A program made the position numbers and the translations under genes. Under the pieces are notes generated by a model. It was not told the origin of the DNA. It did no database searches and worked only from the letters and a program-made list of their open reading frames with translations. A stretch of 64,000 nucleotides of DNA. Source: Saccharopolyspora gloriosae. Its GTDB lineage: Bacteria > Actinomycetota > Actinomycetes > Mycobacteriales > Pseudonocardiaceae. Positions 1 to 64,000 of this stretch are shown here, piece by piece (the stretch's first letter is position 1; every line of letters starts with the position of its first letter). The stretch lies in the NCBI RefSeq assembly GCF_022828475.1, contig NZ_CP059557.1, positions 6,743,470 to 6,807,469 of the forward strand. Direction: 5' to 3'.

Positions 1-260
1 ACCGAGATCGGTCCCGCCTTGCCGGTGGCGTCCTCGCCGACGGCGGTGACCACCCCGGCGAGCTCGTTGCCCACCGGCAGCGGCAACTTGTCCGGGTCCG
101 AGCCGAACGCACCGCTGTAGAGCTTGAAGTCGATCGGATTCACCCCGATCGCGCGAACGTCGACGGTGATCCGGCCCGCGGCGGGCTCGGAAACCTCGGT
201 GTCGACGACGGACAGCACTTCCGGGCCACCGAACGCGGTGGCGACGACCTGTTCAGCCAT
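1..260 (-). CDS. MDR-family zinc-less alcohol dehydrogenase / quinone oxidoreductase (N-terminal part)
   Basis: Only the first 86 or so codons are in the window; the rest lies to the left. The reverse strand reads MAEQVVATAFGGPEVLSVV followed by a GroES-like fold with IGVNPIDFKLYSG and LPVGNELAGVV. These are typical of medium-chain NADPH-dependent quinone oxidoreductases (qor type), which reduce quinones or enones in the cytoplasm. The ATG at 258-260 begins the family's usual N-terminus. It is divergent from the DUF6802 gene at 396, so 261-395 should carry both promoters. The substrate cannot be told from the fragment. Confidence 0.8.
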   Translation of the reverse strand, partial: MAEQVVATAFGGPEVLSVVDTEVSEPAAGRITVDVRAIGVNPIDFKLYSGAFGSDPDKLPLPVGNELAGVVTAVGEDATGKAGPIS

Positions 261-395
261 ATCGGTGCGAACGCCCGCGGGCACGGGGATGATTCCCGCC
301 CGTTTCACCCGAGTCGGTACCGGAGCGGAACCGGGCGGCCCTACGCTGCGTCGTAACGCTGAGCCGCGGGAAACGGCCGGAAGTGGGGTCGACAG

Positions 396-1115
396 ATGTA
401 CATCGAGGAGACCGGCGCGGGAGACGGCGACATCAAGGTCACCGTCGAGGGCGCGGAGTACACCGCCGAGGCGAACTACGACCTCGACGGCGACGGCGTG
501 GACGACACGGTCACGATCCTGACCGACGACGGCCACGTGTCCTACGCCGACGAGGACGCCGACGGGCTGGCCGACGTCATGCGCACGGTCGATTCCCGAG
601 GTGAGGTCGTCGGCCAGGCCCGCTACGACGCGGCCGGGGGCGACTGGGTCGCCGAGCAGCCGCAGCAGCACCCGGGCGAGGGCGACCCGCGCAGGCAGGG
701 CGGCGCGTCGATGGTGATCGACGCCCCTGGCGGCGAGCAGCAGATCGGCCCCGCCACCGAGGACACCGACAACGACGGCCGAGCCGACACCGCCGTGGTG
801 ACGACCGAGAACGCGACGTTGCTGGCCACCGACGTGGACGGGGACGGCTCGGCGGATCAGCTGGTGGAGATCGGCAACACCGGCGAGGTCACCATCACCC
901 ACCACACCGGCGCCGGTCAGTGGACGGTCGTCGAGCAGGGTCGGCTCGACCAGCAGGGGCAGTACACCCCCGCCCCGCATCCGGTCGCCGGCGCGACGGA
1001 CGACGCGACCTGGACCTTCGACGACCCGGAGCCGCCGCCGCAGGAGCCGCGGCCGCAGCAGGTCTCGCAGCACCCGCAGGACGTGTGCTCCGATTCGGAC
1101 GCCGCCTGGAGCTGA
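396..1115 (+). CDS. DUF6802-like protein with D-rich calcium-type repeats
   Basis: A 239-residue protein with no signal peptide or membrane segment. Residues 1-60 contain acidic repeats (YDLDGDGVDDTV, YADEDADGLADV) and residues 115-160 contain DTDNDGRADTAVV and DVDGDGSADQLVE. These resemble thrombospondin type 3 or EF-hand loops with alternating D/N/G ligands. The overall layout matches actinobacterial proteins filed under DUF6802, whose role is unknown; calcium binding is inferred from the loops only. The tail is rich in proline and glutamine and ends near a single Cys. It starts at an ATG with a purine-rich GGAAGTGGGG upstream and stands alone. Confidence 0.75.
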   Translation: MYIEETGAGDGDIKVTVEGAEYTAEANYDLDGDGVDDTVTILTDDGHVSYADEDADGLADVMRTVDSRGEVVGQARYDAAGGDWVAEQPQQHPGEGDPRRQGGASMVIDAPGGEQQIGPATEDTDNDGRADTAVVTTENATLLATDVDGDGSADQLVEIGNTGEVTITHHTGAGQWTVVEQGRLDQQGQYTPAPHPVAGATDDATWTFDDPEPPPQEPRPQQVSQHPQDVCSDSDAAWS

Positions 1116-1528
1116 TCGGCCGAATTCGCCCTATCCGGTGCAATTCGGGTGCCTTTCCGCGCCCGCACGCCGCCCGTCGACGGCCCGCACCGGAGGGCGA
1201 GCGGCCATTCGATGGTCGTTGACGCGTTACCTCTCGTTCGCGGCAGTGTCCGCTTCGCCGGAAATCCTTGGTCATCCAGGCGTCCCGGCGCGCGAATTTT
1301 CGTCTAGACCTCTGCATCGGCGGGGTACTGAATCGATCCCCTTATCGTTCCTGTGAGAGAACCGACACAGCTGATCTCCATTGCGAGCGCCCGGCACCGT
1401 TAACCTCGGTGCATCCCTTTCCATTCCGCCCGTTCTGCGGGTGGGGCGGAGCATTCTCTGAACACGCCGGCGGCACCGCCGTCGGACAGGATTCCGGGCT
1501 GTGGCGCCCAGTCAGGAGACACGAAGCG
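1116..1528. promoter_or_regulatory. Leader and promoter region of pckG
   Basis: About 410 bases without a convincing gene. The open frame of pckG runs back to 1268, but the codons before 1529 have no family similarity. The interval is less GC-rich than its neighbours around 1220-1420, as expected for a promoter. I could not assign a specific -10/-35 pair or operator. Confidence 0.4.
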
Positions 1529-3349
1529 ATGACCGCCTTGACCATCCCCGGTCTCGACCAGGCACCGACCCGGCACGCACGCCTGCTGTCGTGGGTGCGC
1601 GAGGTCGCCGAGCTGACCACGCCCGATCAGGTGGTGTGGTGTGACGGCTCCCAGCAGGAGTGGACACGGCTGACCGACGAGCTGGTCGAAGCGGGCACCT
1701 TCACCCGGCTGGAGAAGAAGCCGAACTCGTTCTGGGCCGCATCCGACCCGAGCGACGTCGCGCGCGTCGAGGAGCGGACCTACATCTGCTCGCAGGAGCG
1801 CAAGGACGCGGGCGTGACCAACAACTGGATGCAGCCCGACGAGATGAAAGCGATCATGACCGAGCTCTACCGGGGCTCGATGCGCGGTCGCACCATGTAC
1901 GTCATCCCGTTCTGCATGGGTCCGCTCGACGCCGAGCAGCCGAAGCTGGGCGTAGAGATCACCGACAGCGCCTACGTGGTGACCTCGATGCACATCATGA
2001 CGCGGATGGGCGCCAAGGTCCTGGACAAGCTCGGCGACGACGGTGAGTTCGTACCCGCGCTGCACTCCGTGGGCGCCCCGCTGGAGCCGGGTCAGCAGGA
2101 CGTGCCGTGGCCGTGCAACGACACGAAGTACATCACCCACTTCCCCGAGGAGCGGATGATCTGGAGCTTCGGCTCCGGCTACGGCGGCAACGCGCTGCTG
2201 GGCAAGAAGTGCTACTCGCTGCGCATCGCCTCCGCCATGGGCCGCGACGAGGGCTGGCTCGCCGAGCACATGCTGATCCTCAAGCTCACCTCGCCGGAGA
2301 ACAAGGTCCACTACGTGGCCGCCGCGTTCCCGTCGTCGTGCGGCAAGACGAACCTGGCGATGCTGCAGCCGACCATCCCCGGTTGGAAGGCCGAGACGCT
2401 CGGCGACGACATCGCCTGGATGCGCTTCGGCGAGGACGGCCGGCTCTACGCGGTGAACCCGGAGGCCGGGTTCTTCGGCGTCGCCCCCGGCACGGACGAG
2501 AACACCAACCCGAACGCGATGCGCACCATCGAGCAGGGCAACACGCTGTTCACCAACGTGGCCCTCACCGATGACAAGGACATCTGGTGGGAGGGCATGG
2601 GCGAGGCCCCCGCGCACCTGACGGACTGGAAGCAGCGGGACTGGACGCCGGACTCCGCCGAGAAGGCCGCGCACCCGAACTCCCGGTACTGCACGCCGAT
2701 GTCGCAGTGCCCGATCCTGGCCGACGAGTGGGACGACCCGCAGGGCGTGCCGATCTCGGCGATCCTGTTCGGCGGCCGCCGCAAGACGACGGTTCCGCTG
2801 GTCAACGAGTCGTTCGACTGGCAGCACGGCGTGTTCATGGGCACCACGATGTCCTCGGAGACCACCGCGGCCGCCACCGGCCAGGTCGGCGTGGTCCGCC
2901 GCGACCCGATGGCGATGTTGCCGTTCATCGGCTACAACGTCGGCGACTACTTCCAGCACTGGGTGAACATGGGCAAGTCGGCGGACGCGTCGAAGCTGCC
3001 CCGGATCTTCTACGTGAACTGGTTCCGCCGCGACGAGTCCGGCAAGAAGATCGTGTGGCCGGGCTTCGGGGAGAACTCCCGCGTGCTGAAGTGGATCGTC
3101 GAGCGGATCGAGGGCAACGCCGCCGCCGAGGACACCCCCATCGGCCGGGTGCCCTCCGCCGACCAGATCGACCTGTCCGGCCTGGACACCTCGCGCGACG
3201 ACGTCGACATCGCCCTGAACGTGGACGTCGACGAGTGGAAGGCCGAGATCCCGCTGATCGAGGAGTGGTTCGCGACCATCGGCGACGACCTGCCGAGCTC
3301 CATCCAGGACGAGTTCGACGCGCTCAAGCAGCGCCTCGGTGTCTCCTGA
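1529..3349 (+). CDS. pckG: Phosphoenolpyruvate carboxykinase (GTP)
   Basis: Converts oxaloacetate and GTP to phosphoenolpyruvate, CO2 and GDP, linking the TCA cycle to gluconeogenesis or running anaplerotically in reverse. The 606-residue length is typical of the GTP-dependent family. Visible motifs are [16 protein letters not shown] near residues 211-226 (PEP/oxaloacetate binding), the P-loop with the reactive cysteine FPSSCGKTN near 267-275, and the guanine-site segment [11 protein letters not shown] near 508. The ATG at 1529 was chosen because AGGAG lies at 1514-1518 and [13 protein letters not shown] is the family N-terminus; an upstream in-frame start would add 87 unrelated residues. It is monocistronic, closed by a strong terminator at 3371. 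Confidence 0.97.
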
Positions 3350-3370
3350 CGCAGCACCGCACTTGAGAAG

Positions 3371-3403
3371 GGCCGCCGCGGAACTCCCGTGGGCGGCCTT
3401 TTT
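3371..3403 (+). terminator. Rho-independent terminator of pckG
   Basis: GGCCGCC (3371-3377) pairs with GGCGGCC (3392-3398) and is followed by TTTTT at 3399-3403. It lies between the convergent pckG and phosphatase genes; on the other strand the U-tract is absent. Confidence 0.85.
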
Positions 3404-3413
3404 CGTGCGCGAA

Positions 3414-4133
3414 TCAGGCCACCGGTTCCAGCAGGCGGTCGCGGGCGGCGGTGAGGTCGTCCGCGGTGAGGCCCGCGTCGAGCAGGTAGGCGTTGATGTC
3501 GATCTCGGTGGCGGCTCGCATTGCGTTCTCGGTGGAGCTGCCCAGGTCGGCCAGCGCCGCCTCGATGATCGGTTCCTGGTCGTCGGCGCCCAGCTTCGCC
3601 CACAGCGGTCGCAGGCGTTCGTGGCTGAGCAGGTGGTCGGCGAGGATCTCCGCCGGTCCTACGCCTGCGATGAGCAGCAACAGCAGCACTGCGATCCCCG
3701 TGCGGTCCCGGCCCGCGTGGCAGTGCACCAGCACGCCCCCTTCGGGCGCGCGGGCGAAGGTCCGCACGAGCTCGACGGCGCGCTGCGGGTGGCGGTCGAG
3801 GAACGGGCGGTAGTACAGCGGCGTGCCGTGCAGGCCGCGGCCCCAGTACGCCCAGAACTCGGTGTCCTCCGTCGGGTCCATCCGGATGTTCTTCGTGGTG
3901 AGCTCCGGTGGGCGGGGCGCGAGGTCCGGGCGGGTGTCCTCGCCGGTGAGGTCGATGATCGTGCGGATTCCGTGGGCGTGCACCTGAGCCCAGCCCGTCT
4001 CGGTCAGGTATTCCGGAGTCGCCGAGCGCACCAGTGCGCCGCGCCTGATCGTCCGTCCGTCGACAGTGGTCGTCGCGCCGAGGTCGCGGACGTTGAACGC
4101 GCCGTCCCACGGCAGATCTCGATTCGCGGTCAT
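3414..4133 (-). CDS. Tyrosine/dual-specificity protein phosphatase
   Basis: A 239-residue cytoplasmic enzyme with the phosphatase signature HCHAGRDRTG near residues 138-147 (nucleophilic Cys, P-loop Arg). The N-terminal FNVRDLGATTTVDGRTIRRG is the classic start of the Y_phosphatase3 family, related to mycobacterial PtpB, so it may hydrolyse phosphotyrosine or phosphoinositides. The general acid aspartate is probably in the RMDPTEDTE region, which I infer only. AGGA precedes the ATG closely. It is convergent with pckG and divergent from the small gene at 4285. No partner kinase is visible nearby. Confidence 0.9.
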   Translation of the reverse strand: MTANRDLPWDGAFNVRDLGATTTVDGRTIRRGALVRSATPEYLTETGWAQVHAHGIRTIIDLTGEDTRPDLAPRPPELTTKNIRMDPTEDTEFWAYWGRGLHGTPLYYRPFLDRHPQRAVELVRTFARAPEGGVLVHCHAGRDRTGIAVLLLLLIAGVGPAEILADHLLSHERLRPLWAKLGADDQEPIIEAALADLGSSTENAMRAATEIDINAYLLDAGLTADDLTAARDRLLEPVA

Positions 4134-4284
4134 GTTCCTCGGACGTCCATCGGCAGGTCGGGGTTGGCGGCCATTCGCGCGTTTCCCGGCGAATCCCCGA
4201 AAATTCGGCGACAGAACGGAACCCGGCGGGCACGCTGAGCGTCTTACGGGAACAACGGATCACAAGAAGAAGAGGAGGTGTGTC

Positions 4285-4446
4285 ATGGCAGGTGCGGCGC
4301 TACTGGTGCTGGCGGTATTCGCGATCGTGGCGGTTCTGCTCGCACCGGACCGAGAGGACGACGAACCGAGCGTGAAGATTCCCGCCCCCCGCGCGGAAGA
4401 TCAGAACGATCTCCCGGTCGCGGCGAACGAAAAGGAACATGCCTGA
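4285..4446 (+). CDS. Small single-pass membrane protein
   Basis: Encodes 53 residues: a hydrophobic segment (LLVLAVFAIVAVLLAP, residues 6-21) followed by a highly charged tail. It is preceded by a strong ribosome-binding site AGGAGG at 4273-4278, ten bases before the ATG, which argues for real translation. It would sit with its N-terminus anchored in the membrane and an acidic C-terminus. I do not recognise the family. It is followed by a strong hairpin and is convergent with the sugar ABC operon. Confidence 0.55.
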   Translation: MAGAALLVLAVFAIVAVLLAPDREDDEPSVKIPAPRAEDQNDLPVAANEKEHA

Positions 4447-4481
4447 TGAACGACGCTCCGAGAAGCTTGGGGGCAGCGGGA

Positions 4482-4522
4482 GAACGAGCGGCGAGTGGAG
4501 ATCATTCCCTCGCCGCTCGTTC
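4482..4522. terminator. Hairpin between convergent genes
   Basis: GAACGAGCGGCGAG (4482-4495) pairs perfectly with CTCGCCGCTCGTTC (4509-4522), with a 13-base loop. No U-tract follows on either strand, so it would be a U-less terminator serving the small gene (+) and the ABC operon (-). Confidence 0.6.
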
Positions 4523-4559
4523 CATTCCGCTCCCGCACTTCGTCAGGTGACCGATCAGG

Positions 4560-5378
4560 TCATTTGATCGCCCCCGTGAGTGTGAAAGCGCCACCGAGGG
4601 ACCGCGAGACCATCAGGTACAGCGCGATCACCGGCGCCGTGTAGAGGATCGAATAGGCCGCGAGCTGCCCGTAAGCGATCAAGCCGCCCTGGCCGAAGAA
4701 CGCGAACACCCCCACCGCGGCCGGTTGTTTCGCCGGATCCAGCAGCAGCACGAACGGCACGAAGAAGTTGCCCCAGGCGTTGATGAACGTGAAGATCCCG
4801 ACGACGCTCAGTCCGGGCACGATCAGCGGCAGCACCACCGAACGCAGCGCTTGCAGCGCCGAGGCCCCGTCCACCCAGGCCGCCTCCTCCAGGCTGATCG
4901 GCACGCCGTCCATGAAGTTCTTCGTCATCCAGATCGCCACCGGCAACGAGGTCGCGGCCAGGAACAACGTGGTGCCCAGCATCGAATCGACCAGGTCGAA
5001 CCGCACGAACATGCTGTAGACCGGCACCATCACGGCCGTGATCGGCAGGCCGGTCGCGAACAGCACGGTGTAGAGGAACGGCCGCCGGAACCGCAGCCGA
5101 TAACGCGACAGCGGATAGGCGCACAGCACCGCGGCCAGCACCGAGATCATCGCCGCGCCGCCCGAGAGCAGCAGCCCGTTCCACAGTGGACGGATACTGG
5201 TCTCCCAGTTGAGCACCTGCCCGAAGTTGTCCAGCGTGAACCGGCCCGGCACCGCCGCCGCCAGCGGCGCCTCCGCGTCGAACGCCGCCGTCAACAGCCA
5301 CAGCAGCGGCGCCGCGAACAGCAGCGCGATCCCGCACAGCAATGCTCCGACCAGCTTCGACGAGGCCCGGCGGCTCAT
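4560..5378 (-). CDS. Carbohydrate ABC transporter permease (MalG type)
   Basis: A 272-residue integral membrane subunit with six predicted segments. The EAA loop VPISLEEAAWVDGA near residues 180-195 contacts the ATPase. It pairs with the MalF-type permease to form the channel for a sugar or oligosaccharide. The ATG overlaps the stop of the upstream permease by four bases (ATGA), so translation is coupled. No ATP-binding subunit is encoded in the operon; in actinomycetes such importers often share a housekeeping MsiK-type ATPase, which I infer here. Confidence 0.92.
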   Translation of the reverse strand: MSRRASSKLVGALLCGIALLFAAPLLWLLTAAFDAEAPLAAAVPGRFTLDNFGQVLNWETSIRPLWNGLLLSGGAAMISVLAAVLCAYPLSRYRLRFRRPFLYTVLFATGLPITAVMVPVYSMFVRFDLVDSMLGTTLFLAATSLPVAIWMTKNFMDGVPISLEEAAWVDGASALQALRSVVLPLIVPGLSVVGIFTFINAWGNFFVPFVLLLDPAKQPAAVGVFAFFGQGGLIAYGQLAAYSILYTAPVIALYLMVSRSLGGAFTLTGAIK

Positions 5379-6274
5379 ACCTCCTCCCGCAGCGTCCGGG
5401 CGTAGATCACGGCGAACAACGCGCCGACCGCCAGCAGCACCAGCGAGATCGTGGCGCCGTAGCCGATCTCGTCCAGCTCGAACGCCTCGTCGTACATCAG
5501 CAGCGGCAGGGTCTGCGTCGCGTCGCCCGGCCCGCCCGCGGTGAGCACGTAGATCAAGGTGAACACCCCCAGCGTCTGCAAGGTCACCAGCATCAGGTTC
5601 GTGAGCACCGAGCGCCGGATCATCGGCAGCGTGACGTGCCAGAACCGGCGCAGCGCGCCCGCGCCGTCGACCTCGGCGGCCTCCGCCAGCTCCGTCGGCA
5701 CCTCCGAGAGCGCCGCCTGGTAGACCAGCATCGAGAAAGCCGTGCCACGCCACACGTTCCCCAAGATCACCGCCAGCAACGGCGCGCTGTAGAGCCACTC
5801 CTGCTCCATCCCCAGCCCGCCGAGCAGCGCGTTCAGCGTGCCCTCCGGGTTGAGGAACGCGTACAGCGCGAACGCCGCCACCAGTTCCGGCAGCACCCAC
5901 GCCGACACCACGGCGACGCCGACGGTGTTGCGCAGCAGGCGATTCCGATTCCGGCTGAGCACCGCGATCAGCAGCCCCAGCCCGTTCTGCCCGATCACGG
6001 CCGAACCGACCGTGAACACCACGGTCACCCACGCCGAGTGCCACAACGCCGGATCGGCGAACAAGCGGCGGAAGTTCTCCAGCCCGACGAACTCCGGCGA
6101 CGTCGCCGCCGCCCCGGTCAGCGCCGCGTTGGTGAACGAGACGTAGACGCTCCACAGGATCGGGCCTGCCACGAACAGGCCGAGCAGCAGCACCGCGGGC
6201 GCCATCGGCAGCAGCCGGCGCGACACCGCCGCACTGCGCCGGGAGATGTCGGGCCGAGGCACCGCGGCGGTCAT
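5375..6274 (-). CDS. Carbohydrate ABC transporter permease (MalF type)
   Basis: A 299-residue permease with six membrane segments and the EAA loop VPTELAEAAEVDGAGA near residues 200-215. It is the second gene of a binding protein-permease-permease operon, with its ATG overlapping the binding-protein stop (TGATG) and its own stop overlapping the next ATG. It forms the heterodimeric pore with the downstream subunit. The cargo is probably a sugar because the partner protein belongs to the SBP family 1 and a ROK regulator is divergent. Confidence 0.92.
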   Translation of the reverse strand: MTAAVPRPDISRRSAAVSRRLLPMAPAVLLLGLFVAGPILWSVYVSFTNAALTGAAATSPEFVGLENFRRLFADPALWHSAWVTVVFTVGSAVIGQNGLGLLIAVLSRNRNRLLRNTVGVAVVSAWVLPELVAAFALYAFLNPEGTLNALLGGLGMEQEWLYSAPLLAVILGNVWRGTAFSMLVYQAALSEVPTELAEAAEVDGAGALRRFWHVTLPMIRRSVLTNLMLVTLQTLGVFTLIYVLTAGGPGDATQTLPLLMYDEAFELDEIGYGATISLVLLAVGALFAVIYARTLREEV

Positions 6275-7593
6275 CAGCCGCCCCGAGTGTTGGCCGGTTC
6301 GACGATGCGCCGCACCTGCTCGGCCCACCGCTGCGAGACCTCCGTCGGTTCGCCGCCGCCGACGACGTCCAGCACGGACTGCTGGATCTCCTCGGACACC
6401 TTCGGATACTCCGGCAGCGTGGGCCGGTAGTGCGTGTTCTCCAGCAGTCCCAGCCAGAATCCGGCCAGCGGGTTCGCTTCGGCGATGCGCGGGTCGACCG
6501 CCGAGTCCTCCCGCGAAGGGAGATTTCCGGAGGACAGCGCGTATTCGGTGATGTTGTCCCGGTTCAGCGCGAGCTTGACGAACTCGAACGCGTCGTCCTG
6601 CTTCGTCCCGGAGGAGCTCAGCGCCAGCGTCCAACCGCCGGACATCGACACGGTGCCGCCGCCGTCGCGGGCGGGCATCGGAGCCGCCGCCATCGTCGAC
6701 GCCCAGTCCCGCCAGCCCGCGGCTTCCCATTGTCCGGCGGCGAAACTGCCGTCCAGTCGCATCGCGACCTTGCCCTGCCTGGTCAGGTCGTCGCGGAGCT
6801 TCTTGTCGTACTGGGCGTCGGCGATCTGCGCCTTGCTCTGCGTCAGGCCCTCGTGGACGGCGGTGGACACGAAGCCCAGCGCCTCGGCGAAGCCGCGGTT
6901 CGGCGCGATCCACTTGCCGTCGTGCAGGGTTCCCGTCTCGGTGCCGTAGAGCAGCATCTCGACGGTCTGCATGCTCACCGCCTCGCCCTCCGCCTTGCCC
7001 AGCGGCATGTCGAGTCCGATCACGTCCGGAAATCGCTGCTTGACCTGGCGCGCGGCGTCCAGCACCGCGTTCCAGTCGCGCGGTTTCCAGTCGGCGGGCA
7101 ACCCGGCCTGGGTGAACAGGTCGCGGTTGAACCAGATCCCGCGCGAGTCGGTGTCCAGCGGAACGCCGTAGGTGCGGCCGTCGGCCGCGCGACCGGCCTG
7201 CTTGGTGGTGTCGATGAACCGGTCCCAGTCCGGCCAGTTCGCCAGCCGCTCGTCCAGCGGGGCCAGGTAGCCGGCCTCGACATCGGAGTTGATCGTGAAG
7301 CTGTCCTCGTAGAGCACGTCCGGCGCCGTCGAAGGCGACCGCATCCGCAGTTGCAGCTTGGAGAGGTACTCGCCCTCGGGCGCCACCACCGGGTCGAGCG
7401 CGACCCGCTTGCCCGGATGAGCCTGCTCGTACTGCTGCTTCACCCGCTGCATCAAGGTGTCGACCTGTGTCGTGTTGCCGTAGCGGTGGTAGGTCACGTT
7501 GATCGTGTTCGGATCATCGGCCACTCCGCCGCCGCAGCCCGCCACGGCCAGCAGGGCGGCGGTCAGGACTACGGGTAATCGCCAGCGACGCAT
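6274..7593 (-). CDS. Extracellular sugar-binding lipoprotein of ABC importer
   Basis: A 439-residue lipoprotein: MRRWRLPVVLTAALLAVAGC carries the signal peptide, and the lipobox AVAGC places the modified cysteine at residue 20. The mature part shows family 1 solute-binding features (INVTYHRYGN, VLYEDSF, GVPLDTDSRGIWFN, MSGGWTLAL). It captures a sugar outside the membrane and delivers it to the two permeases. The ATG at 7591-7593 has GGGGAGGA close upstream. Transcription probably starts in the region shared with the divergent ROK gene. The exact sugar is unknown. Confidence 0.93.
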   Translation of the reverse strand: MRRWRLPVVLTAALLAVAGCGGGVADDPNTINVTYHRYGNTTQVDTLMQRVKQQYEQAHPGKRVALDPVVAPEGEYLSKLQLRMRSPSTAPDVLYEDSFTINSDVEAGYLAPLDERLANWPDWDRFIDTTKQAGRAADGRTYGVPLDTDSRGIWFNRDLFTQAGLPADWKPRDWNAVLDAARQVKQRFPDVIGLDMPLGKAEGEAVSMQTVEMLLYGTETGTLHDGKWIAPNRGFAEALGFVSTAVHEGLTQSKAQIADAQYDKKLRDDLTRQGKVAMRLDGSFAAGQWEAAGWRDWASTMAAAPMPARDGGGTVSMSGGWTLALSSSGTKQDDAFEFVKLALNRDNITEYALSSGNLPSREDSAVDPRIAEANPLAGFWLGLLENTHYRPTLPEYPKVSEEIQQSVLDVVGGGEPTEVSQRWAEQVRRIVEPANTRGG

Positions 7594-7704
7594 CGATCCT
7601 CCCCGGTGAGGAACTCGTCTCGGAACCGTCGCGGCCGCCCCGGCGGGGCCGGCCGATCTTCGATGAGCTGCGCGACGCCCTGACCCACTCGGCGCTTGCG
7701 CCCG

Positions 7705-7724
7705 GTGTGAGATCAGGATCACAC
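7705..7724. promoter_or_regulatory. Inverted repeat, candidate operator between sugar operon and ROK gene
   Basis: GTGTGA (7705-7710) is mirrored by TCACAC (7719-7724) with an 8-base spacer. It sits 61 bases upstream of the ROK start and 112 bases upstream of the binding-protein start, which suits an operator for the ROK protein. The half-sites resemble CRP sites, but the spacing is two bases longer. Confidence 0.45.
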
Positions 7725-7784
7725 TGCACCGTAATTCCATTCGATGAAGCAAGTCAACGACACGAGCGCCTCGGGAGCCCCCGC

Positions 7785-8999
7785 ATGAAGCAGGAGTTCT
7801 GGCAGGGCACCAACCTTCCCAGGGTGGGCGGGTTCAACCGCGCCGTCGTGCTCGACGCGATCCGCGCGAACGGCGGCGTCAGCCGCGTAGAACTGGCCCG
7901 CAGAACCGGGCTCACCGCGCAGACCATGTCGAACATCGTGCGGGCGTTGATGGCCGACGGCCTCGTCGCCGAGGACGGGCACGCGCCCTCCACCGGCGGG
8001 AAGCGCCGGGTGATGCTGCGCGTCGTCGCCGACGCCTACCAGTCGGTGGGCCTGCACCTCGACCCGGAACGGATCACCGGCGTGCTGCTGGACCTCGACG
8101 GGAGGGTCAGGTTGCGCAACACCCGGCGGGTCGCCGAGGGCGCCTCACCGGAGGCCGTCGTCGGCGCGCTCACCCGCACCGTCCACCACCTGGTGCGGCG
8201 GTCCGAAGCGGGCGACGGGCGAGTGCTCGGCGTCGGCCTGGCCGTGCCGGGACCGCTGGACGATACCCACCGCCGCGTGTTCAGCCCGCCGAACCTGCCC
8301 GGCTGGGCCGAGGTTCCGCTGGCCGACATGGTGCAGGAGCGGGCCGGGCTGCCGGTGGTCATGGACAACGACGCGACGGCCGCCGCCATCGGAGAGCGCT
8401 GGGCGGGAGGCGTGGAGCGCGCGGGCTCGTTCGTCTACGTCTACCTCGGGTCCGGAGTGGGCGTCGGCGTCGTGCTCGGCGACCAGGTGTACCGGGGGAT
8501 CAGCAACAACGCGGGCGAAATCGGGCACCTGCCCACCGGCACCGGCAAGGAGTGCGCCTGCGGCAAGCGGGGCTGCCTGGAGGCGTACTGCTCGATGCGG
8601 GCCGTCGTCGCCGAGTGGACGGCCGCCGGTGGTGACGGCGCGGGCGCCCCGGTTTCCGATGTGTACCAACGGATCTGCCGGGACGCCGCGCAGGGCGACA
8701 TCGCTGCGGCGCGGCTGCTGCGGCAGGCGGCGAGCAGGCTCGGGCAGACGCTGGCGACGGTGGTCAGCGTGCTCGACGTGGACCGCGTGGTGCTCGGCGG
8801 ACCGGCGCTGCGGCACGCGGGGGAGATCATCCGGGAGCGGGTGCGCAAGGCGCTGCACGCTCAGGTGTGGGCGGCGCGAGTACGTCCCGTCGAAGTGCAC
8901 TCGGCGCTGATCGGTGAGGATGCCGGCGCGGTGGGAGCGGCTTCGCTGGTGCTGGACCACGCCTATTCGCCGCGGCTGGCGACGCTGCTCGGCGGGTGA
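7785..8999 (+). CDS. ROK-family transcriptional regulator
   Basis: A 404-residue protein: an N-terminal winged helix-turn-helix (about residues 18-60, SRVELARRTGLTAQTMSNIV) followed by the sugar-kinase-like ROK fold. The zinc motif ECACGKRGCLEAYC is near residue 258, and the ATPase-like core DNDATAAAIGE is near 194. Such proteins (NagC/XylR class) repress sugar uptake operons until a sugar or sugar phosphate binds. It is divergent from the sugar ABC operon and is its likely regulator. The ATG at 7785 gives the usual start MKQEFWQGTNLPRVG; an upstream in-frame GTG at 7707 is less likely. Confidence 0.93.
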   Translation: MKQEFWQGTNLPRVGGFNRAVVLDAIRANGGVSRVELARRTGLTAQTMSNIVRALMADGLVAEDGHAPSTGGKRRVMLRVVADAYQSVGLHLDPERITGVLLDLDGRVRLRNTRRVAEGASPEAVVGALTRTVHHLVRRSEAGDGRVLGVGLAVPGPLDDTHRRVFSPPNLPGWAEVPLADMVQERAGLPVVMDNDATAAAIGERWAGGVERAGSFVYVYLGSGVGVGVVLGDQVYRGISNNAGEIGHLPTGTGKECACGKRGCLEAYCSMRAVVAEWTAAGGDGAGAPVSDVYQRICRDAAQGDIAAARLLRQAASRLGQTLATVVSVLDVDRVVLGGPALRHAGEIIRERVRKALHAQVWAARVRPVEVHSALIGEDAGAVGAASLVLDHAYSPRLATLLGG

Positions 9000-9066
9000 G
9001 CGCGCCCGGGCGAACCGGATGCCTCGGCCGGGCGGGCGCCACGGCACGGGAACCCGCGACGACGAA

Positions 9067-9103
9067 CGGCCCGTTCGCCGCAGTGGTTCGGGCGAACGGG
9101 CCG
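9067..9103. terminator. Hairpin of the GGCCCGTTCG family at convergent gene ends
   Basis: CGGCCCGTTCGCC (9067-9079) pairs perfectly with GGCGAACGGGCCG (9091-9103). It lies between the converging ROK and SGNH genes. Related hairpins occur at 18916, around 32776 and as a tandem array at 54697-55032. There is no U-tract. Confidence 0.6.
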
Positions 9104-9160
9104 CTCAATCCTGACCCCGTTCCTGGGCACCGGGGCGGGGCCAGGCGTTCTCGTCGCGGG

Positions 9161-10120
9161 TCAGGCCGCGTCGTCGGCGGGCGCGCGCAGGGAGTTCTCG
9201 TCCACGGCTTCGGCTACGGCGTGCCCGAAGGCGGCCATGCCACGAGCGTTGGGGTGCAGCGGGGCGGCCACCGAGGTCGGCAGCACGCCTTCGAGGTACT
9301 TGTCCTGCGGCGCGGCGCACACGTCGTGACCCTTGCTGATCGCGCCGAGATCGACGAACTCGGCGCCGTGCCCGACGGCGCGGTCCCGCAGCAGCTCGCT
9401 CAACTCGTCCACTTTGGACTGAATGTAGTCGGCGTCGCGTCCCCAGATCGGCTCCTTCGGGTAGCAACCGCCGGGACGGATGTAGGTGCCGTAGCCCGTG
9501 ACCACCACGTCCGCGTTCGGCGCCCGCTCGGTGATGCCGTCGAGCGTCGCGTCGAAGTCGTCGCCGATCGCGGCGATCCTGGCCGACAGCTCGTCGCGGC
9601 CGCCCGCGGTGAAGTCGTCGGCGCAGGACTTCCCGAACGGCTCCGGGAAGGCGTTCAGGCAACTCACCGCCGCCCGCACCAGGCCGATGTCGTTGCCGCC
9701 GATGGCGAGGGTGACCAGGTCGGTGGCCGTGCTGAGCGCGTCGAACTGCGGCGGCACGAAACCGTGCTGGCTGCCGGTGAAGTCCGCGATCTTCGCTCCG
9801 GTGCAGGTCGCGTCGGTGAGCCGCGCGCCGAGCGCTTCGGCGGCGACGTGCGGGTAGTTCCCCGACGAGCGCAGGCAGGCGAGATTCGGATCCGGCCGCC
9901 CCGGGACCAGCGGCCCGGAAGCGTTGGAATCGCCGAGCGCGACGTAGTCCAGCGGCTCGGCCGCAACGGCCGCCGGCGACAGCGCGCAGGAAGCCGCCAC
10001 CGCGAGCGCCGCACCCCACCGCAGCACCGGCCGACGCCGCACGTCCACATAGGACTCATCGGCCGACCTGGAGCCGCCCGAGCGTCGGTGGCGAGCGGGA
10101 CGGTCCGGGCGAAAATCCAC
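9161..10120 (-). CDS. Secreted SGNH/GDSL-type lipase or esterase
   Basis: A 319-residue exported hydrolase. Residues 28-54 form a signal peptide preceded by an unusually long charged N-region. The catalytic serine is in GDSNASG near residue 65, block III GGNDIG is near 140, and the His block PLHPNARG is near 300. Even cysteine spacing suggests disulfides outside the cell. It probably cleaves lipid or other esters; the closest type is the Streptomyces rimosus-like SGNH lipase. The GTG at 10118 was chosen because GGAGGT lies at 10125-10130; the ATG ten codons upstream has no such site. A start near 10050 would shorten the signal peptide. Confidence 0.88.
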   Translation of the reverse strand: MDFRPDRPARHRRSGGSRSADESYVDVRRRPVLRWGAALAVAASCALSPAAVAAEPLDYVALGDSNASGPLVPGRPDPNLACLRSSGNYPHVAAEALGARLTDATCTGAKIADFTGSQHGFVPPQFDALSTATDLVTLAIGGNDIGLVRAAVSCLNAFPEPFGKSCADDFTAGGRDELSARIAAIGDDFDATLDGITERAPNADVVVTGYGTYIRPGGCYPKEPIWGRDADYIQSKVDELSELLRDRAVGHGAEFVDLGAISKGHDVCAAPQDKYLEGVLPTSVAAPLHPNARGMAAFGHAVAEAVDENSLRAPADDAA

Positions 10121-10256
10121 GGTGACCTCCGAAAAAGGCGATCGGGCCACCTTGATTTAGCACACCCGGAGGCAGTCTCCCTCCGCCATTCGCGCGGACA
10201 TGCCCACGATCAACACTTCGAGTGACGACCATTCAGAGCAGCGGCGCCCGTCGAGC

Positions 10257-12533
10257 TCAGCGTTCCTCGCGGCGCAGCGCGCGCGTGATGCCGGCGGCCA
10301 CCGTGGTGGCCAGAATCCAGCCGACCGCGATGAGCACCACGGTGATCCACTGGGAGTGCCCGTCGGCCCGCCACATCACGTCGTGACCGAGGTTGATGAT
10401 CGGCACCAGCTGATCCACCGTGTACAGGAACGGGTTCCAGACCGGGTGGTCCTCCTCGTTGATGGGCTGCAGCTCGTGAAAGCTGAACCACGCCGAGCCG
10501 CCCACGGCGAACGCCAGCAACCACAACAACGCCCGCAGCGGCCGGTAGCCGTACGCCACGGTGCTGCGCTGCAGCATGCTCCACAGCCGCACCGGCGGAC
10601 GCAGCAGCACCGGCGACGCCCCGGCCAGCGCCTGGTACCGGCGGCGCTGCTTCTCGATCAGCACCGTCACGGCGTGCTCCTCGTTGCCGCTGTCGCGGAA
10701 CACCGTCGCGAGCTGGTCGTACGGCCCCGGCTGGTACCGCCCGGAGGTGCTGCGCAGCCACGCCAGCCGTTCCCGCACCCGCCCGCCGTCGGTGGGTTCG
10801 ATGGGGTGGGTGAGGTTGTAGTAGGTGAAGTCCTCCACGTCGACGCCACCGGCCGCATCCCAGGTGTTCGCGTTGTCCGCGAGCAGCTCGCACTGCGCCT
10901 GGCGCAGCACCACCCGTCCCAGCGGCGGCTCCGAGGGGAGCAGCGTCAGTTCCTGCGCCACCAGCCCGAACGCGTTGAACGCGTTGGTGGAGCTGCCGTC
11001 GCCGAGCAGGCAGCCCCAGAAGTTGGCGGCCCGGCCGATGACCGCGCGCCGCAGCTGCACCTCGCCCTCCGCGCGGAACGGGCGGATCCCCTCCGCGCAC
11101 ACCAGGTCCCGCCCGATGTTCGCGGCTCGCAGGTCCAAAGAGGACTTGTAGGAGTTCCGGTGCCGGTGCCACGCGGGTTTGAGCAGCTGCGCCGAGCGCA
11201 GGTCCACGTTGGCGCCGATGTTCGCGCCCTGGAGCTGCAACGTGCCGTAGATGTCGGCCTCGCGGCAGTCGAAGTTGCTGCCGACCTGAATCCGGTTGGC
11301 CTGCAACGTGTCCGTGCGCGGCCCGGACAGGCTCGCCCTGGTGAGCTGGAAGCTGCCGTGCACGTTCACGTCCACCATGCGCATCTGCCCGTGCAGCATC
11401 GCGCCCGCGGCTTCCAGGTTGCCGAGGATCTCGGTGCCGTCGAGGTGGATGGCGCGCATCGGCTTCTCCACCGAGGCCGACGGGGATCGCGACCAGCCCA
11501 GGTCGATCTGCGCACCCGCCATCCGCAAATCGCCGCCGATCTTGCTGCTGACCAGGCGGATCGTGCCGCCGCTGCGGAAACCCTGGTCGAGCTGCACGTC
11601 GCCGCGCACTTCCCCGCGGTCCAGCAGCAGCGTGCTGATCGGGTCGTCGTGCTGGGACTCGCCGCGCTTCGGCGGGCTCACGCCGGGTTCCAGCACGGCG
11701 TCGCGCAGCCGCACGTCACCTTCGATGTGCGCGCTCGGCAGGTACAGCAGCCCGGCCACGCTGAACGGGCTGCCGCTGATCGGGTCGACGTCGCCGCGGA
11801 AGCTGCCGCCGATCTGGATTCCGTTCGCGTTGATCGCGGTACGGCCCCGGTTCCGCAGGGCGCCGCCGGAGAAGTTGAGGTTGCCGCCGATCTTCACGCC
11901 CGGAATCCGCACCTCGCCCGCGACCTTCAACCGCAGGCCCAGCATCGCCCCGGCGATCTCCAGCCGGTCCGCGTAGATCGCGCGCCCACCGGGGTTGCGC
12001 AGCTCGGAGTCGTTGAGCAGCAGCGAACCGCCGAGCTGGGCGTCGGCGAGATCCACGATGCCGCCGACGCTCGTGCAGTTGCGCAGCACCGTGTCGTGGC
12101 TGGTGCGCAGGTTCCGCCCGTTGAGGCCGGGGAAGCGGCAGTTCCACAGCACCAGCCCGGCGAGCGTGGCCTGGCGCAGGTCGGGCCGCATGTCGAAGCG
12201 GCAGCGCACGAATTCCAGCAGGTACGGCAGTTCCGCCGCCCGCAGGTCCAATCTTCCGGTGATCACCGCGTCCTCGATGCGCACCACGGGCTGCTGCCCG
12301 CCGCGACGCCAGAACGCGCGCCAGCCCTGTTCGTCCGGCGACTCGACCAGTTTCCGCGTCAGGTACTCGCCGCGGATCTCGCGGTCCGGGTCGAACATGT
12401 CGGCATGCACGTCGAGCGGGACGACCGGACCATCCGGTCGGCGGCCCCACGCTCTTCCCTGGCCGAGCAGCTCGTCGAGTCGCTGCTCGGCGGCGGTCGG
12501 CGCCCCGATGTTGTCCCACGGCCTGTTCGGCAC
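10257..12533 (-). CDS. Large membrane-anchored beta-solenoid-like protein of unknown function
   Basis: A 758-residue protein. Residues 80-540 are made of irregular repeats in which short hydrophobic strands alternate with polar turns (for example LGGSLLLNDSEL, IGGNLNFSGGAL, IGGSFRGDVD, ILGNLEAAGAML, IGANVDLRSAQL). The recurring pattern IGG-x-hydrophobic suggests a right-handed beta-solenoid akin to pentapeptide-repeat or bactofilin folds. The C-terminus has two or three hydrophobic segments (ALLWLLAFAVGG; WITVVLIAVGWILATTVAAG), so the solenoid is likely cytoplasmic and tethered. Similar actinomycete proteins are sometimes named membrane-associated oxidoreductase, but no cofactor motif is visible. 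Start is GTG; it is monocistronic. Confidence 0.7.
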   Translation of the reverse strand: MPNRPWDNIGAPTAAEQRLDELLGQGRAWGRRPDGPVVPLDVHADMFDPDREIRGEYLTRKLVESPDEQGWRAFWRRGGQQPVVRIEDAVITGRLDLRAAELPYLLEFVRCRFDMRPDLRQATLAGLVLWNCRFPGLNGRNLRTSHDTVLRNCTSVGGIVDLADAQLGGSLLLNDSELRNPGGRAIYADRLEIAGAMLGLRLKVAGEVRIPGVKIGGNLNFSGGALRNRGRTAINANGIQIGGSFRGDVDPISGSPFSVAGLLYLPSAHIEGDVRLRDAVLEPGVSPPKRGESQHDDPISTLLLDRGEVRGDVQLDQGFRSGGTIRLVSSKIGGDLRMAGAQIDLGWSRSPSASVEKPMRAIHLDGTEILGNLEAAGAMLHGQMRMVDVNVHGSFQLTRASLSGPRTDTLQANRIQVGSNFDCREADIYGTLQLQGANIGANVDLRSAQLLKPAWHRHRNSYKSSLDLRAANIGRDLVCAEGIRPFRAEGEVQLRRAVIGRAANFWGCLLGDGSSTNAFNAFGLVAQELTLLPSEPPLGRVVLRQAQCELLADNANTWDAAGGVDVEDFTYYNLTHPIEPTDGGRVRERLAWLRSTSGRYQPGPYDQLATVFRDSGNEEHAVTVLIEKQRRRYQALAGASPVLLRPPVRLWSMLQRSTVAYGYRPLRALLWLLAFAVGGSAWFSFHELQPINEEDHPVWNPFLYTVDQLVPIINLGHDVMWRADGHSQWITVVLIAVGWILATTVAAGITRALRREER

Positions 12534-12788
12534 GATCCTGCCCCCGACATCGATCCGGCGAACTACACGCAGCGTAGTAGATCAACTACCACCGACAGCT
12601 CAGACGCGTGAACTCAGCTTGAGGTTGCGACGGGCTCACGGGACACCGCCGAGGGAGCGCACTCGAATGCGCACGACGCCGCGCGAAACCACCGAACGTC
12701 CGAACTGGACTACGCCACCGGAGTCGCCACCGACCATGTCGCACGACTCGCCGCGAAAGCCCCGACTACGCACCGCATCCGGGGGAGG
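12534..12788. other. Intergenic region without recognised gene
   Basis: About 255 bases holding the start region of the solenoid protein (-) and the 3' end of the amino acid ABC operon (-). A lower-GC stretch around 12565-12600 contains GTAGTAGATCAACTAC, an imperfect palindrome that may be a promoter or operator site. Nothing else is supported. Confidence 0.35.
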
Positions 12789-13547
12789 TCAGTCCTTCGG
12801 GCCGGCGTGGGTGGGGTTGAGAACGCGGGAGAGGAAGGTGCGGGTGCGTTCCTCCTTGGGATTCCCGATGACATCGGCGGGCGGGCCTTGCTCGACGACC
12901 GCGCCGCCGTCCATGAACAGCACGCGGTCGGCGACCTCCCGGGCGAACTGCATCTCGTGCGTGACCACGAGCATCGTCATGCCTTCGTCGGCCAGTCCGC
13001 GCATCACGCCGAGCACGTCACCGACGAGTTCCGGGTCCAATGCGGACGTGGGTTCGTCGAACAGCATCACGTTCGGGTTCATCGACAGCGCCCGCGCGAT
13101 CGCGACCCGCTGCTGCTGTCCGCCGGAGAGCTGCGCGGGCATCGAGTCCGCCTTCTCCGCGAGCCCCACCCGGTCCAGGTTCTCCCGCGCGACGCGGTCG
13201 GCTTCGGCGCGGTCGCGGCGCAGCACCTTGCGCTGCGCCACCGTCAGGTTCTCCAGCACCGTCAGGTGCGAGAACAGGTTGAAGCCCTGGAACACCATGC
13301 CGATGTGCCTGCGCGCCGCGTCCAAGTCGGTGTCCGGGTCGGTCACCTCGACGCCGTCCACCGCGATGCGGCCCTTCGTGGGCTGCTCCAGCAGGTTCAC
13401 GCAGCGCAGCAAGGTGGACTTCCCGGAACCGGACGGACCGATCACGCACACCACTTCGCCGCGCCCCACCGTCAGGTCGATGCCGCGCAGCACCTCCAGG
13501 GAGCCGAACGACTTGTCCAGCCCGGAAATCTCGATCATCGCGCTCAT
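12789..13547 (-). CDS. Polar amino acid ABC transporter ATP-binding protein (GlnQ type)
   Basis: A 252-residue ATPase with Walker [10 protein letters not shown] (residues 37-45), Q-loop VFQGFNLF, signature LSGGQQQR, Walker [13 protein letters not shown] and the switch histidine in VVTHEM. It energises import of glutamine, glutamate or a similar amino acid. It is last in a three-gene operon (binding protein, permease, ATPase); an ATG at 13545 is preceded by GAGGAA. The permease stop lies 52 bases upstream. Confidence 0.95.
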
Positions 13548-13599
13548 CCGGCGTTCCTCACTGCGTCGGTCGTGGGTTTCGAGTGCTTCGCGGAACCGG

Positions 13600-14427
13600 T
13601 CACTTGCTGCGGGCGCCCCCGCCGTAGCGGCGCTCCAACCGGCTCGACAACCTCGACAACGGGATCGTGATGATCAGGTAGCAGAGCCCGGCGAGCAGGA
13701 TCGGCGTCAACGACTGGTACTGGATCAACGCGCCGCGACCGAACTTCGACAGCTCGTACTGCGCGGCCGACAGCCCCAGCAGGTAGATCAGCGAGGAGTC
13801 CTTGGTGAGCAGGATCAGCTCGTTCGTCAACGGCGGCAGGATGATCCGGAACGCCTGCGGCATCACGACCGTGACCATCGTGCGCGCCGAGGACATGCCC
13901 AGCGACCGCGCGGCCTCCACCTGCCCCTTCGGCACCGCCTGCACACCGGCGCGGATCGTCTCGGCCATGTAGGCCGCGCCGACCAGGCCCAGGCTCAGCA
14001 TCACCGTGGAGTAGATGTCGAAGACCAGCTGGAACGCGATCGGCACGCCGTAGCCGAGCGCGATGAACACCAGCAGCGCGGGCACCCCGCGGAAGAACTC
14101 GACGTAGATCGTCGCGATCCACCGGTACGGCGCCACCGAGGACAACCGCATCAGCGCCAGCACCACGCCCAGCACCAGGCCGAAGCCGAACCCGAGCGCG
14201 GTGTAGACGATGGTGTTGAGCAGCGCCGAAGTGATGATGTCGGGGAACTGCGCGAGGGCGACGTCGACGTTGAAGAACGCCTTCGCGATCTTGCCCCAGT
14301 CGGCGAACAGCGCGGCGAACAGAATCACCGCCACGAGGACCGCGTACTGCACTCCGCGGATCACGCGGGTGCGCTGCCGCTTGCTCATCCGCGGCTTCGC
14401 GGGCGTTGCGGTGTCCGTTGTAGCCAT
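13600..14427 (-). CDS. Polar amino acid ABC transporter permease (HisM/GlnP type)
   Basis: A 275-residue membrane subunit with a cytoplasmic N-terminal tail and five or six hydrophobic segments. The family EAA loop is [17 protein letters not shown] near residues 165-182, and [13 protein letters not shown] marks the HisMQ family. A homodimer would form the channel for the neighbouring binding protein and ATPase. Start is the ATG at 14425-14427 with TTGAGGA upstream. Confidence 0.94.
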
Positions 14428-14534
14428 TCCTCAACTCTCCCCGGCCAGATGCCGCCGATTTCCTCAGAGCCTTGCAGGTGATCGCGTCGCCGCGCGGGGA
14501 TTCGGCCGTGTTCGACGCCGGTGCCCGCGCAGCA

Positions 14535-14570
14535 GCCGGGGCCGGGGCCTGCGCGGCACCCGGCCCCGGC
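14535..14570 (-). terminator. GC hairpin between binding-protein and permease genes
   Basis: GCCGGGGCCGGG (14535-14546) pairs perfectly with CCCGGCCCCGGC (14559-14570). It lies just after the binding-protein stop and before the permease. Such intercistronic hairpins commonly cause partial termination or protect the upstream mRNA, giving excess binding protein; that role is inferred. Confidence 0.55.
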
Positions 14571-14578
14571 TCGGGCCG

Positions 14579-15385
14579 TCACGGGTTGTTCGGGGCCTGG
14601 CCGAACCACTTCTGGTAGATCCGGTCGTACTCACCGGACTCCTGCGCCTTGCGCAACGACTCGTTGATCTTCTCGGCGAGCCCGACGTTGCCCTTCTGAA
14701 CGCCGATGCCGTAGGCCTCACCGGTGCTGTACTCGGCGGTGACCTCGGTGTCCGGGTTCTTCTTCGCGAAGTCGAGCACCACGCCGTTGTCGTTGATCGC
14801 GGCGTCGACCTTGCCGGACTGCACGGCGTTCTGCATCAACGCGACGTCCTCGAACTGGACGATCTCGTAGCCGTGCGCGGCCTTGTGCTCGGTCGCGTAC
14901 TCCTCGCCGGTGGTGCCCAGCTGCACGCCGAGCTTCTTGCCGCGCAGCTCGGCCAAGTCCTGGTGCGGGGCCTTCTTGGTGACCAGCAACGCCTGCTTCG
15001 CGTCGAAGTACGGGTCGGAGAAGTCCATGTTCTGCTTGCGCGTGTCGGTGATCGTCATCGCGGCCGCCGCGACGTCGCACTTGCGCGTGTTGAGCGCCTC
15101 GCCGGACTGGATGCCCTCGAACGGCGTGTCGAAGAGCTCCTGCTGCAGCCCCAGGTCGCGGGCCACCAGGTCGACGAGCTCCACGTCGAAGCCGACGGTC
15201 GTGCCGTTCTCGTCGAACTGGAACGGCGGGTACGGCAGGTGCGTGCAGGTCGTGAGCTTGCCGGGTTCTTTGAACTGCAATTCGCCGTCGGCGCCGACCG
15301 GCGCGATGGACTGCGCGCAGCCCGCCGCGGCCAGCGCCAGCGCGGGCAGCAGTGCGAGAGCTCTCCAGGTGGTCCGACACGCCAC
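14579..15385 (-). CDS. Amino acid-binding lipoprotein of ABC importer
   Basis: A 268-residue SBP family 3 protein. After the GTG start, ACRTTWRALALLPALALA leads to the lipobox AAAGC, so it is lipid-anchored. The mature domain shows LPYPPFQFDENGTTVGFDVEL, MTITDTRKQNMDFSDPYF and the usual hinge. It binds a polar amino acid outside the cell for the permease and ATPase downstream. The GTG at 15383-15385 was chosen for AGGAG at 15394-15398 and the correct lipoprotein signal; a longer frame to 15520 lacks support. Confidence 0.93.
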   Translation of the reverse strand: MACRTTWRALALLPALALAAAGCAQSIAPVGADGELQFKEPGKLTTCTHLPYPPFQFDENGTTVGFDVELVDLVARDLGLQQELFDTPFEGIQSGEALNTRKCDVAAAAMTITDTRKQNMDFSDPYFDAKQALLVTKKAPHQDLAELRGKKLGVQLGTTGEEYATEHKAAHGYEIVQFEDVALMQNAVQSGKVDAAINDNGVVLDFAKKNPDTEVTAEYSTGEAYGIGVQKGNVGLAEKINESLRKAQESGEYDRIYQKWFGQAPNNP

Positions 15386-15863
15386 GATGTCACTCCTAGT
15401 AGGTGAGAACGCGAGTGCTGAGATAGTGCCACCCGAATGGGCGCAAATCCCGACTCGTGATGTTGCGAAGCTGTCAAATTTGCTGAAGGCCGCGGCGGAA
15501 CCCCCCGTTGAGCCCCGCATCCCACCCGGCGAGATGTTGCGCGAGCCGTGTCGTCCACGATCGGTTCCCGCACGTCCCGGTCGAGCAGAGGCTCAGTTTC
15601 ATGCGCCGGACGCCCCTGGTCAACAGCGAATTCATCGGCACTGCGCCGATCGGCGGCTGGGCGATGTCATGCGCCGGACACAGGTCTGCGCTGTTCGGTC
15701 CGGCTGATTCCACCACTCGGAGCCACCCGAACGCGATCACGTTCCGTGCGCGAACAGGGCTGTTCGAGGGATACCCGTGGGCGCGGCGGCGGAACTGCGC
15801 CTTTCGGCTGCTGCCCGGCACCACCGACCTTCGGCAGACTGCGCCGCCGAGGAGGAGATGCCG
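15386..15863. other. Divergent intergenic region, no gene recognised
   Basis: About 480 bases between the amino acid-binding protein (-) and the secreted EEP protein (+). It should hold both promoters. Open frames exist on both strands, but none has a ribosome-binding site with a plausible protein. I see no clear operator or riboswitch. Confidence 0.35.
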
Positions 15864-16682
15864 ATGACCGACACCCGCTTATCCCGCTCCCACTTGCCCC
15901 GCTCCCACCAGAAGAACCGACGCGCGAGGACCGGAGCGCTCGCCGGCGCCGGAGCGCTTCTCGCCTGCACCGGATTCGCCGTGCCCGCGTTCGCCGACAC
16001 CACCGCCGAACCGTTCGACGTGCTGCAGCTCAACCTCTGCCACAGCGGAGTCGCCGACTGCTACACCGGCGACGACACCGCGGTGCGCTCCGGGATCGCC
16101 ACCGTCCGGCAGCGCACCCCGGACGTGGTCACGCTCAACGAGATCTGCGCGCACGACATCACCACGATGACCAAGGAAACCGGGTACCACGCCGAATTCG
16201 CCGCGGCCGGTCACCGCGACGGCGGGCCGTACCAGTGCGCGGACGACCGCGGCGACTACGGCGTCGCGATCCTGACCCATCCCGACCTGGGCGCTCCCAG
16301 CGGCGACGTCACCGAACGGACCTACACCGCGCAGGACGGCGGCACCGAGCAGCGAGTGATGCTCTGCGCGCCGTTCTCCGCGATCTCCGCGTGCACCACG
16401 CACCTGTCGGCGGACGCCCCCGAGATCGCCGGGGAGCAGTGCCGGGAGCTCATGGGCGCCGCGACCGGAGCCGGCCGCCCGACCGTGATCGGCGGCGACT
16501 TCAACCTCAGCCACGGCGGTACGCCGGACGTGCAGAACTGCGTGCCGGACGGCTGGTTCCGCAAGGGCGACGGCAGCGTGCAGCACGTGTTCGCCAACGG
16601 CGACTTCGGATTCGAGCGCACCGAGAACCTGCCGATCGAGGGCACCGACCACCCGGGCCTACTGGTCGAACTCAGTCACTGA
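15864..16682 (+). CDS. Secreted endonuclease/exonuclease/phosphatase-fold protein
   Basis: A 272-residue exported protein: residues 1-45 are a signal peptide with a long basic N-region (RSHQKNRRARTGALAGAG, cleavage after PAFA). The EEP fold is shown by VLQLNLCHSG, TLNEIC (metal-binding Glu), TVIGGDFNLSH (Asp/Asn catalytic pair) and the terminal EGTDHPGLLVEL histidine. Several cysteines suggest disulfides. Family members are metal-dependent nucleases or phosphodiesterases such as sphingomyelinases; the substrate is unknown. The ATG at 15864 has GGAGG eight bases upstream; the ATG at 15858 is too close to it. Confidence 0.88.
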   Translation: MTDTRLSRSHLPRSHQKNRRARTGALAGAGALLACTGFAVPAFADTTAEPFDVLQLNLCHSGVADCYTGDDTAVRSGIATVRQRTPDVVTLNEICAHDITTMTKETGYHAEFAAAGHRDGGPYQCADDRGDYGVAILTHPDLGAPSGDVTERTYTAQDGGTEQRVMLCAPFSAISACTTHLSADAPEIAGEQCRELMGAATGAGRPTVIGGDFNLSHGGTPDVQNCVPDGWFRKGDGSVQHVFANGDFGFERTENLPIEGTDHPGLLVELSH

Positions 16683-16710
16683 TTGCGGGGTCCTCGGAAC
16701 GGCCTGCGTA

Positions 16711-16840
16711 GGGGTCGGGTAGCGGAACCTCAGTGGCTTCCTCGCTGCGGGATCTTTTTCCCTAGTGGCTCCGCCACGAGGGAAAAAGCTGTCCTCGCGA
16801 GGAAGCCACTGAGAACCCGCCGGTGGTCGGGTTTTTGACG
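16711..16840. repeat. Covarying hairpin repeat element, copy 1
   Basis: Shares a near-identical core with 32333-32455. The outer arm CAGTGGCTTCCTCG (16731-16744) pairs perfectly with CGAGGAAGCCACTG (16798-16811). Inside is a second stem: CTTTTTCCC pairs with GGGAAAAAG, and GTGGC pairs with GCCAC around a TCC loop. Directly after comes AACCCG..CGGGTT followed by TTTT, which looks like an intrinsic terminator. In copy 2 the outer-arm sequence differs at seven positions but is still fully paired. No protein is likely, although open frames through the core can be translated. Confidence 0.8.
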
Positions 16841-16861
16841 TGGGCCATGTGCTTCGCACAT

Positions 16862-16920
16862 GCAGGCACGGCTTCGCCGCAAAGCACGGCGACGCCGCAA
16901 AGTACGGTTACGCCGCTGGC
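16862..16920 (+). repeat. Short hairpin repeats CGGCTTCGCCG type
   Basis: Following repeat copy 1, units like CACGGCTTCGCCGCAAAG recur with an 18-base period three times with changes (cttcg, cgacg, ttacg centres). Each can form a CGGC/GCCG stem with a three-base loop. A longer version of the same array follows copy 2 at 32487-32670. Confidence 0.65.
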
Positions 16921-17180
16921 AGGGCAGGGATCGGAGACTTGTTCGGCGAGGACTCCTGGGGGCGGCGAGGTACGACTTTCCGGTTACTCGGGACTGGCCG
17001 GAATGGGGCCGTCACGGGCCTCGGCGGCGTGGTGAAGTGATGGAGTCGTCGGGAGCGCCGCTCACACCCTGAGCCCAGGTGGTCCCGGCTCCGGAGAAGT
17101 CAGGGGCGCCCCCCTGATCCGAACCACTAGTCGATCACTCACGATGGTGGCGAACACCGTGAAACAGGAGGAATCAGAAG

Positions 17181-17357
17181 ATGAACTTGACCCGCCCGCA
17201 GCACGGCAAGCGGATCGCCGGAGTCTGCGCCGGCCTCGCCGACCGGTTCGGCCTCGGCAGGGGGCTGATGCGGTTCCTGTTCATCCTGTCGTGCCTGCTG
17301 CCCGGCCCGCAGTTCGTGATCTACATCGTCCTGTGGATCATCATCCCGAAGTCCTGA
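17181..17357 (+). CDS. PspC domain mini-protein
   Basis: Encodes 58 residues: MNLTRPQHGKRIAGVCAGLADRFG is the PspC signature, followed by a hydrophobic segment (MRFLFILSCLLPGPQFVIYIVLWIIIP). This is a single-domain membrane protein of the phage-shock PspC family, used in envelope-stress responses or as a partner of sensor kinases in actinobacteria. AGGAGG at 17166-17171 is nine bases before the ATG. It stands alone; no PspA or sensor kinase is in the window. Confidence 0.9.
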   Translation: MNLTRPQHGKRIAGVCAGLADRFGLGRGLMRFLFILSCLLPGPQFVIYIVLWIIIPKS

Positions 17358-17457
17358 CCTCGGCCCGCCTCGTGACCGGCATTCGGTCACGAGGCGGTGC
17401 GCGTTCTCCGGGGCGGCGTCGCCGGCGGCGACGTCACCCGGGGCGGCGCCGTCCGGT

Positions 17458-18875
17458 TCAGCGCCGGGCGTGCGCGTCCAGCGCGTAGGCGATCGCCGTG
17501 GTGATCTTCGCGGCGAACTCCAGGTGCAACGACTCGTCCGGGACGTGCGCGTTGCTGCCCGGCCCGAGCGCGCCGGTCACCACGAACTGCGCGTCCGGAT
17601 AGGCGCCCTGCAGCAGGCCCATCAGCGGGATCGAACCGCCCAGGCCCATCGTCGCCCACTGCTCGCCGAACACGTCCTCGCTCACCGCGTCCAGCGCCGC
17701 CGCCAGCCACGGCTCGGTGTCCGGCGCGTTCCAGCCCGCCGCGCCGTCCGACAGCGGGAACGTCACCTCCGCTCCGTAGGGCACGTCCGTGGACAGCGCC
17801 TCGCGCAGCGCGGTCAGCGCCGACTCCGGATCGGTCGTCGGCGGGATGCGCACGCTCAGCGCGAGCGTGGTGAACGGGCGCAGCACGTTGCCCGCGTCCG
17901 GCAGCGACGGCAGACCTTCCGCACCGATCACCGACACCGTCGGGCGCCACGTGTTGTTCAGCGCCAGCTCGGCCTCGTCCTCGGACACCCAGCGCATGCC
18001 TTCCCGCGCGGGAACCGAGCCGCTGATCAGGCCGGGTACCGCCGCCACCGCGGCCCGCGCCTCCGACACCCGATTCGCGGGGATCTCCACGTTCAGCTCC
18101 GGCAGCAGCACCTCGCCCGTCGCCGAGTCCTCGATCCGGTCCAGCAGGCTGCGCACGATGCGGAACGAGCTGGGCACGATGCCGCTGGCGGTCCCGGAGT
18201 GCTGGCCGCCGTCGAGCACCCGCACCTGCACGCCCACCCGCACGTCACCGCGCAACGAGGTCGTCAGCCACAGCCGCTCGTAGTCCGCGGCCCCGAGTCC
18301 AGGCACACCACCAGCGACACCGTGCCCAGCCGGTCCGCGAGGTGTTCCAGGTAGGCGGACATGTCCGGGCTGCCGGACTCCTCGCCCGTCTCCAGCAGCA
18401 GCACGCAGCGCGCGTGCGCACCGCCGTGCGCGCGGATCGCCTCGATCGCCGTGATCGCCGCGTAAGGCGCGTAGCCGTCGTCGACGCTGCCGCGGCCGTA
18501 GAGCCTGCCGTCGCGGATCACCGGTGTCCACGGGTCCAGGCCCTCCGACCAGCCACCGACCGGCGGCTGCTTGTCGAGGTGCCCGTAGAGCAGCACGGTG
18601 TCCTGCGCATCCGCGTCGCCGGTCGCGGGGATGTCCACCAGCAGCACCGGCGTGCGCTCCGGCAGCCGCACCACTTCGAGGTTCGCACCGGGGATCTCGC
18701 GGGCGGTGATCCACTCCCGCACGTGCTCGATGGCGGCGTCGAGCTTCCCTGCCGCCACCCACTCCGCGTCGTAGGCCGGCGAGACCGCCGGGATCCGGAC
18801 TAGTTCGGAGAGGCTGGACAGGACGGAGTCCTCCCACGCCTGGTCAACGGCTGCACGCACGGCGGAACGATCCAT
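17458..18875 (-). pseudogene. M20-family dipeptidase, single-base frameshift
   Basis: A zinc metallopeptidase gene of about 472 codons that is intact except for one frameshift. The N-terminal frame from the ATG at 18873-18875 encodes LLYGHLDKQPP and GRGSVDDGYA (metal ligands), ETGEESGS (catalytic Glu) and stops after VVCLDSG. The remaining frame continues with DYERLWLTTSLRGDV, DGGQHSG and GPGSNAHVPDE to the natural stop. The break lies in the CCCC run at 18291-18294, where one more C would restore the frame. Either a recent mutation or a homopolymer error is possible. TACGAT six bases before the ATG suggests a leaderless transcript. Confidence 0.85.
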
Positions 18876-18881
18876 ACCGCG

Positions 18882-18887
18882 ATCGTA
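18882..18887 (-). promoter_or_regulatory. -10 element of leaderless dipeptidase transcript
   Basis: TACGAT on the reverse strand, six bases before the ATG at 18873-18875, matches the actinobacterial TANNNT -10. There is no Shine-Dalgarno sequence, so initiation at or next to the ATG is likely. Confidence 0.6.
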
Positions 18888-18915
18888 TGCCCGCGCCCTC
18901 GACCACCAGGTGAAT

Positions 18916-18950
18916 GGCCCGTTCGCCCGATCCAAGCGGTCAAACGGGCC
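18916..18950 (-). terminator. Hairpin of the GGCCCGTTCG family after GPP34 gene
   Basis: GGCCCGTT (18916-18923) pairs with AACGGGCC (18943-18950). It is located just downstream of the GPP34 stop (19025, minus strand), consistent with a terminator without U-tract. Confidence 0.5.
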
Positions 18951-19024
18951 AACCGCTGCACTGCTCCGCCGGAATCGACGGCCCATTCGCCCCACCGGGC
19001 TGAGGGGCGTTCACCTGGTGCGGG

Positions 19025-19699
19025 TCAGTAGCCGGCGGCGCCGGTCGCGGCGGCGCTCACGGTCACCGCGGTCACCGACGACACGGCCGCCAGCGGACGC
19101 CGAGCCGCCTCCCCGAGCCCGTCGCCCCGCCACACCGACTCGAGCATCGCGAGCTCCTCCGCATCGCACCCCAGCGCCGGGCCGATCCCGGCGGAGTGCG
19201 CCAGCGCGCACAGCACCGCGCACCTGCCGTCGACGGGCCGCCGCCGCCTCGCCACCTCTCGCACCTCAGCGACCAATGCCTCCCGCACCGGCTCGACGGG
19301 GAAGTACAGGTCATCCGGGATGAATCCGAGCAGCTTGCGGCGCTGGTGCCGCAACAACCCCTGCGCCGTCAGCAGCTCGCGGTGCTCGCGGAACCGGCCG
19401 ATGCGACGCGGCAGCAGACCGGTCAACTCCACCGGCTTGTTCTTCGGACCGGCCTTGCGCACCAGCCGCCCCAGCAGCTCGTCGGCCCAGTCGATGCCGG
19501 TGGCGCGCGGATCGAGCACCGTCAGCTTCGTCCGCGCCGCCACCTCCACCCGGTCGCGCAACGCCAGCTCCCCGAGCTCGGCGACCGAGGTGAGCAGGTC
19601 CGCCTGCCCCGCGCGGTGCCCGCCGTCCGCCCGGTGCAGCAGCAGGACGAACTCGTCGGGCAGCGTGACCGGAGCCGGGCGGTCCTCGAGAACGCTCAT
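19025..19699 (-). CDS. GPP34 (Golgi phosphoprotein 3-like) protein
   Basis: A 224-residue protein of the GPP34 family: LPDEFVLLLHRADGGH opens the domain, with ELALRDRVEV, LLPRRIGRFREHRELL and VEPVREALVAEVREVAR following. Eukaryotic members bind phosphatidylinositol 4-phosphate on Golgi membranes. Actinomycete members are soluble or peripheral proteins of unknown role, often near conservons or regulatory genes. The last 25 residues are rich in Ala, Val and Thr. The ATG at 19697-19699 gives the family start; CACACT seven bases upstream may be a weak -10 of a leaderless transcript. Confidence 0.85.
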   Translation of the reverse strand: MSVLEDRPAPVTLPDEFVLLLHRADGGHRAGQADLLTSVAELGELALRDRVEVAARTKLTVLDPRATGIDWADELLGRLVRKAGPKNKPVELTGLLPRRIGRFREHRELLTAQGLLRHQRRKLLGFIPDDLYFPVEPVREALVAEVREVARRRRPVDGRCAVLCALAHSAGIGPALGCDAEELAMLESVWRGDGLGEAARRPLAAVSSVTAVTVSAAATGAAGY

Positions 19700-20079
19700 G
19701 CGTGCCAGTGTGCCGCTCACTCAGCCGGGGAATGGCGTGTTCTCGCAACTACCGACCATCGCCCGCCCGAAGTATCGGTACCGCGATCTTCCCAAGAGCG
19801 TTAGTCGGAACCCCATTGCTTTGATGACCTGCGGTTTTTACCGAATTTTTCGAAGGTTACGGTGCAGTAGGGAAAGAGATCCGCGGCGTTGCCCGCGGGT
19901 TTCATCCCTGTGGCAGGGCTCACTGAATCGGCGGTACGCGTGCCAGGATGGCGGGGAGCGATCCAACCCACTCCGGTCGAGCACTCGCGTGGCCACAACC
20001 CCGGCCGCCGGACCCCGGCCGGGGTTGCCGGACCCAGTCGTCACAAGCGACCGGCCCGGCGCGACACGAGGAGATCCGC
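19700..20079. promoter_or_regulatory. Upstream region of 2-oxoacid dehydrogenase operon
   Basis: About 380 bases divergent between GPP34 and the E1alpha leader. A distinctly AT-richer stretch at 19800-19870 is the best promoter candidate. At about 19881-19900 CCGCGG and CCCGCGG can form a hairpin before a short T-run, a possible attenuator. No gene is supported here. Confidence 0.4.
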
Positions 20080-20190
20080 ATGTCCCCGGAACACTGGACG
20101 CGACCAGCCCATCCAGCAGACAAGCCAGACAACGGCGTCACCTCCGGCCCCCTGCCGCTACTGCAGCGAAACCCACACGGGAGCAGGTGA
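20080..20190 (+). CDS. 36-residue leader ORF, translationally coupled to E1alpha
   Basis: An ATG with a strong site GAGGAG (20069-20074) opens a 36-codon frame starting MSPEHWTRPAHPAD and ending at TGA 20188-20190. That stop overlaps the GTG start of E1alpha (20187-20189) as GTGA, the classical coupling arrangement. The peptide is rich in Pro, His and Arg, with three Leu near the end. Alternatives are that it is the original N-terminus of E1alpha separated by a frameshift, or chance. I do not recognise the peptide. Confidence 0.45.
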   Translation: MSPEHWTRPAHPADKPDNGVTSGPLPLLQRNPHGSR

Positions 20191-21323
20191 TCGCCGGTTT
20201 GCGCGCGACAAGTGAAGGCGGAGCTGACCTCGTTCAGCTCCTCACCCCAGAAGGCGAACGGGTCACGCACCCCGATTTCGACATCGACATCACCGCCGCG
20301 CAGCTGCGCGACCTGTACCGGGACATGGTGCTGGTCCGCCGCTTCGACCGGGAGGGCAACGCCCTGCAACGGCAAGGCCAGCTCGGCATCTGGGTACCGC
20401 TGCTCGGTCAGGAAGCCGCGCAGATCGGAGCCGGTCGCGCCTTGCGAGCCGGGGACATGGCGTTCCCCAGCTACCGCGAACACGGCGTCGCCTGGTGCCG
20501 CGGCCTGGACCCCACCGAGCTGCTCGGCATCTTCCGCGGCACCGACCACGGCAGCTGGGACCCGCTGAGCACCGGTTTCCACCTGTACACGATCGTCATC
20601 GGCAACCAGGCGCTCAACGCCGCCGGGTACGCGATGGGCCAGAAGTTCGACGGCAAGGTCGGCGACGACGACGGCGAAGCGACCATGGTGTTCTTCGGCG
20701 ACGGCGCCACCAGCCAAGGCGACGTGCACGAAGCGATGGTGTGGGGCTCCGTTTACGACGCTCCGCTCGTGCTGTTCTGCCAGAACAACCAGTGGGCCAT
20801 CTCCGAGCCGCTGGAACGCCAGACCAGGGTGCCGCTGTACCAGCGCGCGGCCGGTTACGGCTTCCCCGGAATCCGCGTGGACGGCAACGACGTGCTCGCC
20901 AGCCTCGCCGTGTCCCAGTGGGCACTGGAGGAATGCCGCCACGGCAACGGGCCGGTGCTGATCGAAGCGTTCACCTACCGGATGGACGCGCACACCACCA
21001 CCGACGACCCCACCCGCTACCGGCTCTCCGACGAGCTGGAGGCGTGGAAGCTCAAGGACCCCATCGAACGCCTCCGGGTCCACCTGGTCCGCGAGCACGC
21101 CGCCGAGCAGGACTTCTTCGACGAGGTGCAGGCCGAGTCCGACGAGCTCGCCGCCCGGTTCCGCGATTTCTGCTTCAACATGCCCGAACCCGATCCGTCC
21201 CGGATCTTCTCCGAGGTCTACGCCGAACCCAGCCCCGCCGTCACGGCGCAGCGCGACGAACTGCTCGGCTACCTCGACGGTTTCGCCGAACAGCCCGCCG
21301 CCGCGCAGGGAGGTGTGCACTGA
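20187..21323 (+). CDS. 2-oxoacid dehydrogenase E1 alpha subunit (branched-chain or pyruvate)
   Basis: A 378-residue thiamine-diphosphate enzyme subunit. It binds ThDP through GDGATSQGDVHEAMVWG to CQNNQWAIS (about residues 170-205) and carries the phospho-loop-like region YRMDAHTTTDDPTRYR near 270-285. With E1beta it decarboxylates a 2-oxoacid and passes the acyl group to the lipoyl arm of E2. Operon order E1alpha-E1beta-E2 without E3 and sequence style favour the branched-chain (Bkd) complex, though pyruvate is not excluded. The GTG at 20187 is preceded by GGGAG and overlaps the leader stop; no in-frame ATG exists upstream near a ribosome site. Confidence 0.9.
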   Translation: MIAGLRATSEGGADLVQLLTPEGERVTHPDFDIDITAAQLRDLYRDMVLVRRFDREGNALQRQGQLGIWVPLLGQEAAQIGAGRALRAGDMAFPSYREHGVAWCRGLDPTELLGIFRGTDHGSWDPLSTGFHLYTIVIGNQALNAAGYAMGQKFDGKVGDDDGEATMVFFGDGATSQGDVHEAMVWGSVYDAPLVLFCQNNQWAISEPLERQTRVPLYQRAAGYGFPGIRVDGNDVLASLAVSQWALEECRHGNGPVLIEAFTYRMDAHTTTDDPTRYRLSDELEAWKLKDPIERLRVHLVREHAAEQDFFDEVQAESDELAARFRDFCFNMPEPDPSRIFSEVYAEPSPAVTAQRDELLGYLDGFAEQPAAAQGGVH

Positions 21324-22354
21324 TGGCCGCACCAGCGATGGAACGAGCCGACGTCGCCAACGGCACCGACCCGGCCACGACGCGGAACGTGACGATGGCC
21401 AAGAGCCTCAACATGGGCCTGCGCTCCGCGCTCGAAGCGGACCCGAAGGTCCTCGTCATGGGCGAGGACGTGGGCAAGCTCGGCGGTGTCTTCCGCGTCA
21501 CCGACGGGCTGCAGAAGGACTTCGGCGAGCACCGCGTGCTGGACACGCCGCTGGCCGAGTCCGGCATCATCGGCACCGCCGTGGGACTCGCCATCCGCGG
21601 CTACCGGCCGGTGTGCGAGATCCAGTTCGACGGGTTCATCTTCCCCGGCTACGACCAGATCGTCTCGCAGCTGGCGAAGCTGCACTTCCGCAGCCAGGGC
21701 AAGGTCAAGATGCCGGTGGTGGTGCGGGTGCCGTTCGGCGGCGGCATCGGCGCCGTCGAGCACCACTCGGAATCACCGGAGTCGCTGTTCGCGCACGTCG
21801 GCGGCCTGAAGGTGGTGGCCTGCTCGAACCCGGTGGACGCCTACTGGATGCTGCGCCAGGCCATCGACTGCGACGACCCGGTGCTGTTCTTCGAACCGAA
21901 GCGGCGCTACTACGAGAAGGCGGAGCTGGACACCGAGGCGCAGCCGCCGCCGCTGTTCGGCTCGCGCGTGCTGCGCCGGGGCACGGCGGCGACGATCGCG
22001 ACCTACGGGCCGACGGTGTCGACCTGCCTGGCCGCGGCGAACGCCGCCGCCGAGGAGGGCACCGAGCTGGAGGTCATCGACCTGCGCAGCCTGTCCCCGC
22101 TGGACCTGGGGCCGGTGTTCGAGTCGGTGCGCCGCACCGGGCGGCTCGTGCTGGCCAGCGAGGCACCGCCGGAGTCGTCGGTCACCTCGGAGATCACCGC
22201 ACGGGTTCAGCAGGAGTGCTTCTACTCGCTGGAGGCTCCCGTGCTGCGGGTCACCGGCTTCGACGTGCCGTACCCGCCGACGAAGCTGGAGAAACACTTC
22301 CTGCCCGACCTGGATCGAGTGCTCGACGCCGTCGACCGCTCGCTGGCCTTCTGA
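21323..22354 (+). CDS. 2-oxoacid dehydrogenase E1 beta subunit
   Basis: A 343-residue subunit that completes the E1 heterotetramer. Typical segments are VLVMGEDVGKLGGVFRVTDGL (ThDP pyrimidine contact Glu), DTPLAESGIIGTAVGLAIRG, QFDGFIFPGYDQIVSQLAK and GGGIGAVEHHSESPE. The C-terminal transketolase domain runs from about residue 210. The ATG overlaps the E1alpha stop (TGATG), with AGGGAGG just upstream, so the two subunits are coupled in equal amounts. It acts in the cytoplasm within the dehydrogenase complex. Confidence 0.95.
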   Translation: MAAPAMERADVANGTDPATTRNVTMAKSLNMGLRSALEADPKVLVMGEDVGKLGGVFRVTDGLQKDFGEHRVLDTPLAESGIIGTAVGLAIRGYRPVCEIQFDGFIFPGYDQIVSQLAKLHFRSQGKVKMPVVVRVPFGGGIGAVEHHSESPESLFAHVGGLKVVACSNPVDAYWMLRQAIDCDDPVLFFEPKRRYYEKAELDTEAQPPPLFGSRVLRRGTAATIATYGPTVSTCLAAANAAAEEGTELEVIDLRSLSPLDLGPVFESVRRTGRLVLASEAPPESSVTSEITARVQQECFYSLEAPVLRVTGFDVPYPPTKLEKHFLPDLDRVLDAVDRSLAF

Positions 22355-22365
22355 GGGAGTCTTCG

Positions 22366-23760
22366 ATGCCGCAACTCAAGCACTTCCCGTTGCCCGACGT
22401 CGGGGAAGGGCTCACCGAAGCCGAGATCCTCGGCTGGAAGGTGCAGCCCGGTGACACGGTGACGGTCAACCAGGTCTTCGTGGAGATCGAGACGGCGAAG
22501 GCGGCGGTGGAACTGCCGTGCGCCTACGCGGGCAAGGTCGTCGAGCTGCTCGCCGAACCGGGGCAGACCGTGGAGGTCGGCACGCCGATCATCTCGATCG
22601 ACCTGGATCCGGAGGGCACCGCGTCGAACGAGCCCACTCCGGATCCGGCGCCCGCCGAGTCCGACACCAACGGGCACACCGCGACGCTGGTGGGCTACGG
22701 GCCGCAGGCGACGAGTTCGAAGCGCCGCCCGCGCAAGGCACCGGCTCCGGCGGCTGGGGCTGCGCAGCAGGCGTTGCAGGGTGCGATGGCGGGTTCGCCC
22801 GTCGCGCCACCCGTGCCCGAGCAGGCCACGGCTCCGGCCGCGCCGGTCGCGACCGCACCGGTCGCGCCGTCTTCGACCGCGCAGGCACCGGCCGTACCGG
22901 CCCGCGGCACGGTGCCGCCGGCCAAACCTCCGGTGCGCAAGCTCGCCAAGGACCTCGGCGTCGACCTGCACGCCCTCGCCGGGTCGGGCGCGGGCGGGGT
23001 GATCACCCGCCAGGACGTCGAAACGGCGTCGGCACCGGCCGCGACGTCGGCCCCGGTCGGCTCGCGAGAGCGCCGGGTTCCGATCAAGGGCGTTCGCAAG
23101 GCCACCGCGCAGGCGATGGTGCAGAGCGCGTTCACCGCACCGCACGTCACGGAGTTCCTCACGATCGACGTGACGCCGATGATGGAACTGCGGCAACGGC
23201 TCAAATCGCACCCGGAGTTCCAGGGCGTGAAGGTCACCCCGCTGGCGTTCGCCGCGAAAGCCCTGTGCCTGGCGGCCCGCCGAACCCCGGATGTGAACGC
23301 CACCTGGGACGAACAGGCGGGCGAGATCGTCTACAAGGACTACGTGCACCTGGGCATCGCGGCGGCGACGCCGCGCGGCCTGGTGGTGCCCAAGGTCCGG
23401 GACGCCGACGGCATGTCGCTGCGGGAACTGGCCGCGGCGCTGGAAACGCTGACCAGCACCGCGCGGGAGGGCAAGACCACGCCCGCCGACATGGCAGGCG
23501 GCACGATCACGATCACCAACGTGGGCGTGTTCGGCGTAGACACCGGCACCCCGATCCTCAACCCCGGCGAGTCGGCGATCCTCGCGTTCGGCGCGATCCG
23601 CGACATGCCGTGGGTGGTGGACGGCCAGGTCGTCCCGCGCAAGGTGTGCCAGCTGGCGTTGAGCTTCGACCACCGCGTGGTCGACGGCCAGCAGGGTTCG
23701 CAGTTCCTGGCCGACGTCGGCGCGCTCTTGGCCGACCCGAGCCTGGCGATCACGTACTGA
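22366..23760 (+). CDS. 2-oxoacid dehydrogenase E2 (dihydrolipoamide acyltransferase)
   Basis: A 464-residue core protein. The lipoyl domain spans residues 1-80 with the lipoylated Lys45 in EIETAKAAVEL. An Ala/Pro-rich linker covers 90-180, the peripheral subunit-binding domain is at about 185-221 (VRKLAKDLGVDLHALAGSG), and the acyltransferase domain is at 235-464 with FDHRVVDG (catalytic His near 436). The segment ATLVGYGPQ after the lipoyl domain is common in actinobacterial branched-chain E2 proteins. It starts 11 bases after E1beta behind GAGGGAG and ends the operon at a strong terminator. E3 must come from elsewhere. Confidence 0.95.
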   Translation: MPQLKHFPLPDVGEGLTEAEILGWKVQPGDTVTVNQVFVEIETAKAAVELPCAYAGKVVELLAEPGQTVEVGTPIISIDLDPEGTASNEPTPDPAPAESDTNGHTATLVGYGPQATSSKRRPRKAPAPAAGAAQQALQGAMAGSPVAPPVPEQATAPAAPVATAPVAPSSTAQAPAVPARGTVPPAKPPVRKLAKDLGVDLHALAGSGAGGVITRQDVETASAPAATSAPVGSRERRVPIKGVRKATAQAMVQSAFTAPHVTEFLTIDVTPMMELRQRLKSHPEFQGVKVTPLAFAAKALCLAARRTPDVNATWDEQAGEIVYKDYVHLGIAAATPRGLVVPKVRDADGMSLRELAAALETLTSTAREGKTTPADMAGGTITITNVGVFGVDTGTPILNPGESAILAFGAIRDMPWVVDGQVVPRKVCQLALSFDHRVVDGQQGSQFLADVGALLADPSLAITY

Positions 23761-23770
23761 TCCGCTGACG

Positions 23771-23813
23771 ACGGCCGGGGTGAACGCGTTGCGCGTTCAC
23801 CCCGGCCGTTTTT
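23771..23813 (+). terminator. Strong rho-independent terminator of the E1-E2 operon
   Basis: An 18-bp perfect stem (23771-23788 with 23792-23809, starting ACGGCCGGGG) has a three-base loop and runs into TTTTT at 23809-23813. It serves the plus-strand operon; the next gene is convergent. Confidence 0.93.
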
Positions 23814-23883
23814 CGCTGTTGTCGTGCGACGCCGCCCCCAGCGCTCGCGCAGTGTCGCCTGACGGACCTGTCCGGCGGGCCGG

Positions 23884-24117
23884 TCAGTCCTCCTTGCGGC
23901 GGCGACCGCCGCGGCCGCCGTTGCTCGCCTTCGCGGCCGTGTTCGCGTTCGACCGGGCGGCGGACGTCGCGGCCGCGCCGCTGCCGTCGGCCTCGGCCGA
24001 ACCGCCACCGAAGTCGAAGCTGTGCGAGTCGAACTCGTGCACGTCGATGTCCGGCAGACCGCCGAGCTCGTTGTTCAGCTCGCCGAAGATCGGCGTACCT
24101 GGATCGGGCTTGTTCAC
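23884..24117 (-). CDS. Small hypothetical protein with acidic N-terminus and basic tail
   Basis: Encodes 77 residues beginning at GTG (NKPDPGTPIFGELNNELGG), then PDIDVHEFDSHSFDFGGG, an Ala/Ser-rich stretch and a strongly basic end GGRGGRRRKED. There is no signal peptide, membrane segment or Cys. GGGAGG lies eight bases before the GTG, which supports translation. The bipolar composition suggests an intrinsically disordered nucleic-acid- or protein-binding factor, but I do not recognise the family. It is convergent with the dehydrogenase operon. Confidence 0.55.
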   Translation of the reverse strand: MNKPDPGTPIFGELNNELGGLPDIDVHEFDSHSFDFGGGSAEADGSGAAATSAARSNANTAAKASNGGRGGRRRKED

Positions 24118-24612
24118 CGCTTCGCCCTCCCGTTTCGTTCTCGAAGCCGTGTTGCTGAGATCAAGCCGGCGCCCGTACGGCGCCGAGCTCGTGGCGCGAT
24201 CGGCTCTGACAGCCGACGGCCCGGTCGAGCCCACGCGCTCACCGTGCCGATCAAACGCGAACTAGACCGTTCGCCTCGCGCCGACCACCGATATTCATTC
24301 CTTCGGGTGAGTCCATGATGCCTCGCCGCACTGGCGAGGGTGCACACCCCTGGAGGTTTCCATCCCACATTCCAACATCAGGGCCGGTCCGGTCATTCCC
24401 CGAGTGGCAATCGCCACGCTCCGGCAACCTCGCGCGCTCACGCCCGCGAACCCCTCGTCAACCGGCTCCCACGCCCCAGCAAGCCCAATTCATGTGTTTC
24501 ACGTCACATCGACTCAACGCCGAGGGGCGCTCAGACATCACTCGAATGTGTGGCCGTGACGGTCACGGTCCCCGTCGGGGGACCGCACGACGACACCTGG
24601 GAGATGAGTTCC
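24118..24612. promoter_or_regulatory. Divergent intergenic region with hairpins
   Basis: About 495 bases before the secreted DUF4232-like protein. CCTCGCC/GGCGAGG around 24322-24340 forms a hairpin, and CGGTCCCC (24566-24573) pairs with GGGGACCG (24578-24585) just before the ribosome site. GTGACGGTCAC at 24556-24566 is an 11-base palindrome, a possible operator. I looked for c-di-AMP and cobalamin riboswitch signatures and could not support either. Confidence 0.4.
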
Positions 24613-25143
24613 ATGTTCAACGCCAAGCGCACCAAGGTCGCGGCCGTCGCCGGATCCGCCCTGCTCGCCGCGATCGGATTCGCGGGCGCCGCCCAGGCCA
24701 TGCCCAGCGACCACCCGAACTACGAGGAGTACTGCACGCCGGAGCAGGTCGACGTCACCGTCAGCCCGCTCGACCACGCGATGATGCACGAGGGCGGCGA
24801 CGTCCGGTTCACCGCGAAGCCCGGCGCGAGCTGCCTGCTCGGCGGCAGCCCCGGCCTCAACTTCCTGGACGTGCAGGGCAACTCGGCCAACATCCCCACC
24901 ACCCGCCCGAACGGCGAGTCCGAGGAGTTCCGCGTCGACGAGAACCACCCCGTCACGGCCGCGTTCAGCTACCTGGTGACCGACCCGAACACCGGAAACA
25001 GCATCCCCGGCGCCACTCCCGGCGCCGTCGAGATCTCGTTCCCCGGCCCGGTCGCTCCCTACACCGTGACCCTCCCGTGGAACGGCGCGACCGTCCCCGG
25101 CCCGGTCAACATCACCGACCTGGTCCAAGCCCCCCAGGTCTGA
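24613..25143 (+). CDS. Secreted DUF4232-like protein
   Basis: A 176-residue exported protein: FNAKRTKVAAVAGSALLAAI then AGAAQA gives a signal peptide cleaved near residue 29. The mature part has two cysteines (EEYCTPEQVDV and GASCLLGG) and the pattern of a DUF4232 beta-sandwich with FTAKPGASCLLGGSPGLNFLD. Function is unknown; such proteins are found in the actinomycete envelope or medium. The ATG at 24613 has GGGAG at 24599-24603 with nine-base spacing; the in-frame ATG at 24604 touches that site. Confidence 0.75.
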   Translation: MFNAKRTKVAAVAGSALLAAIGFAGAAQAMPSDHPNYEEYCTPEQVDVTVSPLDHAMMHEGGDVRFTAKPGASCLLGGSPGLNFLDVQGNSANIPTTRPNGESEEFRVDENHPVTAAFSYLVTDPNTGNSIPGATPGAVEISFPGPVAPYTVTLPWNGATVPGPVNITDLVQAPQV

Positions 25144-25168
25144 GCAAGAACAAACCCGCCGCACCTGA

Positions 25169-25214
25169 CCTGACGAGGCGCGGCGGGCGTCGCCCGATAT
25201 CGGGCCTCGTCAGG
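25169..25214. terminator. Hairpin with internal CCCGATATCGGG palindrome
   Basis: CCTGACGAGGC (25169-25179) pairs with GCCTCGTCAGG (25204-25214), and the loop side contains the perfect 12-bp palindrome CCCGATATCGGG (25192-25203). It follows the DUF4232-like gene and overlaps the end of the minus-strand Cys-rich frame. It is probably a terminator lacking U-tract. Confidence 0.5.
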
Positions 25215-25494
25215 CGGACACCATGTCGGCCGGCTGGACAGTGACCCTGGTGGCATCGCTCGCCCCGGCAGGTGATCTCAACGTAGAACGACCGTTCCAT
25301 GCCTGCTCCTGCTCCCGTGGGTCGGCCGGGATCGGCTTCACCGTCTTGAAGCAGGTACTGCACGGCGGAGGGCACTTGGCCTTGCAGTGGTTCTTTCCAC
25401 GACCGACGTGCCCGCCTTGAGCCTCAAGGCTCTTGAGCGGCTTCTCCCACTCGTCGCTGGGATGCTTCGGCCGTCCTACGGCCCCCAAGACCAT
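25210..25494 (-). CDS. Small cysteine-rich hypothetical protein
   Basis: A 94-codon frame encoding HCKAKCPPPCSTC (residues 37-49), a possible zinc-binding knuckle, in a basic N-terminal half (GRPKHPSDEWEKPLKS). Third codon positions are mostly G or C in this frame, though less so than neighbours, which is consistent with a real but perhaps acquired gene. The start is uncertain: the ATG at 25492-25494 has only weak purines upstream. I do not recognise the family, and a chance frame is possible. Confidence 0.35.
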   Translation of the reverse strand: MVLGAVGRPKHPSDEWEKPLKSLEAQGGHVGRGKNHCKAKCPPPCSTCFKTVKPIPADPREQEQAWNGRSTLRSPAGASDATRVTVQPADMVSA

Positions 25495-25546
25495 CTGCTC
25501 GGCACCATGCCCGGCATCCCGGCGTAGCCCGAGTTCCGGACCAGCA

Positions 25547-25581
25547 GAAGCCCCTGACGCGACAACGGCGTCAGGGGCTTC
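25547..25581 (-). terminator. Hairpin after acyl-CoA dehydrogenase gene
   Basis: GAAGCCCCTGACGC (25547-25560) pairs perfectly with GCGTCAGGGGCTTC (25568-25581), 27 bases beyond the dehydrogenase stop. It has no U-tract. Confidence 0.65.
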
Positions 25582-25607
25582 CGGTCTCCGTGCTGCGGGC
25601 TACCGGG

Positions 25608-26822
25608 TCACCGGATGTGGCGGCCGGAGATGTTGCGGGCGACGACGAGCTGCTGGATCTGCTCGGTGCCCTCGAAGATGTCGTAGATCTTCGCGTCGCG
25701 GTGCAGGCGCTCCACGGGGAACTCCCGGGTGTAGCCGTTGCCGCCGAGGATCTGGATGGCGCGCTCGGTCGCCCAGGTCGCGACCCGGCCGGCCTTGAGC
25801 TTCGACATCGAGCCCTCACCTGCGGTGAACGGCACGTCGTTGCGGCCCATCCACGCCGCGCGCCACACCAGCAGCCGCGCCGCGTCGATCTCCATGCGCA
25901 TGTCGGCGAGGGTGAAGGCGATCGACTGGTTGTCGATGATCGGCCGCCCGAAGGTCTCGCGTTCCTTGGCGTACTCCAGGGCGTGCTCGTAGGAGGCGCG
26001 GGCGATGCCGAGGGCCTGGGCACCGACGGTGGGGCGGGACAGCTCGAAGGTCTTCATCGCCGCCTGGCCGCCCGCCTTCCCGCCGCCTTCGCGGGCGCGG
26101 GCGAGCTTCTCGTCCAGCTTCTCCTTGCCGCCGAGCAGGCAGCTGCCGGGAACCCGCACGTCGTCGAGGAACACGTCGGCGGTGTGCGAGGCGCGGAGCC
26201 CGTGCTTCTTGATCTTGCCGGGTGCTTCCAGGCCCTTCGTGCCGGGCGGGATGATGAACGCGGCCTGCCCGCGCGACCCGAGCTCGGCGTCGACGACGGC
26301 CTGCACGACGTGCACGTTCGCGATGCCGCCGTTGGTCGCCCACGCCTTCTGGCCGTTGAGCACCCACTCGTCGGTGGCCTCGTCGTAGCGGGCACGGGTG
26401 CGCATCGCCGAGACGTCCGAGCCCGCGGCAGGCTCGGAAGAGCAGAACGCGCCGACCTTCGGGTCGGCCTCGTCGCCGTAGCACTGCGGGACCCACTCGG
26501 CCATCTGGTCGGGAGTGCCCGCCGCGAAGATGCCCGCCACGGCCAGCGTCGTGCCGAAGATCGCCATGCCGATGCCGCCGTCGCCCCAGAACAGCTCTTC
26601 GTTGGCGATCGGCAGCGACAGGCCCGTGTCGTCGGCCCAGAAGGTCGCGATGGTCTCGAAGCCGTACAGGCCGACCTTCGCGGCTTCCTGGATGATCGGC
26701 CAGGGAGTCTCCTCCCGCTCGTCCCACTCCGCCGCGGCCGGGCGGATGACCTTCTCAGCGAATCCGTGCACCCAATCGCGCAGATCGACGTGTTCTTCGC
26801 TCAGTTCCAGGGAGAAGCTCAT
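25608..26822 (-). CDS. Acyl-CoA dehydrogenase (FadE-type)
   Basis: A 404-residue flavoenzyme that introduces the alpha-beta double bond into acyl-CoA. Features are the mid-domain CSSEPAAGSDVSAMRTRA, substrate/FAD segment LNGQKAWATNGG, ILGGNGYTREFPVERLHRDAK, and the catalytic Glu in YDIFEGTEQIQQL near residue 383. An insert rich in Lys and Gly (GGKEKLDEKLARAREGGGK) near 245 is unusual. The ATG at 26820-26822 has AAGGAA upstream. It lies beside the SCP2 and TetR genes and is probably part of the same lipid-catabolic set, though no operator site was seen directly before it. Confidence 0.94.
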   Translation of the reverse strand: MSFSLELSEEHVDLRDWVHGFAEKVIRPAAAEWDEREETPWPIIQEAAKVGLYGFETIATFWADDTGLSLPIANEELFWGDGGIGMAIFGTTLAVAGIFAAGTPDQMAEWVPQCYGDEADPKVGAFCSSEPAAGSDVSAMRTRARYDEATDEWVLNGQKAWATNGGIANVHVVQAVVDAELGSRGQAAFIIPPGTKGLEAPGKIKKHGLRASHTADVFLDDVRVPGSCLLGGKEKLDEKLARAREGGGKAGGQAAMKTFELSRPTVGAQALGIARASYEHALEYAKERETFGRPIIDNQSIAFTLADMRMEIDAARLLVWRAAWMGRNDVPFTAGEGSMSKLKAGRVATWATERAIQILGGNGYTREFPVERLHRDAKIYDIFEGTEQIQQLVVARNISGRHIR

Positions 26823-26860
26823 CAAATTCCTTCAGTTCGTGGCGGAGTGCGTAACGCGGT

Positions 26861-26887
26861 GATCACCCCGGCTTCGGCGGGGTGATC
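26861..26887. terminator. Inverted repeat GATCACCCCG/CGGGGTGATC
   Basis: GATCACCCCG (26861-26870) and CGGGGTGATC (26878-26887) form a 10-bp stem with a 7-base loop. It lies between the SCP2 stop and the FadE start, so it may terminate the SCP2 transcript or act as an operator for FadE. Confidence 0.5.
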
Positions 26888-27050
26888 GGAGTTTCCAGCG
26901 ACCCGAGGCCGACACTGTCGGATCTCGGAGCCGGGTGGCGGGAGTTTCGGAATTCGTCGACCGAGCGGAGCAGCGACCGCGCACCGCCACGGTTCCTCGG
27001 ATCTCACGAGGGCCGTTCCGCCGCTCACCCGCCGAGCAGGCCGGAACGTG

Positions 27051-27602
27051 TCAGGCCTTGGGGATCTGGAACAGCTTGGTGAGCCCGGCGGCGAACCCGA
27101 CGTCACCCGCGACCTTCAACTTGCCGGTCATGAACTGCACCGGGGCCGAGGCGTTACCGGAGACGAGCTTGAGGAACTCCACCGGAGTGATCATGATGGT
27201 GACGCGCGGATCGTCGTGCTGCGGCTCCTTGTTCACGGTGCAGGTGCCACCGGAGAGCACCGACTCGTAGCGCACGGTGTCCTGCTCGTCGGTGCCGATG
27301 CGCCAGCGCACGACGGCCTCGGTGGAGCGGGCCTTGTCCGACTTGTAGTGCTCGCTCATCCGCCGGAACACCTCGTCGAGCACGTGCACGCGCAGTTCCG
27401 GGCGTGCCATGACCGCTTCGACCTGCTTCGCGGAGGCGCGGGAGATCAACTTGGCGAACTGCTCGGGCTGCAGATCACTGAGGTCGGCGGCGTCGGTGGA
27501 GGCCTGCGCGGACGCCGCTTCGAGCAGCTCGGCGAGCTCTTCCTCGCCGATCTTCTTCGGATCGACGTCGGCGAGAGCGCTGATCGGGTTCGTCTGGGAC
27601 AT
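27051..27602 (-). CDS. SCP2 sterol-binding domain protein
   Basis: A 183-residue cytoplasmic protein. The N-terminal 70 residues are helical and acidic (DVDPKKIGEEELAELLEAAS), and the SCP2 fold follows with VVRWRIGTDEQDTVRYESVL and the closing ITPVEFLKLVSGNASAPVQF then GKLKVAGDVGFAAGL. SCP2 domains bind lipids or acyl-CoA in a hydrophobic tunnel. It is divergent from the TetR regulator with an operator-like site between them, which points to control by that regulator. Confidence 0.92.
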   Translation of the reverse strand: MSQTNPISALADVDPKKIGEEELAELLEAASAQASTDAADLSDLQPEQFAKLISRASAKQVEAVMARPELRVHVLDEVFRRMSEHYKSDKARSTEAVVRWRIGTDEQDTVRYESVLSGGTCTVNKEPQHDDPRVTIMITPVEFLKLVSGNASAPVQFMTGKLKVAGDVGFAAGLTKLFQIPKA

Positions 27603-27617
27603 GTGACCTCCGTTTAC

Positions 27618-27631
27618 CTACTCACAAGTAA
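27618..27631. promoter_or_regulatory. TetR operator-like site, SCP2/tetR intergenic
   Basis: CTACTCACAAGTAA fits YTACYnnnnRGTAR. The same architecture occurs at 30892-30905, 48739-48752 and 48763-48776, all beside fatty-acid genes. It lies 16 bases before the SCP2 start, and a half-like AGTAGGTTAG follows at 27643-27652. Confidence 0.6.
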
Positions 27632-27780
27632 GGCTACGCGCCAGTAGGTTAGGCGGGCAAGGCATGCCGCTGATCGTTCTGCTCTAGCCTTTGCCGCAGA
27701 TCCGAACCAGCCGTGCAGCGCCGAGGAACCCGATCGGCAGGCCCGCCGACGAGCGCCACGGCTAGGAAACAGGAGGTGGG

Positions 27781-28470
27781 ATGCAGCCCGACCCGGACGA
27801 TCACGAGGCGCACCCGCGGCCGCGCAGCAGGCGACTACCGCGCTCGGTGCGGGAACGCCAGATCCTCGACGCCGCCGTCGAGGTCTACGCCGAACGCGGC
27901 TTCCACCTCGCGTCGATGGACGAGATCTCCGAAGTCGCAGGCATCTCCAAGCCCATGATCTACGCCTACCTCGGCTCGAAGGAAGAGCTGTTCGTGGCGT
28001 GCATCCAACGCGAGGCCAACCGGCTCATCGAAGCCATCGGGACCGCCGTGGACCCCGACGTGAGCCCCGACGAACAACTCTGGCGCGGACTGCGGGTGTT
28101 CTTCGACTACGTGCAGCGCAACCGCTCCAGCTGGACGCTGGTGCACCGGCAGGCCGCAGCCGGCGGTGAACCGTTCGCCACCGAGTTCGGGCAGTGGCGG
28201 GACCGGGCGGTGATCCTGATCGCGACGTTGCTGTCCCGTGCCACCGAATCCGCGGCGCGGCCGATGCAGATCCAGCAGATGGAACCGTTCGCCGCGGCGC
28301 TGGTCGGCGCGAGCGAGTCGTTGCTGGACTGGTGGATCGAGCATCCCGAGCACACCGCGGACGGGCTGGCGATGCGGCTGATGAACCTCGCGTGGATGGG
28401 CTTCGGCGACCTCGTCGAAGGCCGCGCCTGGACTCCGTCGGACTCGGACGTCACGGCCAACGGCGACTGA
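27781..28470 (+). CDS. TetR-family transcriptional regulator (lipid catabolism candidate)
   Basis: A 229-residue repressor. The N-terminal DNA-binding domain covers about residues 20-75 (RQILDAAVEVYAERGFHLASM, then ISEVAGISKPMIYAYLGSK), and the C-terminal ligand domain is TetR_C-like with many Trp. AGGAGG is seven bases before the ATG. It is divergent from the SCP2 gene across an operator-like palindrome shared with the fabG4/fadA2 and fadE5-type promoters. By analogy with FadR-type TetR regulators, it probably represses these genes until an acyl-CoA binds; that is inference. Confidence 0.9.
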   Translation: MQPDPDDHEAHPRPRSRRLPRSVRERQILDAAVEVYAERGFHLASMDEISEVAGISKPMIYAYLGSKEELFVACIQREANRLIEAIGTAVDPDVSPDEQLWRGLRVFFDYVQRNRSSWTLVHRQAAAGGEPFATEFGQWRDRAVILIATLLSRATESAARPMQIQQMEPFAAALVGASESLLDWWIEHPEHTADGLAMRLMNLAWMGFGDLVEGRAWTPSDSDVTANGD

Positions 28471-28505
28471 GGTCCCGCCGCACCGCGCGGATCACGGTGA
28501 AAACG

Positions 28506-28567
28506 GGAGGGCGGGGGCGTCGCGTCGTCCGTTCCTGACCCCTGACGCGACGATCCCCGCCTCCCTC
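28506..28567. terminator. Bidirectional composite hairpin terminator
   Basis: GTCGCGTC (28520-28527) pairs with GACGCGAC (28545-28552), flanked by GGCGGGG (28511-28517) with CCCCGCC (28556-28562). It separates the converging TetR and dehydratase genes. Confidence 0.65.
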
Positions 28568-28613
28568 ATCCAGGTCCGCGCTGCGGCGGACCTTTACCCG
28601 CCTTCCCGCAGGT

Positions 28614-29456
28614 TCAGTGCACCCGGCCCAGCAGGTGCGGTTTTCCGGAACGGGAGTGCACGGCGAACGTGGCGCCCACGCGCGGGTCTCCGAGTTCGGT
28701 GAACTCCACCTTCGAGGGCAGCAGCAGCGGCTTCACGAAGTCGACGTCCACGGTGTACGACTCCGGCAGCCTGCCTTCCAGCGCGGCCAGCGCCCGCGCC
28801 TTCGTCCACATGCCGTGCGCGATGGCGCGCGGGAACCCGAACGCCTTCGCCGTCAGCGCCCGCAGGTGGATCGGGTTGCGGTCCCCGGACACCGCCGCGT
28901 AGCGGCGCCCCTGGTCGGCGGGCACCCGCCAGAACGCGGCGGGGGAGCCCGCCTCGATCTCAGCGGCCCGCTCGGCGCGCGGCGCGGAATCGTCGGACTT
29001 GCCGCGGCGCAGGTAGGTGCTCGTCTCCGACCACACCACCTCGTCCTCGACGCTGGTCTCGGTGATCACGTCGAGCTGCCTGCCCTTGGGATGCGGGCGC
29101 AGGTTCGCCACCCGGACCCGCTGGGTCAGCAGGTCGGTCACCAGCACCGGCCGGTGCACGGTGATGCTGTTCGCCACGTGCACCAGACCGACCAGCGGGA
29201 ACGGGAATCCGGGATCCGTCATCAACCGCACCGACAGCCCGAACGAGAGCACGTGCGGATAGGTCGCGGGCAGCACGTCGCGCAGCCCGAAACCGCACAC
29301 CCGGTCGTACTCGGCGAGGTGCGCCTGGTCGATCGCGATGTCGCGCCGGACGTATTCCGTCTCGGGCAGTTCGCCACCGCGTCGGATCGGGCCGGAGACG
29401 GCGGCCTTCAGGTACAGCGCGGACAGGTTCGGCGCCGCGTCGACTTCGGTGCTCAT
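28614..29456 (-). CDS. htdX: MaoC-like (3R)-hydroxyacyl dehydratase, HtdX type
   Basis: A 280-residue double hot-dog protein. The C-terminal MaoC motif GDRNPIHLRALTAKAFGFPRAIAHGMW (split here as GDRNPIHLRA and AIAHGMW, about residues 185-215) carries the catalytic Asp/His; the N-terminal half is a degenerate copy. It hydrates or dehydrates acyl thioesters. The next gene upstream is a FabG4-type reductase with a TGATG overlap, the same pair and order as M. tuberculosis Rv0241c (htdX) and Rv0242c (fabG4). The symbol rests on this order and the family, not on a search. Confidence 0.85.
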   Translation of the reverse strand: MSTEVDAAPNLSALYLKAAVSGPIRRGGELPETEYVRRDIAIDQAHLAEYDRVCGFGLRDVLPATYPHVLSFGLSVRLMTDPGFPFPLVGLVHVANSITVHRPVLVTDLLTQRVRVANLRPHPKGRQLDVITETSVEDEVVWSETSTYLRRGKSDDSAPRAERAAEIEAGSPAAFWRVPADQGRRYAAVSGDRNPIHLRALTAKAFGFPRAIAHGMWTKARALAALEGRLPESYTVDVDFVKPLLLPSKVEFTELGDPRVGATFAVHSRSGKPHLLGRVH

Positions 29457-30793
29457 CACGCCCCCAACAGGCTCTGGCCGCAGACCCGCACGACGTTGCC
29501 GTTGACGCCGGACGAGGCCGGGTTGGCGTACCAGGCGATGGTCTCGGCGACGTCGACCGGCAGCCCGCCCTGCGAGAGGCTGCTCATCCGGCGGCCGGCC
29601 TCGCGGATGAACAGCGGCACGGCCGCGGTCATCTTCGTTTCGATGAAGCCGGGAGCGACCGCGTTGATGGTGGCGCCGCGCCGGGCCGCGACCGGGGCCA
29701 GTCCCTGCACCAGGCCGATCACGCCCGCCTTGGAGGTCGCGTAGTTGGCCTGGCCCACGTTGCCCGCGATCCCGCTGATCGAGGCGACGCCGATCAGCCT
29801 GCCGCCGTCGCGCAGCGGCGAGCCGTCCGCGAGCAGCGCCTCGTTGATGCGTTCCTGCGCGGTGAGGTTCACCGCCAGCACCGAGTCCCAGCGCCCGTCG
29901 TCCATCCGGCCGAGCGTCTTGTCCCTGGTGATGCCCGCGTTGTGCACGACGACGTCGAGCCCGTCGTGACGTTCGGCGAAGTGCTCGGCGATGCGCCGCG
30001 GCGCGTCGGCGGCGGTGATGTCGAGCTGGAGCGTGGAGCCGCCGATGCGGTTGGCGACCTTCGCGAGGTCGTCGCCCTGTGCCGGGATGTCCAGGCAGAC
30101 GACGTGCGCGCCGTCGCGGGCGAGGGTCTCGGCGATGGATTCGCCGATGCCGCGGGAGGCGCCGGTGACCAGGGCGACCTTGTTCTTGAGCGGCTTCTCC
30201 CGGTCCACCGTCGGCGCCTCGGCGCGGCCCACCCGCACGACCTGCGCGGAGACGAACGCGGACTTCGCCGAGAGCAGGAAGCTCAGCGTGGAGTCCAAGG
30301 ACTGCTCGGCGCCTTCGGAGGCGTAGACGAGCTGGGCGGTGGCGCCGCGCTTGAGCTCCTTGCCGACGGTGCGCACGAAGCCTTCCAGCGCCCGCTGCGC
30401 GACGCGTTCACCGGCATCGGTGGTCTCCTCCGGCGGGGTGCCGAGCACGATCACCCGGCCGCAGGTGCCGACCTGGCGGATCACCGGGCTGAAGAAGGCG
30501 CGCAGCTGGTTGAGCTGGTCGCTGGAGGTGATGCCGGTGGCGTCGAAGACCAACGCGGCGTAGCGGGCGTCTTCGGCGGACTCGGTGCGGATCTCGGCGT
30601 CGACGGCGCGCAGCGTCGCGGAGATCGCGTCGCCGAGACGCGAACCCGTGGCCGCGCCGGTGAGCACCGGGCCGTTCACCACGGGGTCGCCGGGCCGGTA
30701 GCGGCGCAACGGCGTGGGGGTAGGCAGGCCGAGGCGCTTGGCGAACGATCGACCGAACCCGGTCGAGGTGAACTGCTGGTACCGGTCGGACAT
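29456..30793 (-). CDS. fabG4: High-molecular-weight 3-oxoacyl reductase, FabG4 type
   Basis: A 445-residue two-domain SDR. The N-terminal 205 residues form a flavodoxin-like domain without catalytic motifs. The C-terminal ketoreductase has TGASRGIGES near 213, NAG at about 300, SISGIAGN near 338 and YATSK near 351, all needed for catalysis. HMwFabG enzymes reduce 3-oxoacyl-CoA with NADH in mycobacteria. Start MSDRYQQFTSTGFGRSFAKRLGLP is the family N-terminus. It is divergent from the FadA2-like thiolase across a 26-bp perfect palindrome and coupled to htdX downstream. Confidence 0.92.
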   Translation of the reverse strand: MSDRYQQFTSTGFGRSFAKRLGLPTPTPLRRYRPGDPVVNGPVLTGAATGSRLGDAISATLRAVDAEIRTESAEDARYAALVFDATGITSSDQLNQLRAFFSPVIRQVGTCGRVIVLGTPPEETTDAGERVAQRALEGFVRTVGKELKRGATAQLVYASEGAEQSLDSTLSFLLSAKSAFVSAQVVRVGRAEAPTVDREKPLKNKVALVTGASRGIGESIAETLARDGAHVVCLDIPAQGDDLAKVANRIGGSTLQLDITAADAPRRIAEHFAERHDGLDVVVHNAGITRDKTLGRMDDGRWDSVLAVNLTAQERINEALLADGSPLRDGGRLIGVASISGIAGNVGQANYATSKAGVIGLVQGLAPVAARRGATINAVAPGFIETKMTAAVPLFIREAGRRMSSLSQGGLPVDVAETIAWYANPASSGVNGNVVRVCGQSLLGA

Positions 30794-30885
30794 GCGTACT
30801 CCCGTGACGGCGGGTGGTCGGGTGAACTTGGCAGGGTCGGCCCGCTCGCCAGAAGACGCCGGGCGCGCGGGCAGCGGACTCGACG

Positions 30886-30911
30886 TCTAACCTACCCGCG
30901 GGTAGGTTAGA
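30886..30911. promoter_or_regulatory. 26-bp perfect palindrome between fabG4 and fadA2 genes
   Basis: The half TCTAACCTACCCG is followed by its exact reverse complement. The centre CTACCCGCGGGTAG fits the YTACYnnnnRGTAR pattern seen in the SCP2/TetR and fadE5 promoters. It lies 93 bases from the fabG4 start and 125 from the thiolase start, so one bound dimer pair could control both. Confidence 0.75.
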
Positions 30912-31035
30912 GGGTCCGAGGGGTCGGCACCAGAGCCCCCGCACAATCGGCCCGTCCCGGCCGACCCGCCGCCCAGGCAGAACCGCCGCAGCCAGAACCG
31001 CACGGACCACCGGTCCCGTCTCGAAGGAGTCCCGC

Positions 31036-32313
31036 ATGCCCACCACTCGACGCGTCGCGATCGTCGGCGGCAACCGGATCCCCTTCACCCGATCCGGCGG
31101 CCCCTACACGCAGGCGTCCAACCAGGACATGCTCACCGCCGCGCTGGACGGGCTGCTCGCCCGCTTCGGCCTGCAGAACCAGATCGTCGGCGAGTTCGTC
31201 GCGGGCGCCGTGCTCAAGCACAGCCGCGACTTCAACCTGGCGCGCGAAACCGTGCTCGGCTCCAGCCTGGACCCGCGCACCCCCGCGCACGACGTGCAGA
31301 TGGCCTGCGCGACCGGCCTGGAAGCGGTCACCTCGGTCGCGAACAAGATCGCGCTCGGGCAGCTCGAATCGGGCATTGCGGGCGGCGTGGACAGCGCCAG
31401 CGACGCGCCGATCGCGCTCAACGACGACCTGCGCCGAGTCCTGCTCGCCGCCAACCACGCCAAGACGACCGGCGCCAAGATCAAAGCGTTCACCGGCGTG
31501 CGCCCACAGCACGTGGTGCCGGACATCCCGGCGAACTCCGAACCGCGCACCGGCCTGTCGATGGGCGAACACGCCGCCCGCACCGCGCTGGACTGGGAAA
31601 TCGGCCGCGAAGACCAGGACGAACTCGCCGCCCGCAGCCACCAGCGCCTCGCCGCCGCCTACGACCGCGGCTTCTTCGACGACCTGATCACCCCGTTCCA
31701 GGGCCAGACGCGGGACCAGAACCTGCGCGCCGACAGCACCGCCGAGAAGCTCGCCAAGCTCAAGCCGGTGTTCGGCAAAGGCGAGGGCGCGACGATGACC
31801 GCGGGCAACTCGACGCCGCTCAGCGACGGCGCCTCCACGGTCCTGCTGGCCAGCGAAGAGTGGGCGAAGGAGCACAAGCTGCCGGTGCTCGCGTACCTGA
31901 GCGACATCGTGCCCGCCGCCGTCGACCACGTCAGCGGCGACGAAGGCCTGCTGATGGCACCGGCGTACGCCGTGCCGAAGCTGCTGGAACGGTCCGGCAT
32001 CGGCCTCGGCGACTTCGACTTCTACGAGATCCACGAGGCCTTCGCCTCGCAGGTCCTGGCGACGCTGAAGTCCTGGCAGGACCCCGAGTTCTGCAAGGAC
32101 CGGCTCGGTCTCGACGCGCCGCTGGGCGAAATCGACTCGGCGAAGCTGAACGTCAACGGCTCCTCGCTGGCCGCCGGGCACCCGTTCGCCGCCACCGGCG
32201 GCCGGATCGTGGCGACCCTGTCGAAGCTGCTCGCCGAACGTGGCTCCGGTCGTGGGCTCATCTCCGTCTGCGCAGCAGGCGGCCAGGGGGTTACGGCGAT
32301 ACTTGAGCGGTGA
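31036..32313 (+). CDS. fadA2: Acetyl-CoA C-acyltransferase (thiolase), FadA2 type
   Basis: A 425-residue thiolase that cleaves 3-oxoacyl-CoA with CoA, the last step of beta-oxidation. The nucleophilic Cys is in QMACATGLEA near residue 91, the His in NGSSLAAGHPFAATGG near 381 and the second Cys in SVCAAGGQG near 412. Length and N-terminus resemble M. tuberculosis FadA2 (Rv0243), which is likewise divergent from fabG4. AAGGAG precedes the ATG by 8 bases. Repeat element copy 2 starts 20 bases after its stop and may act as the terminator. Confidence 0.92.
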   Translation: MPTTRRVAIVGGNRIPFTRSGGPYTQASNQDMLTAALDGLLARFGLQNQIVGEFVAGAVLKHSRDFNLARETVLGSSLDPRTPAHDVQMACATGLEAVTSVANKIALGQLESGIAGGVDSASDAPIALNDDLRRVLLAANHAKTTGAKIKAFTGVRPQHVVPDIPANSEPRTGLSMGEHAARTALDWEIGREDQDELAARSHQRLAAAYDRGFFDDLITPFQGQTRDQNLRADSTAEKLAKLKPVFGKGEGATMTAGNSTPLSDGASTVLLASEEWAKEHKLPVLAYLSDIVPAAVDHVSGDEGLLMAPAYAVPKLLERSGIGLGDFDFYEIHEAFASQVLATLKSWQDPEFCKDRLGLDAPLGEIDSAKLNVNGSSLAAGHPFAATGGRIVATLSKLLAERGSGRGLISVCAAGGQGVTAILER

Positions 32314-32332
32314 GCCGGTCGTTTTGCTTGGG

Positions 32333-32455
32333 GGGTCGGGTAGCGGAACCTCAGTTGGTCTCTCGCTGCGGGATCTTTTTCCCAAGTGGCTCCGCCACGA
32401 GGGAAAAAGCTGTCCTCGCGAGAGACCAACTGAGAACCCGCCGGTGAGCGGCTTT
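32333..32455. repeat. Covarying hairpin repeat element, copy 2
   Basis: Core identical to 16711-16840 over most of its length. The outer arm CAGTTGGTCTCTCG (32352-32365) pairs perfectly with CGAGAGACCAACTG (32419-32432). Compared with copy 1 the seven central pairs all differ while pairing is kept. The inner stem with CTTTTTCCC/GGGAAAAAG and GTGGCTCCGCCAC is unchanged. It ends with CCGC..GCGG and TTTT, again terminator-like but with a different stem. Confidence 0.8.
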
Positions 32456-32486
32456 TCGACGTGGGCTATGCGCTGACGCGCATACA

Positions 32487-32670
32487 GGCACGGCCTTCGG
32501 CCGCCAGGCAAGCGGGGCTTCGCCCGCCCTTCGCGGACTACGCCGCCAAAAGCACGGCTACGCCGCAAGGCACGGCCTTCGGCCGCGAGGCACGGCCTTC
32601 GGCCGCCAGGCAAGCGGGGCTTCGCCCGCCCTTCGCGGGCTTCGCCGCCAAAGCACGGCTTCGCCGTAAA
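32487..32670 (+). repeat. Array of short TTC-loop hairpins with an 82-base duplicated unit
   Basis: A unit of about 82 bases (32487-32568) recurs at 32589-32670, separated by a 20-base partial copy. Within it, palindromes such as CGGCCTTCGGCCG, GGGGCTTCGCCC and CGGCTACGCCG follow one another, each with a three- or four-base loop. It extends the hairpin run seen after copy 1. No coding potential is apparent. Confidence 0.7.
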
Positions 32671-32822
32671 GCAGGATTGCTTGGCGGTTCTTGCTGGGTT
32701 TTCGCCGTCGGATGGGCATGGCTTTGTCCGCAGACATGACGCTTGCCTCGTGTCGTGCTGGATGTGGTGGGGGGTGAACGGGCCGGGGGTTCAGGTCGCC
32801 GGGCCGTTCTGCTGCTCGGGAT

Positions 32823-34010
32823 GCTCCTATAGATGTCAAGCCGCTGGAGTGAGGTCGTTTTGCCTGGTTGATCTGGTGGGTGTGCTGGTCAGGGTGCGGT
32901 GGATTTCGCGGGCGACGAATCGTTTGAGGCAGCGCATAATGTCCTTTTTGGATAGTCCTTCTTTGGTGCGGCGTTCGACGTAGGTGCGGGTGCGTTCGTC
33001 GTAGCGCATGCGGACCAGGACGATGGTGTGCAGGGCGTTGTTCGCGGCCCGGTCGCCGCCGCGGTTGAGGCGGTGGCGGTGGGTGCGACCGGAGGATGCC
33101 GGGATTGGTGCGACGCCGGTCAGGTGCGCGAACGAGGCTTCGGAGCGTAGTCGTTCGGGGTTGTCCCCGGCTGTGGTCAGGAGCTGGCCGGCGGTGTCAG
33201 GGCCGACGCCGAATAGTTCCAGCAGCTGGGGTGCGGCCTGCCGGGTGAGGGGGCTGAGTTCGGCGTCGAGTTCGGTGATCTCGATGTCCATTGCTTGGTG
33301 GCGCCGCGCCAGGCGTCGTAGTGCCGCCCGGGTCGCCGCCAGCGGGTGTCCGAGGTCGTCGCCGGGCCGTAGCCGGGCCAGGGTGCGCAGCAGCGTGGCC
33401 CGGTCCAGTCCCGCGACCTGTGCGCGCAGCATCGCGGGTGCCGACACCAGCAGGCCGCGGATTTGGTTCATCGCCTGGGTGCGGGCCTTGACGGCACTGC
33501 GGCGTGCGACTCGTAACACGCGCACCGACTCGATCACGCCGTCCCGGCTTTTCGGGGTGCCTGTCGCGCGCCCGGAGAGCACGGCGGTGGCGGCGGCGTA
33601 GGCGTCGATCGGATCGGATTTGCCTTGCATCCGGCGGATCTTGCGGTCCGGGCGGTCGACATCGGTGACCGCGACCCCGGCCGCCGCGAGAACCCGGGCC
33701 AGCTCGGCTCCGTAGGCGCCGGTTCCCTCGACGCCGACCGTGACCAAGGTGCCGTGACCACGCATCCAGTGCAGCAGGTCGCGGTAGCCGTGGACTGTGG
33801 CGGGAAATTCCCGGTCAGCCAGGTGCCGGCCGACGGAGTCGATCACGGCCGCGTGGTGGGTCAAGCCGTGGGTGTCGACTCCGCCGGTGATTTTCGGGCC
33901 ATCATGGGTCATGCTGGTCATGTCCGTCCTTGCGTGTCCGTTCCGAGGGCGGCACGCGCCGGTCGGGCGGGTGGACAAGACAGTGACGGGGCTTCTGGCC
34001 AAGCTCCTAT
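32823..34010 (-). mobile_element. IS110-family insertion sequence bounded by GCTCCTAT repeats
   Basis: The transposase gene is bracketed by identical octamers GCTCCTAT at 32823-32830 and 34003-34010, 1180 bases apart, a size normal for IS110 elements. There are no inverted terminal repeats, as expected for this family. The stop codon lies six bases inside one octamer; the other end has about 80 non-coding bases before the start codon. In this family a non-coding end encodes the bridge RNA that pairs with target and donor DNA. Confidence 0.75.
32836..33921 (-). CDS. IS110-family transposase (DEDD recombinase)
   Basis: A 361-residue recombinase. The RuvC-like domain has Asp16 in GVDTHG, Glu65 in GVEGTGAYG, and Asp103/Asp106 in GKSDPIDAYA. 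The C-terminal transposase_20 domain has LLELFGVGPDTAGQLL and the serine-bearing APIPASSGRTHRHR, followed by RAANNALHTIVLVRMRYD. Together they carry out RNA-guided integration without target duplication. The ATG at 33919-33921 has AAGGACGG upstream; a second ATG is three codons on. The gene looks intact. Confidence 0.93.
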   Translation of the reverse strand: MTSMTHDGPKITGGVDTHGLTHHAAVIDSVGRHLADREFPATVHGYRDLLHWMRGHGTLVTVGVEGTGAYGAELARVLAAAGVAVTDVDRPDRKIRRMQGKSDPIDAYAAATAVLSGRATGTPKSRDGVIESVRVLRVARRSAVKARTQAMNQIRGLLVSAPAMLRAQVAGLDRATLLRTLARLRPGDDLGHPLAATRAALRRLARRHQAMDIEITELDAELSPLTRQAAPQLLELFGVGPDTAGQLLTTAGDNPERLRSEASFAHLTGVAPIPASSGRTHRHRLNRGGDRAANNALHTIVLVRMRYDERTRTYVERRTKEGLSKKDIMRCLKRFVAREIHRTLTSTPTRSTRQNDLTPAA

Positions 34011-34144
34011 GAAGTCACAAACACCCGTCCGGCCGCGTGCATGGTGGCACCCGGCGGGCCGACAAATCCCAAACCAGACAGTCGAAACGTCAGTCAGTCG
34101 AAGGGTCAGACCCACCGGAAACGTCACCACGAACATCATCACTG

Positions 34145-35256
34145 TCAGTCGTCGATGCAGGTGACCGGGACGCGGTGGACGAGGTTGTTGGCGAAGCCGC
34201 CTCGGTTCCAGGGCTCCGATACGGGCTGCACGTGGCCTTCCGCGTCGGTGGCCCGGGCGGTGAGCAGGTGTTCGCCGGGCTCCGCCCGCCAGTTCGCGCG
34301 CCAGCCGCGCCACGCCCAGCGCGGTCCCGGCTCGTCCAATTCGGCGTCCGCCCAGGTGGTGCCGTCGTCGGTGCTGAACTCGACACGGGTGATCGGCGCG
34401 TGGCCGGACCAGGCTCGGCCGGTGACCGTCAACGGACCTGGACGTACGACCCGGTCGCGGGACATGAAGTCGGGGAATCCCGGCGGCAAGATCAGCGAGC
34501 GCGGCTCGATGCGGGTGGCGGGTTCGCCCGGGTCGTCCGCGGACTGCTTGAGGCGGTAGGCCACCGCGTTCTGGAAACCCGTGAACGGCTCGTCGACCAG
34601 CTTGATCTCGCGCAGCCACTTCACGTGCGCCATGCCGTACCAACCGGGGACCACCAGTCGCACCGGATGCCCGTGCTGCGGCGGCAGCGGTTGACCGTTC
34701 ATCTCGTAGGCCAGCAGCACATCGTCGCGCAGCGCCTCCTCCCACGGCAGGCCGCGCTGGTAGTCCTGCTCCACGCCGCGTTCCACGCCGTGATCGGCTC
34801 CGGTGAACACGACTTCGACCGCCGAGTCGGCCACGCCCGCCGCTTCCAGCACGTGGCGCAGCGGTACTCCGGTCCAGTCGGCGGTGCCGACCGCCTCCAC
34901 CAGCCACGGCTGGCTCACCGGACGCGGATGCAGCCTGGCCCGGCCGTTGCCCGCGCATTCCATGGTCACCCGCACCGTGCGCGACGGCAGAGACCGCAGC
35001 TCGTGAACTCCCGCGCGCCCCCGACCTCACCGGTGATCGCCAACCGCCAGCTCGCCGCGTCCAACGCGGGCATGTCGTAGTGCGTGAGCAGGTAGTGCAG
35101 CCCGATCGGCGTGACGTCGTAGCGCAGCGCCTCCAGCGGGATTCCGTGGTTGCGCGCGGCCAGCGCCAACTCCGCCGTGCTGATCCCCTCACCGGGCTCT
35201 GCGATCCGGGACGGGAGGCTCACTTCGCGCAACTGTGCATCCATGTCCGCCAGCAT
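34145..35256 (-). pseudogene. Sulfite-oxidase-like molybdopterin enzyme, frameshifted
   Basis: Two overlapping frames together make one enzyme of about 370 residues. The first (from 35256 or the ATG at 35242-35244) encodes DVTPIGLHYLLTHYDMP and WRLAITGEVGGAREF. The second resumes as ELRSLPSRTVRVTMECAGNGRARL, containing the molybdenum-ligand Cys in ECAGNGR, then GHPVRLVVPGWYGMAHVKWL and the C-terminal Mo-co dimerisation domain. The break is at 35003-35005, where one base is missing (or two are extra). No heme domain or signal peptide is present. It lies 134 bases from the IS110 element but is not interrupted by it. A sequencing error is possible. Confidence 0.8.
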
Positions 35257-35669
35257 GCTGGCGGGCGGGGCCGCCGGAAACCGCCGTCCACATCGCAGGC
35301 CCCGCTGGGGCCGGCGGCCGCTCCGCCGAACGAGTGGACTCCCGCCTCGTTCAGAAGATTCGCCGACCGTCGAGCATGACCGTATGCGCTGGTCAACAAG
35401 CCAGAATCGCTATACCGAGCGGTCTCGTTTCACCTACAAAGCTGTGACTTGAGCCACCTTGAGGCCCTTGTGTAACAACGCCGGGGGTCCCGCCGATATG
35501 CATGGTGACCCCGCGGTGCTGTCGGACCCCCGACCTGGCAGCACCGCGGGGCCTTCCAATTTCCGGGGTCGATCACCGGCGAAACCGGCCACGCACCGAG
35601 ATCAAGCGTCGCGCACCCCGATTTGTTCCCGCCCTCGGCGAGCCGCCCCCACGATCGCCTCGACCGGCG
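35257..35669. other. Intergenic region with a GC hairpin
   Basis: About 410 bases without a supported gene, between two minus-strand genes. A lower-GC stretch at 35390-35470 could be the promoter of the frameshifted oxidoreductase. The hairpin at 35508-35550 is described separately. Confidence 0.35.
35508..35550 (-). terminator. 13-bp GC hairpin downstream of alpha/beta hydrolase
   Basis: CCCCGCGGTGCTG (35508-35520) pairs perfectly with CAGCACCGCGGGG (35538-35550); GTCGG..CCGAC pairs inside the loop. It is likely the terminator for the minus-strand hydrolase gene, 120 bases after its stop. Confidence 0.6.
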
Positions 35670-36548
35670 TCAGGCTCGATCCGCGGCCGCCAGGAACTCG
35701 ACCATCCGGTCGTTGACCAGTTCGGGGCGCTCCATCGGGAAGTTGTGGCCGACACCGGGCAGCACGTTTACCTCAGCCGACGGCAGCAACGCGCGCAGCC
35801 TGGCCTGGACGACGTCCGAATGGTGCACCGTGCTCCGTTCGGCCAGCAGAACGAGCAACGGCGCGGTGATGCTCCGGAGCTGCTCATCACCGAGCACGCC
35901 CGCCTTCGGCAGCCTGATCTTGAAGTCCCGCGCGGAAGCCGAGGTCAGACGCAGGATGTCGCGGTCGGTCGGAACGGTCTCGGAGGACGACCGCGCGGCG
36001 AGCCACCGCGGACCCGCCAGCAGAATCAGGTCCTGGAACACCCCGACCAGGTAGCGCGTTCGTGCCTGGCTGAGCCCGACCGAGTCGAGCAACGTCAACG
36101 TGGCCGCACGATCCGGGAACCGCACCACGTAGTTGGCGGCCATCCAGCCGCCGTGCGAAACGCCGATCACGTGGGCTCGTTCAAGGCCCAGCTCGGTGAG
36201 CACGTCCTCGATCCACGCGGCCTCGTCCGCGAAATCCCGGATCGGCTTCTGCTGCACGCTGCGGCCTTGCTCGCCGAGCATGTCGACGGCGAAGACCGCG
36301 CGGTGCGCGGCCAACGCGGCGACGTTCGGATGCCACGCCGCCGAGGTCACCGCCAGACCGTGCAGCAGCACGACCGGCGGGCCGGGACCGTCTCCGGACC
36401 GGTGGACGTGCACGGTGCCGAACCGGGTGCGGACGTCCAGCTCCTCGCGGGCGACCGGCCACTTCCGGAACGCCACCTCGTAGCGCCGCAGAAACCGCTG
36501 CCGCGCGGCTTCGTCCCGAAACCCACTGACCGGTTCACTCGACACCAT
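35670..36548 (-). CDS. Alpha/beta-hydrolase fold protein
   Basis: A 292-residue soluble hydrolase. VVLLHGLAVTSAAW (oxyanion hole) is near residue 60, the nucleophile elbow GVSHGG near 130 and the His in LPGVGHNFPMERPE near 265; the acid is probably in LLVLLAERSTV. An N-terminal helical extension of about 40 residues (RQRFLRRYEVAFRKWP) is typical of esterases in this subgroup. The substrate is unknown. The ATG at 36546-36548 has GGGGG five bases upstream; an in-frame GTG lies two codons earlier. Confidence 0.88.
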   Translation of the reverse strand: MVSSEPVSGFRDEAARQRFLRRYEVAFRKWPVAREELDVRTRFGTVHVHRSGDGPGPPVVLLHGLAVTSAAWHPNVAALAAHRAVFAVDMLGEQGRSVQQKPIRDFADEAAWIEDVLTELGLERAHVIGVSHGGWMAANYVVRFPDRAATLTLLDSVGLSQARTRYLVGVFQDLILLAGPRWLAARSSSETVPTDRDILRLTSASARDFKIRLPKAGVLGDEQLRSITAPLLVLLAERSTVHHSDVVQARLRALLPSAEVNVLPGVGHNFPMERPELVNDRMVEFLAAADRA

Positions 36549-36870
36549 CGGCACCCCCAGGTCCGATATGCGCTGATCTACCGATTAGAGCACCGCGGCG
36601 AAGTCCGATGGGGCCGGATCAACGAGGTGGAGATGCCGGCTTCGGCGGTTCTCGTGCTCATCGGCGGCGTGCTCCCCGGAGGACGAGCGCCACGGTCCGA
36701 CGACTGCCCCGACCGGCGAGACACGCCGCGGGAGTCTCCGTCCCCTGCGGAACACCCTCCGCCCCGGTGTTGTTGATCGTGACCGTGATCGCCGAAAAGC
36801 AGAAGTGCCGAACCCAGGAGCCGAGCGGCCGGCACCGTGCCGACGAGAAGACAGCGGGGGAGTTGCACTG
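36549..36870. other. Divergent intergenic region, nothing recognised
   Basis: About 320 bases between the alpha/beta hydrolase (-) and the MBL-fold hydrolase (+), presumably carrying both promoters. ATTAGA at about 36584-36590 sits in a less GC-rich patch. I see no operator or small gene. Confidence 0.3.
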
Positions 36871-37710
36871 ATGCGCGTCCATCACCTGAACTGCGCGACG
36901 ATGCGCCCGCTCGGAGGACGGCTGATCGACGGGGCCGACGGGGTGCTGCGCTCCGCCGAGATGGTCTGCCACTGCCTGCTCATCGAGACCGAGCAAGGCC
37001 TGGTGCTCGTCGACACCGGATTCGGCACGTCCGATGTGCAGGATCCGCGGTCCTCGCTGCCGTGGGCTTTCCGGCGCCTCATGCGACCGGTCCTCGATCC
37101 GGAGGAAACCGCGTTGCGGCAGGTCCGCCGTCTTGGCCACGACCCCGCCGACGTTCGGCACATCGTGCTCACGCACCTCGACATCGACCATGCGGGTGGA
37201 CTGCCCGACTTCCCGCACGCGCAAGTGCACGTCTTCGGACCGGAACTGCGCGCGGCGACCGGGCCGAGCGCCCCGTGGAGGTACCGGCCGGGGCACTGGG
37301 CGCACGAACCCGACTGGATCGGGTACCAGGACCTTTCCGGGGAGCGCTGGTTCGGGTTCGATGCCGTCCGAGCTCTCCGCGACCTGCCCGAGAGCATCCT
37401 GCTGGTCCCCTTGCCCGGCCACACCACCGGCCACGCCGGAGTCGCGGTGGACACCGGCGCCGGCTGGCTGCTGCACGCGGGTGACGCTTACTTCTTCAAC
37501 GGGGAGATGGCGCCGTCCCCGCACTGCACACCGGCACTGCGCGCGTTCCAGCGACACGTGGACACGGCCCGCGCACTGCGCGAGCACAACCAGCGACGCC
37601 TGCGGGAGCTCGGGCTCGACCACCCGGGGGAGATCGACATCATCTGCGCGCACGACCCGGTCGAACTGCGCAGTCACAAATCCGCCCGAGCCGACGGGAA
37701 CACCGCGTAG
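36871..37710 (+). CDS. MBL-fold metallo-hydrolase
   Basis: A 279-residue zinc hydrolase. The metal motif THLDIDHAGG is near residues 97-106, PLPGHTTGHAGV near 180-191 and LHAGDAYF near 204. The fold resembles quorum-quenching lactonases and glyoxalase II-like enzymes (AiiA/AttM subgroup: HLDIDHAGG rather than HxHxDH, with Leu and Ile in the variable positions). It could cleave lactones or thioesters; the substrate cannot be decided. GGGGGAG lies eight bases before the ATG. It is convergent with the motif-sharing pair downstream. Confidence 0.9.
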   Translation: MRVHHLNCATMRPLGGRLIDGADGVLRSAEMVCHCLLIETEQGLVLVDTGFGTSDVQDPRSSLPWAFRRLMRPVLDPEETALRQVRRLGHDPADVRHIVLTHLDIDHAGGLPDFPHAQVHVFGPELRAATGPSAPWRYRPGHWAHEPDWIGYQDLSGERWFGFDAVRALRDLPESILLVPLPGHTTGHAGVAVDTGAGWLLHAGDAYFFNGEMAPSPHCTPALRAFQRHVDTARALREHNQRRLRELGLDHPGEIDIICAHDPVELRSHKSARADGNTA

Positions 37711-37765
37711 TCACCAGCGGACATCCGCACCAGGACTGGACGCAGGCTCTGGTGGTCACCGGCCT

Positions 37766-38134
37766 TCAGAACAGCCGGGTGACCAGATCCGCGATCCGGG
37801 GCACGTCCAGCCCGAGTTTGATCACCTCGAGCGCGGGAGCAAGCCGCTCCCACGATTTGCGGACTCGCTTCGGCTCAGGCGCCGGCTCGGCGAGCTCCTC
37901 GGACAGCTGCTCCGCCCGATCGTGAGCGACAGCGCGGCGCGCGTCCGCCGGCTCCTCGTCGCTGAGCTCATCGATCAACTCCTGGACCAGTCCCCGCAGA
38001 TCGTCCAGCTCAGGGGATCCCTCGTTGACCGAGCCGGTGCTGACCTCGTTGCCCTGCCCGACGACGGTCACCCCGGAGAAGGTGCCGCCAGTGACCTTGG
38101 CCGACTGCTGAGGTGGGGTGTCTTCCGCTGCCAC
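37766..38134 (-). CDS. Small protein with GGTFSGV-VGQGN motif and helical tail
   Basis: A 122-residue cytoplasmic protein. Residues 14-32 contain VTGGTFSGVTVVGQGNEV, almost the same as the C-terminus of the membrane protein encoded directly upstream (INGGTFSGVNVVGQGNQA). Residues 40-122 are predicted helices: an acidic, Leu-heptad-like part (DDLRGLVQELIDELSDEEP), a linker PAPEPKRVRKSWERL and a closing hydrophobic helix. Similar motif-plus-helix small proteins occur with conflict-type systems in actinomycetes. The GTG start has AAGGGAG upstream and lies two bases after the stop of the partner gene, so the two are co-translated. Confidence 0.7.
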   Translation of the reverse strand: MAAEDTPPQQSAKVTGGTFSGVTVVGQGNEVSTGSVNEGSPELDDLRGLVQELIDELSDEEPADARRAVAHDRAEQLSEELAEPAPEPKRVRKSWERLAPALEVIKLGLDVPRIADLVTRLF

Positions 38135-38136
38135 GA

Positions 38137-39855
38137 TTACTCCCTTTCTCCGCCCAGGCCGCCGGTGCTGGCCTGGTTTCCCTGCCCGACGACGTTGACC
38201 CCGCTGAAGGTTCCTCCGTTGATCACCGTCGAGTGCGTGATGGTCGAGGACTGCGATGTGAACTCGTCCGTCTTCAACCCGTGTTCGGTCAGGGTTCGGC
38301 CGACCGCCGCCAGCGTGCGGCGCTCCAGGAGTTTGACGTAACGCACGCTGTCCTCATCGTGGAAGTACGTAGTGCCTGCGTCGTCGGCCGCGAGCTCGCG
38401 GATGCCGCGGCGAGCGCCGTACCTGCCTGGCAGGTCGTAGTAACCGCCGCCCATCGGCTTGCGGCCGTCGCGGGCGGCCCGCCACAGCCGCAGGACGCGG
38501 CGCCCGAGGCTCGCCGGAACCAGGACCGCGTCGACGAAACCCCGCATGACCGCGTAGTCGGCGCGCAGGAGCTTCAGCTGCTCGTAGCGGTACTCCGGCC
38601 GGATCGGGTTGAGCACGTACGCCTTCCACTCCAGGTAGAGCATCTTGTCGTCGCAGGCAACGTGCAGGAACGTCGACACGACCAGCTCTTTGCTCCACCC
38701 CTCCACCCGGAAGCAGAGGTACGGCCGGACCCATTCCGGCGAGTTCTGCACGATTTCGGCGATCACCGCCGGGTCCAGCGCACTGTTCGGCGGTGCCCCC
38801 GGGTCCGGCAGGATCGCCCGCCCGATCGGGTCGCCGGCCTGCCGAAGTAGCGCGACGGCCGAGGTGACCACTTCCTGGCTCTCCTGCAAATCCCGCAGCC
38901 TGCCACCGGGAGACAGCTCGGCAGATCCCCGCAGCGCCAGCACCCCCGCACGGACACCGGCATGCACGTCGGCTCGGCTGAGGGTGACTTCGGCATCGTC
39001 AACGGCGCGAAGTGGAACAGCGATGGACCACGCGTGCACCCGCTCACCCGCACCCACGAACGGGTCGTACCCGTCGTGCACCAACGTGTTCGAGGTTGCC
39101 GCGGCGCGGGCGATGTGGTGCAGCCGCTCGGTGTACCAGGCGCCGACCGGCGAGGGCGGCAGGTGCTGTCCGCCGTTCCAGTAGCGACTCGGTTCGAACC
39201 GCGTGGTCAGCGCGAGGTGCACGCGCACCCGATCCACCAGCAGCACCGCCAGCAGACCGAGCGAAGCGAGCAGGCCGATCAGGAACATCGGGGCACCGCT
39301 GCCGCCCGATGTCTCCCCGGAGTCGTAGTAATCGTAGTAGTCGTAGTAGTCGGAACCGCCCAATCCGGCTGCGCTCCAGAGTGCGTCGGAGTCCCCGAAC
39401 GCAAGCCCGCCGAGCAGGGCCAGCGACGATCCCACGATCGATCCGAGGTATGCGCCGAAGAGGATCAGCATCCATCCCGCACCGGAGATCCGCTTCCGCC
39501 CTCGCCTAGTCGAAATCCGGCGAACGAGAGAGTGCACGAACACCCCCGAACCCACGGCCAGCAGCCACGGCACGGCCAGCCACCACCACGTGACGAGCAC
39601 TACCAGGAACAGGCCGACGACGAGGGAATCTCGCACCACCCGGCGCCTTCGCGTCGCGAGCGCCTCCGACAGCACGGCCACCGGGTTGAGCCCTGGCGAA
39701 GGAGGGACGGCCCGCCGCGGTTCGGCCAAGAACTCTTCGACGAGCTCATCCGCGAAGTCGTCGTGCGCGTGTGCGGCCGCGGAGAGGTGCCGCGTCGCGT
39801 CATCGTCGACGAGCCGAGGATCTTGACTGATGTTGCGGGAGTGGTCGACTGTCAC
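38137..39855 (-). CDS. Multi-pass membrane protein ending in GGTFSGV-VGQGN motif
   Basis: A 572-residue protein. Four hydrophobic segments lie at about residues 80-115 (SLVVGLFLVVLVTWWWLAVP), 128-155 (GWMLILFGAYLGSIVGSS) and 200-220 (FLIGLLASLGLLAVLLV). Between the last two is a loop with DYYDYYDYYD, from a nine-base tandem repeat. The large C-terminal cytoplasmic part (230-540) has LVHDGYDPFVGAGERVHAW, VRPYLCFRVEGWSKELV and VRYVKLLERRTL, and ends in NGGTFSGVNVVGQGNQ. I do not recognise an enzyme. The GTG at 39853-39855 has AAGGA six bases upstream. The partner gene follows after two bases. Confidence 0.75.
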   Translation of the reverse strand: MTVDHSRNISQDPRLVDDDATRHLSAAAHAHDDFADELVEEFLAEPRRAVPPSPGLNPVAVLSEALATRRRRVVRDSLVVGLFLVVLVTWWWLAVPWLLAVGSGVFVHSLVRRISTRRGRKRISGAGWMLILFGAYLGSIVGSSLALLGGLAFGDSDALWSAAGLGGSDYYDYYDYYDSGETSGGSGAPMFLIGLLASLGLLAVLLVDRVRVHLALTTRFEPSRYWNGGQHLPPSPVGAWYTERLHHIARAAATSNTLVHDGYDPFVGAGERVHAWSIAVPLRAVDDAEVTLSRADVHAGVRAGVLALRGSAELSPGGRLRDLQESQEVVTSAVALLRQAGDPIGRAILPDPGAPPNSALDPAVIAEIVQNSPEWVRPYLCFRVEGWSKELVVSTFLHVACDDKMLYLEWKAYVLNPIRPEYRYEQLKLLRADYAVMRGFVDAVLVPASLGRRVLRLWRAARDGRKPMGGGYYDLPGRYGARRGIRELAADDAGTTYFHDEDSVRYVKLLERRTLAAVGRTLTEHGLKTDEFTSQSSTITHSTVINGGTFSGVNVVGQGNQASTGGLGGERE

Positions 39856-40146
39856 TGCTGTCCTTCTCGGCTGCGGGCGAAGCCCCGATGCGGATTCGCG
39901 CCCCTGGTTTGGGAGGAACCGCAGCTTCCTCAAGAGCCGGACTGCGAAGGGCCGGATCGGTCCAGTTTCACCCGAACAGATCAGCATCCGAGTCGCTTCC
40001 AGGACGTGGGTGCACGTGTGGAGCTCTTCTCCGAATTCGACCGCAACTTCGGGATGCCCACCCCGATCTGGTCAACGGTCGGCTGGTCGACTTTCCCTCG
40101 GCCGCGAACCAACACGACTGATCCGGTCCCACCAGGGGTTCCCGCG
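39856..40146. promoter_or_regulatory. Divergent promoter region, membrane protein / NHL-thioredoxin
   Basis: About 290 bases between divergent starts. No hairpin terminator or clear operator was seen. The start of the plus-strand gene is uncertain, so its exact 3' limit may be 40146 or 40194. Confidence 0.3.
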
Positions 40147-42042
40147 ATGTGGACGTCGGAACAAGGGGTCGGCCGGGTGTTGTTGACTCCGCATGTGAGT
40201 AACTTGTCCCGCACCCGTGTCCGCGCTCCCGAGTTCGTCGGGCGGCAGTGGTTGAACACCGGTGGCAAGGAGATCCTGCTCGCCGACCTGCGCGGGAAGA
40301 TCGTGCTGCTGGACTTCTGGACGTTCTGCTGCATCAACTGCCTGCACGTGATCGACGAACTGCGGCCGCTGGAGCAGGAGTTCGCCGAGGAGCTCGTCAC
40401 GGTCGGCGTGCACTCCCCGAAGTTCGAGCACGAAGCCGACCCGGACGCGCTGATCGCCGCGGTCGAGCGCTATTCCGTGCACCACCCGGTGCTCGACGAC
40501 CCGGAGCTGGCGACCTGGCAGAACTACGCCGTGAAGGCGTGGCCGACGCTTGCCGTGGTGGACCCCGAGGGCTACCTCGTGCACGTCGCAGCAGGTGAGG
40601 GCCACGTGGAGGCGTTGCGCGCGGTCATCAGCGAGCTCGTCGCCGAGCACGAGGCGAAGGGCACCCTGCACCGCGGCGACGGCCCGTACGTGCCTCCGGA
40701 GCCCGCGGCCACGACGCTGCGCTTCCCCGCGAAGATCGCGGCCGGGCCGGGAACGATCCTGGTGTCGGACTCCGCGAACCACTCGCTGGTCGAGTTCGCC
40801 CAGGACGGAGAGACGGTGCTGCGGCGCATCGGCAGCGGCGCGCGGGGCAGCGCGGACGGCGGACCCGACGAGGCCTCGTTCGCCGAACCCGCCGGGATCG
40901 CCGTGCTGCCCGAGCGGATCGCCGCGGAAGCGGGCTACGACCTCGTCATCGCCGACACCGTGAACCACCTGCTGCGCGGAGTGCGGCTCGCCGACGGACA
41001 GGTGACGACGGTCGCGGGCACCGGGCAGCAGTGGCGCGACGGCACCGATGGGGGATCCGCGCTGGACACGCCGCTCACCAGCCCTTGGGACGTGACCTGG
41101 TGGGAACCGGCGGGCGGCGTCGTCATCGCCATGGCGGGCAACCACACCCTCGGCCTGTTCGACCCGCTCGCCGGACGGGTGCGCCGATTCGCGGGCACCA
41201 CCGTCGAAGGCCTGCGCGACGGGGACGCCGCCGAGGCGTTCTTCGCCCAGCCCTCCGGTTTGGCCGACGGCGGCGATCGGCTGTGGCTCGCGGACTCCGA
41301 AACCTCCGCGCTGCGGTGGGTCGAAGCCGCCGGGGACGGTTTCGAGGTGCGCACGGCCGTCGGCGCCGGACTGTTCGACTTCGGGCACGCCGACGGACCC
41401 GCCGAGCGGGCGCTGCTGCAGCACCCGCTCGGAGTAGCGGTGTTGCCGGATGGCTCCATCGCCGTCTGCGACACCTACAACGGAGCCCTCCGACGTTACG
41501 ATCCGGCATCGAACGAACTCGCCACGCTGGCCGGTCACCTGGCCGAACCGTCCGGCGCGGCGGTGATCGACGGCGAGCTCGTGGTGGTGTCCTCCGCCGC
41601 GCACCGGCTGGAGCGGCCGGTGCCTCCCGGCGTGTCCGCGAAACTAGTCGAAGGCGCATCGCAGCAGGTCACGCGACCGGCGACCGAGATCGGCGGCGGC
41701 GAGCTGGAGCTCGCCGTGGTGTTCACACCCCCGCCCGGCGGCAAGCTGGACGACCGCTACGGGCCGTCCACCCGGCTGGAGATCACCGCGTCCCCGGCGG
41801 AACTGCTGGTCGAGGGCGCGGGCACCGGAACGGACCTGAGCAGGCGGCTGGTGCTCGCCGACGGCATCGAGCACGGCGTGCTGCACGTCGTCGCGCAGGC
41901 CGCCAGCTGCACCGACGACCCCGCCGTCGAACACCCCACCTGCAACCTGACCAGGCAGGACTGGGGTGTTCCAGTGCGGATCACGGCGGGCGGGACGCAC
42001 CGGCTGCCGCTCGTCATGGGCGGCATGGACACCGGAGCGTGA
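40147..42042 (+). CDS. NHL-repeat thioredoxin-fold protein
   Basis: Up to 631 residues. Residues 30-180 form a TlpA/thioredoxin-like domain with the redox motif FWTFCCINCLHV near 57-68 and the cis-proline loop AWPTLAVVD near 135. Residues 195-480 form an NHL beta-propeller (FAEPAGIAVLPE, SPWDVTWWEP, FFAQPSGLADGG, LLQHPLGVAVLPDG), and the last 120 residues are a beta-rich domain. This is the NHLRC2-like architecture; it has no signal peptide, so it is presumably cytoplasmic. Function is unknown beyond redox potential. The ATG at 40147 has only weak upstream purines; a GTG at 40195 (SNLSRTRVRAPEF) is an alternative. Confidence 0.9.
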   Translation: MWTSEQGVGRVLLTPHVSNLSRTRVRAPEFVGRQWLNTGGKEILLADLRGKIVLLDFWTFCCINCLHVIDELRPLEQEFAEELVTVGVHSPKFEHEADPDALIAAVERYSVHHPVLDDPELATWQNYAVKAWPTLAVVDPEGYLVHVAAGEGHVEALRAVISELVAEHEAKGTLHRGDGPYVPPEPAATTLRFPAKIAAGPGTILVSDSANHSLVEFAQDGETVLRRIGSGARGSADGGPDEASFAEPAGIAVLPERIAAEAGYDLVIADTVNHLLRGVRLADGQVTTVAGTGQQWRDGTDGGSALDTPLTSPWDVTWWEPAGGVVIAMAGNHTLGLFDPLAGRVRRFAGTTVEGLRDGDAAEAFFAQPSGLADGGDRLWLADSETSALRWVEAAGDGFEVRTAVGAGLFDFGHADGPAERALLQHPLGVAVLPDGSIAVCDTYNGALRRYDPASNELATLAGHLAEPSGAAVIDGELVVVSSAAHRLERPVPPGVSAKLVEGASQQVTRPATEIGGGELELAVVFTPPPGGKLDDRYGPSTRLEITASPAELLVEGAGTGTDLSRRLVLADGIEHGVLHVVAQAASCTDDPAVEHPTCNLTRQDWGVPVRITAGGTHRLPLVMGGMDTGA

Positions 42043-42080
42043 GCCGCCCCCTGCGCGGTAGGGCCGTCCGGGCGGGCACG

Positions 42081-42086
42081 TAAACT
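42081..42086 (+). promoter_or_regulatory. -10 element of leaderless GroES-like gene
   Basis: TAAACT ends six bases before the GTG at 42093. It fits TANNNT and leaves no room for a ribosome-binding site, so the transcript likely begins at the start codon. Confidence 0.65.
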
Positions 42087-42092
42087 TTTCGG

Positions 42093-42413
42093 GTGACCGA
42101 TGCCAAGCTTGAGATCCAGATGCTGCATGACCGGGTCATGGTGCGGGTCTCTGCGGAATCCGGAGAACGTCGCAGCAGCGGCGGCATCGTGATTCCGGCG
42201 ACCGCCCAGATGGCCAAGCGGCTGCTCTGGGGCGAGGTTTTCGGGGTGGGCAGCCACGTGCGCGCCGTCAAGGTAGGCGACCAGGTGCTGTTCAATCCCG
42301 AGGAGCAGTTCGAGGTCGAAGTGCAGGGCCAGCCCTACCTGGTGATGCGTGAGCGGGATCTGCACGCCGTGGCCAGCGAACAGATCGAGCAGGGCACCGG
42401 CCTCTACCTGTGA
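42093..42413 (+). CDS. GroES-like (Cpn10 family) protein
   Basis: A 106-residue protein of the Cpn10 fold: IQMLHDRVMVRV opens the barrel, SSGGIVIPATAQ is the mobile-loop region, followed by GEVFGVGSHVRAVKVGDQVLFNPE. The loop differs from true GroES (no hydrophobic IVL tripeptide in the standard position and an extra RRS), and there is no groEL beside it, so this is probably a divergent paralogue. It appears leaderless, with a -10 TAAACT just upstream. Its C-terminus ends in GTGLYL. Confidence 0.85.
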   Translation: MTDAKLEIQMLHDRVMVRVSAESGERRSSGGIVIPATAQMAKRLLWGEVFGVGSHVRAVKVGDQVLFNPEEQFEVEVQGQPYLVMRERDLHAVASEQIEQGTGLYL

Positions 42414-42552
42414 CCCACCGCGAGGTGCGGTCGGCGCGACCAGTGCCGAACCGCAGTCCGGGGTGACGCGGGCACGGCGTCCTTGACGGACCGGCCCGGC
42501 GCCTGTTCGCTGATGTACCCCACCGCACGACCAGACCGATGAAGGGGAAGCG

Positions 42553-45063
42553 GTGCCGGAAAACTACGACGTCTCATCCGGGGACGATCCGAACCGGAAG
42601 CCGACGGGCGACGACCCGACCGGCGAAGCGGACCGTCCCACCTCGTCCGGGGAATCCGCCGCGGCGTCGGCAACGTCCGGGGAGTCGGCAACGTCCGCGG
42701 CCGACGCGACCCGGCCGAGCACCCCGGCGCCCTCGACCGGCGCGTCCCAGGACTCCCCGGCGGAGCGGACCACCCAGATCTCGGCGGAGCAGCTCGCCGC
42801 AGGTACGGGAACCGCGGCGAAGACCGACTCGGCCGCGAGCAAGGACTCCGAGCCGGACCTGGCCGAACGCGAGACCCGCCCGGCGATGTCGACGCAGCCG
42901 CCCGCCGCGGACGGCACGCAGCGCATCGAGCCGCCGGAAGCCGAGGCCGAGCGCACCCAGTCGATCCCGAAGGTGCCCGCGGACGAAGGCCACTACGCCT
43001 CGCCCACGGACTTCCTCGGCGCCCCCGGATTTCCCGGGTCGGCCACCGACCGGGTCGAGCAGCCGCCCGCGGACCAGACTCCGACGACGCAGGCCGTCGC
43101 GGGCTCGTTCGCGCAGCTCCCCGCTGAGCAGACCCAGTACTCGGGCCGGCAAGGCCCGTATTCGAACCAGCAAGCCCAGTTCCCCACTGAGCAGACGCAG
43201 TTCCCGACCGTGCAGACCGGCTTCCCCGAGGCCGACGCCGAACGCACCCAGAACATCCCGAAGGTGCCCGCCGAGCCGTCGCCGTGGGCGACCGGTTTCG
43301 CCGGCGGCATCGGCGGCGGATTCGCCGAGGACCCGCCGGAGCAGACCAACGCCCAGCGCAACCGGCGCGGACTGATCCGCGGCGGCATCGCCGCCGGGAT
43401 CGCGGTCGGTTTGTTGACGCTGCTCTACGTCGGTGACCTGGTGTTCAGCAGCGGCACCGTGCCGCGCGGCACCACCGTCGCCGACGTGCAGGTCGGCGGG
43501 CTCACCGAGGCCGCCGCGCAACGCAAGCTGCGCGAGGAACTCGGACCGAACCTGCAGGAGCCGGTGCAGCTGAAGGCGGGCGACGCGACGGCCACCATCT
43601 CCCCGGAGCAGTCCGGGCTGACGATGGACTGGCCCGCCACCATCGAGCAGGCCGGTGAGCAGCCGCTGAACCCGTTCACCCGAATCGCCTCGCTGTTCAC
43701 CGACCGCGAGATCTACCCCGTCAGCCACGGCGACGAGCAGCAGGTCATGGCCGCGGTGGAGCAGGTCAAGCCGAAGCTGGAACGGGCCGCTTCGGAAGGC
43801 ACCATCAAGTTCGAGGGCACCAAGCCCGTCGCCGTGGAACCGGTCACCGGCCGCGCCGTGGACGTGAGCGTGGCCGCCGACCAGGTGATGGCCGACTGGG
43901 CCAAGGGCGGACCGGTCCAGGTCCCGTTCAACGAGCAGGCCGTGAACACCACCTCCGACGGCGTGCACCAGGCGCTGCGCAACGTGGCGCAGCCCGCGGT
44001 GTCCGGCCCCGTGAGCGTCAAGGGCGAAGGCCACGACGCGGCGCTCGCACCGGAGACCATCGCCGCCGCGCTGCGGTTCGAACCGGACGGCAAGGGCGGC
44101 CTGCGCTCCCACCTCGACGCGCCGACCCTCGTCGGCGGCCTCGAGCCGCAACTGCGGGACACCATGAAGCCCGCGAAGGACGCCGAGATCGTCCTCGAAG
44201 GCGGCGGTCCCGTGGTGCGGCCCTCGCTGGACGGCCGCGGCGTGAACTGGGACAAGAGCTTCGAGAAGCTCGACGAGGTCGTCAAGCAGAAGCAGAACCG
44301 CACCCTGCAGGCGGTCTACGAGCAGCAGCCTCCCGCGTTCAACACCGACCACGCCAACGGGCTCGGGATCCGGGAAGTCATCAGCGAGTTCAAGACCGAG
44401 GGCTTCGAAACGGCCTCCGGCGTGAACATCAAGCGGACCGCCGAACAGGTCAACGGCGCGGTCGTCAAACCCGGTGACACGTTCAGCCTCAACGGGCACA
44501 CCGGGCCGCGCGGCACCGCCCAGGGCTACGTGGAGTCCGGGATCATCGAGGACGGCCGCCCGGCGAAGGCCGTCGGCGGCGGCATCTCGCAGTTCGCGAC
44601 CACGCTGTACAACGCCTCGTACTTCGCGGGCGTCAAGGACGTGGAGCACAAGGAGCACAGCTACTACATCAGCCGCTACCCGGCAGGGCGCGAGGCGACG
44701 GTGTTCCAGAACCCCGACGGCAGCAGCGTCATCGACGTGAAGTTCAAGAACACCCTCGCCAGCGGTGTCATGATCACCACGGAGTGGACGCCGTCGTCGA
44801 TCACGGTGAAGTTCTGGGGCACGAAGCAGTACGACGTCGGTTCGAAGACGGGTCCGCGCACCGCGGAGAAGCCGCCGCACGAGAAGGTCGTGCCGCCGGG
44901 CGAGCCGTGCAGCCCGAGCAAGGGCACCGGTGGGTTCACGGTCACCGACACCCGGACCTTGAAGGACGTCAAGACCGGCAAGGTCACCACCGAGAGCCCG
45001 AGCAAGACGGTCTACAACCCGCAGCCGATCATCCACTGCGGGCCTCCGCCGGCTCCTCGCTGA
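42553..45063 (+). CDS. VanW-family membrane protein with peptidoglycan-binding domains
   Basis: An 836-residue cell-wall protein. Residues 1-270 are disordered, acidic and rich in Thr, Pro and Gln, with two copies of ERTQxIPKVPA (near 136 and 234) and a run of QTQ/QFP repeats. One membrane segment follows at about 277-297 (AAGIAVGLLTLLYVGDLVF), so the rest is outside. It contains PG_binding_4-like repeats (300-560) and a VanW domain at about 600-770 (GDTFSLNGHTGPRG, AVGGGISQFATTLYNA). Family members are YoaR-type proteins linked to envelope integrity or glycopeptide tolerance. The GTG has GAAGGGGAAG upstream. A perfect terminator follows. Confidence 0.93.
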   Translation: MPENYDVSSGDDPNRKPTGDDPTGEADRPTSSGESAAASATSGESATSAADATRPSTPAPSTGASQDSPAERTTQISAEQLAAGTGTAAKTDSAASKDSEPDLAERETRPAMSTQPPAADGTQRIEPPEAEAERTQSIPKVPADEGHYASPTDFLGAPGFPGSATDRVEQPPADQTPTTQAVAGSFAQLPAEQTQYSGRQGPYSNQQAQFPTEQTQFPTVQTGFPEADAERTQNIPKVPAEPSPWATGFAGGIGGGFAEDPPEQTNAQRNRRGLIRGGIAAGIAVGLLTLLYVGDLVFSSGTVPRGTTVADVQVGGLTEAAAQRKLREELGPNLQEPVQLKAGDATATISPEQSGLTMDWPATIEQAGEQPLNPFTRIASLFTDREIYPVSHGDEQQVMAAVEQVKPKLERAASEGTIKFEGTKPVAVEPVTGRAVDVSVAADQVMADWAKGGPVQVPFNEQAVNTTSDGVHQALRNVAQPAVSGPVSVKGEGHDAALAPETIAAALRFEPDGKGGLRSHLDAPTLVGGLEPQLRDTMKPAKDAEIVLEGGGPVVRPSLDGRGVNWDKSFEKLDEVVKQKQNRTLQAVYEQQPPAFNTDHANGLGIREVISEFKTEGFETASGVNIKRTAEQVNGAVVKPGDTFSLNGHTGPRGTAQGYVESGIIEDGRPAKAVGGGISQFATTLYNASYFAGVKDVEHKEHSYYISRYPAGREATVFQNPDGSSVIDVKFKNTLASGVMITTEWTPSSITVKFWGTKQYDVGSKTGPRTAEKPPHEKVVPPGEPCSPSKGTGGFTVTDTRTLKDVKTGKVTTESPSKTVYNPQPIIHCGPPPAPR

Positions 45064-45071
45064 CCGACCAC

Positions 45072-45108
45072 CGAAAAGGCCCCTCCCGAACCGGGAGGGG
45101 CCTTTTCG
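45072..45108. terminator. Bidirectional terminator after VanW gene
   Basis: CGAAAAGGCCCCTCCCG (45072-45088) pairs perfectly with CGGGAGGGGCCTTTTCG (45092-45108), loop AAC. The A- and T-runs inside the stem let it work in both directions. Confidence 0.9.
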
Positions 45109-45205
45109 CATCCTCAGGTGAATGTCTCCTCAGATCGGTAAGAGCGGTGAACTGGTCCCCGGTGGTTGGACTGGAAAGTCAGTTCCAGCTACCGGGGAGT
45201 GGTTC

Positions 45206-45700
45206 GTGTATCCGCATAGTTCGTTGTCGCGGGAGCAGCGTGAGGCCGCTGTGGTGTTGTTCGGGGCTGGTCATGGGGCGGTGTCGGCTGCGGCCCGGTT
45301 GGAGGTGTCGGCTTCGGCGGTGAGAACGTTGCGGGATCGATGGTTGTTGCGCGGCCCGGGAGCGTTGATCATGAAACCGACCAAACGGTCCTACTCGTTC
45401 GAGTTCAAACTCGACGTGGTGCTGCGGTTCGTGGCCGGGCAGGCCACGGCGGCCGAGCTGGCCGCCGAGCATGACCTGTCGTCACCGAAGCAGGTGAAAA
45501 ATTGGGCGCGCCAATATCGGCGTGACGGCGAGGATGCGTTGCGCCCCAAGCGGGAAGGCCGCCCACCCCGCGAACCACAACCACCACCGGACGGCGAGAC
45601 GGCCGAACTGGAACGGTTGCGGACGGAGAATCTGCGGTTGTCCGCGGAGAACGCCTACCTAAAAAAACTGCGGGCCTTGAAGGAACAGGGGCGAGGGTAA
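45206..45700 (+). CDS. IS3-family OrfA with helix-turn-helix
   Basis: A 164-residue DNA-binding half of the transposase. It has two helix-turn-helix regions (SREQREAAVVLFGAGHGAV and FVAGQATAAELAAEHDL then KQVKNWARQY), a linker rich in Pro and Arg, and a C-terminal leucine-zipper-like helix (ELERLRTENLRLSAENAYL). The GTG at 45206 has GGGGAG seven bases upstream; an earlier ATG at 45122 would lie outside the element. The A7 run at 45661-45667 near its end allows the -1 frameshift into OrfB. Confidence 0.85.
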   Translation: MYPHSSLSREQREAAVVLFGAGHGAVSAAARLEVSASAVRTLRDRWLLRGPGALIMKPTKRSYSFEFKLDVVLRFVAGQATAAELAAEHDLSSPKQVKNWARQYRRDGEDALRPKREGRPPREPQPPPDGETAELERLRTENLRLSAENAYLKKLRALKEQGRG

Positions 45701-46551
45701 AAACCCAGGTCATCGTCACCCTCAAGGCGCACTATCCGCTTGCGGTACTGCTGGAGGTCGCGGGCCTGGCCCGGTCGACGTTCTTCTATCACCAGGCCCG
45801 GCTCGACCGGCCGGACCCGCACGCCCGGCTGAAACAGGCCGTGACCGACGTGTTCCAGCAGGCCCACGGCCGTTACGGGCACCGCCGCGTCCACGCCATG
45901 CTGCACCGCCACGGCCTGAGACCGGCGAAAAAGACCGTCCTGCACATCATGCGCACCCTCGGCCTGGCCTGCACAGTCCGCCGCCGACGCCGCTACTCAT
46001 CCTGGAAGGGCGAGGCCGGCACCACCGCCGGCAACGTCCTGGACCGCGACTTCACCGCCCCGGCACCGAACACCAAATGGGTCACCGACATCACCGAACT
46101 CCGTGTCGGCACAAGCAAAATCTATCTCTCACCGATCATCGACCTGTTCGACCGCTCCGTCGTGTCCTACTCCTGGAGCACCCGACCCGACACCCACCTG
46201 ACCAACTCATCACTGACCAAAGCCATCGCCACCCTCAACACCGGCCACACCCCACTCGTGCACACCGACCAAGGCTTCCACTACCGACACACCTCCTGGC
46301 GCCAACTGCTACACGAGGCAAACCTGACACCCTCCATGTCCCGGAAAGCGACCTGCCTCGACAACGCCGTCGCCGAAAACTTCTTCAGCCACCTCAAAGA
46401 AGAACTCTTCCACCACCACAACTACAACACCCCCGACGAGTTCACCACCGCCCTCGAGAACTACCTCGACTGGTACAACACCACCCGCATCTCCACCACA
46501 CTGAAGAACCTCACCCCCACCGAATACCGAGCCCAGGCCCTCACCACCTAG
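45661..46551 (+). CDS. IS3-family OrfB (DDE integrase), made by -1 frameshift
   Basis: The integrase half is read in the -1 frame from the A7 run (45661-45667) and has no good start of its own, so the enzyme is an OrfAB fusion. The HTH_21-like part (ARSTFFYHQARLDRP, GRYGHRRVHAMLHRHGL) precedes the DDE domain: Asp in WVTDITEL, Asp in VHTDQGFHY and Glu in AVAENFFSHLKEEL. The closing LDWYNTTRISTTLKNLTPTEY is typical of IS3. OrfA length suggests the IS150 group. Confidence 0.9.
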   Translation, partial: KKTAGLEGTGARVKTQVIVTLKAHYPLAVLLEVAGLARSTFFYHQARLDRPDPHARLKQAVTDVFQQAHGRYGHRRVHAMLHRHGLRPAKKTVLHIMRTLGLACTVRRRRRYSSWKGEAGTTAGNVLDRDFTAPAPNTKWVTDITELRVGTSKIYLSPIIDLFDRSVVSYSWSTRPDTHLTNSSLTKAIATLNTGHTPLVHTDQGFHYRHTSWRQLLHEANLTPSMSRKATCLDNAVAENFFSHLKEELFHHHNYNTPDEFTTALENYLDWYNTTRISTTLKNLTPTEYRAQALTT

Positions 46552-46640
46552 CCTTCACTCACCCAGTCCAACAAACAGGGACCACTTCACGGTCGAATGA
46601 GCCACTCACCCCGCCAGCCCCCTCAGGTGACATTCAACCG

Positions 46641-46676
46641 AGGGACGGTGGAGTGGGCCATCACTCCACCGTCCCT
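46641..46676. terminator. 15-bp perfect hairpin downstream of fadE5-like gene (distal)
   Basis: AGGGACGGTGGAGTG (46641-46655) pairs with CACTCCACCGTCCCT (46662-46676), six-base loop. It follows a second hairpin nearer the gene; neither has a U-tract. Confidence 0.6.
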
Positions 46677-46754
46677 GCCAGGTGAACGTCGCCGGTGGGG
46701 GTGTCCACCTGAGTTGGCGGGGCAGTGGGTCGGCGAGCGCGTGGCCCGCAGCGA

Positions 46755-46793
46755 AACGTGGGCGCTCACCCCGGTGGAGTGAGCGCCCACGTT
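46755..46793 (-). terminator. 15-bp perfect hairpin downstream of fadE5-like gene (proximal)
   Basis: AACGTGGGCGCTCAC (46755-46769) pairs with GTGAGCGCCCACGTT (46779-46793), nine-base loop, 40 bases after the gene's stop. It is the likely terminator. Confidence 0.65.
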
Positions 46794-46833
46794 CAGTCGT
46801 GCCGCGGTGCCCTTGCGGCACCACGAGTCCGGA

Positions 46834-48678
46834 TCAGAACACCGACTCGTCCAGCTCCATGATCGCGTTGTCGGCGTTCTCCACGACCTTGCGGCGGGAG
46901 GACAGCTCCGGCAGCACGTTCTTCGCGAAGAACCGCACCACCGCGACCTTGCCCTGGTAGAAGGACTGGTCCTTGGCCGAGGCGCCCGCGTCCAGCGCGG
47001 CCAGCGCCACCTCCGCCTGGCGCAGCAGCAGCCAGCCGATGAGCAGGTCACCCATGCTCATCAGGACCGTGACGGCGTGCTGGCCGACCTTGTAGATGTT
47101 GTTCACGTCCTCCTGCGCGGAGGTCAGGAAACCGAACACCGCGCCGAGCGTGCCCTGCGCGTCCTCCAGCGCCTGCGCGACCAGCGCCCGCTCTTCCTTG
47201 AGCCGGTCGTCGGCGCCTTCGGCGTCCAGCGACTTCTGCACCTCGGCGGCGATGTGCCCGAGGGCCGCGCCGTTGTTGCGCACGATCTTGCGGAAGAAGA
47301 AGTCCTGCGCCTGGATCGCCGTGGTGCCCTCGTACAGGCTGTCGATCTTGGCGTCGCGGATGTACTGCTCGATCGGGTAGTCCTGCAGGTAGCCGGAGCC
47401 GCCGAGGGTCTGCAGCGACAGCGTCAGGTTCTCGTACGCCCGCTCCGAGCCCACGCCCTTGACGATCGGCAGCAGCAGGTCGTTGACCTGCTCGGCCAGC
47501 GCGACGTCCTCGCCGGTGGCCTTGCCCTGGGCGATCTGGTCCTGGTAGGTCGCGGTGTACAGGTACACGGCGCGCAGGCCCTCCGCGTACGCCTTCTGCA
47601 GCATCAGGGTGCGGCGCACGTCGGGGTGGTTGGTGATCGTGACGCGCGGGGCGGTCTTGTCGGTGGCCCTGGTGAGGTCCGCGCCCTGCACGCGCTCCTT
47701 GGCGTACTCCAGCGCGTTGAGGTAGCCGGTGGACAGCGTCGCGATGGCCTTGGTGCCGACCATCATCCGGGCGTACTCGATGACCTGGAACATCTGCGCG
47801 ATGCCGTCGTGCACCTCGCCGAGCAGCCAGCCCTGTGCGGGGATGTCGTGCTGGCCGAAGGTCAGCTCGCAGGTGGCGGAGGCGTTGAGGCCCATCTTGT
47901 GCTCGACGTTGGTGACGAAGGCGCCGTTGCGCTCGCCCGGCTCACCGGTCTTGCCGTCGAAGTGGAACTTCGGCACCAGGAACAGGCTCAGGCCCTTGGT
48001 GCCGGGCTTGCTCTCCACGCCGTCGCCCTCGGGGCGGGCCAGCACCAGGTGCATGATGTTCTCGGTCATGTCCTGGTCGGCGGAGGTGATGAACCGCTTC
48101 ACGCCGTCGAGGTGCCAGCTGCCGTCGGCCTGCTTGACGGCCTTGGTGCGCCCGGAGCCGACGTCGGAGCCCGCGTCCGGCTCGGTCAGCACCATGGTGG
48201 CACCCCAGCCGCGCGCGATCATCAGCTCGGCCCAGGCGCGCTGCTCCTCGGTGCCGTTCTTGTGCATGATCCCCGCGAACTGCGGGCCGGCCATGTACAT
48301 GTAGACGGCCGGGTTGGCACCCAGGATCAGTTCGGAAGTCGCCCACTGCACGGTCGGCGGGATGCCGTAGCCGCCGATCTCGTCGGCCAGCCCCAGCCGC
48401 CACCATTCGCCGTCCTGGATCTGCTGGTAGGACTTCTTGAAGGCCTCCGGCAGCGTGACCGAGTGGGTCTTCGGGTCGAACTTGGCCGGGGTGCGGTCGC
48501 CTTCCGTGAAGGACTCCGCGAGAGGTCCGGTGGCGAGGCTGTTGAGCTCGCTGAGCACACCGCGCACGGTGTCCTCGTCGGACTGCTCGAACGCCCCGGT
48601 GCCGAGCCGCTCCTGCACCTTGAACAACTCGAACAAGTTGAATTCGAGGTCACGGACGTTGCTCTTGTAGTGGCCCAT
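46834..48678 (-). CDS. fadE5: Acyl-CoA dehydrogenase, FadE5 type
   Basis: A 614-residue flavoenzyme of the long FadE5 class. The N-terminus [19 protein letters not shown] is nearly that of mycobacterial FadE5 (Rv0244c). FAD and substrate segments are [31 protein letters not shown] and [21 protein letters not shown]; the catalytic Glu is in the [13 protein letters not shown] region. The last 150 residues form the extra helical domain of this class. It acts on a broad range of acyl-CoAs in fatty-acid degradation. Two TTACTnnnnRGTAA sites lie 61-98 bases upstream. In M. tuberculosis the gene adjoins fadA2; here it is 14.5 kb away. Confidence 0.94.
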
Positions 48679-48738
48679 TTCGCAGGCTCCCTCTCCGAAC
48701 TGATGATTCCGAGCCGGCCCCGCTCTCCGGACATGGCC

Positions 48739-48776
48739 TTACTCGTCGGTAACTCCAGCGTATTACTTAGTAGTAA
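48739..48776. promoter_or_regulatory. Twin TetR-type operators upstream of fadE5-like gene
   Basis: TTACTCGTCGGTAA (48739-48752) and TTACTTAGTAGTAA (48763-48776) share the architecture YTACYnnnnRGTAR, with centres 24 bases apart, that is on about the same face of the helix after two turns. The surrounding stretch is AT-richer than its surroundings and likely overlaps the promoter. Confidence 0.7.
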
Positions 48777-49007
48777 CTTCTGTCGAGCGGGTAGGCCCAA
48801 AACCACCCGGAGTGCCCTGTGACATGCGTCGACCCGCCAGGCCGAACGGTCGCGGGAGCCATCCCGCAACCCCGCCAGGCTCACACGATCGAGTTGCACC
48901 ACTGAGCCCGACCTGCCCGCCCGGCGTCCGCGGCATCCAATAGGACTCGCCCACGCACCGGGCGCGTACGTGCGCCGCGCCCGGCGAGCTCGACTGCGGA
49001 GGTCGGC

Positions 49008-49541
49008 ATGGACCGAACGAAAGCCCACTACGGCGTGGCCGCGGCCACGCTCGCCGTCGCACTGCTGAGCGGTTGCGGAGGCGGCGGGGACCAGGGTCAA
49101 GGGGGCCAGGAAGGCCAAGTGCCACCGGCCCCACCCGCCCAACAGCAGCAGGAGGAACAACCGCCACCGCCGCCCGGACCCGACCCGGAGGCCGCGAAGA
49201 CCGAGTTGCAGCAGCAGATCGACCAGGCGCTGCAGCAGAGCCCGATCACGTTCAAGGCCGACAGCCGGGAACTGACCGAACAGGGCGAGCAGACCGCGAC
49301 CAAGGCCGCCGAGCTGGCCAAGAGCGCCCCGCAGGAACTGAAGTTCACCATCACGGGCTTCGTCGCCGACACCGGCAGCCCATCGCCCGAGGACCAGCAG
49401 CTCTCGCAGCAGCGGGCGCAGGCCGTGTCGGACAAGTTCGCGGCGGCCGGTGTTCCCGCCGAGCGCCTGGAGGTCGTCGGCAAGGGACCTGCCGAAGGCG
49501 GGCAGGAGACCGACCGGCACGCGACGATCAGCGTGCAGTAG
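49008..49541 (+). CDS. OmpA-like domain lipoprotein
   Basis: A 177-residue exported lipoprotein: AAATLAVALLSGC gives the lipobox with the cysteine at residue 23. A Gln/Pro-rich spacer (residues 25-62) follows. The OmpA-like domain (about 85-177) has ITGFVADTGS, LSQQRAQAVSDKFAAAGV and RLEVVGKGPAEGG, and ends DRHATISVQ. In the standard motif the last part is NRRVEI; here the first Arg is retained and the second is His, so peptidoglycan binding may be altered. It is reminiscent of ArfA/OmpATb-type proteins. GGAGG lies eight bases before the ATG. Confidence 0.85.
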   Translation: MDRTKAHYGVAAATLAVALLSGCGGGGDQGQGGQEGQVPPAPPAQQQQEEQPPPPPGPDPEAAKTELQQQIDQALQQSPITFKADSRELTEQGEQTATKAAELAKSAPQELKFTITGFVADTGSPSPEDQQLSQQRAQAVSDKFAAAGVPAERLEVVGKGPAEGGQETDRHATISVQ

Positions 49542-49560
49542 CCGGTCGTCATCACGGCGA

Positions 49561-49593
49561 ACGGGAGGGTGCCGGTGGGCGCCCTCCCGTTTT
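49561..49593 (+). terminator. Rho-independent terminator of OmpA-like gene
   Basis: ACGGGAGGGTGCC (49561-49573) pairs with GGCGCCCTCCCGT (49578-49590) with one G-T wobble, then TTTT at 49590-49593. Confidence 0.88.
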
Positions 49594-49617
49594 CGCGCCC
49601 ACACCCGCTAGGGCGGG

Positions 49618-49790
49618 ATCGTGGCGCTCCAGAAGTGGCGTCCGAGCCCGGGTGCGTCCGAGCCCGGGCATGGCAGCCGAGTGCGACGGTGGCACCTGGG
49701 TCAGGAGGCTACGGTCGTTTCCGGGCGTGGCGTCCGAGTCCGGGCGTGACGGCCAAGTCCGGACGTGACGACCGAGCGCTGGGAGGCCCC
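49618..49790. repeat. Degenerate direct repeats GTCCGAGCCCGGGCGTG
   Basis: Phrases such as GCGTCCGAGCCCGGG, GCGTCCGAGTCCGGGCGTG and GGCCAAGTCCGGACGTGACG recur at least five times with about 18-22 base spacing. No gene is supported here; the neighbouring YnfA gene ends at 49823. Confidence 0.55.
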
Positions 49791-49822
49791 GCGTCCCGGC
49801 GACGCGGTCGCGGAACTCGGGC

Positions 49823-50155
49823 TCAGCCTCGCGGCGCGTACATGATCACGGCTACGCCGAGCAGGCAGATCGCGGCTCCGGCGAGGTCCCAGCGATCCGG
49901 GCGGAACCCGTCCAGCAGCATCGCCCAGCCGAGCGAGCCCGCGACGAACACACCGCCGTACGCGGCGAGGATGCGCCCGAAGTTCGCGTCCGGCTGCAGC
50001 GTGGCCACAAAACCGTAGGCGCCGAGCGCGAGAACTCCCGCACCCATCCACAGCAGGCCCTTGTGCTCGCGCACGCCCTGCCAGATCAGCCAGGCGCCGC
50101 CGATCTCCGCCACGGCGGCCAAGGCGAACAACACGATCGAACGCAGCACGGTCAC
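49823..50155 (-). CDS. YnfA/UPF0060 family small membrane protein
   Basis: A 110-residue protein with four hydrophobic segments ([75 protein letters not shown]). It belongs to the UPF0060 family in the drug/metabolite transporter superfamily, related to small multidrug exporters; its cargo is unknown. The GTG at 50153-50155 is preceded six bases upstream by TAGCCT, a leaderless-type -10, with no ribosome site. Confidence 0.93.
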
Positions 50156-50237
50156 GCCGTCAGGCTAAGCAGTCCGTCCGGACGGCCTGCGCAGCGGGAG
50201 CCACCGCACCCGGACGCGACCGCGCGCCCTTCCCAAG

Positions 50238-50921
50238 TCAGGAGGGGCGGACGACGATCTCCGTGAGGTGCGCGTCAGCGGAGGCGCGCACGGCGGAGCA
50301 GACCGGCGCGGCCACCGACTCCGGTCGCAGGTAGCGCTCGGGCTGGAACTCGCCTCCCTCGGCGTCGCGCACCTCGCGCTGCATGTCGGTGTTGATCCGG
50401 CCCGGGAAGACCGAGGTCACCCGCACGCCGTTGGCCGCCTCCTCGGCGCGCAGCACGTCGGCGAACGCGCGCAGCGCGAACTTGCTCGCCGCGTAGGAGC
50501 CCCAGTTCGGCTTCGCGGCCAAACCCGCGCCGGAGTTGACCAGCACCACATGACCGGATGCGGCCCGCAGCGCGGGCAGCAGCAGCCGGGTCAGCTCGGT
50601 CACGGCGAACAGGTTCAGCTCGAAGGTGCGCCGCCACGAGTCCACCGCGACTTCCGCCACCGACCCGAGCTCGACCAGGCCCGCGCTGTGCACCAGCACG
50701 TCCAGCCGGTCGATGTCGCGTACCGCCTCGGCCACCGCGGCGGCGTCGGTCAGTTCCACCGGCCACGGCCGGGCGCCGTCGATCTCCGCCGCCAGCGCGT
50801 TCAGGGCCTCGCCGTCCCGGCCGCCGAGCAGCACGTCGTGGGTTTCGGAGAGGGCGCGGGCGACAGCGGCCCCGACACCACGGGAAGCACCCGTGACCAG
50901 GGCGATCGAACGTTCAGACAT
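50238..50921 (-). CDS. Short-chain dehydrogenase/reductase
   Basis: A 227-residue classical SDR: TGASRGVGAAV (NAD(P) binding, residues 10-20), NSGAGLAAKPNWGSYAASKFAL with the catalytic Ser near 135, Tyr near 148 and Lys at +4. It is short at the C-terminus, so substrate range is probably set by few residues; the reaction is reduction of a carbonyl or oxidation of an alcohol. The ATG at 50919-50921 has TACGAT seven bases upstream, so the gene is probably leaderless. Confidence 0.93.
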   Translation of the reverse strand: MSERSIALVTGASRGVGAAVARALSETHDVLLGGRDGEALNALAAEIDGARPWPVELTDAAAVAEAVRDIDRLDVLVHSAGLVELGSVAEVAVDSWRRTFELNLFAVTELTRLLLPALRAASGHVVLVNSGAGLAAKPNWGSYAASKFALRAFADVLRAEEAANGVRVTSVFPGRINTDMQREVRDAEGGEFQPERYLRPESVAAPVCSAVRASADAHLTEIVVRPS

Positions 50922-51023
50922 GTTCTGAATCGTATCCGTCGCACGACTGCGCACGGTGCGCCGGTCGTCTCATCCTGTGCTCCGGCCTTGACCCGGGCAC
51001 GGGGCGCGCATTAGGACGTTCCG

Positions 51024-52352
51024 GTGAACAGCGCCAACGTCGCCGCGCCCGAAACGGGCGACCGCATCCTGCGCAAGGTCGCGGTCCGGCTGATGCCCTT
51101 CCTCTGCCTGCTGTACTTCATCAACTACCTGGACCGGGTGAACATCGGATTCGCCGGGCCGAACGGGATGAACGAGGAACTGGGGCTGACCGCGACGGCG
51201 TTCGGCTTCGCCTCCGGGATCTTCTTCCTCGGCTACCTGGTGCTGGAGGTGCCGAGCAACCTGGCGCTGCACCGGTTCGGCGCCCGCCGGTGGCTGGCCC
51301 GCATCATGATCACCTGGGGCGTGCTGGCGACGGTCCTCGCGTTCGTGCCCAGCGCGACGGCGCTGATCGTGCTCCGGTTCCTGCTGGGCGTCGCCGAGGC
51401 CGGGTTCTTCCCCGGCATCATCCTGTACTTGACCTTCTGGTTCCCCGCCGCGCAGCGGGCGAAGGCCGTCGCGCTGTTCATGGCGGCGGTGCCGGTCTCC
51501 AGCGCGATCGGCGCGACGGTGTCCAGCGTGCTGATCGACGCCGGGCACGGGGTCTTCGGACTCTCCGGCTGGCGGTTCATGTTCCTGGTCGAAGGCGTGC
51601 CCGCGATGCTGCTGGCGGTGGCGACCTGGTTCTACCTCACCGACCGGCCCTCGGAGGCGAAGTGGCTCACCGAGCAGGAACGGGAGTGGCTCACCGGGCA
51701 GCTGGCGGCCGAGCAGGCCGAGACGGAGAGCAAGCACCACTGGACGCTGCGCAAAGCGCTCACCCATCCGCGGATTCCGGCGCTGGCGTTCGTGTACTTC
51801 GGGATCTCCTACGGGCTCTACGCGCTGGGCTTCTTCCTGCCTACGATCATCGACGGCTTCGAGCAGCAGTACGGCACGAACCTGTCCACCGTGCAGTCCG
51901 GCCTGGTCACGGCCGTGCCGTACGTGATCGGGGCGGTGGCGATGGTGCTGTGGGCCTCGCACGGCGACCGCACCGGGGAGCGGGTGTGGCACGTGGCGCT
52001 GCCGATGCTGCTCGGCGGCGTGTGCATCCCCGTCGCGCTGTACCTGGGCAATCCGTACCTGGCGATGGCGGCGGTGACGGTGTGCGCCGTCGGCGTGTGC
52101 GCCGCGCTGCCCACGTTCTGGGCGTTGCCCAGCACCTTCCTGTCCGGGTCGGCGGCCGCGGGCGGCATCGCGCTGATCAACTCGCTGGGCAACATCAGCG
52201 GGTTCGCCGCCCCGTACATCACCGGCGCGCTGCGGGACGTCACCGGCTCGCAGCGGGCCGGGCTGTGGGTGGTGGGCGCGGTCATGGTCGTCGCGGCCGG
52301 AGTCGTCGTGTTCCTCCGCGCCGCCCCGTCGACCGGCGACGACAAGGACTGA
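51024..52352 (+). CDS. MFS transporter, anion:cation symporter type
   Basis: A 442-residue protein with 12 hydrophobic segments. LLYFINYLDRVNIGFA near residues 28-43 is the hallmark first helix of the ACS (GudP/tartrate/phthalate) family. FLLGVAEAGFFPGIILYLTFWFP is helix 4, and a charged loop (TEQEREWLTGQLAAEQAETESKHH, shown in part) lies at 215-240. It likely imports an organic acid anion with protons. GTG start with AGGA upstream. It is divergent from the SDR gene. Confidence 0.92.
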   Translation: MNSANVAAPETGDRILRKVAVRLMPFLCLLYFINYLDRVNIGFAGPNGMNEELGLTATAFGFASGIFFLGYLVLEVPSNLALHRFGARRWLARIMITWGVLATVLAFVPSATALIVLRFLLGVAEAGFFPGIILYLTFWFPAAQRAKAVALFMAAVPVSSAIGATVSSVLIDAGHGVFGLSGWRFMFLVEGVPAMLLAVATWFYLTDRPSEAKWLTEQEREWLTGQLAAEQAETESKHHWTLRKALTHPRIPALAFVYFGISYGLYALGFFLPTIIDGFEQQYGTNLSTVQSGLVTAVPYVIGAVAMVLWASHGDRTGERVWHVALPMLLGGVCIPVALYLGNPYLAMAAVTVCAVGVCAALPTFWALPSTFLSGSAAAGGIALINSLGNISGFAAPYITGALRDVTGSQRAGLWVVGAVMVVAAGVVVFLRAAPSTGDDKD

Positions 52353-52362
52353 GAACGCAACG

Positions 52363-52390
52363 GGGGCCTTCCGTGCTCGGAAGGCCCCCG
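52363..52390. terminator. Hairpin between convergent MFS and phoX genes
   Basis: GGGGGCCTTCC (52363-52373) pairs perfectly with GGAAGGCCCCC (52380-52390). It has no U-tract; it serves both convergent genes. Confidence 0.7.
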
Positions 52391-52435
52391 CGCTTCGCAG
52401 CGGCGGTCAGGGACCGCCGACGTCATGTCGTCGTG

Positions 52436-54493
52436 TCAGCGGCGGCCGATCTCCCCGCCGTCCGCGCGCCACACCGCCGCCACCGACGGACGCGGCTGCG
52501 AAGTGCCGCCGTCCGGCCAGTGCGAGGTGGGGTGCTGGGCGTCCTCGGCGTCCTCACCCGGGTGCTGCACGTTGACCGTGATCAGGTCGTCGAACACGAC
52601 GGGACCGCAGGTCTCGGCGCCCACCGGCACGGTGAGGAACTGCTTCACCTTGCCGCGTTCCGGCCCCTCGACCGGCACCGCGAACAGGCCGTCGTTGGAA
52701 CCGAGCTCGTTGCCGTCGGTCGTGATCCACAGGTTGCCGAACCGATCGAAGGTCACGTTGTCCGGGCACGAGATCGGGCTGACCTGCGACTTGTCGAAAC
52801 CGCCGAAGTAGGTGCCCGGGTCGTTCGGGTCACCGCAGACCAGCAGCAGGTTCCACCGGAACGCGGTGCCGGTGGTGTCGTCGTCGAACTCCAAGATGTG
52901 CCCGTGCTTGTTGCCGACCCGCGGGTTGGCCTCGTCGGCGGGCGCGTTGTCCGCGGAACCGCGGTTGGAGTTGTTCGTCAGCGCGCAGTAGATGCGGCCG
53001 TTGACCGGGTTGGGCTCGATGTCCTCCGGGCGGTCCATCTTCGTCGCGCCGACCGCGTCGGCGGCGAGCCGGGTGAACACGTAGACCTCTTCGGCGGTGA
53101 AGCCCGGCACGAAGGATTCCGTGCCGCCGGCCAGTTTCAGCCACTCGCCGGTGCCGTCGAAGTGACCGTCGGCGGGCAGCTTGCCGGTGCCGTCGATCTC
53201 GCCTGCCGGGCTGTTGCCGTTGAACTTGGCGACGTAGAGGGTGCCGTCGTCGAGCAGCGCCGAGTTGTGCCGCCGCGCGTGCGCGCTCTTGCCCGGCTTG
53301 ATGCGGCCGTTGGAGACGAACTTGTAGATGTAGTCGAAGCGCTCGTCGTCACCGGAGTAGGCGACCACCCGGCCGTCCTCGGCGACCTTGATGTTGGCGC
53401 CTTCGTGCTTGAACCGGCCCAGCGCGGTGTGCTTGATCGGGGTCGATTCCGGGTCGTTCGGGTCGATCTCCACGATCCAGCCGAAGCGGTGCGGTTCGTT
53501 CGGCTCGCGCGAGACGTCCCAGCGCTTGTCGAAGCGCTCCCACTTGCGCTCGGTCTCACCGGTGCCGACGGCGTAGCGCTCGTAGCGCTCGGTGGCGACC
53601 GGGTCGGTGATCAGCTCGGAGTGGCCGAAGTACTGGTGGAAGTTCTCCTCGCCGGACAGGATCGTGCCCCACGGGGTGACGCCGCCCGCGCAGTTGTTCT
53701 GAGTGCCGAAGACCTTGGTGCCGGTGGGGTCGACCGAGGTCTTCAGGTAGTCGCTGCCCGCGGCGGGTCCCCGCACCTCGAACTCGGTGTTCAAGGTGAT
53801 GCGCCGGTTGTACTTGCTGGGCTTCGGGGCGAGTCCCTTGCCGCGTTCCTTCTCCACGTACACCACGGACAGGCCGTGCGCGGCCCACGAGATGCGGACC
53901 TGCTGCTCGGTCGGGTTGTTCTCGTCGTAGTTCGAGAACATGTGCGTCTCGGTCGTGTACTCGTGGTTGACCGTGAGCAGACCGCGCCTGCCGCTGCCGT
54001 CGAGCGGCACGAACCCGGCGAAGTCGTTGTTGTAGCCGAACTGCTTCTCCTGGGCCTCAGCGGTCTGGCCGTTGAAGTCGAACTCCGGCGCACCTTCGAC
54101 CAGCGGGTCGCCCCAGCGGATCACGATGCCCTGCTCGTAGCCCTCGGGGATGGTGACGCGGTCTTCCTTGTTCGGCACGACCGGGGCGAAGTCGGTGCCC
54201 GGCACGACCCGCCCGCCGCTGGTCGCCTGTGGTGCGACGGCCGCGGCGGTGCCGGACAGAGCGGAGGCTCCGCCGACTGCCAGCGCCAGCACGCTGCCGG
54301 CCTTGAGCGCACCGCGGCGGTTGAGCACGCTCTCCACGATGTCGCCGAAGTAGCCGTTGGCGGAGGTGTTCGGTGCTTCGTGCGCGCAGGCGTTGCCACA
54401 GCGGTACTTGCAGGTCGCCGAGGCACGACGCGCCGAGTGGTTCGACAGAAGTGGGAGCGGGACGACCCGCCCGCTGTCCGGTCGGGAAGGCAA
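52436..54493 (-). CDS. phoX: PhoX-family alkaline phosphatase, Tat-exported
   Basis: About 685 residues. An N-terminal stretch of about 45 residues with four Cys/His (TCKYRCGNACAHE) precedes the Tat signal LNRRGALKAGSVLALAVGG, typical of actinomycete PhoX/DUF839 proteins. The catalytic propeller has FVPLDGSGRRGLLTVNHEYT (Ca/Fe ligands), NNCAGGVTPWGTILSGEENFH, KMDRPEDIEPNP and SCPDNVTFDRFGNLWI. It releases phosphate from organic esters outside the cell. A TTG at 54491 with GGAGG five bases upstream is the best start. No Pho-box was identified. Confidence 0.9.
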   Translation of the reverse strand: MPSRPDSGRVVPLPLLSNHSARRASATCKYRCGNACAHEAPNTSANGYFGDIVESVLNRRGALKAGSVLALAVGGASALSGTAAAVAPQATSGGRVVPGTDFAPVVPNKEDRVTIPEGYEQGIVIRWGDPLVEGAPEFDFNGQTAEAQEKQFGYNNDFAGFVPLDGSGRRGLLTVNHEYTTETHMFSNYDENNPTEQQVRISWAAHGLSVVYVEKERGKGLAPKPSKYNRRITLNTEFEVRGPAAGSDYLKTSVDPTGTKVFGTQNNCAGGVTPWGTILSGEENFHQYFGHSELITDPVATERYERYAVGTGETERKWERFDKRWDVSREPNEPHRFGWIVEIDPNDPESTPIKHTALGRFKHEGANIKVAEDGRVVAYSGDDERFDYIYKFVSNGRIKPGKSAHARRHNSALLDDGTLYVAKFNGNSPAGEIDGTGKLPADGHFDGTGEWLKLAGGTESFVPGFTAEEVYVFTRLAADAVGATKMDRPEDIEPNPVNGRIYCALTNNSNRGSADNAPADEANPRVGNKHGHILEFDDDTTGTAFRWNLLLVCGDPNDPGTYFGGFDKSQVSPISCPDNVTFDRFGNLWITTDGNELGSNDGLFAVPVEGPERGKVKQFLTVPVGAETCGPVVFDDLITVNVQHPGEDAEDAQHPTSHWPDGGTSQPRPSVAAVWRADGGEIGRR

Positions 54494-54696
54494 ACGGACC
54501 TCCAAATGTCAGTCAGGAACAACGCGACGCTATGCCGATCAGGCGAGAGTTCCTGGACAAGAAGGTGAACAGCACCCGAAATTACGACGCTAGGTCGCTC
54601 ACGATCGGCGTGGAGCGGTCATTTCGGTCGCTGAAACGCGTGACCCGCTCACTCTGCGCAATGGCGCACGCGTACCGCAAGCCCACTCCGCGACAG
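54494..54696. other. Upstream region of phoX
   Basis: About 200 bases between the phoX start and the tandem hairpin array. It should carry the phoX promoter; I could not identify PhoP-type direct repeats with confidence. Confidence 0.3.
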
Positions 54697-55032
54697 GAGT
54701 CAACGGACCGTCCGTCCAACGAGACTGGGCAAACGGTCCGTTCACTCGAGCCGCCCCCGGCACCCACCGGCGGAACACCGCCGATCGGGAATGAGTCAAC
54801 GGACCGTTCGTCCAACGGGATTGGACAAGCGGTCCGTTCACTCCACCCCGCCGCCGTACCGGCGAGCGACATCCACCCTCGGGAACGAGTGAGCGGACCG
54901 TTCGTCCAACGGGATTGGACAAGCGGTCCGTTCACTCCACCCCGCCGCCGTACCGGCGAGCGACATCCACCCTCGAGAACGAGTGAGCGGACCGTTCGTC
55001 CAACGGGATTGGACGAACGGTCCGCTCACTCG
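54697..55032. repeat. Four tandem 94-96 bp repeats, each with a hairpin
   Basis: Copies start at 54697, 54793, 54887 and 54981. Each begins GAGTSAACGGACCG or GAGTGAGCGGACCG and folds as arm, five-base loop (CGGGA), arm. In the last copy the arm GAGTGAGCGGACCGTTCG plus GTCCAA pairs perfectly over 23 bases; earlier copies carry mismatches. Copies 2-4 share spacer CCGCCGTACCGGCGAGCG. It sits downstream of the MFS gene (-) and upstream of phoX. Units are wholly repeated, so this is not a CRISPR. Confidence 0.85.
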
Positions 55033-55046
55033 GATCGGGGTTGGGG

Positions 55047-56273
55047 TCAGAACTCTTCGCCGACGGCGGCGGCCTCGGCCGGGACTCGGTGCGGGTCGTC
55101 GGTCTTGCGCAGGTCCGTGACCAGCAGGCAAGCCGAGATCACGCACAGCGCCGCCGCAACCGCGAACGGGGCGTGCGGCGAACCGAACCAGTCCGCGACG
55201 TGCCCGACGAGCGTCGCCGCCACGGCTCCGCCGAACCAGCGGCAGAAGTTGTACCCGGCGCTGGCCACCGGACGCGGCGCGTCGCTCACGCTCATCGCGG
55301 TGCCGGTGAACAAGGTGTTGAGCAGGCCGGAGGCGATACCGCTGAGGATCACCGCCACCACCACGACCGGCTTCGTCCCGATCGCCATCACCGCCAGCAG
55401 CACCGCGTAGAGCAGCACGGCGATCACCGTGCCGCCCGCGTCCCCGAACCGGGCGGCGAGCTTCGGCGCGAGCGTCACGCCCGCGACCGCAACGCACAGG
55501 CCCCAGCCGAAGAACACCAGGCCGACGGCGATCGCGCCGAACTCCAGAACGAACGGCGCCCAGGCCAGCACCACGAAGAACGCCGCCGTGTAGAACGCCG
55601 AACCGAGCGCCGTGCGCAGCAGTCCGCCGTGCTTGAGGGCGCGCAGCGGATCGAGCAGCCGCACCTTCGGCCGCTTCGCCGGGTCCTTCTCGTCCGCGGG
55701 CAGGAAACCGGCCGAGAGCACCAGCGCGATCGCCATCAGCACCGCAGTGCCCGCGAACGGACCGCGCCAGGAGATGTTGCCCAGCAGCGCGCCGAGCAGC
55801 GGGCCGGTGGACAGACCGATGCCGAGGGCCGCCTCGTACAGCAGGATCGCCGCCTGCTGGCCGCCGCTGGCCGCGCCGACGATCACCGACAGGGCGGTCG
55901 CGATGAAGAACGCGTTGCCCAGGCCCCACACCGCGCGCAGCGCCACGAGCTGCCCGATCGAACCGGCGACGGCGCAGGCGACGGTGGCCAGCACGATCAG
56001 GACGAGGCCGGTGACCACCGTCCGCTTCGGGCCGAATCGGGCGCTGAAAGCACCGGTGACGAGCATCGCGATGACCTGAACGCCCAGGTAGGACGAGAAC
56101 AGCAGGGTCACCTGCTCAGGTCCGGCGTGCAGGGCTTCGGCGATGGACAGCAGGATCGGATCGACCAGGCCGATGCCCATGAAGGCGATCACGGCGGCGA
56201 ACGCCGTGATCCACACCGCCTTGGGTTGGCCCTTGAAGACGTCCAGCAGCCGGACGTCGTGCGTGCCGCTCAT
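55047..56273 (-). CDS. MFS transporter, drug-exporter-like
   Basis: A 408-residue protein with 12 hydrophobic segments. Helix 1 has WITAFAAVIAFMGIGLVDPIL, and motif A-like ARFGPKRTVVTG follows helix 2; the region near GIGLSTGPLLGALLG is motif C of proton-driven drug antiporters (14/12-TMS DHA1). It probably exports a toxic compound. The ATG at 56271-56273 has GAGGAG about ten bases upstream. The hairpin array at 54697-55032 is just downstream. Confidence 0.9.
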   Translation of the reverse strand: MSGTHDVRLLDVFKGQPKAVWITAFAAVIAFMGIGLVDPILLSIAEALHAGPEQVTLLFSSYLGVQVIAMLVTGAFSARFGPKRTVVTGLVLIVLATVACAVAGSIGQLVALRAVWGLGNAFFIATALSVIVGAASGGQQAAILLYEAALGIGLSTGPLLGALLGNISWRGPFAGTAVLMAIALVLSAGFLPADEKDPAKRPKVRLLDPLRALKHGGLLRTALGSAFYTAAFFVVLAWAPFVLEFGAIAVGLVFFGWGLCVAVAGVTLAPKLAARFGDAGGTVIAVLLYAVLLAVMAIGTKPVVVVAVILSGIASGLLNTLFTGTAMSVSDAPRPVASAGYNFCRWFGGAVAATLVGHVADWFGSPHAPFAVAAALCVISACLLVTDLRKTDDPHRVPAEAAAVGEEF

Positions 56274-56512
56274 CGGCCGCCACTCCTCGGTTCTCGAAAC
56301 GGAGGTGAGCCGTTCCGCGCCTCGAGGTGAACGACCACCCTGTATTTCGTTTGCCATGCTAACTTTTTCGGGAATGTCCGGCCAGCCACCATGAGCAGCC
56401 CCACAACCGGGAAGGGTCCGTTCGACGCAGTGCACGAACGCGATCGGAGCAATTCGGCACCACCCCGCCCAACGTGCGCGGACACCGGCCCGAAGCTCCT
56501 ACGATCGGCGGC

Positions 56513-57160
56513 GTGCAACCAGCAGCCGTGCTCTTCGACCTCGACGGCGTCCTCGTCGACTCCGAACAACTCTGGGACCGCATCCGCCGCGAAGTCGTCG
56601 CGGCCCACGGCGGCCGATGGGCCGACGGCGCGACCGAGGCCATGCAAGGCATGAGCACCCCCGAATGGGCGCGCTACCTGGTCGAAGACCTCGGCGCCCG
56701 GCTCACCGCCGACGACGCGGCCGAGAAGGTCATCGCCGAGATGGCCCGCGTCTACGCCGACGACGCCCCCGTGCTGCCCGGCGCGACCGACACCGTGCGC
56801 CGCGTCGCCGAACGGTTCCCCATCGCGATCGCCAGCTCCGCACCACCGCGCATCATCCAGGCGTTCCTGGACAGCACCGGTGTCTCCGTCGGCGCCACCG
56901 TCTCCAGCGAACAGGTCGGCGCAGGCAAGCCCGCGCCCGACGTCTACCTCGAAGCGGCCCGCATGCTCGGCGTCGCCGCCACCGACTGCGTGGCCGTCGA
57001 AGACTCCAGCAACGGCCTGCGCGCCGCGATCGCGGCGGGAACCACGGTGCTCGCCGTCCCGAACCCGCACTTCCCACCGGCCGCGGACGCCCTCGCCGGA
57101 ACGCACCGCGTACTCGGCGACATCACCGAACTCCCCGCTGCCCTGGACGAACTCGGCTGA
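56513..57160 (+). CDS. HAD-superfamily phosphatase (beta-phosphoglucomutase-like)
   Basis: A 215-residue enzyme: VLFDLDGVLVDSE (nucleophile and acid Asp, residues 7-19), IASSAP (motif II Ser), GKPAPDVYLEAA (motif III Lys) and VEDSSNGLRAA (motif IV). The cap between residues 20 and 85 is helical (subclass IA), as in phosphoglucomutases and sugar phosphatases. The GTG at 56513 is seven bases after TACGAT, so the transcript is probably leaderless. The substrate is unknown. Confidence 0.92.
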   Translation: MQPAAVLFDLDGVLVDSEQLWDRIRREVVAAHGGRWADGATEAMQGMSTPEWARYLVEDLGARLTADDAAEKVIAEMARVYADDAPVLPGATDTVRRVAERFPIAIASSAPPRIIQAFLDSTGVSVGATVSSEQVGAGKPAPDVYLEAARMLGVAATDCVAVEDSSNGLRAAIAAGTTVLAVPNPHFPPAADALAGTHRVLGDITELPAALDELG

Positions 57161-57263
57161 ACCGCGTCCGAACGGAGCAACTTCGCCCCGCCGCGTTGAC
57201 CCGGCCCTCAGGGCACGCCCTTGAGTGCTCCCCAAAGGGAGAACCGGGAGATGAGGGGCGGAG

Positions 57264-58787
57264 ATGGATCTCAACAGGAGCGCAGGCCGGACTGCGGCGG
57301 CGCTGATCGCGGCGGGCTTGGCGAGCTCACTGCTGGCGATACCGGCATCGGCGGCGGAACCACCGGCGCCGGAGCTGCAGTGGGGACCGTGCCCGGCGGA
57401 CGTGCCGACCGCGCCGTACGACATCAAGTGCGCGGTGCTGCCGGTGCCGGTGAACTACGCGGACCCGGACGGCCCGCAGATGGACCTCATGATCTCGCGG
57501 ATGGCCAGCCAGAACCCGGAGCGGCGACGCGGCGTGCTGCTGCTCGACCCGGGCGGACCGGGCGGATCGGGACTGACCTTCTCGGCCGACCTGGCCAAGC
57601 AGGGACTGCCCTCGAGCGTCCTGGACGGCTACGACCTGATCGGGATGGACACCAGGGGAGTCGGGCATTCGTCACCGGTGAGCTGCGGATTCACCGAGGA
57701 GCAGGCCCGCTACGGCAACATGCCGCCCTATGCGGTGGACGACGCCGCGGTCATCGAGCGGGCCGAGCCCGCCCGCAGGATCGCCGAGCAGTGCGACCAG
57801 CACGACCAGGACGGACGGCTGCGCAGCCTGACCACCGCGAACATGGCCCGCGACCTGGACCGGATCCGGGCCGCGCTCGGTGAGCAGAAGGCCGGCTTCT
57901 ACGGGGCGTCCTACGGTTCCGCACTCGGTTCCGCCTACGCCTCGATGTTCCCGGAGCGCACCGACCGGGTGGTGCTGGACAGCATCATCGGCGACACCGT
58001 CCTGGACCGGGAGGGAATGCGCCGGTACGGGCTCGGCACCGAGCAGGCGTTCCCGGACTTCGCAGCGTGGGTCGCCGAACGGCACGGGTCCTACGGCTTG
58101 GGCAGCACGCCCGAGGAAGTGCGGCGGACCTACTTCGAGCTCGCCGACCGCCTCCACGCTCAACCGGTGGCCGGGGTCGACGGCGGAATATTCCGGCTGG
58201 CCACCTTCGGCGGCCTGTTCGGCGAACCGGCCTACGGCCGCACCGCGCAGCTCTGGCAGTCGCTGCGGGACTCCGACGAGGCCGCCGTGCGCAACCAGCT
58301 CGGCGCGACCGACGGCCCGGCCGGACAGCTCTCCCCCGCGGACAACTCGCTGTCCGTGTTCCTCGCGGTGAGCTGCAACGACGTCAACTGGCCGGAGGAC
58401 ATCAAGACCTACCGGCACGGCGTGGCCGAGGACCGCGAGAGGTTCCCGCTCTACGGCGCGGCCACCGCGAACGTGATGCCCTGCGCGTTCTGGGCGCACG
58501 AGCCCGCCGAGCCGCCGGCGCCGGTCATCGACGACGGCTCGCAGAACGTGCTCATCGTGCAGAACCGGCGCGACCCGGTCACGCCGCATCTCGGCGCCGA
58601 GATGCTCCGGGAGAAGTTCGGGGACCGGGCGCGGCTGGTGAGCGTCGACGAGGCCGGGCACGGCGCCTACCTGAACAGCGGCAACGCCTGCGCGCTGGAC
58701 GTCACCACCGCGTTCCTCGTCGACGGCGAACGGCCGGAGCAGGACATGTCCTGCGCGGCCTCGGCCACCCGCGGCGACGCGAACTGA
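57264..58787 (+). CDS. Secreted S33-family peptidase (tripeptidyl-aminopeptidase-like)
   Basis: A 507-residue exported alpha/beta hydrolase. Signal peptide: TAAALIAAGLASSLLAIPASA (residues 10-30, shown in part), cleaved after ASA. VLLLDPGGPGGSG is the oxyanion region, GFYGASYGS carries Ser near 213, and the C-terminal TAP-like domain has VLIVQNRRDPVTP (Asp) and VDEAGHGAYL (His). Streptomyces homologues remove tripeptides from secreted proteins. Cys pairs suggest disulfides. GGGGCGGAG precedes the ATG. Confidence 0.93.
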   Translation: MDLNRSAGRTAAALIAAGLASSLLAIPASAAEPPAPELQWGPCPADVPTAPYDIKCAVLPVPVNYADPDGPQMDLMISRMASQNPERRRGVLLLDPGGPGGSGLTFSADLAKQGLPSSVLDGYDLIGMDTRGVGHSSPVSCGFTEEQARYGNMPPYAVDDAAVIERAEPARRIAEQCDQHDQDGRLRSLTTANMARDLDRIRAALGEQKAGFYGASYGSALGSAYASMFPERTDRVVLDSIIGDTVLDREGMRRYGLGTEQAFPDFAAWVAERHGSYGLGSTPEEVRRTYFELADRLHAQPVAGVDGGIFRLATFGGLFGEPAYGRTAQLWQSLRDSDEAAVRNQLGATDGPAGQLSPADNSLSVFLAVSCNDVNWPEDIKTYRHGVAEDRERFPLYGAATANVMPCAFWAHEPAEPPAPVIDDGSQNVLIVQNRRDPVTPHLGAEMLREKFGDRARLVSVDEAGHGAYLNSGNACALDVTTAFLVDGERPEQDMSCAASATRGDAN

Positions 58788-58808
58788 CCCGTTCCGCCGA
58801 CTGCTCCA

Positions 58809-58847
58809 GGGCGTTCCATCCGGCCACTCCGGCCGGATGGGACGCCC
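58809..58847. terminator. 17-bp hairpin between convergent genes
   Basis: The arm GGGCGTTCCATCCGGCC (58809-58825) pairs with GGCCGGATGGGACGCCC (58831-58847) with one G-T wobble and a five-base loop. It separates the peptidase and the convergent HEAT-like gene. Confidence 0.75.
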
Positions 58848-58866
58848 CTGATCCGGGTGCGGAGGC

Positions 58867-60678
58867 CTAGGTGTTGAGGCGGTTCAAACAACGCTTGGCC
58901 GCCTTCGACACCCGCTCGTCGGGGTGCTCGGCGGCGACGACGCCCAGCACCAGGTCGGCCCGCGCGTCCCCGGTCCTGGTGATCTCGTCGAGGACCGCGA
59001 GCTGGTCGGGCGTGGTGTGGGTGCGGAAATCGGCGAGGAACGCGGCCGTGTCCTCGCGGGCGGTCACCACCATCGTGTCCAGCGCCACGACCAGTTCATC
59101 GCCATCGCGCAGCTCGACCTCCTGCCCGTTCGGCCGCACCCGCAGCCACATTCGTGCCGCGGGTCCGCACACCGGGTCCTCGCGCAGGTCCAGCACCGCG
59201 GCGACGCCCTCGTCCCCGGTGTGCTCCAGCAGCCACAACGCGCCGAGCCGCACCTCGGGGTCGTCGACTCGGCGCAGCAGCTCAGCCAGTTCCAAGCTCG
59301 CCGCCGCACGTCCTCTGGACCCGACCCAGGCCGCGACGACCTCCTCCACGACGTCCGGCGGGCTGCCCGGCAGCGCCAGCACCACGACCTCCGCGGGCGA
59401 CTCCACGACCTCGTCCAACGTCGGGGCGATGAATCCGAACTCCCGCAGCGCGCCGTGCGCGGCCCACACGCCCAACGGCATCAGCTCGATCACCGTGTGG
59501 TCGGCTTCGCCGCCTGGCGCGAACGCTTCGATCCGCTCCAGCAGTTCCGGGAGCTCCGTGGCGTGGCGGCGCAGCATGCCCATCAGCTCCCACTGATCGA
59601 GCACCCGGACCACGACCCGCGCCACCGCCGCCCTGGTCTCCCCTTCGACGGCACCGTCCTCCGCCAGCGCGTGCGCCACCAGGCTCACGACCTGCTCCAG
59701 CGGGACCGCTTCGGTGTCGGTGTAGAGCGCGCTCAGCATCGCCTGCACCACCTCCGGGAAGGCGTCCTCGCCGCCGAGCAGCCCGTCCAGCACTTCGGCC
59801 TCGGCGTCGAGCACCTCGTCCAGCAGCACGAACATCTGCCACAACCGGGTCCACAGCACACCGGGCTCGGCCAGCAGCGCCCCGCTGATCGCGCTGCGCA
59901 CCACCCGATCACCGACGACCCGGACGAGATGCACGCGCACGGCCCACTCCAGCGTCAGGCGCATGGCGGGCAGGTCGCAGCCCAGCGCACCGGCCAGGTC
60001 GCCGAACTCGTCCTTCCCCCGGCCCGCACCGATCCAGCCGTGCAGCTCCGCCATTCGCGCGACGATCCCGGTCCGCGCCGCCTCGGTGTCCGGAGTGGAC
60101 TCGTCCGGCACCCGCATCGGCGGCAGCCAGTAGGCGGGCACCGGCAGCCCTTCCCGCTCCGCCCGTTCCTCGATCGCGCGCAGCAAGTCCCGATCCAGGT
60201 CGACGACACCGTCGTCCACGGACTCCACGAACCGCGCGAAGGCGCCATCGGAGCCCAGGTCCACGCCGTGTTCCCGCGCGGCCAGCGACCAGAACTTCTC
60301 CGGCCCCCACTCGGCGGGATCCGCCATCGCCGCCAGGTACTCGGGGGCGGCCCGATCGATCGCGGCGTGCAACGCGGGCACCGGGGCACTACCGGACATC
60401 AGCAGGCGCTCGGCGGCGAGGAAATCGACCCAGTCGTGCAGCAGCTCCGGCACCGCCGACCAGCGCGGCAGCACCAGGTGCCGCGGCACCACCTCCGTGA
60501 GCAGCCGCGTCACGTCGGTCGTCGTCCAGCGCGCCAGCAGCCCGTCCCGCGCGCACTTGTCGCGCAGCAGCGTGTCGACGAGGCCGGGAACTTCGGCACG
60601 CGCACCGAAGCGCTCGGACAGCTCGGCCGCGGTGGCGGCGAAGCGATCCACGTCGCCGTGCAGGAATACGGTGCGCAT
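58867..60678 (-). CDS. Large helical protein with HEAT-like repeats, unknown function
   Basis: A 603-residue soluble, acidic, almost wholly helical protein. The last 180 residues show HEAT-like pairs of helices (DDPEVRLGALWLLEHTGDEGVA, then ADLVLGVVAAEHPDERVSKAAKRCL, quoted in part). The middle (200-400) has many short Leu/Val-rich helices and no enzyme motif, signal peptide or membrane segment. It might be a scaffold, but I do not recognise a named family. The ATG at 60676-60678 follows AAGGGCG; in-frame codons continue upstream without a better start. It is divergent from the GNAT gene. Confidence 0.7.
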   Translation of the reverse strand: MRTVFLHGDVDRFAATAAELSERFGARAEVPGLVDTLLRDKCARDGLLARWTTTDVTRLLTEVVPRHLVLPRWSAVPELLHDWVDFLAAERLLMSGSAPVPALHAAIDRAAPEYLAAMADPAEWGPEKFWSLAAREHGVDLGSDGAFARFVESVDDGVVDLDRDLLRAIEERAEREGLPVPAYWLPPMRVPDESTPDTEAARTGIVARMAELHGWIGAGRGKDEFGDLAGALGCDLPAMRLTLEWAVRVHLVRVVGDRVVRSAISGALLAEPGVLWTRLWQMFVLLDEVLDAEAEVLDGLLGGEDAFPEVVQAMLSALYTDTEAVPLEQVVSLVAHALAEDGAVEGETRAAVARVVVRVLDQWELMGMLRRHATELPELLERIEAFAPGGEADHTVIELMPLGVWAAHGALREFGFIAPTLDEVVESPAEVVVLALPGSPPDVVEEVVAAWVGSRGRAAASLELAELLRRVDDPEVRLGALWLLEHTGDEGVAAVLDLREDPVCGPAARMWLRVRPNGQEVELRDGDELVVALDTMVVTAREDTAAFLADFRTHTTPDQLAVLDEITRTGDARADLVLGVVAAEHPDERVSKAAKRCLNRLNT

Positions 60679-60976
60679 GAGTTCGCCCTTCGCGCGGAAT
60701 GCCGACGTGATCGAGGGTAGGCAGCCCACGATGATCACTCCGGCAGCACATGCGTCGGCGTGTCGGCATGACCCTGTCGTGCTACCGCGACACCCCGCCG
60801 GACGAGGCGATTCGACCCGGACGGGCAAGGCGAATCAACGCCCCCTGCGACGAGCTCGGCGAACACGAGACGGACGATCCGCCGCACTGGCGGCCACGAA
60901 CGAGAACGAAGCCGCCACCGAGTCGCGCGCGACAATTCGATTGTCCCGCCATCCGCGCCGAACTAGCGTTCCCGCC

Positions 60977-61462
60977 ATGCGGATCCGGAAGTTCGACGAG
61001 CCCGACTGGCCCGAGGTGTGGCCGATCATCCGCGAGATCGCCCGCGCCCAGGACACGTTCTGCTACGACCCGGACCTCACCGCCGAGCAGGCCCGCGGCC
61101 TGTGGCTGGAGACGTCCCCCGGTCGCACCGTCGTCGCCGTCGACGACGACCGGGTGCTGGGCACCGCCAAGATGGGTCCCAATCGCGCGGGACCGGGAGC
61201 GCACGTCTCCACCGCGAGTTTCATGGTCGCCGCGGACGCCCGCGGGCGCGGCGTCGGAGCCGCGCTGTGCGAGGACACCCTGCGCTGGGCGCGCGACGAG
61301 GGCTACGCAGGCATGCAGTTCAACGCGGTCGTCGAGTCGAACCGCTCGGCGGTCAAGCTCTACGAACGCCTCGGCTTCACCGTGATCGGCACCGTCCCCG
61401 GCGCCTTCCAGCACCCGGACCTCGGACGCATCGGCCTGCACGTCATGTACTGCCCGTTCTGA
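60977..61462 (+). CDS. GNAT-family N-acetyltransferase
   Basis: A 161-residue acetyltransferase: RIRKFDEPDWPEVWPIIREI begins the fold, FMVAADARGRGVGAALCE (about residues 76-93) is the acetyl-CoA-binding motif A, and VESNRSAVKLYERLGF (motif B) follows. It transfers an acetyl group from acetyl-CoA to an amine of unknown identity. TAGCGT lies seven bases before the ATG, so it is probably leaderless. It is convergent with the UvrA-like gene. Confidence 0.93.
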   Translation: MRIRKFDEPDWPEVWPIIREIARAQDTFCYDPDLTAEQARGLWLETSPGRTVVAVDDDRVLGTAKMGPNRAGPGAHVSTASFMVAADARGRGVGAALCEDTLRWARDEGYAGMQFNAVVESNRSAVKLYERLGFTVIGTVPGAFQHPDLGRIGLHVMYCPF

Positions 61463-61489
61463 CGGCGACCGCACGGGCGAGACGGCTGC

Positions 61490-63868
<2,379 letters not shown>

Positions 63869-64000
63869 GGTGTCTCCATCCGTCGAGCGGTCCGCTCTCC
63901 ACGGACCCGCCCGGCTCCCCAGATCCGGCCCGGCTTCGAACCGTGCCGCTTGTGCCCCTGCGCCCGCGCGGGCCGTGATCGCGACGCCGTGCGCAGGACC
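63869..64000. promoter_or_regulatory. Upstream region of UvrA-like gene
   Basis: The last 132 bases hold the ribosome site and promoter of the UvrA-like gene. I see no other feature. Confidence 0.3.

Follow-up and report, generated by a model that had tools for sequence, protein, structure and literature searches.

A dispersed hairpin repeat with a fixed scaffold and covarying arms in Saccharopolyspora gloriosae and its relatives

Two structured elements in a 64,000-nucleotide stretch of the Saccharopolyspora gloriosae chromosome (here called the window) belong to a dispersed palindromic repeat built on a 99-nt hairpin core. The repeat is present in high copy number, sits preferentially behind genes, turns over between related genomes, covaries in both of its variable stems and, at a site with one detected copy per genome, changes in place mostly by compensated substitutions; mosaic copies and copies with an inverted inner segment also occur. 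We interpret it as a mobile hairpin of this actinobacterial family, REP/MITE-like and non-autonomous, which would be read as a folded single strand and is sometimes retained by the host, and we assign this interpretation a probability of roughly one half.

Results

Architecture of the Repeat

From 5′ to 3′, the core comprises GCGG-AAC-C, a 5′ variable arm, CTCGCTGCGGGATC, a variable inner stem and loop, GCTGTCCTCGCGAG, a 3′ variable arm and G-AAC-CCGC. The inner stems fall into several types, and the core is flanked by a leader of about 30-35 nt and by a 3′ module; leaders, inner stems and 3′ modules are found in many different combinations among copies. One compact subfamily ends in GGTCACTGCTCAGCGGCTTCGCCGCTGACAAGACA, whereas the window copies run into arrays of small hairpin modules. 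Among 109 copies from the S. gloriosae genome, the base that precedes the GCGG foot is A in 55 cases and G in 52, and the window copies read GTA-GCGG.

The core of copy 1 (GCGGAAC ... GAACCCGC) occupies positions 16722-16820 of the window and that of copy 2 positions 32343-32441, both on the plus strand, with scores of 110.2 and 108.9 bits against R1, a covariance model built from 47 copies. Both copies proposed by a sequence-only reading of the window are present, and their cores fold far better than shuffled sequences: plus-strand z scores are -9.5 and -10.2 for copies 1 and 2, with none of 200 shuffles equally stable, and minus-strand z scores are -11.5 and -10.1. Copy 1 carries the 5′ arm TGGCTTC (16734-16740, columns 13-19 of alignment A1) and the 3′ arm GAAGCCA (16802-16808), and copy 2 carries TTGGTCT (32355-32361) and AGACCAA (32423-32429), each 3′ arm being the complement of its 5′ partner and all lying on the plus strand. 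The two 14-mers that span the outer arm, CAGTGGCTTCCTCG and CAGTTGGTCTCTCG, differ at four positions within a 6-nt span, rather than at the seven adjacent positions first counted, but all four changed pairs are still complementary, so that the pairing described in the sequence-only reading is indeed preserved. The inner stem and TCC loop, described as conserved, are common to both copies except for one base (CCC[T/A]AG).

The leaders extend from the stop codon to the hairpin on the plus strand, at 16683-16721 for copy 1 (GGCCTGCGTAGGGGTCGGGTA type) and 32314-32342 for copy 2 (GGTCGTTTTGCTTGGGGGGTCGGGTA type). The supposed separate hairpin with a T-run proves to be a short, weak stem carrying 4-5 T, at 16814-16836 (+), where it overlaps the 3′ foot of the core, and at 32440-32456 (+); it is present behind both copies but is not called by a terminator scan. 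The 3′ module of copy 1 (GACGTGGGCCATGTGCTTCGCACAT) and its short array of small hairpin modules fill 16837-16916 (+), and those of copy 2 (GACGTGGGCTATGCGCTGACGCGCAT), with a longer array, fill 32457-32680 (+). The array modules (CACGGCTTCGCCGC, GGCCTTCGGCC and GCGGGGCTTCGCCCGC; window positions 16860-16916 and 32490-32680) vary in order and number among copies and also among orthologous sites. Many copies have a short direct repeat on both sides of the core, as at 16707-16721 and 16821-16832 of the window; it is GGTGGTCG-like in the same genus and GGCGGTGC-like elsewhere, and the two-sided association is only partial, in a comparison that counted one S. gloriosae locus (L332) among the other genera. 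Shortened forms also exist, in which the outer hairpin stands alone or the leader is joined to the 3′-end hairpin (positions 133374-133419 of the S. gloriosae genome; contig C3 near 97642 in the relative NFXS83), and these are perhaps deletions between repeated CTCAGCGGC.

Neither window copy matches an Rfam covariance model at gathering thresholds. A wider Rfam search of 12 element loci at E ≤ 1 returned a single match, a sub-threshold gut-2 in one locus (L101), which we reject since it scores below the gathering threshold and lies at 7479-7519, away from the element near 2500. No recognized description of this repeat was found in the open-licence PMC literature.

Copy Number and Distribution

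The two copies noted initially are a large undercount. The pattern CGGAACCTCAGN7CTCGCTG, allowing at most 3 mismatches, has 170 + 173 = 343 matches in the 6.9-Mb S. gloriosae genome, compared to 3 + 3 = 6 for a reversed control; these counts include degenerate copies and some chance matches. Five other genomes of the genus give 64, 62, 398, 154 and 251 matches, with 2 to 5 for the reversed controls. A stricter pattern detects the repeat in 32 of 150 family genomes, spread over 14 of 46 genera, some with only one or two matches.

A covariance-model search, of the kind that the sequence-only reading had proposed, was run with R1 on 249 genomes sampled across the order, under strict filters and with 16 candidates scored per genome. 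At E ≤ 1e-4 it finds the element in 18 of them, representing 6 of 69 genera. All 18 belong to the same family as S. gloriosae, in a sample of 249 for which the share of genomes from outside the family is not given. Carriers named by a pattern scan of contigs (105 stretches) are Saccharopolyspora species, Halopolyspora algeriensis and Actinopolyspora biskrensis, which NCBI places in the Pseudonocardiaceae, in no family and in the Actinopolysporaceae, respectively. A set of 20 of the stretches examined had been selected for holding copies. The fixed islands of the scaffold are common to several genera.

Matched Arms Are Linked More Tightly to Each Other Than to the Rest of the Element

In an alignment of 47 copies (46 distinct), 93.7% of cells in paired columns can pair, compared to 81.2% after shuffling and 42-49% when the sequences are slid. 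Cells with a double change number 176 (52.9 in shuffles), and 16 pairs are changed on both sides (11.7 in shuffles). Both variable stems thus covary strongly relative to shuffles, the outcome of a statistical test of the arm pairs that had also been suggested from the sequence alone.

Of 109 scored copies from the S. gloriosae genome, 80 have identical arms, and in all but three of the remaining 29 (26 copies) the difference is confined to one or two of the seven positions; in 131 scored copies from other genomes, the arms are identical in 85 and non-identical in 46. This scoring dropped 45 of 154 and 75 of 206 raw finder matches, respectively, as lacking TCAG or lying too near the end of the locus, some of them chance matches in genes, and pooled rare categories. 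Many copies with unpaired or randomly mutated arms had been named beforehand as grounds for refuting the proposal; on the counts above it is not refuted, though imperfect arms are common. The non-identical fractions (29/109 and 46/131) do weigh against the mobile-hairpin interpretation, as does the lack of any clean, proven target-site duplication.

The two arms share a normalized mutual information of 0.71 (z 29). The corresponding values with the inner type, the apex-near base and the inner-island base are 0.22, 0.17 and 0.10 for the 5′ arm and 0.32, 0.19 and 0.12 for the 3′ arm, which exceed shuffles and so reveal some subfamily structure. Common descent or conversion of whole copies predicts that the middle is tied to the arms at least as closely as the arms are tied to each other, and the reverse is observed. 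The idea that arms match since whole subfamilies descend from one copy is weakened accordingly (0.71 versus 0.10-0.32), and shared descent alone is insufficient to explain the match. Considered together, these data suggest that the folded shape of the hairpin matters more than its sequence. The sequence-only reading had offered a structured RNA or a mobile hairpin with exchangeable arms, which was the right pair of ideas, and the covariation it implied is strongly supported; overall, its observation is partly confirmed and its interpretation partly supported.

Elements Turn Over between Close Relatives

We compared 0.8 Mb of the S. gloriosae genome with stretches of about 0.75 Mb from NFXS83, of which about 0.54 Mb could be aligned at a mean identity of 90.5%; the comparison is confined to these NFXS83 stretches. 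Of 36 finder matches in S. gloriosae, 26 map to NFXS83, one of them a chance match in a gene. Among the remaining 25, nine are shared in the same place and orientation, one (at 667026) faces an element in opposite orientation, and 15 are absent according to the finder, although at least one of these 15 NFXS83 sites (opposite 335521) holds a visible remnant. In the reverse direction, 17 of 23 NFXS83 finder matches map to S. gloriosae intervals, and eight of the 17 have no counterpart in the same orientation; two of the eight resemble chance matches and one is the opposite-orientation case. Element-less sites include window positions 10241-10254, where S. gloriosae has 14 nt and NFXS83 (L118) an element of about 277 nt, as well as 606529, 618105 and others. 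The element-less sites and the spread of copy number support both gain and loss; part of the turnover could be loss, and the finder may miss further copies.

At eight of the nine shared sites, the two genomes differ in their arms. The arms are perfectly matched in both genomes at five of these, and at least one copy is imperfect at the other three. In one such comparison (L113 and L019), leader, loop and 3′ module nearly agree, while the arms are CGTCCTT in one and TGGTCTT in the other, each paired. Some shared sites may be independent insertions or re-insertions at a hotspot. At 667026, the two genomes (NFXS83 C36:3305) hold elements in opposite orientations within one intergenic gap, which suggests independent insertion at a hotspot there.

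A Strand Bias Confined to Low-Copy Forms

Mismatches in the outer helix that form G-U on one strand only provide a test of strand. In other genera, 22 such pairs are of the minus kind and one of the plus kind (20 distinct arm pairs; p 5.7e-6, a value that overstates independence since arm pairs are related). HNM0986 has ten minus and no plus pairs, and a small set of hirsuta, oryzae, ipomoeae, Halopolyspora and Actinopolyspora loci has six and one. Folding stability favors the plus strand in just 1 of 20 distinct arm pairs from other genera, 0 of 8 from HNM0986 and 1 of 7 from the hirsuta-to-Actinopolyspora set. In contrast, the high-copy genomes show no such wobble bias, with plus and minus counts of 17 and 18 in S. 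gloriosae, 13 and 18 in NFXS83, and 1 and 1 in G003. Among their distinct arm pairs, only 14 of 36, 10 of 44 and 3 of 16, respectively, fold more stably as the plus strand. Judged from these counts, low-copy forms appear to lean toward a folded minus strand, a lean that seems to be lost in high-copy genomes, where many arms are perfect palindromes. A plus-strand mRNA structure is rejected, since no group has an excess of plus-strand G-U pairs.

This bias is an argument for a structured RNA with a host function, such as 3′-end processing, stability or a minus-strand RNA, in which selection would maintain the pairing. The rarity of arm pairs that favor the plus strand in other genera and the islands common to several genera point the same way. 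Several observations do not: the bias is absent from three high-copy genomes, and its p value is inflated by the relatedness of arm pairs within subfamilies; two wobble pairs within the fixed inner islands, at columns 28-82 and 32-78, are plus-strand wobbles in 39 and 40 of the 46 sequences; most sites are unshared between genomes that are about 90% identical; and a scan found no sigma-70-like promoter at either window copy. G-T pairs are tolerated in single-stranded DNA hairpins too. We consider the host RNA a serious but unlikely alternative. In the S. erythraea transcriptome, 190 putative intergenic non-coding RNAs are listed and antisense transcription is enriched at gene 3′ ends, according to the portion of the source consulted (PMC3610266), which is compatible with a minus-strand RNA here but is not evidence for one.

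The strongest case of change in place is an element behind gatB in another genus (g34), found in four of six genomes examined (G098, G071, G149 and G118). R1 detects one match each in G098, G071 and G118 (E ≤ 1e-4, among the 16 candidates per genome), and G149 is not in the R1 list. Between G098 and G071, four of 100 core bases differ, forming two compensated pairs; between G098 and G118, six pairs are changed and four of them compensated; G149 has three additional unpaired positions relative to G098 and no compensated change. The gatB-linked core is 78-96% identical and the final 600 nt of gatB have an identity of 0.90-0.93, whereas identity beyond the element falls to 0.34-0.48 over 150 nt (six comparisons among the four genomes) and is 0.47-0.63 over 300 nt. 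This conservation against diverged flanks supports the host-RNA alternative, and for this copy host function fits better than mobility. Since a g34 genome has a single detected copy, there is no visible donor for its arms within that genome. The gatB case says that, beyond template switching as a supplier of matched arms, something also keeps them matched.

Inverted Inner Segments Point to Template Switching

Seven copies start with an inverted inner segment, four in G003 and three in G005; the remaining four genomes of the genus lack such copies. Five of the seven have complete cores, with five arm types and the inversion lying between the arms (L306, L308, L309, L311 and L312); L306 has one arm mismatch and L309 lies near a contig end. 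The other two are L307, which is cut by a contig end, and L310, which continues into a reversed 5′ foot. In L310 (G003:C1 near 2446405), this second half creates a head-to-head palindrome that exceeds the usual core. Of six inner-inverted candidates from a separate scan, two (L208 and L258) are real, three are chance matches in genes and one is a misparse; in L010 the apex is inverted. Mosaic copies, whose two arms come from different types, suggest that exchange between copies also occurs.

According to the sections available of PMC8794818 and PMC8604942, template switching from arm to arm of an inverted repeat leaves inversions of this sort. The inverted inner segments thus point to template switching at the DNA level, which can supply matched arms. 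The repeat resembles the template-switched hairpins of PMC8794818, as far as the available text describes them, in its multi-base compensated changes and loop inversions; it differs in that those are RNA genes analyzed with ancestral reconstruction, whereas here hundreds of dispersed copies lie in one genome.

Taken to its limit, this process would make arm matching a mere by-product in inert repeats, with no selection on the fold. The inner and apex inversions carry the described signature (PMC8604942 and PMC8794818, from the portions seen), and mismatches in the high-copy genomes lack strand bias, and both speak for this reading. It leaves unexplained the islands fixed across genera, the gatB copy conserved against diverged flanks, the strand bias in distant genera and the spacing behind stop codons, and we regard it as improbable.

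Placement behind Stop Codons and the Search for a Mobilizer

As the sequence-only reading proposed, both window copies lie just after gene ends, at stops 16682 and 32313. Genes were called with a simple codon-usage caller. Copy 1 follows an Exo_endo_phos gene (15858-16682, +), with its foot 40 nt past the stop, and faces a converging gene with a peptidase dimerisation domain (17458-18306, -), a doubtful ORF of 58 amino acids (17181-17357, +) lying between them. Copy 2 follows a thiolase gene (31036-32313, +), with its foot 30 nt past the stop, and faces an IS110-family transposase gene (32836-33921, -). By these calls, both copies sit between convergent genes.

The same arrangement prevails elsewhere. 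Among 121 intergenic copies (two more lie inside genes), 62 are in convergent gaps, 33 + 20 in codirectional gaps and six in divergent gaps, compared to 166 convergent (17%) and 253 divergent (26%) among 959 background gaps of at least 100 nt. Of the 95 copies that follow a codirectional gene, 76 have their foot 20-60 nt past the stop, 48 of those at 30-40 nt. We read this placement as a targeting rule or strong filtering, two possibilities that the data do not separate.

A family of transcription terminators spread as ordinary 3′ ends would account for elements that lie behind stop codons, codirectional with the gene and enriched between convergent genes, but it is very improbable, given that in both window copies the main hairpin has no T-tract directly behind it and so lacks the intrinsic-terminator arrangement of a G+C-rich stem followed by a T-run, that the scan places sites only inside the big hairpin at near-chance numbers (1 and 2, versus shuffle means of 0.5 and 0.7), and that some copies, judged by eye, stand behind an existing terminator-like hairpin. 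The termination device suggested by the sequence-only reading is therefore unsupported by the scan, although the location behind stop codons still fits some 3′-end role.

Searches for a mobilizer covered Y1 transposases, reverse transcriptases and IS110 transposases and yielded no candidate; the mobilizer may belong to another family. A REPtron is rejected, since Y1_Tnp (PF01797) has no match at E ≤ 0.01 in the S. gloriosae genome, in a search that was positive in 6 of 14 control genomes. A retroelement (group II intron or retron) is rejected, with no RVT_1 match at E ≤ 0.001 in the S. gloriosae genome and matches in one of six genomes of the genus. IS110 is rejected as well, since only one of five IS110-type matches, that at 32836-33921, has an element within its 1.5-kb flanks. 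An autonomous parent that shares the 3′ end is likewise rejected: in the searched stretches, 61 of 62 matches to the 3′ end have the foot of an element just upstream, and the remaining one is a short deletion product. By eye, no separate terminal inverted repeats are seen. At 606529 and 618105, short CTTC-type repeats found at the junctions are no more than suggestive of target-site duplications.

Discussion

The interpretation that we favor, a mobile hairpin sometimes kept by its host, would work as follows. The element would land just behind stop codons, oriented like the upstream gene. Its 99-nt core is a scaffold in which fixed islands (GCGG-AAC, CTCGCTGCGGGATC / GCTGTCCTCGCGAG and AAC-CCGC) are connected by two stems whose length is set but whose sequence is almost free. 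We infer that an enzyme recognizes the folded single strand, as DNA or RNA, such that the arms are free to drift provided that pairing is kept. Once one arm has changed, pairing would be restored in part through selection and in part through DNA template switching from arm to arm; the switching would also invert the inner segment now and then. New arm types would spread as subfamilies through copying and ectopic recombination, and some copies would be kept by the host as 3′-end structures.

We file the element as a kind of dispersed palindromic repeat that falls outside the GTAG REPs by its size and by having no Y1 transposase match, with a fixed-island scaffold that simple REPs lack. In the portion of PMC3733652 consulted, GTAG REPs, which are associated with RAYT transposases, are likewise dispersed high-copy palindromes, many behind coding regions, with stems that differ between families; their GTAG-type tag lies at one end, and the base before the foot of the element here is A about as often as G. 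That text describes a simple palindrome of 20-40 bp, whereas the element here has a 99-nt core with internal loops and conserved islands. Also unlike the GTAG REPs as described there, it displays many arm types on one scaffold in one genome, a preferred distance to stop codons and no Y1_Tnp match in its genome.

MITEs share its non-autonomous nature, high copy number and presence or absence at orthologous intergenic sites; unlike MITEs, it combines a conserved secondary structure with free stem sequence and, by eye, has no separate terminal inverted repeats. Integron attC sites act as a folded strand whose structure is conserved and whose arms are variable and self-complementary. They offer a comparison only of how the element might work, and the copies that we looked at are solitary.

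A bolder proposal, which we put forward tentatively and think unlikely, is a new class of mobile structured nucleic acid, with a fixed scaffold and nearly free stems, which some machinery would recognize as a folded minus strand of RNA or single-stranded DNA and place at a preferred distance behind the stops of convergent genes. One genus would hold it in single copies passed on vertically, and elsewhere it would have expanded to about 400 copies, its arms diversifying under pairing alone.

The repeat amounts to a natural many-copy experiment in compensatory evolution, in which one scaffold carries dozens of arm types, with different arms at orthologous sites, mosaics and inversions within related genomes. 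Such a system lets selection on folding be told apart from template switching and ectopic recombination. The preferred distance to the stop codon raises a specific question about targeting, and from the strand bias in distant genera one can predict the strand that would be active.

Other Features of the Window

The IS110-family element beside copy 2, at about 32800-34150 of the window, has two near-identical counterparts elsewhere in the S. gloriosae genome, near 5807844 and 6251216, each copy measuring about 1340 nt; a search confined to a smaller set of stretches found no second copy of its transposase. Further along the window, Rfam identifies an F6 sRNA (RF01791) at 35502-35558 (+) with 64.2 bits, in the gap between a predicted gene that ends at 35256 and one that starts at 35670.
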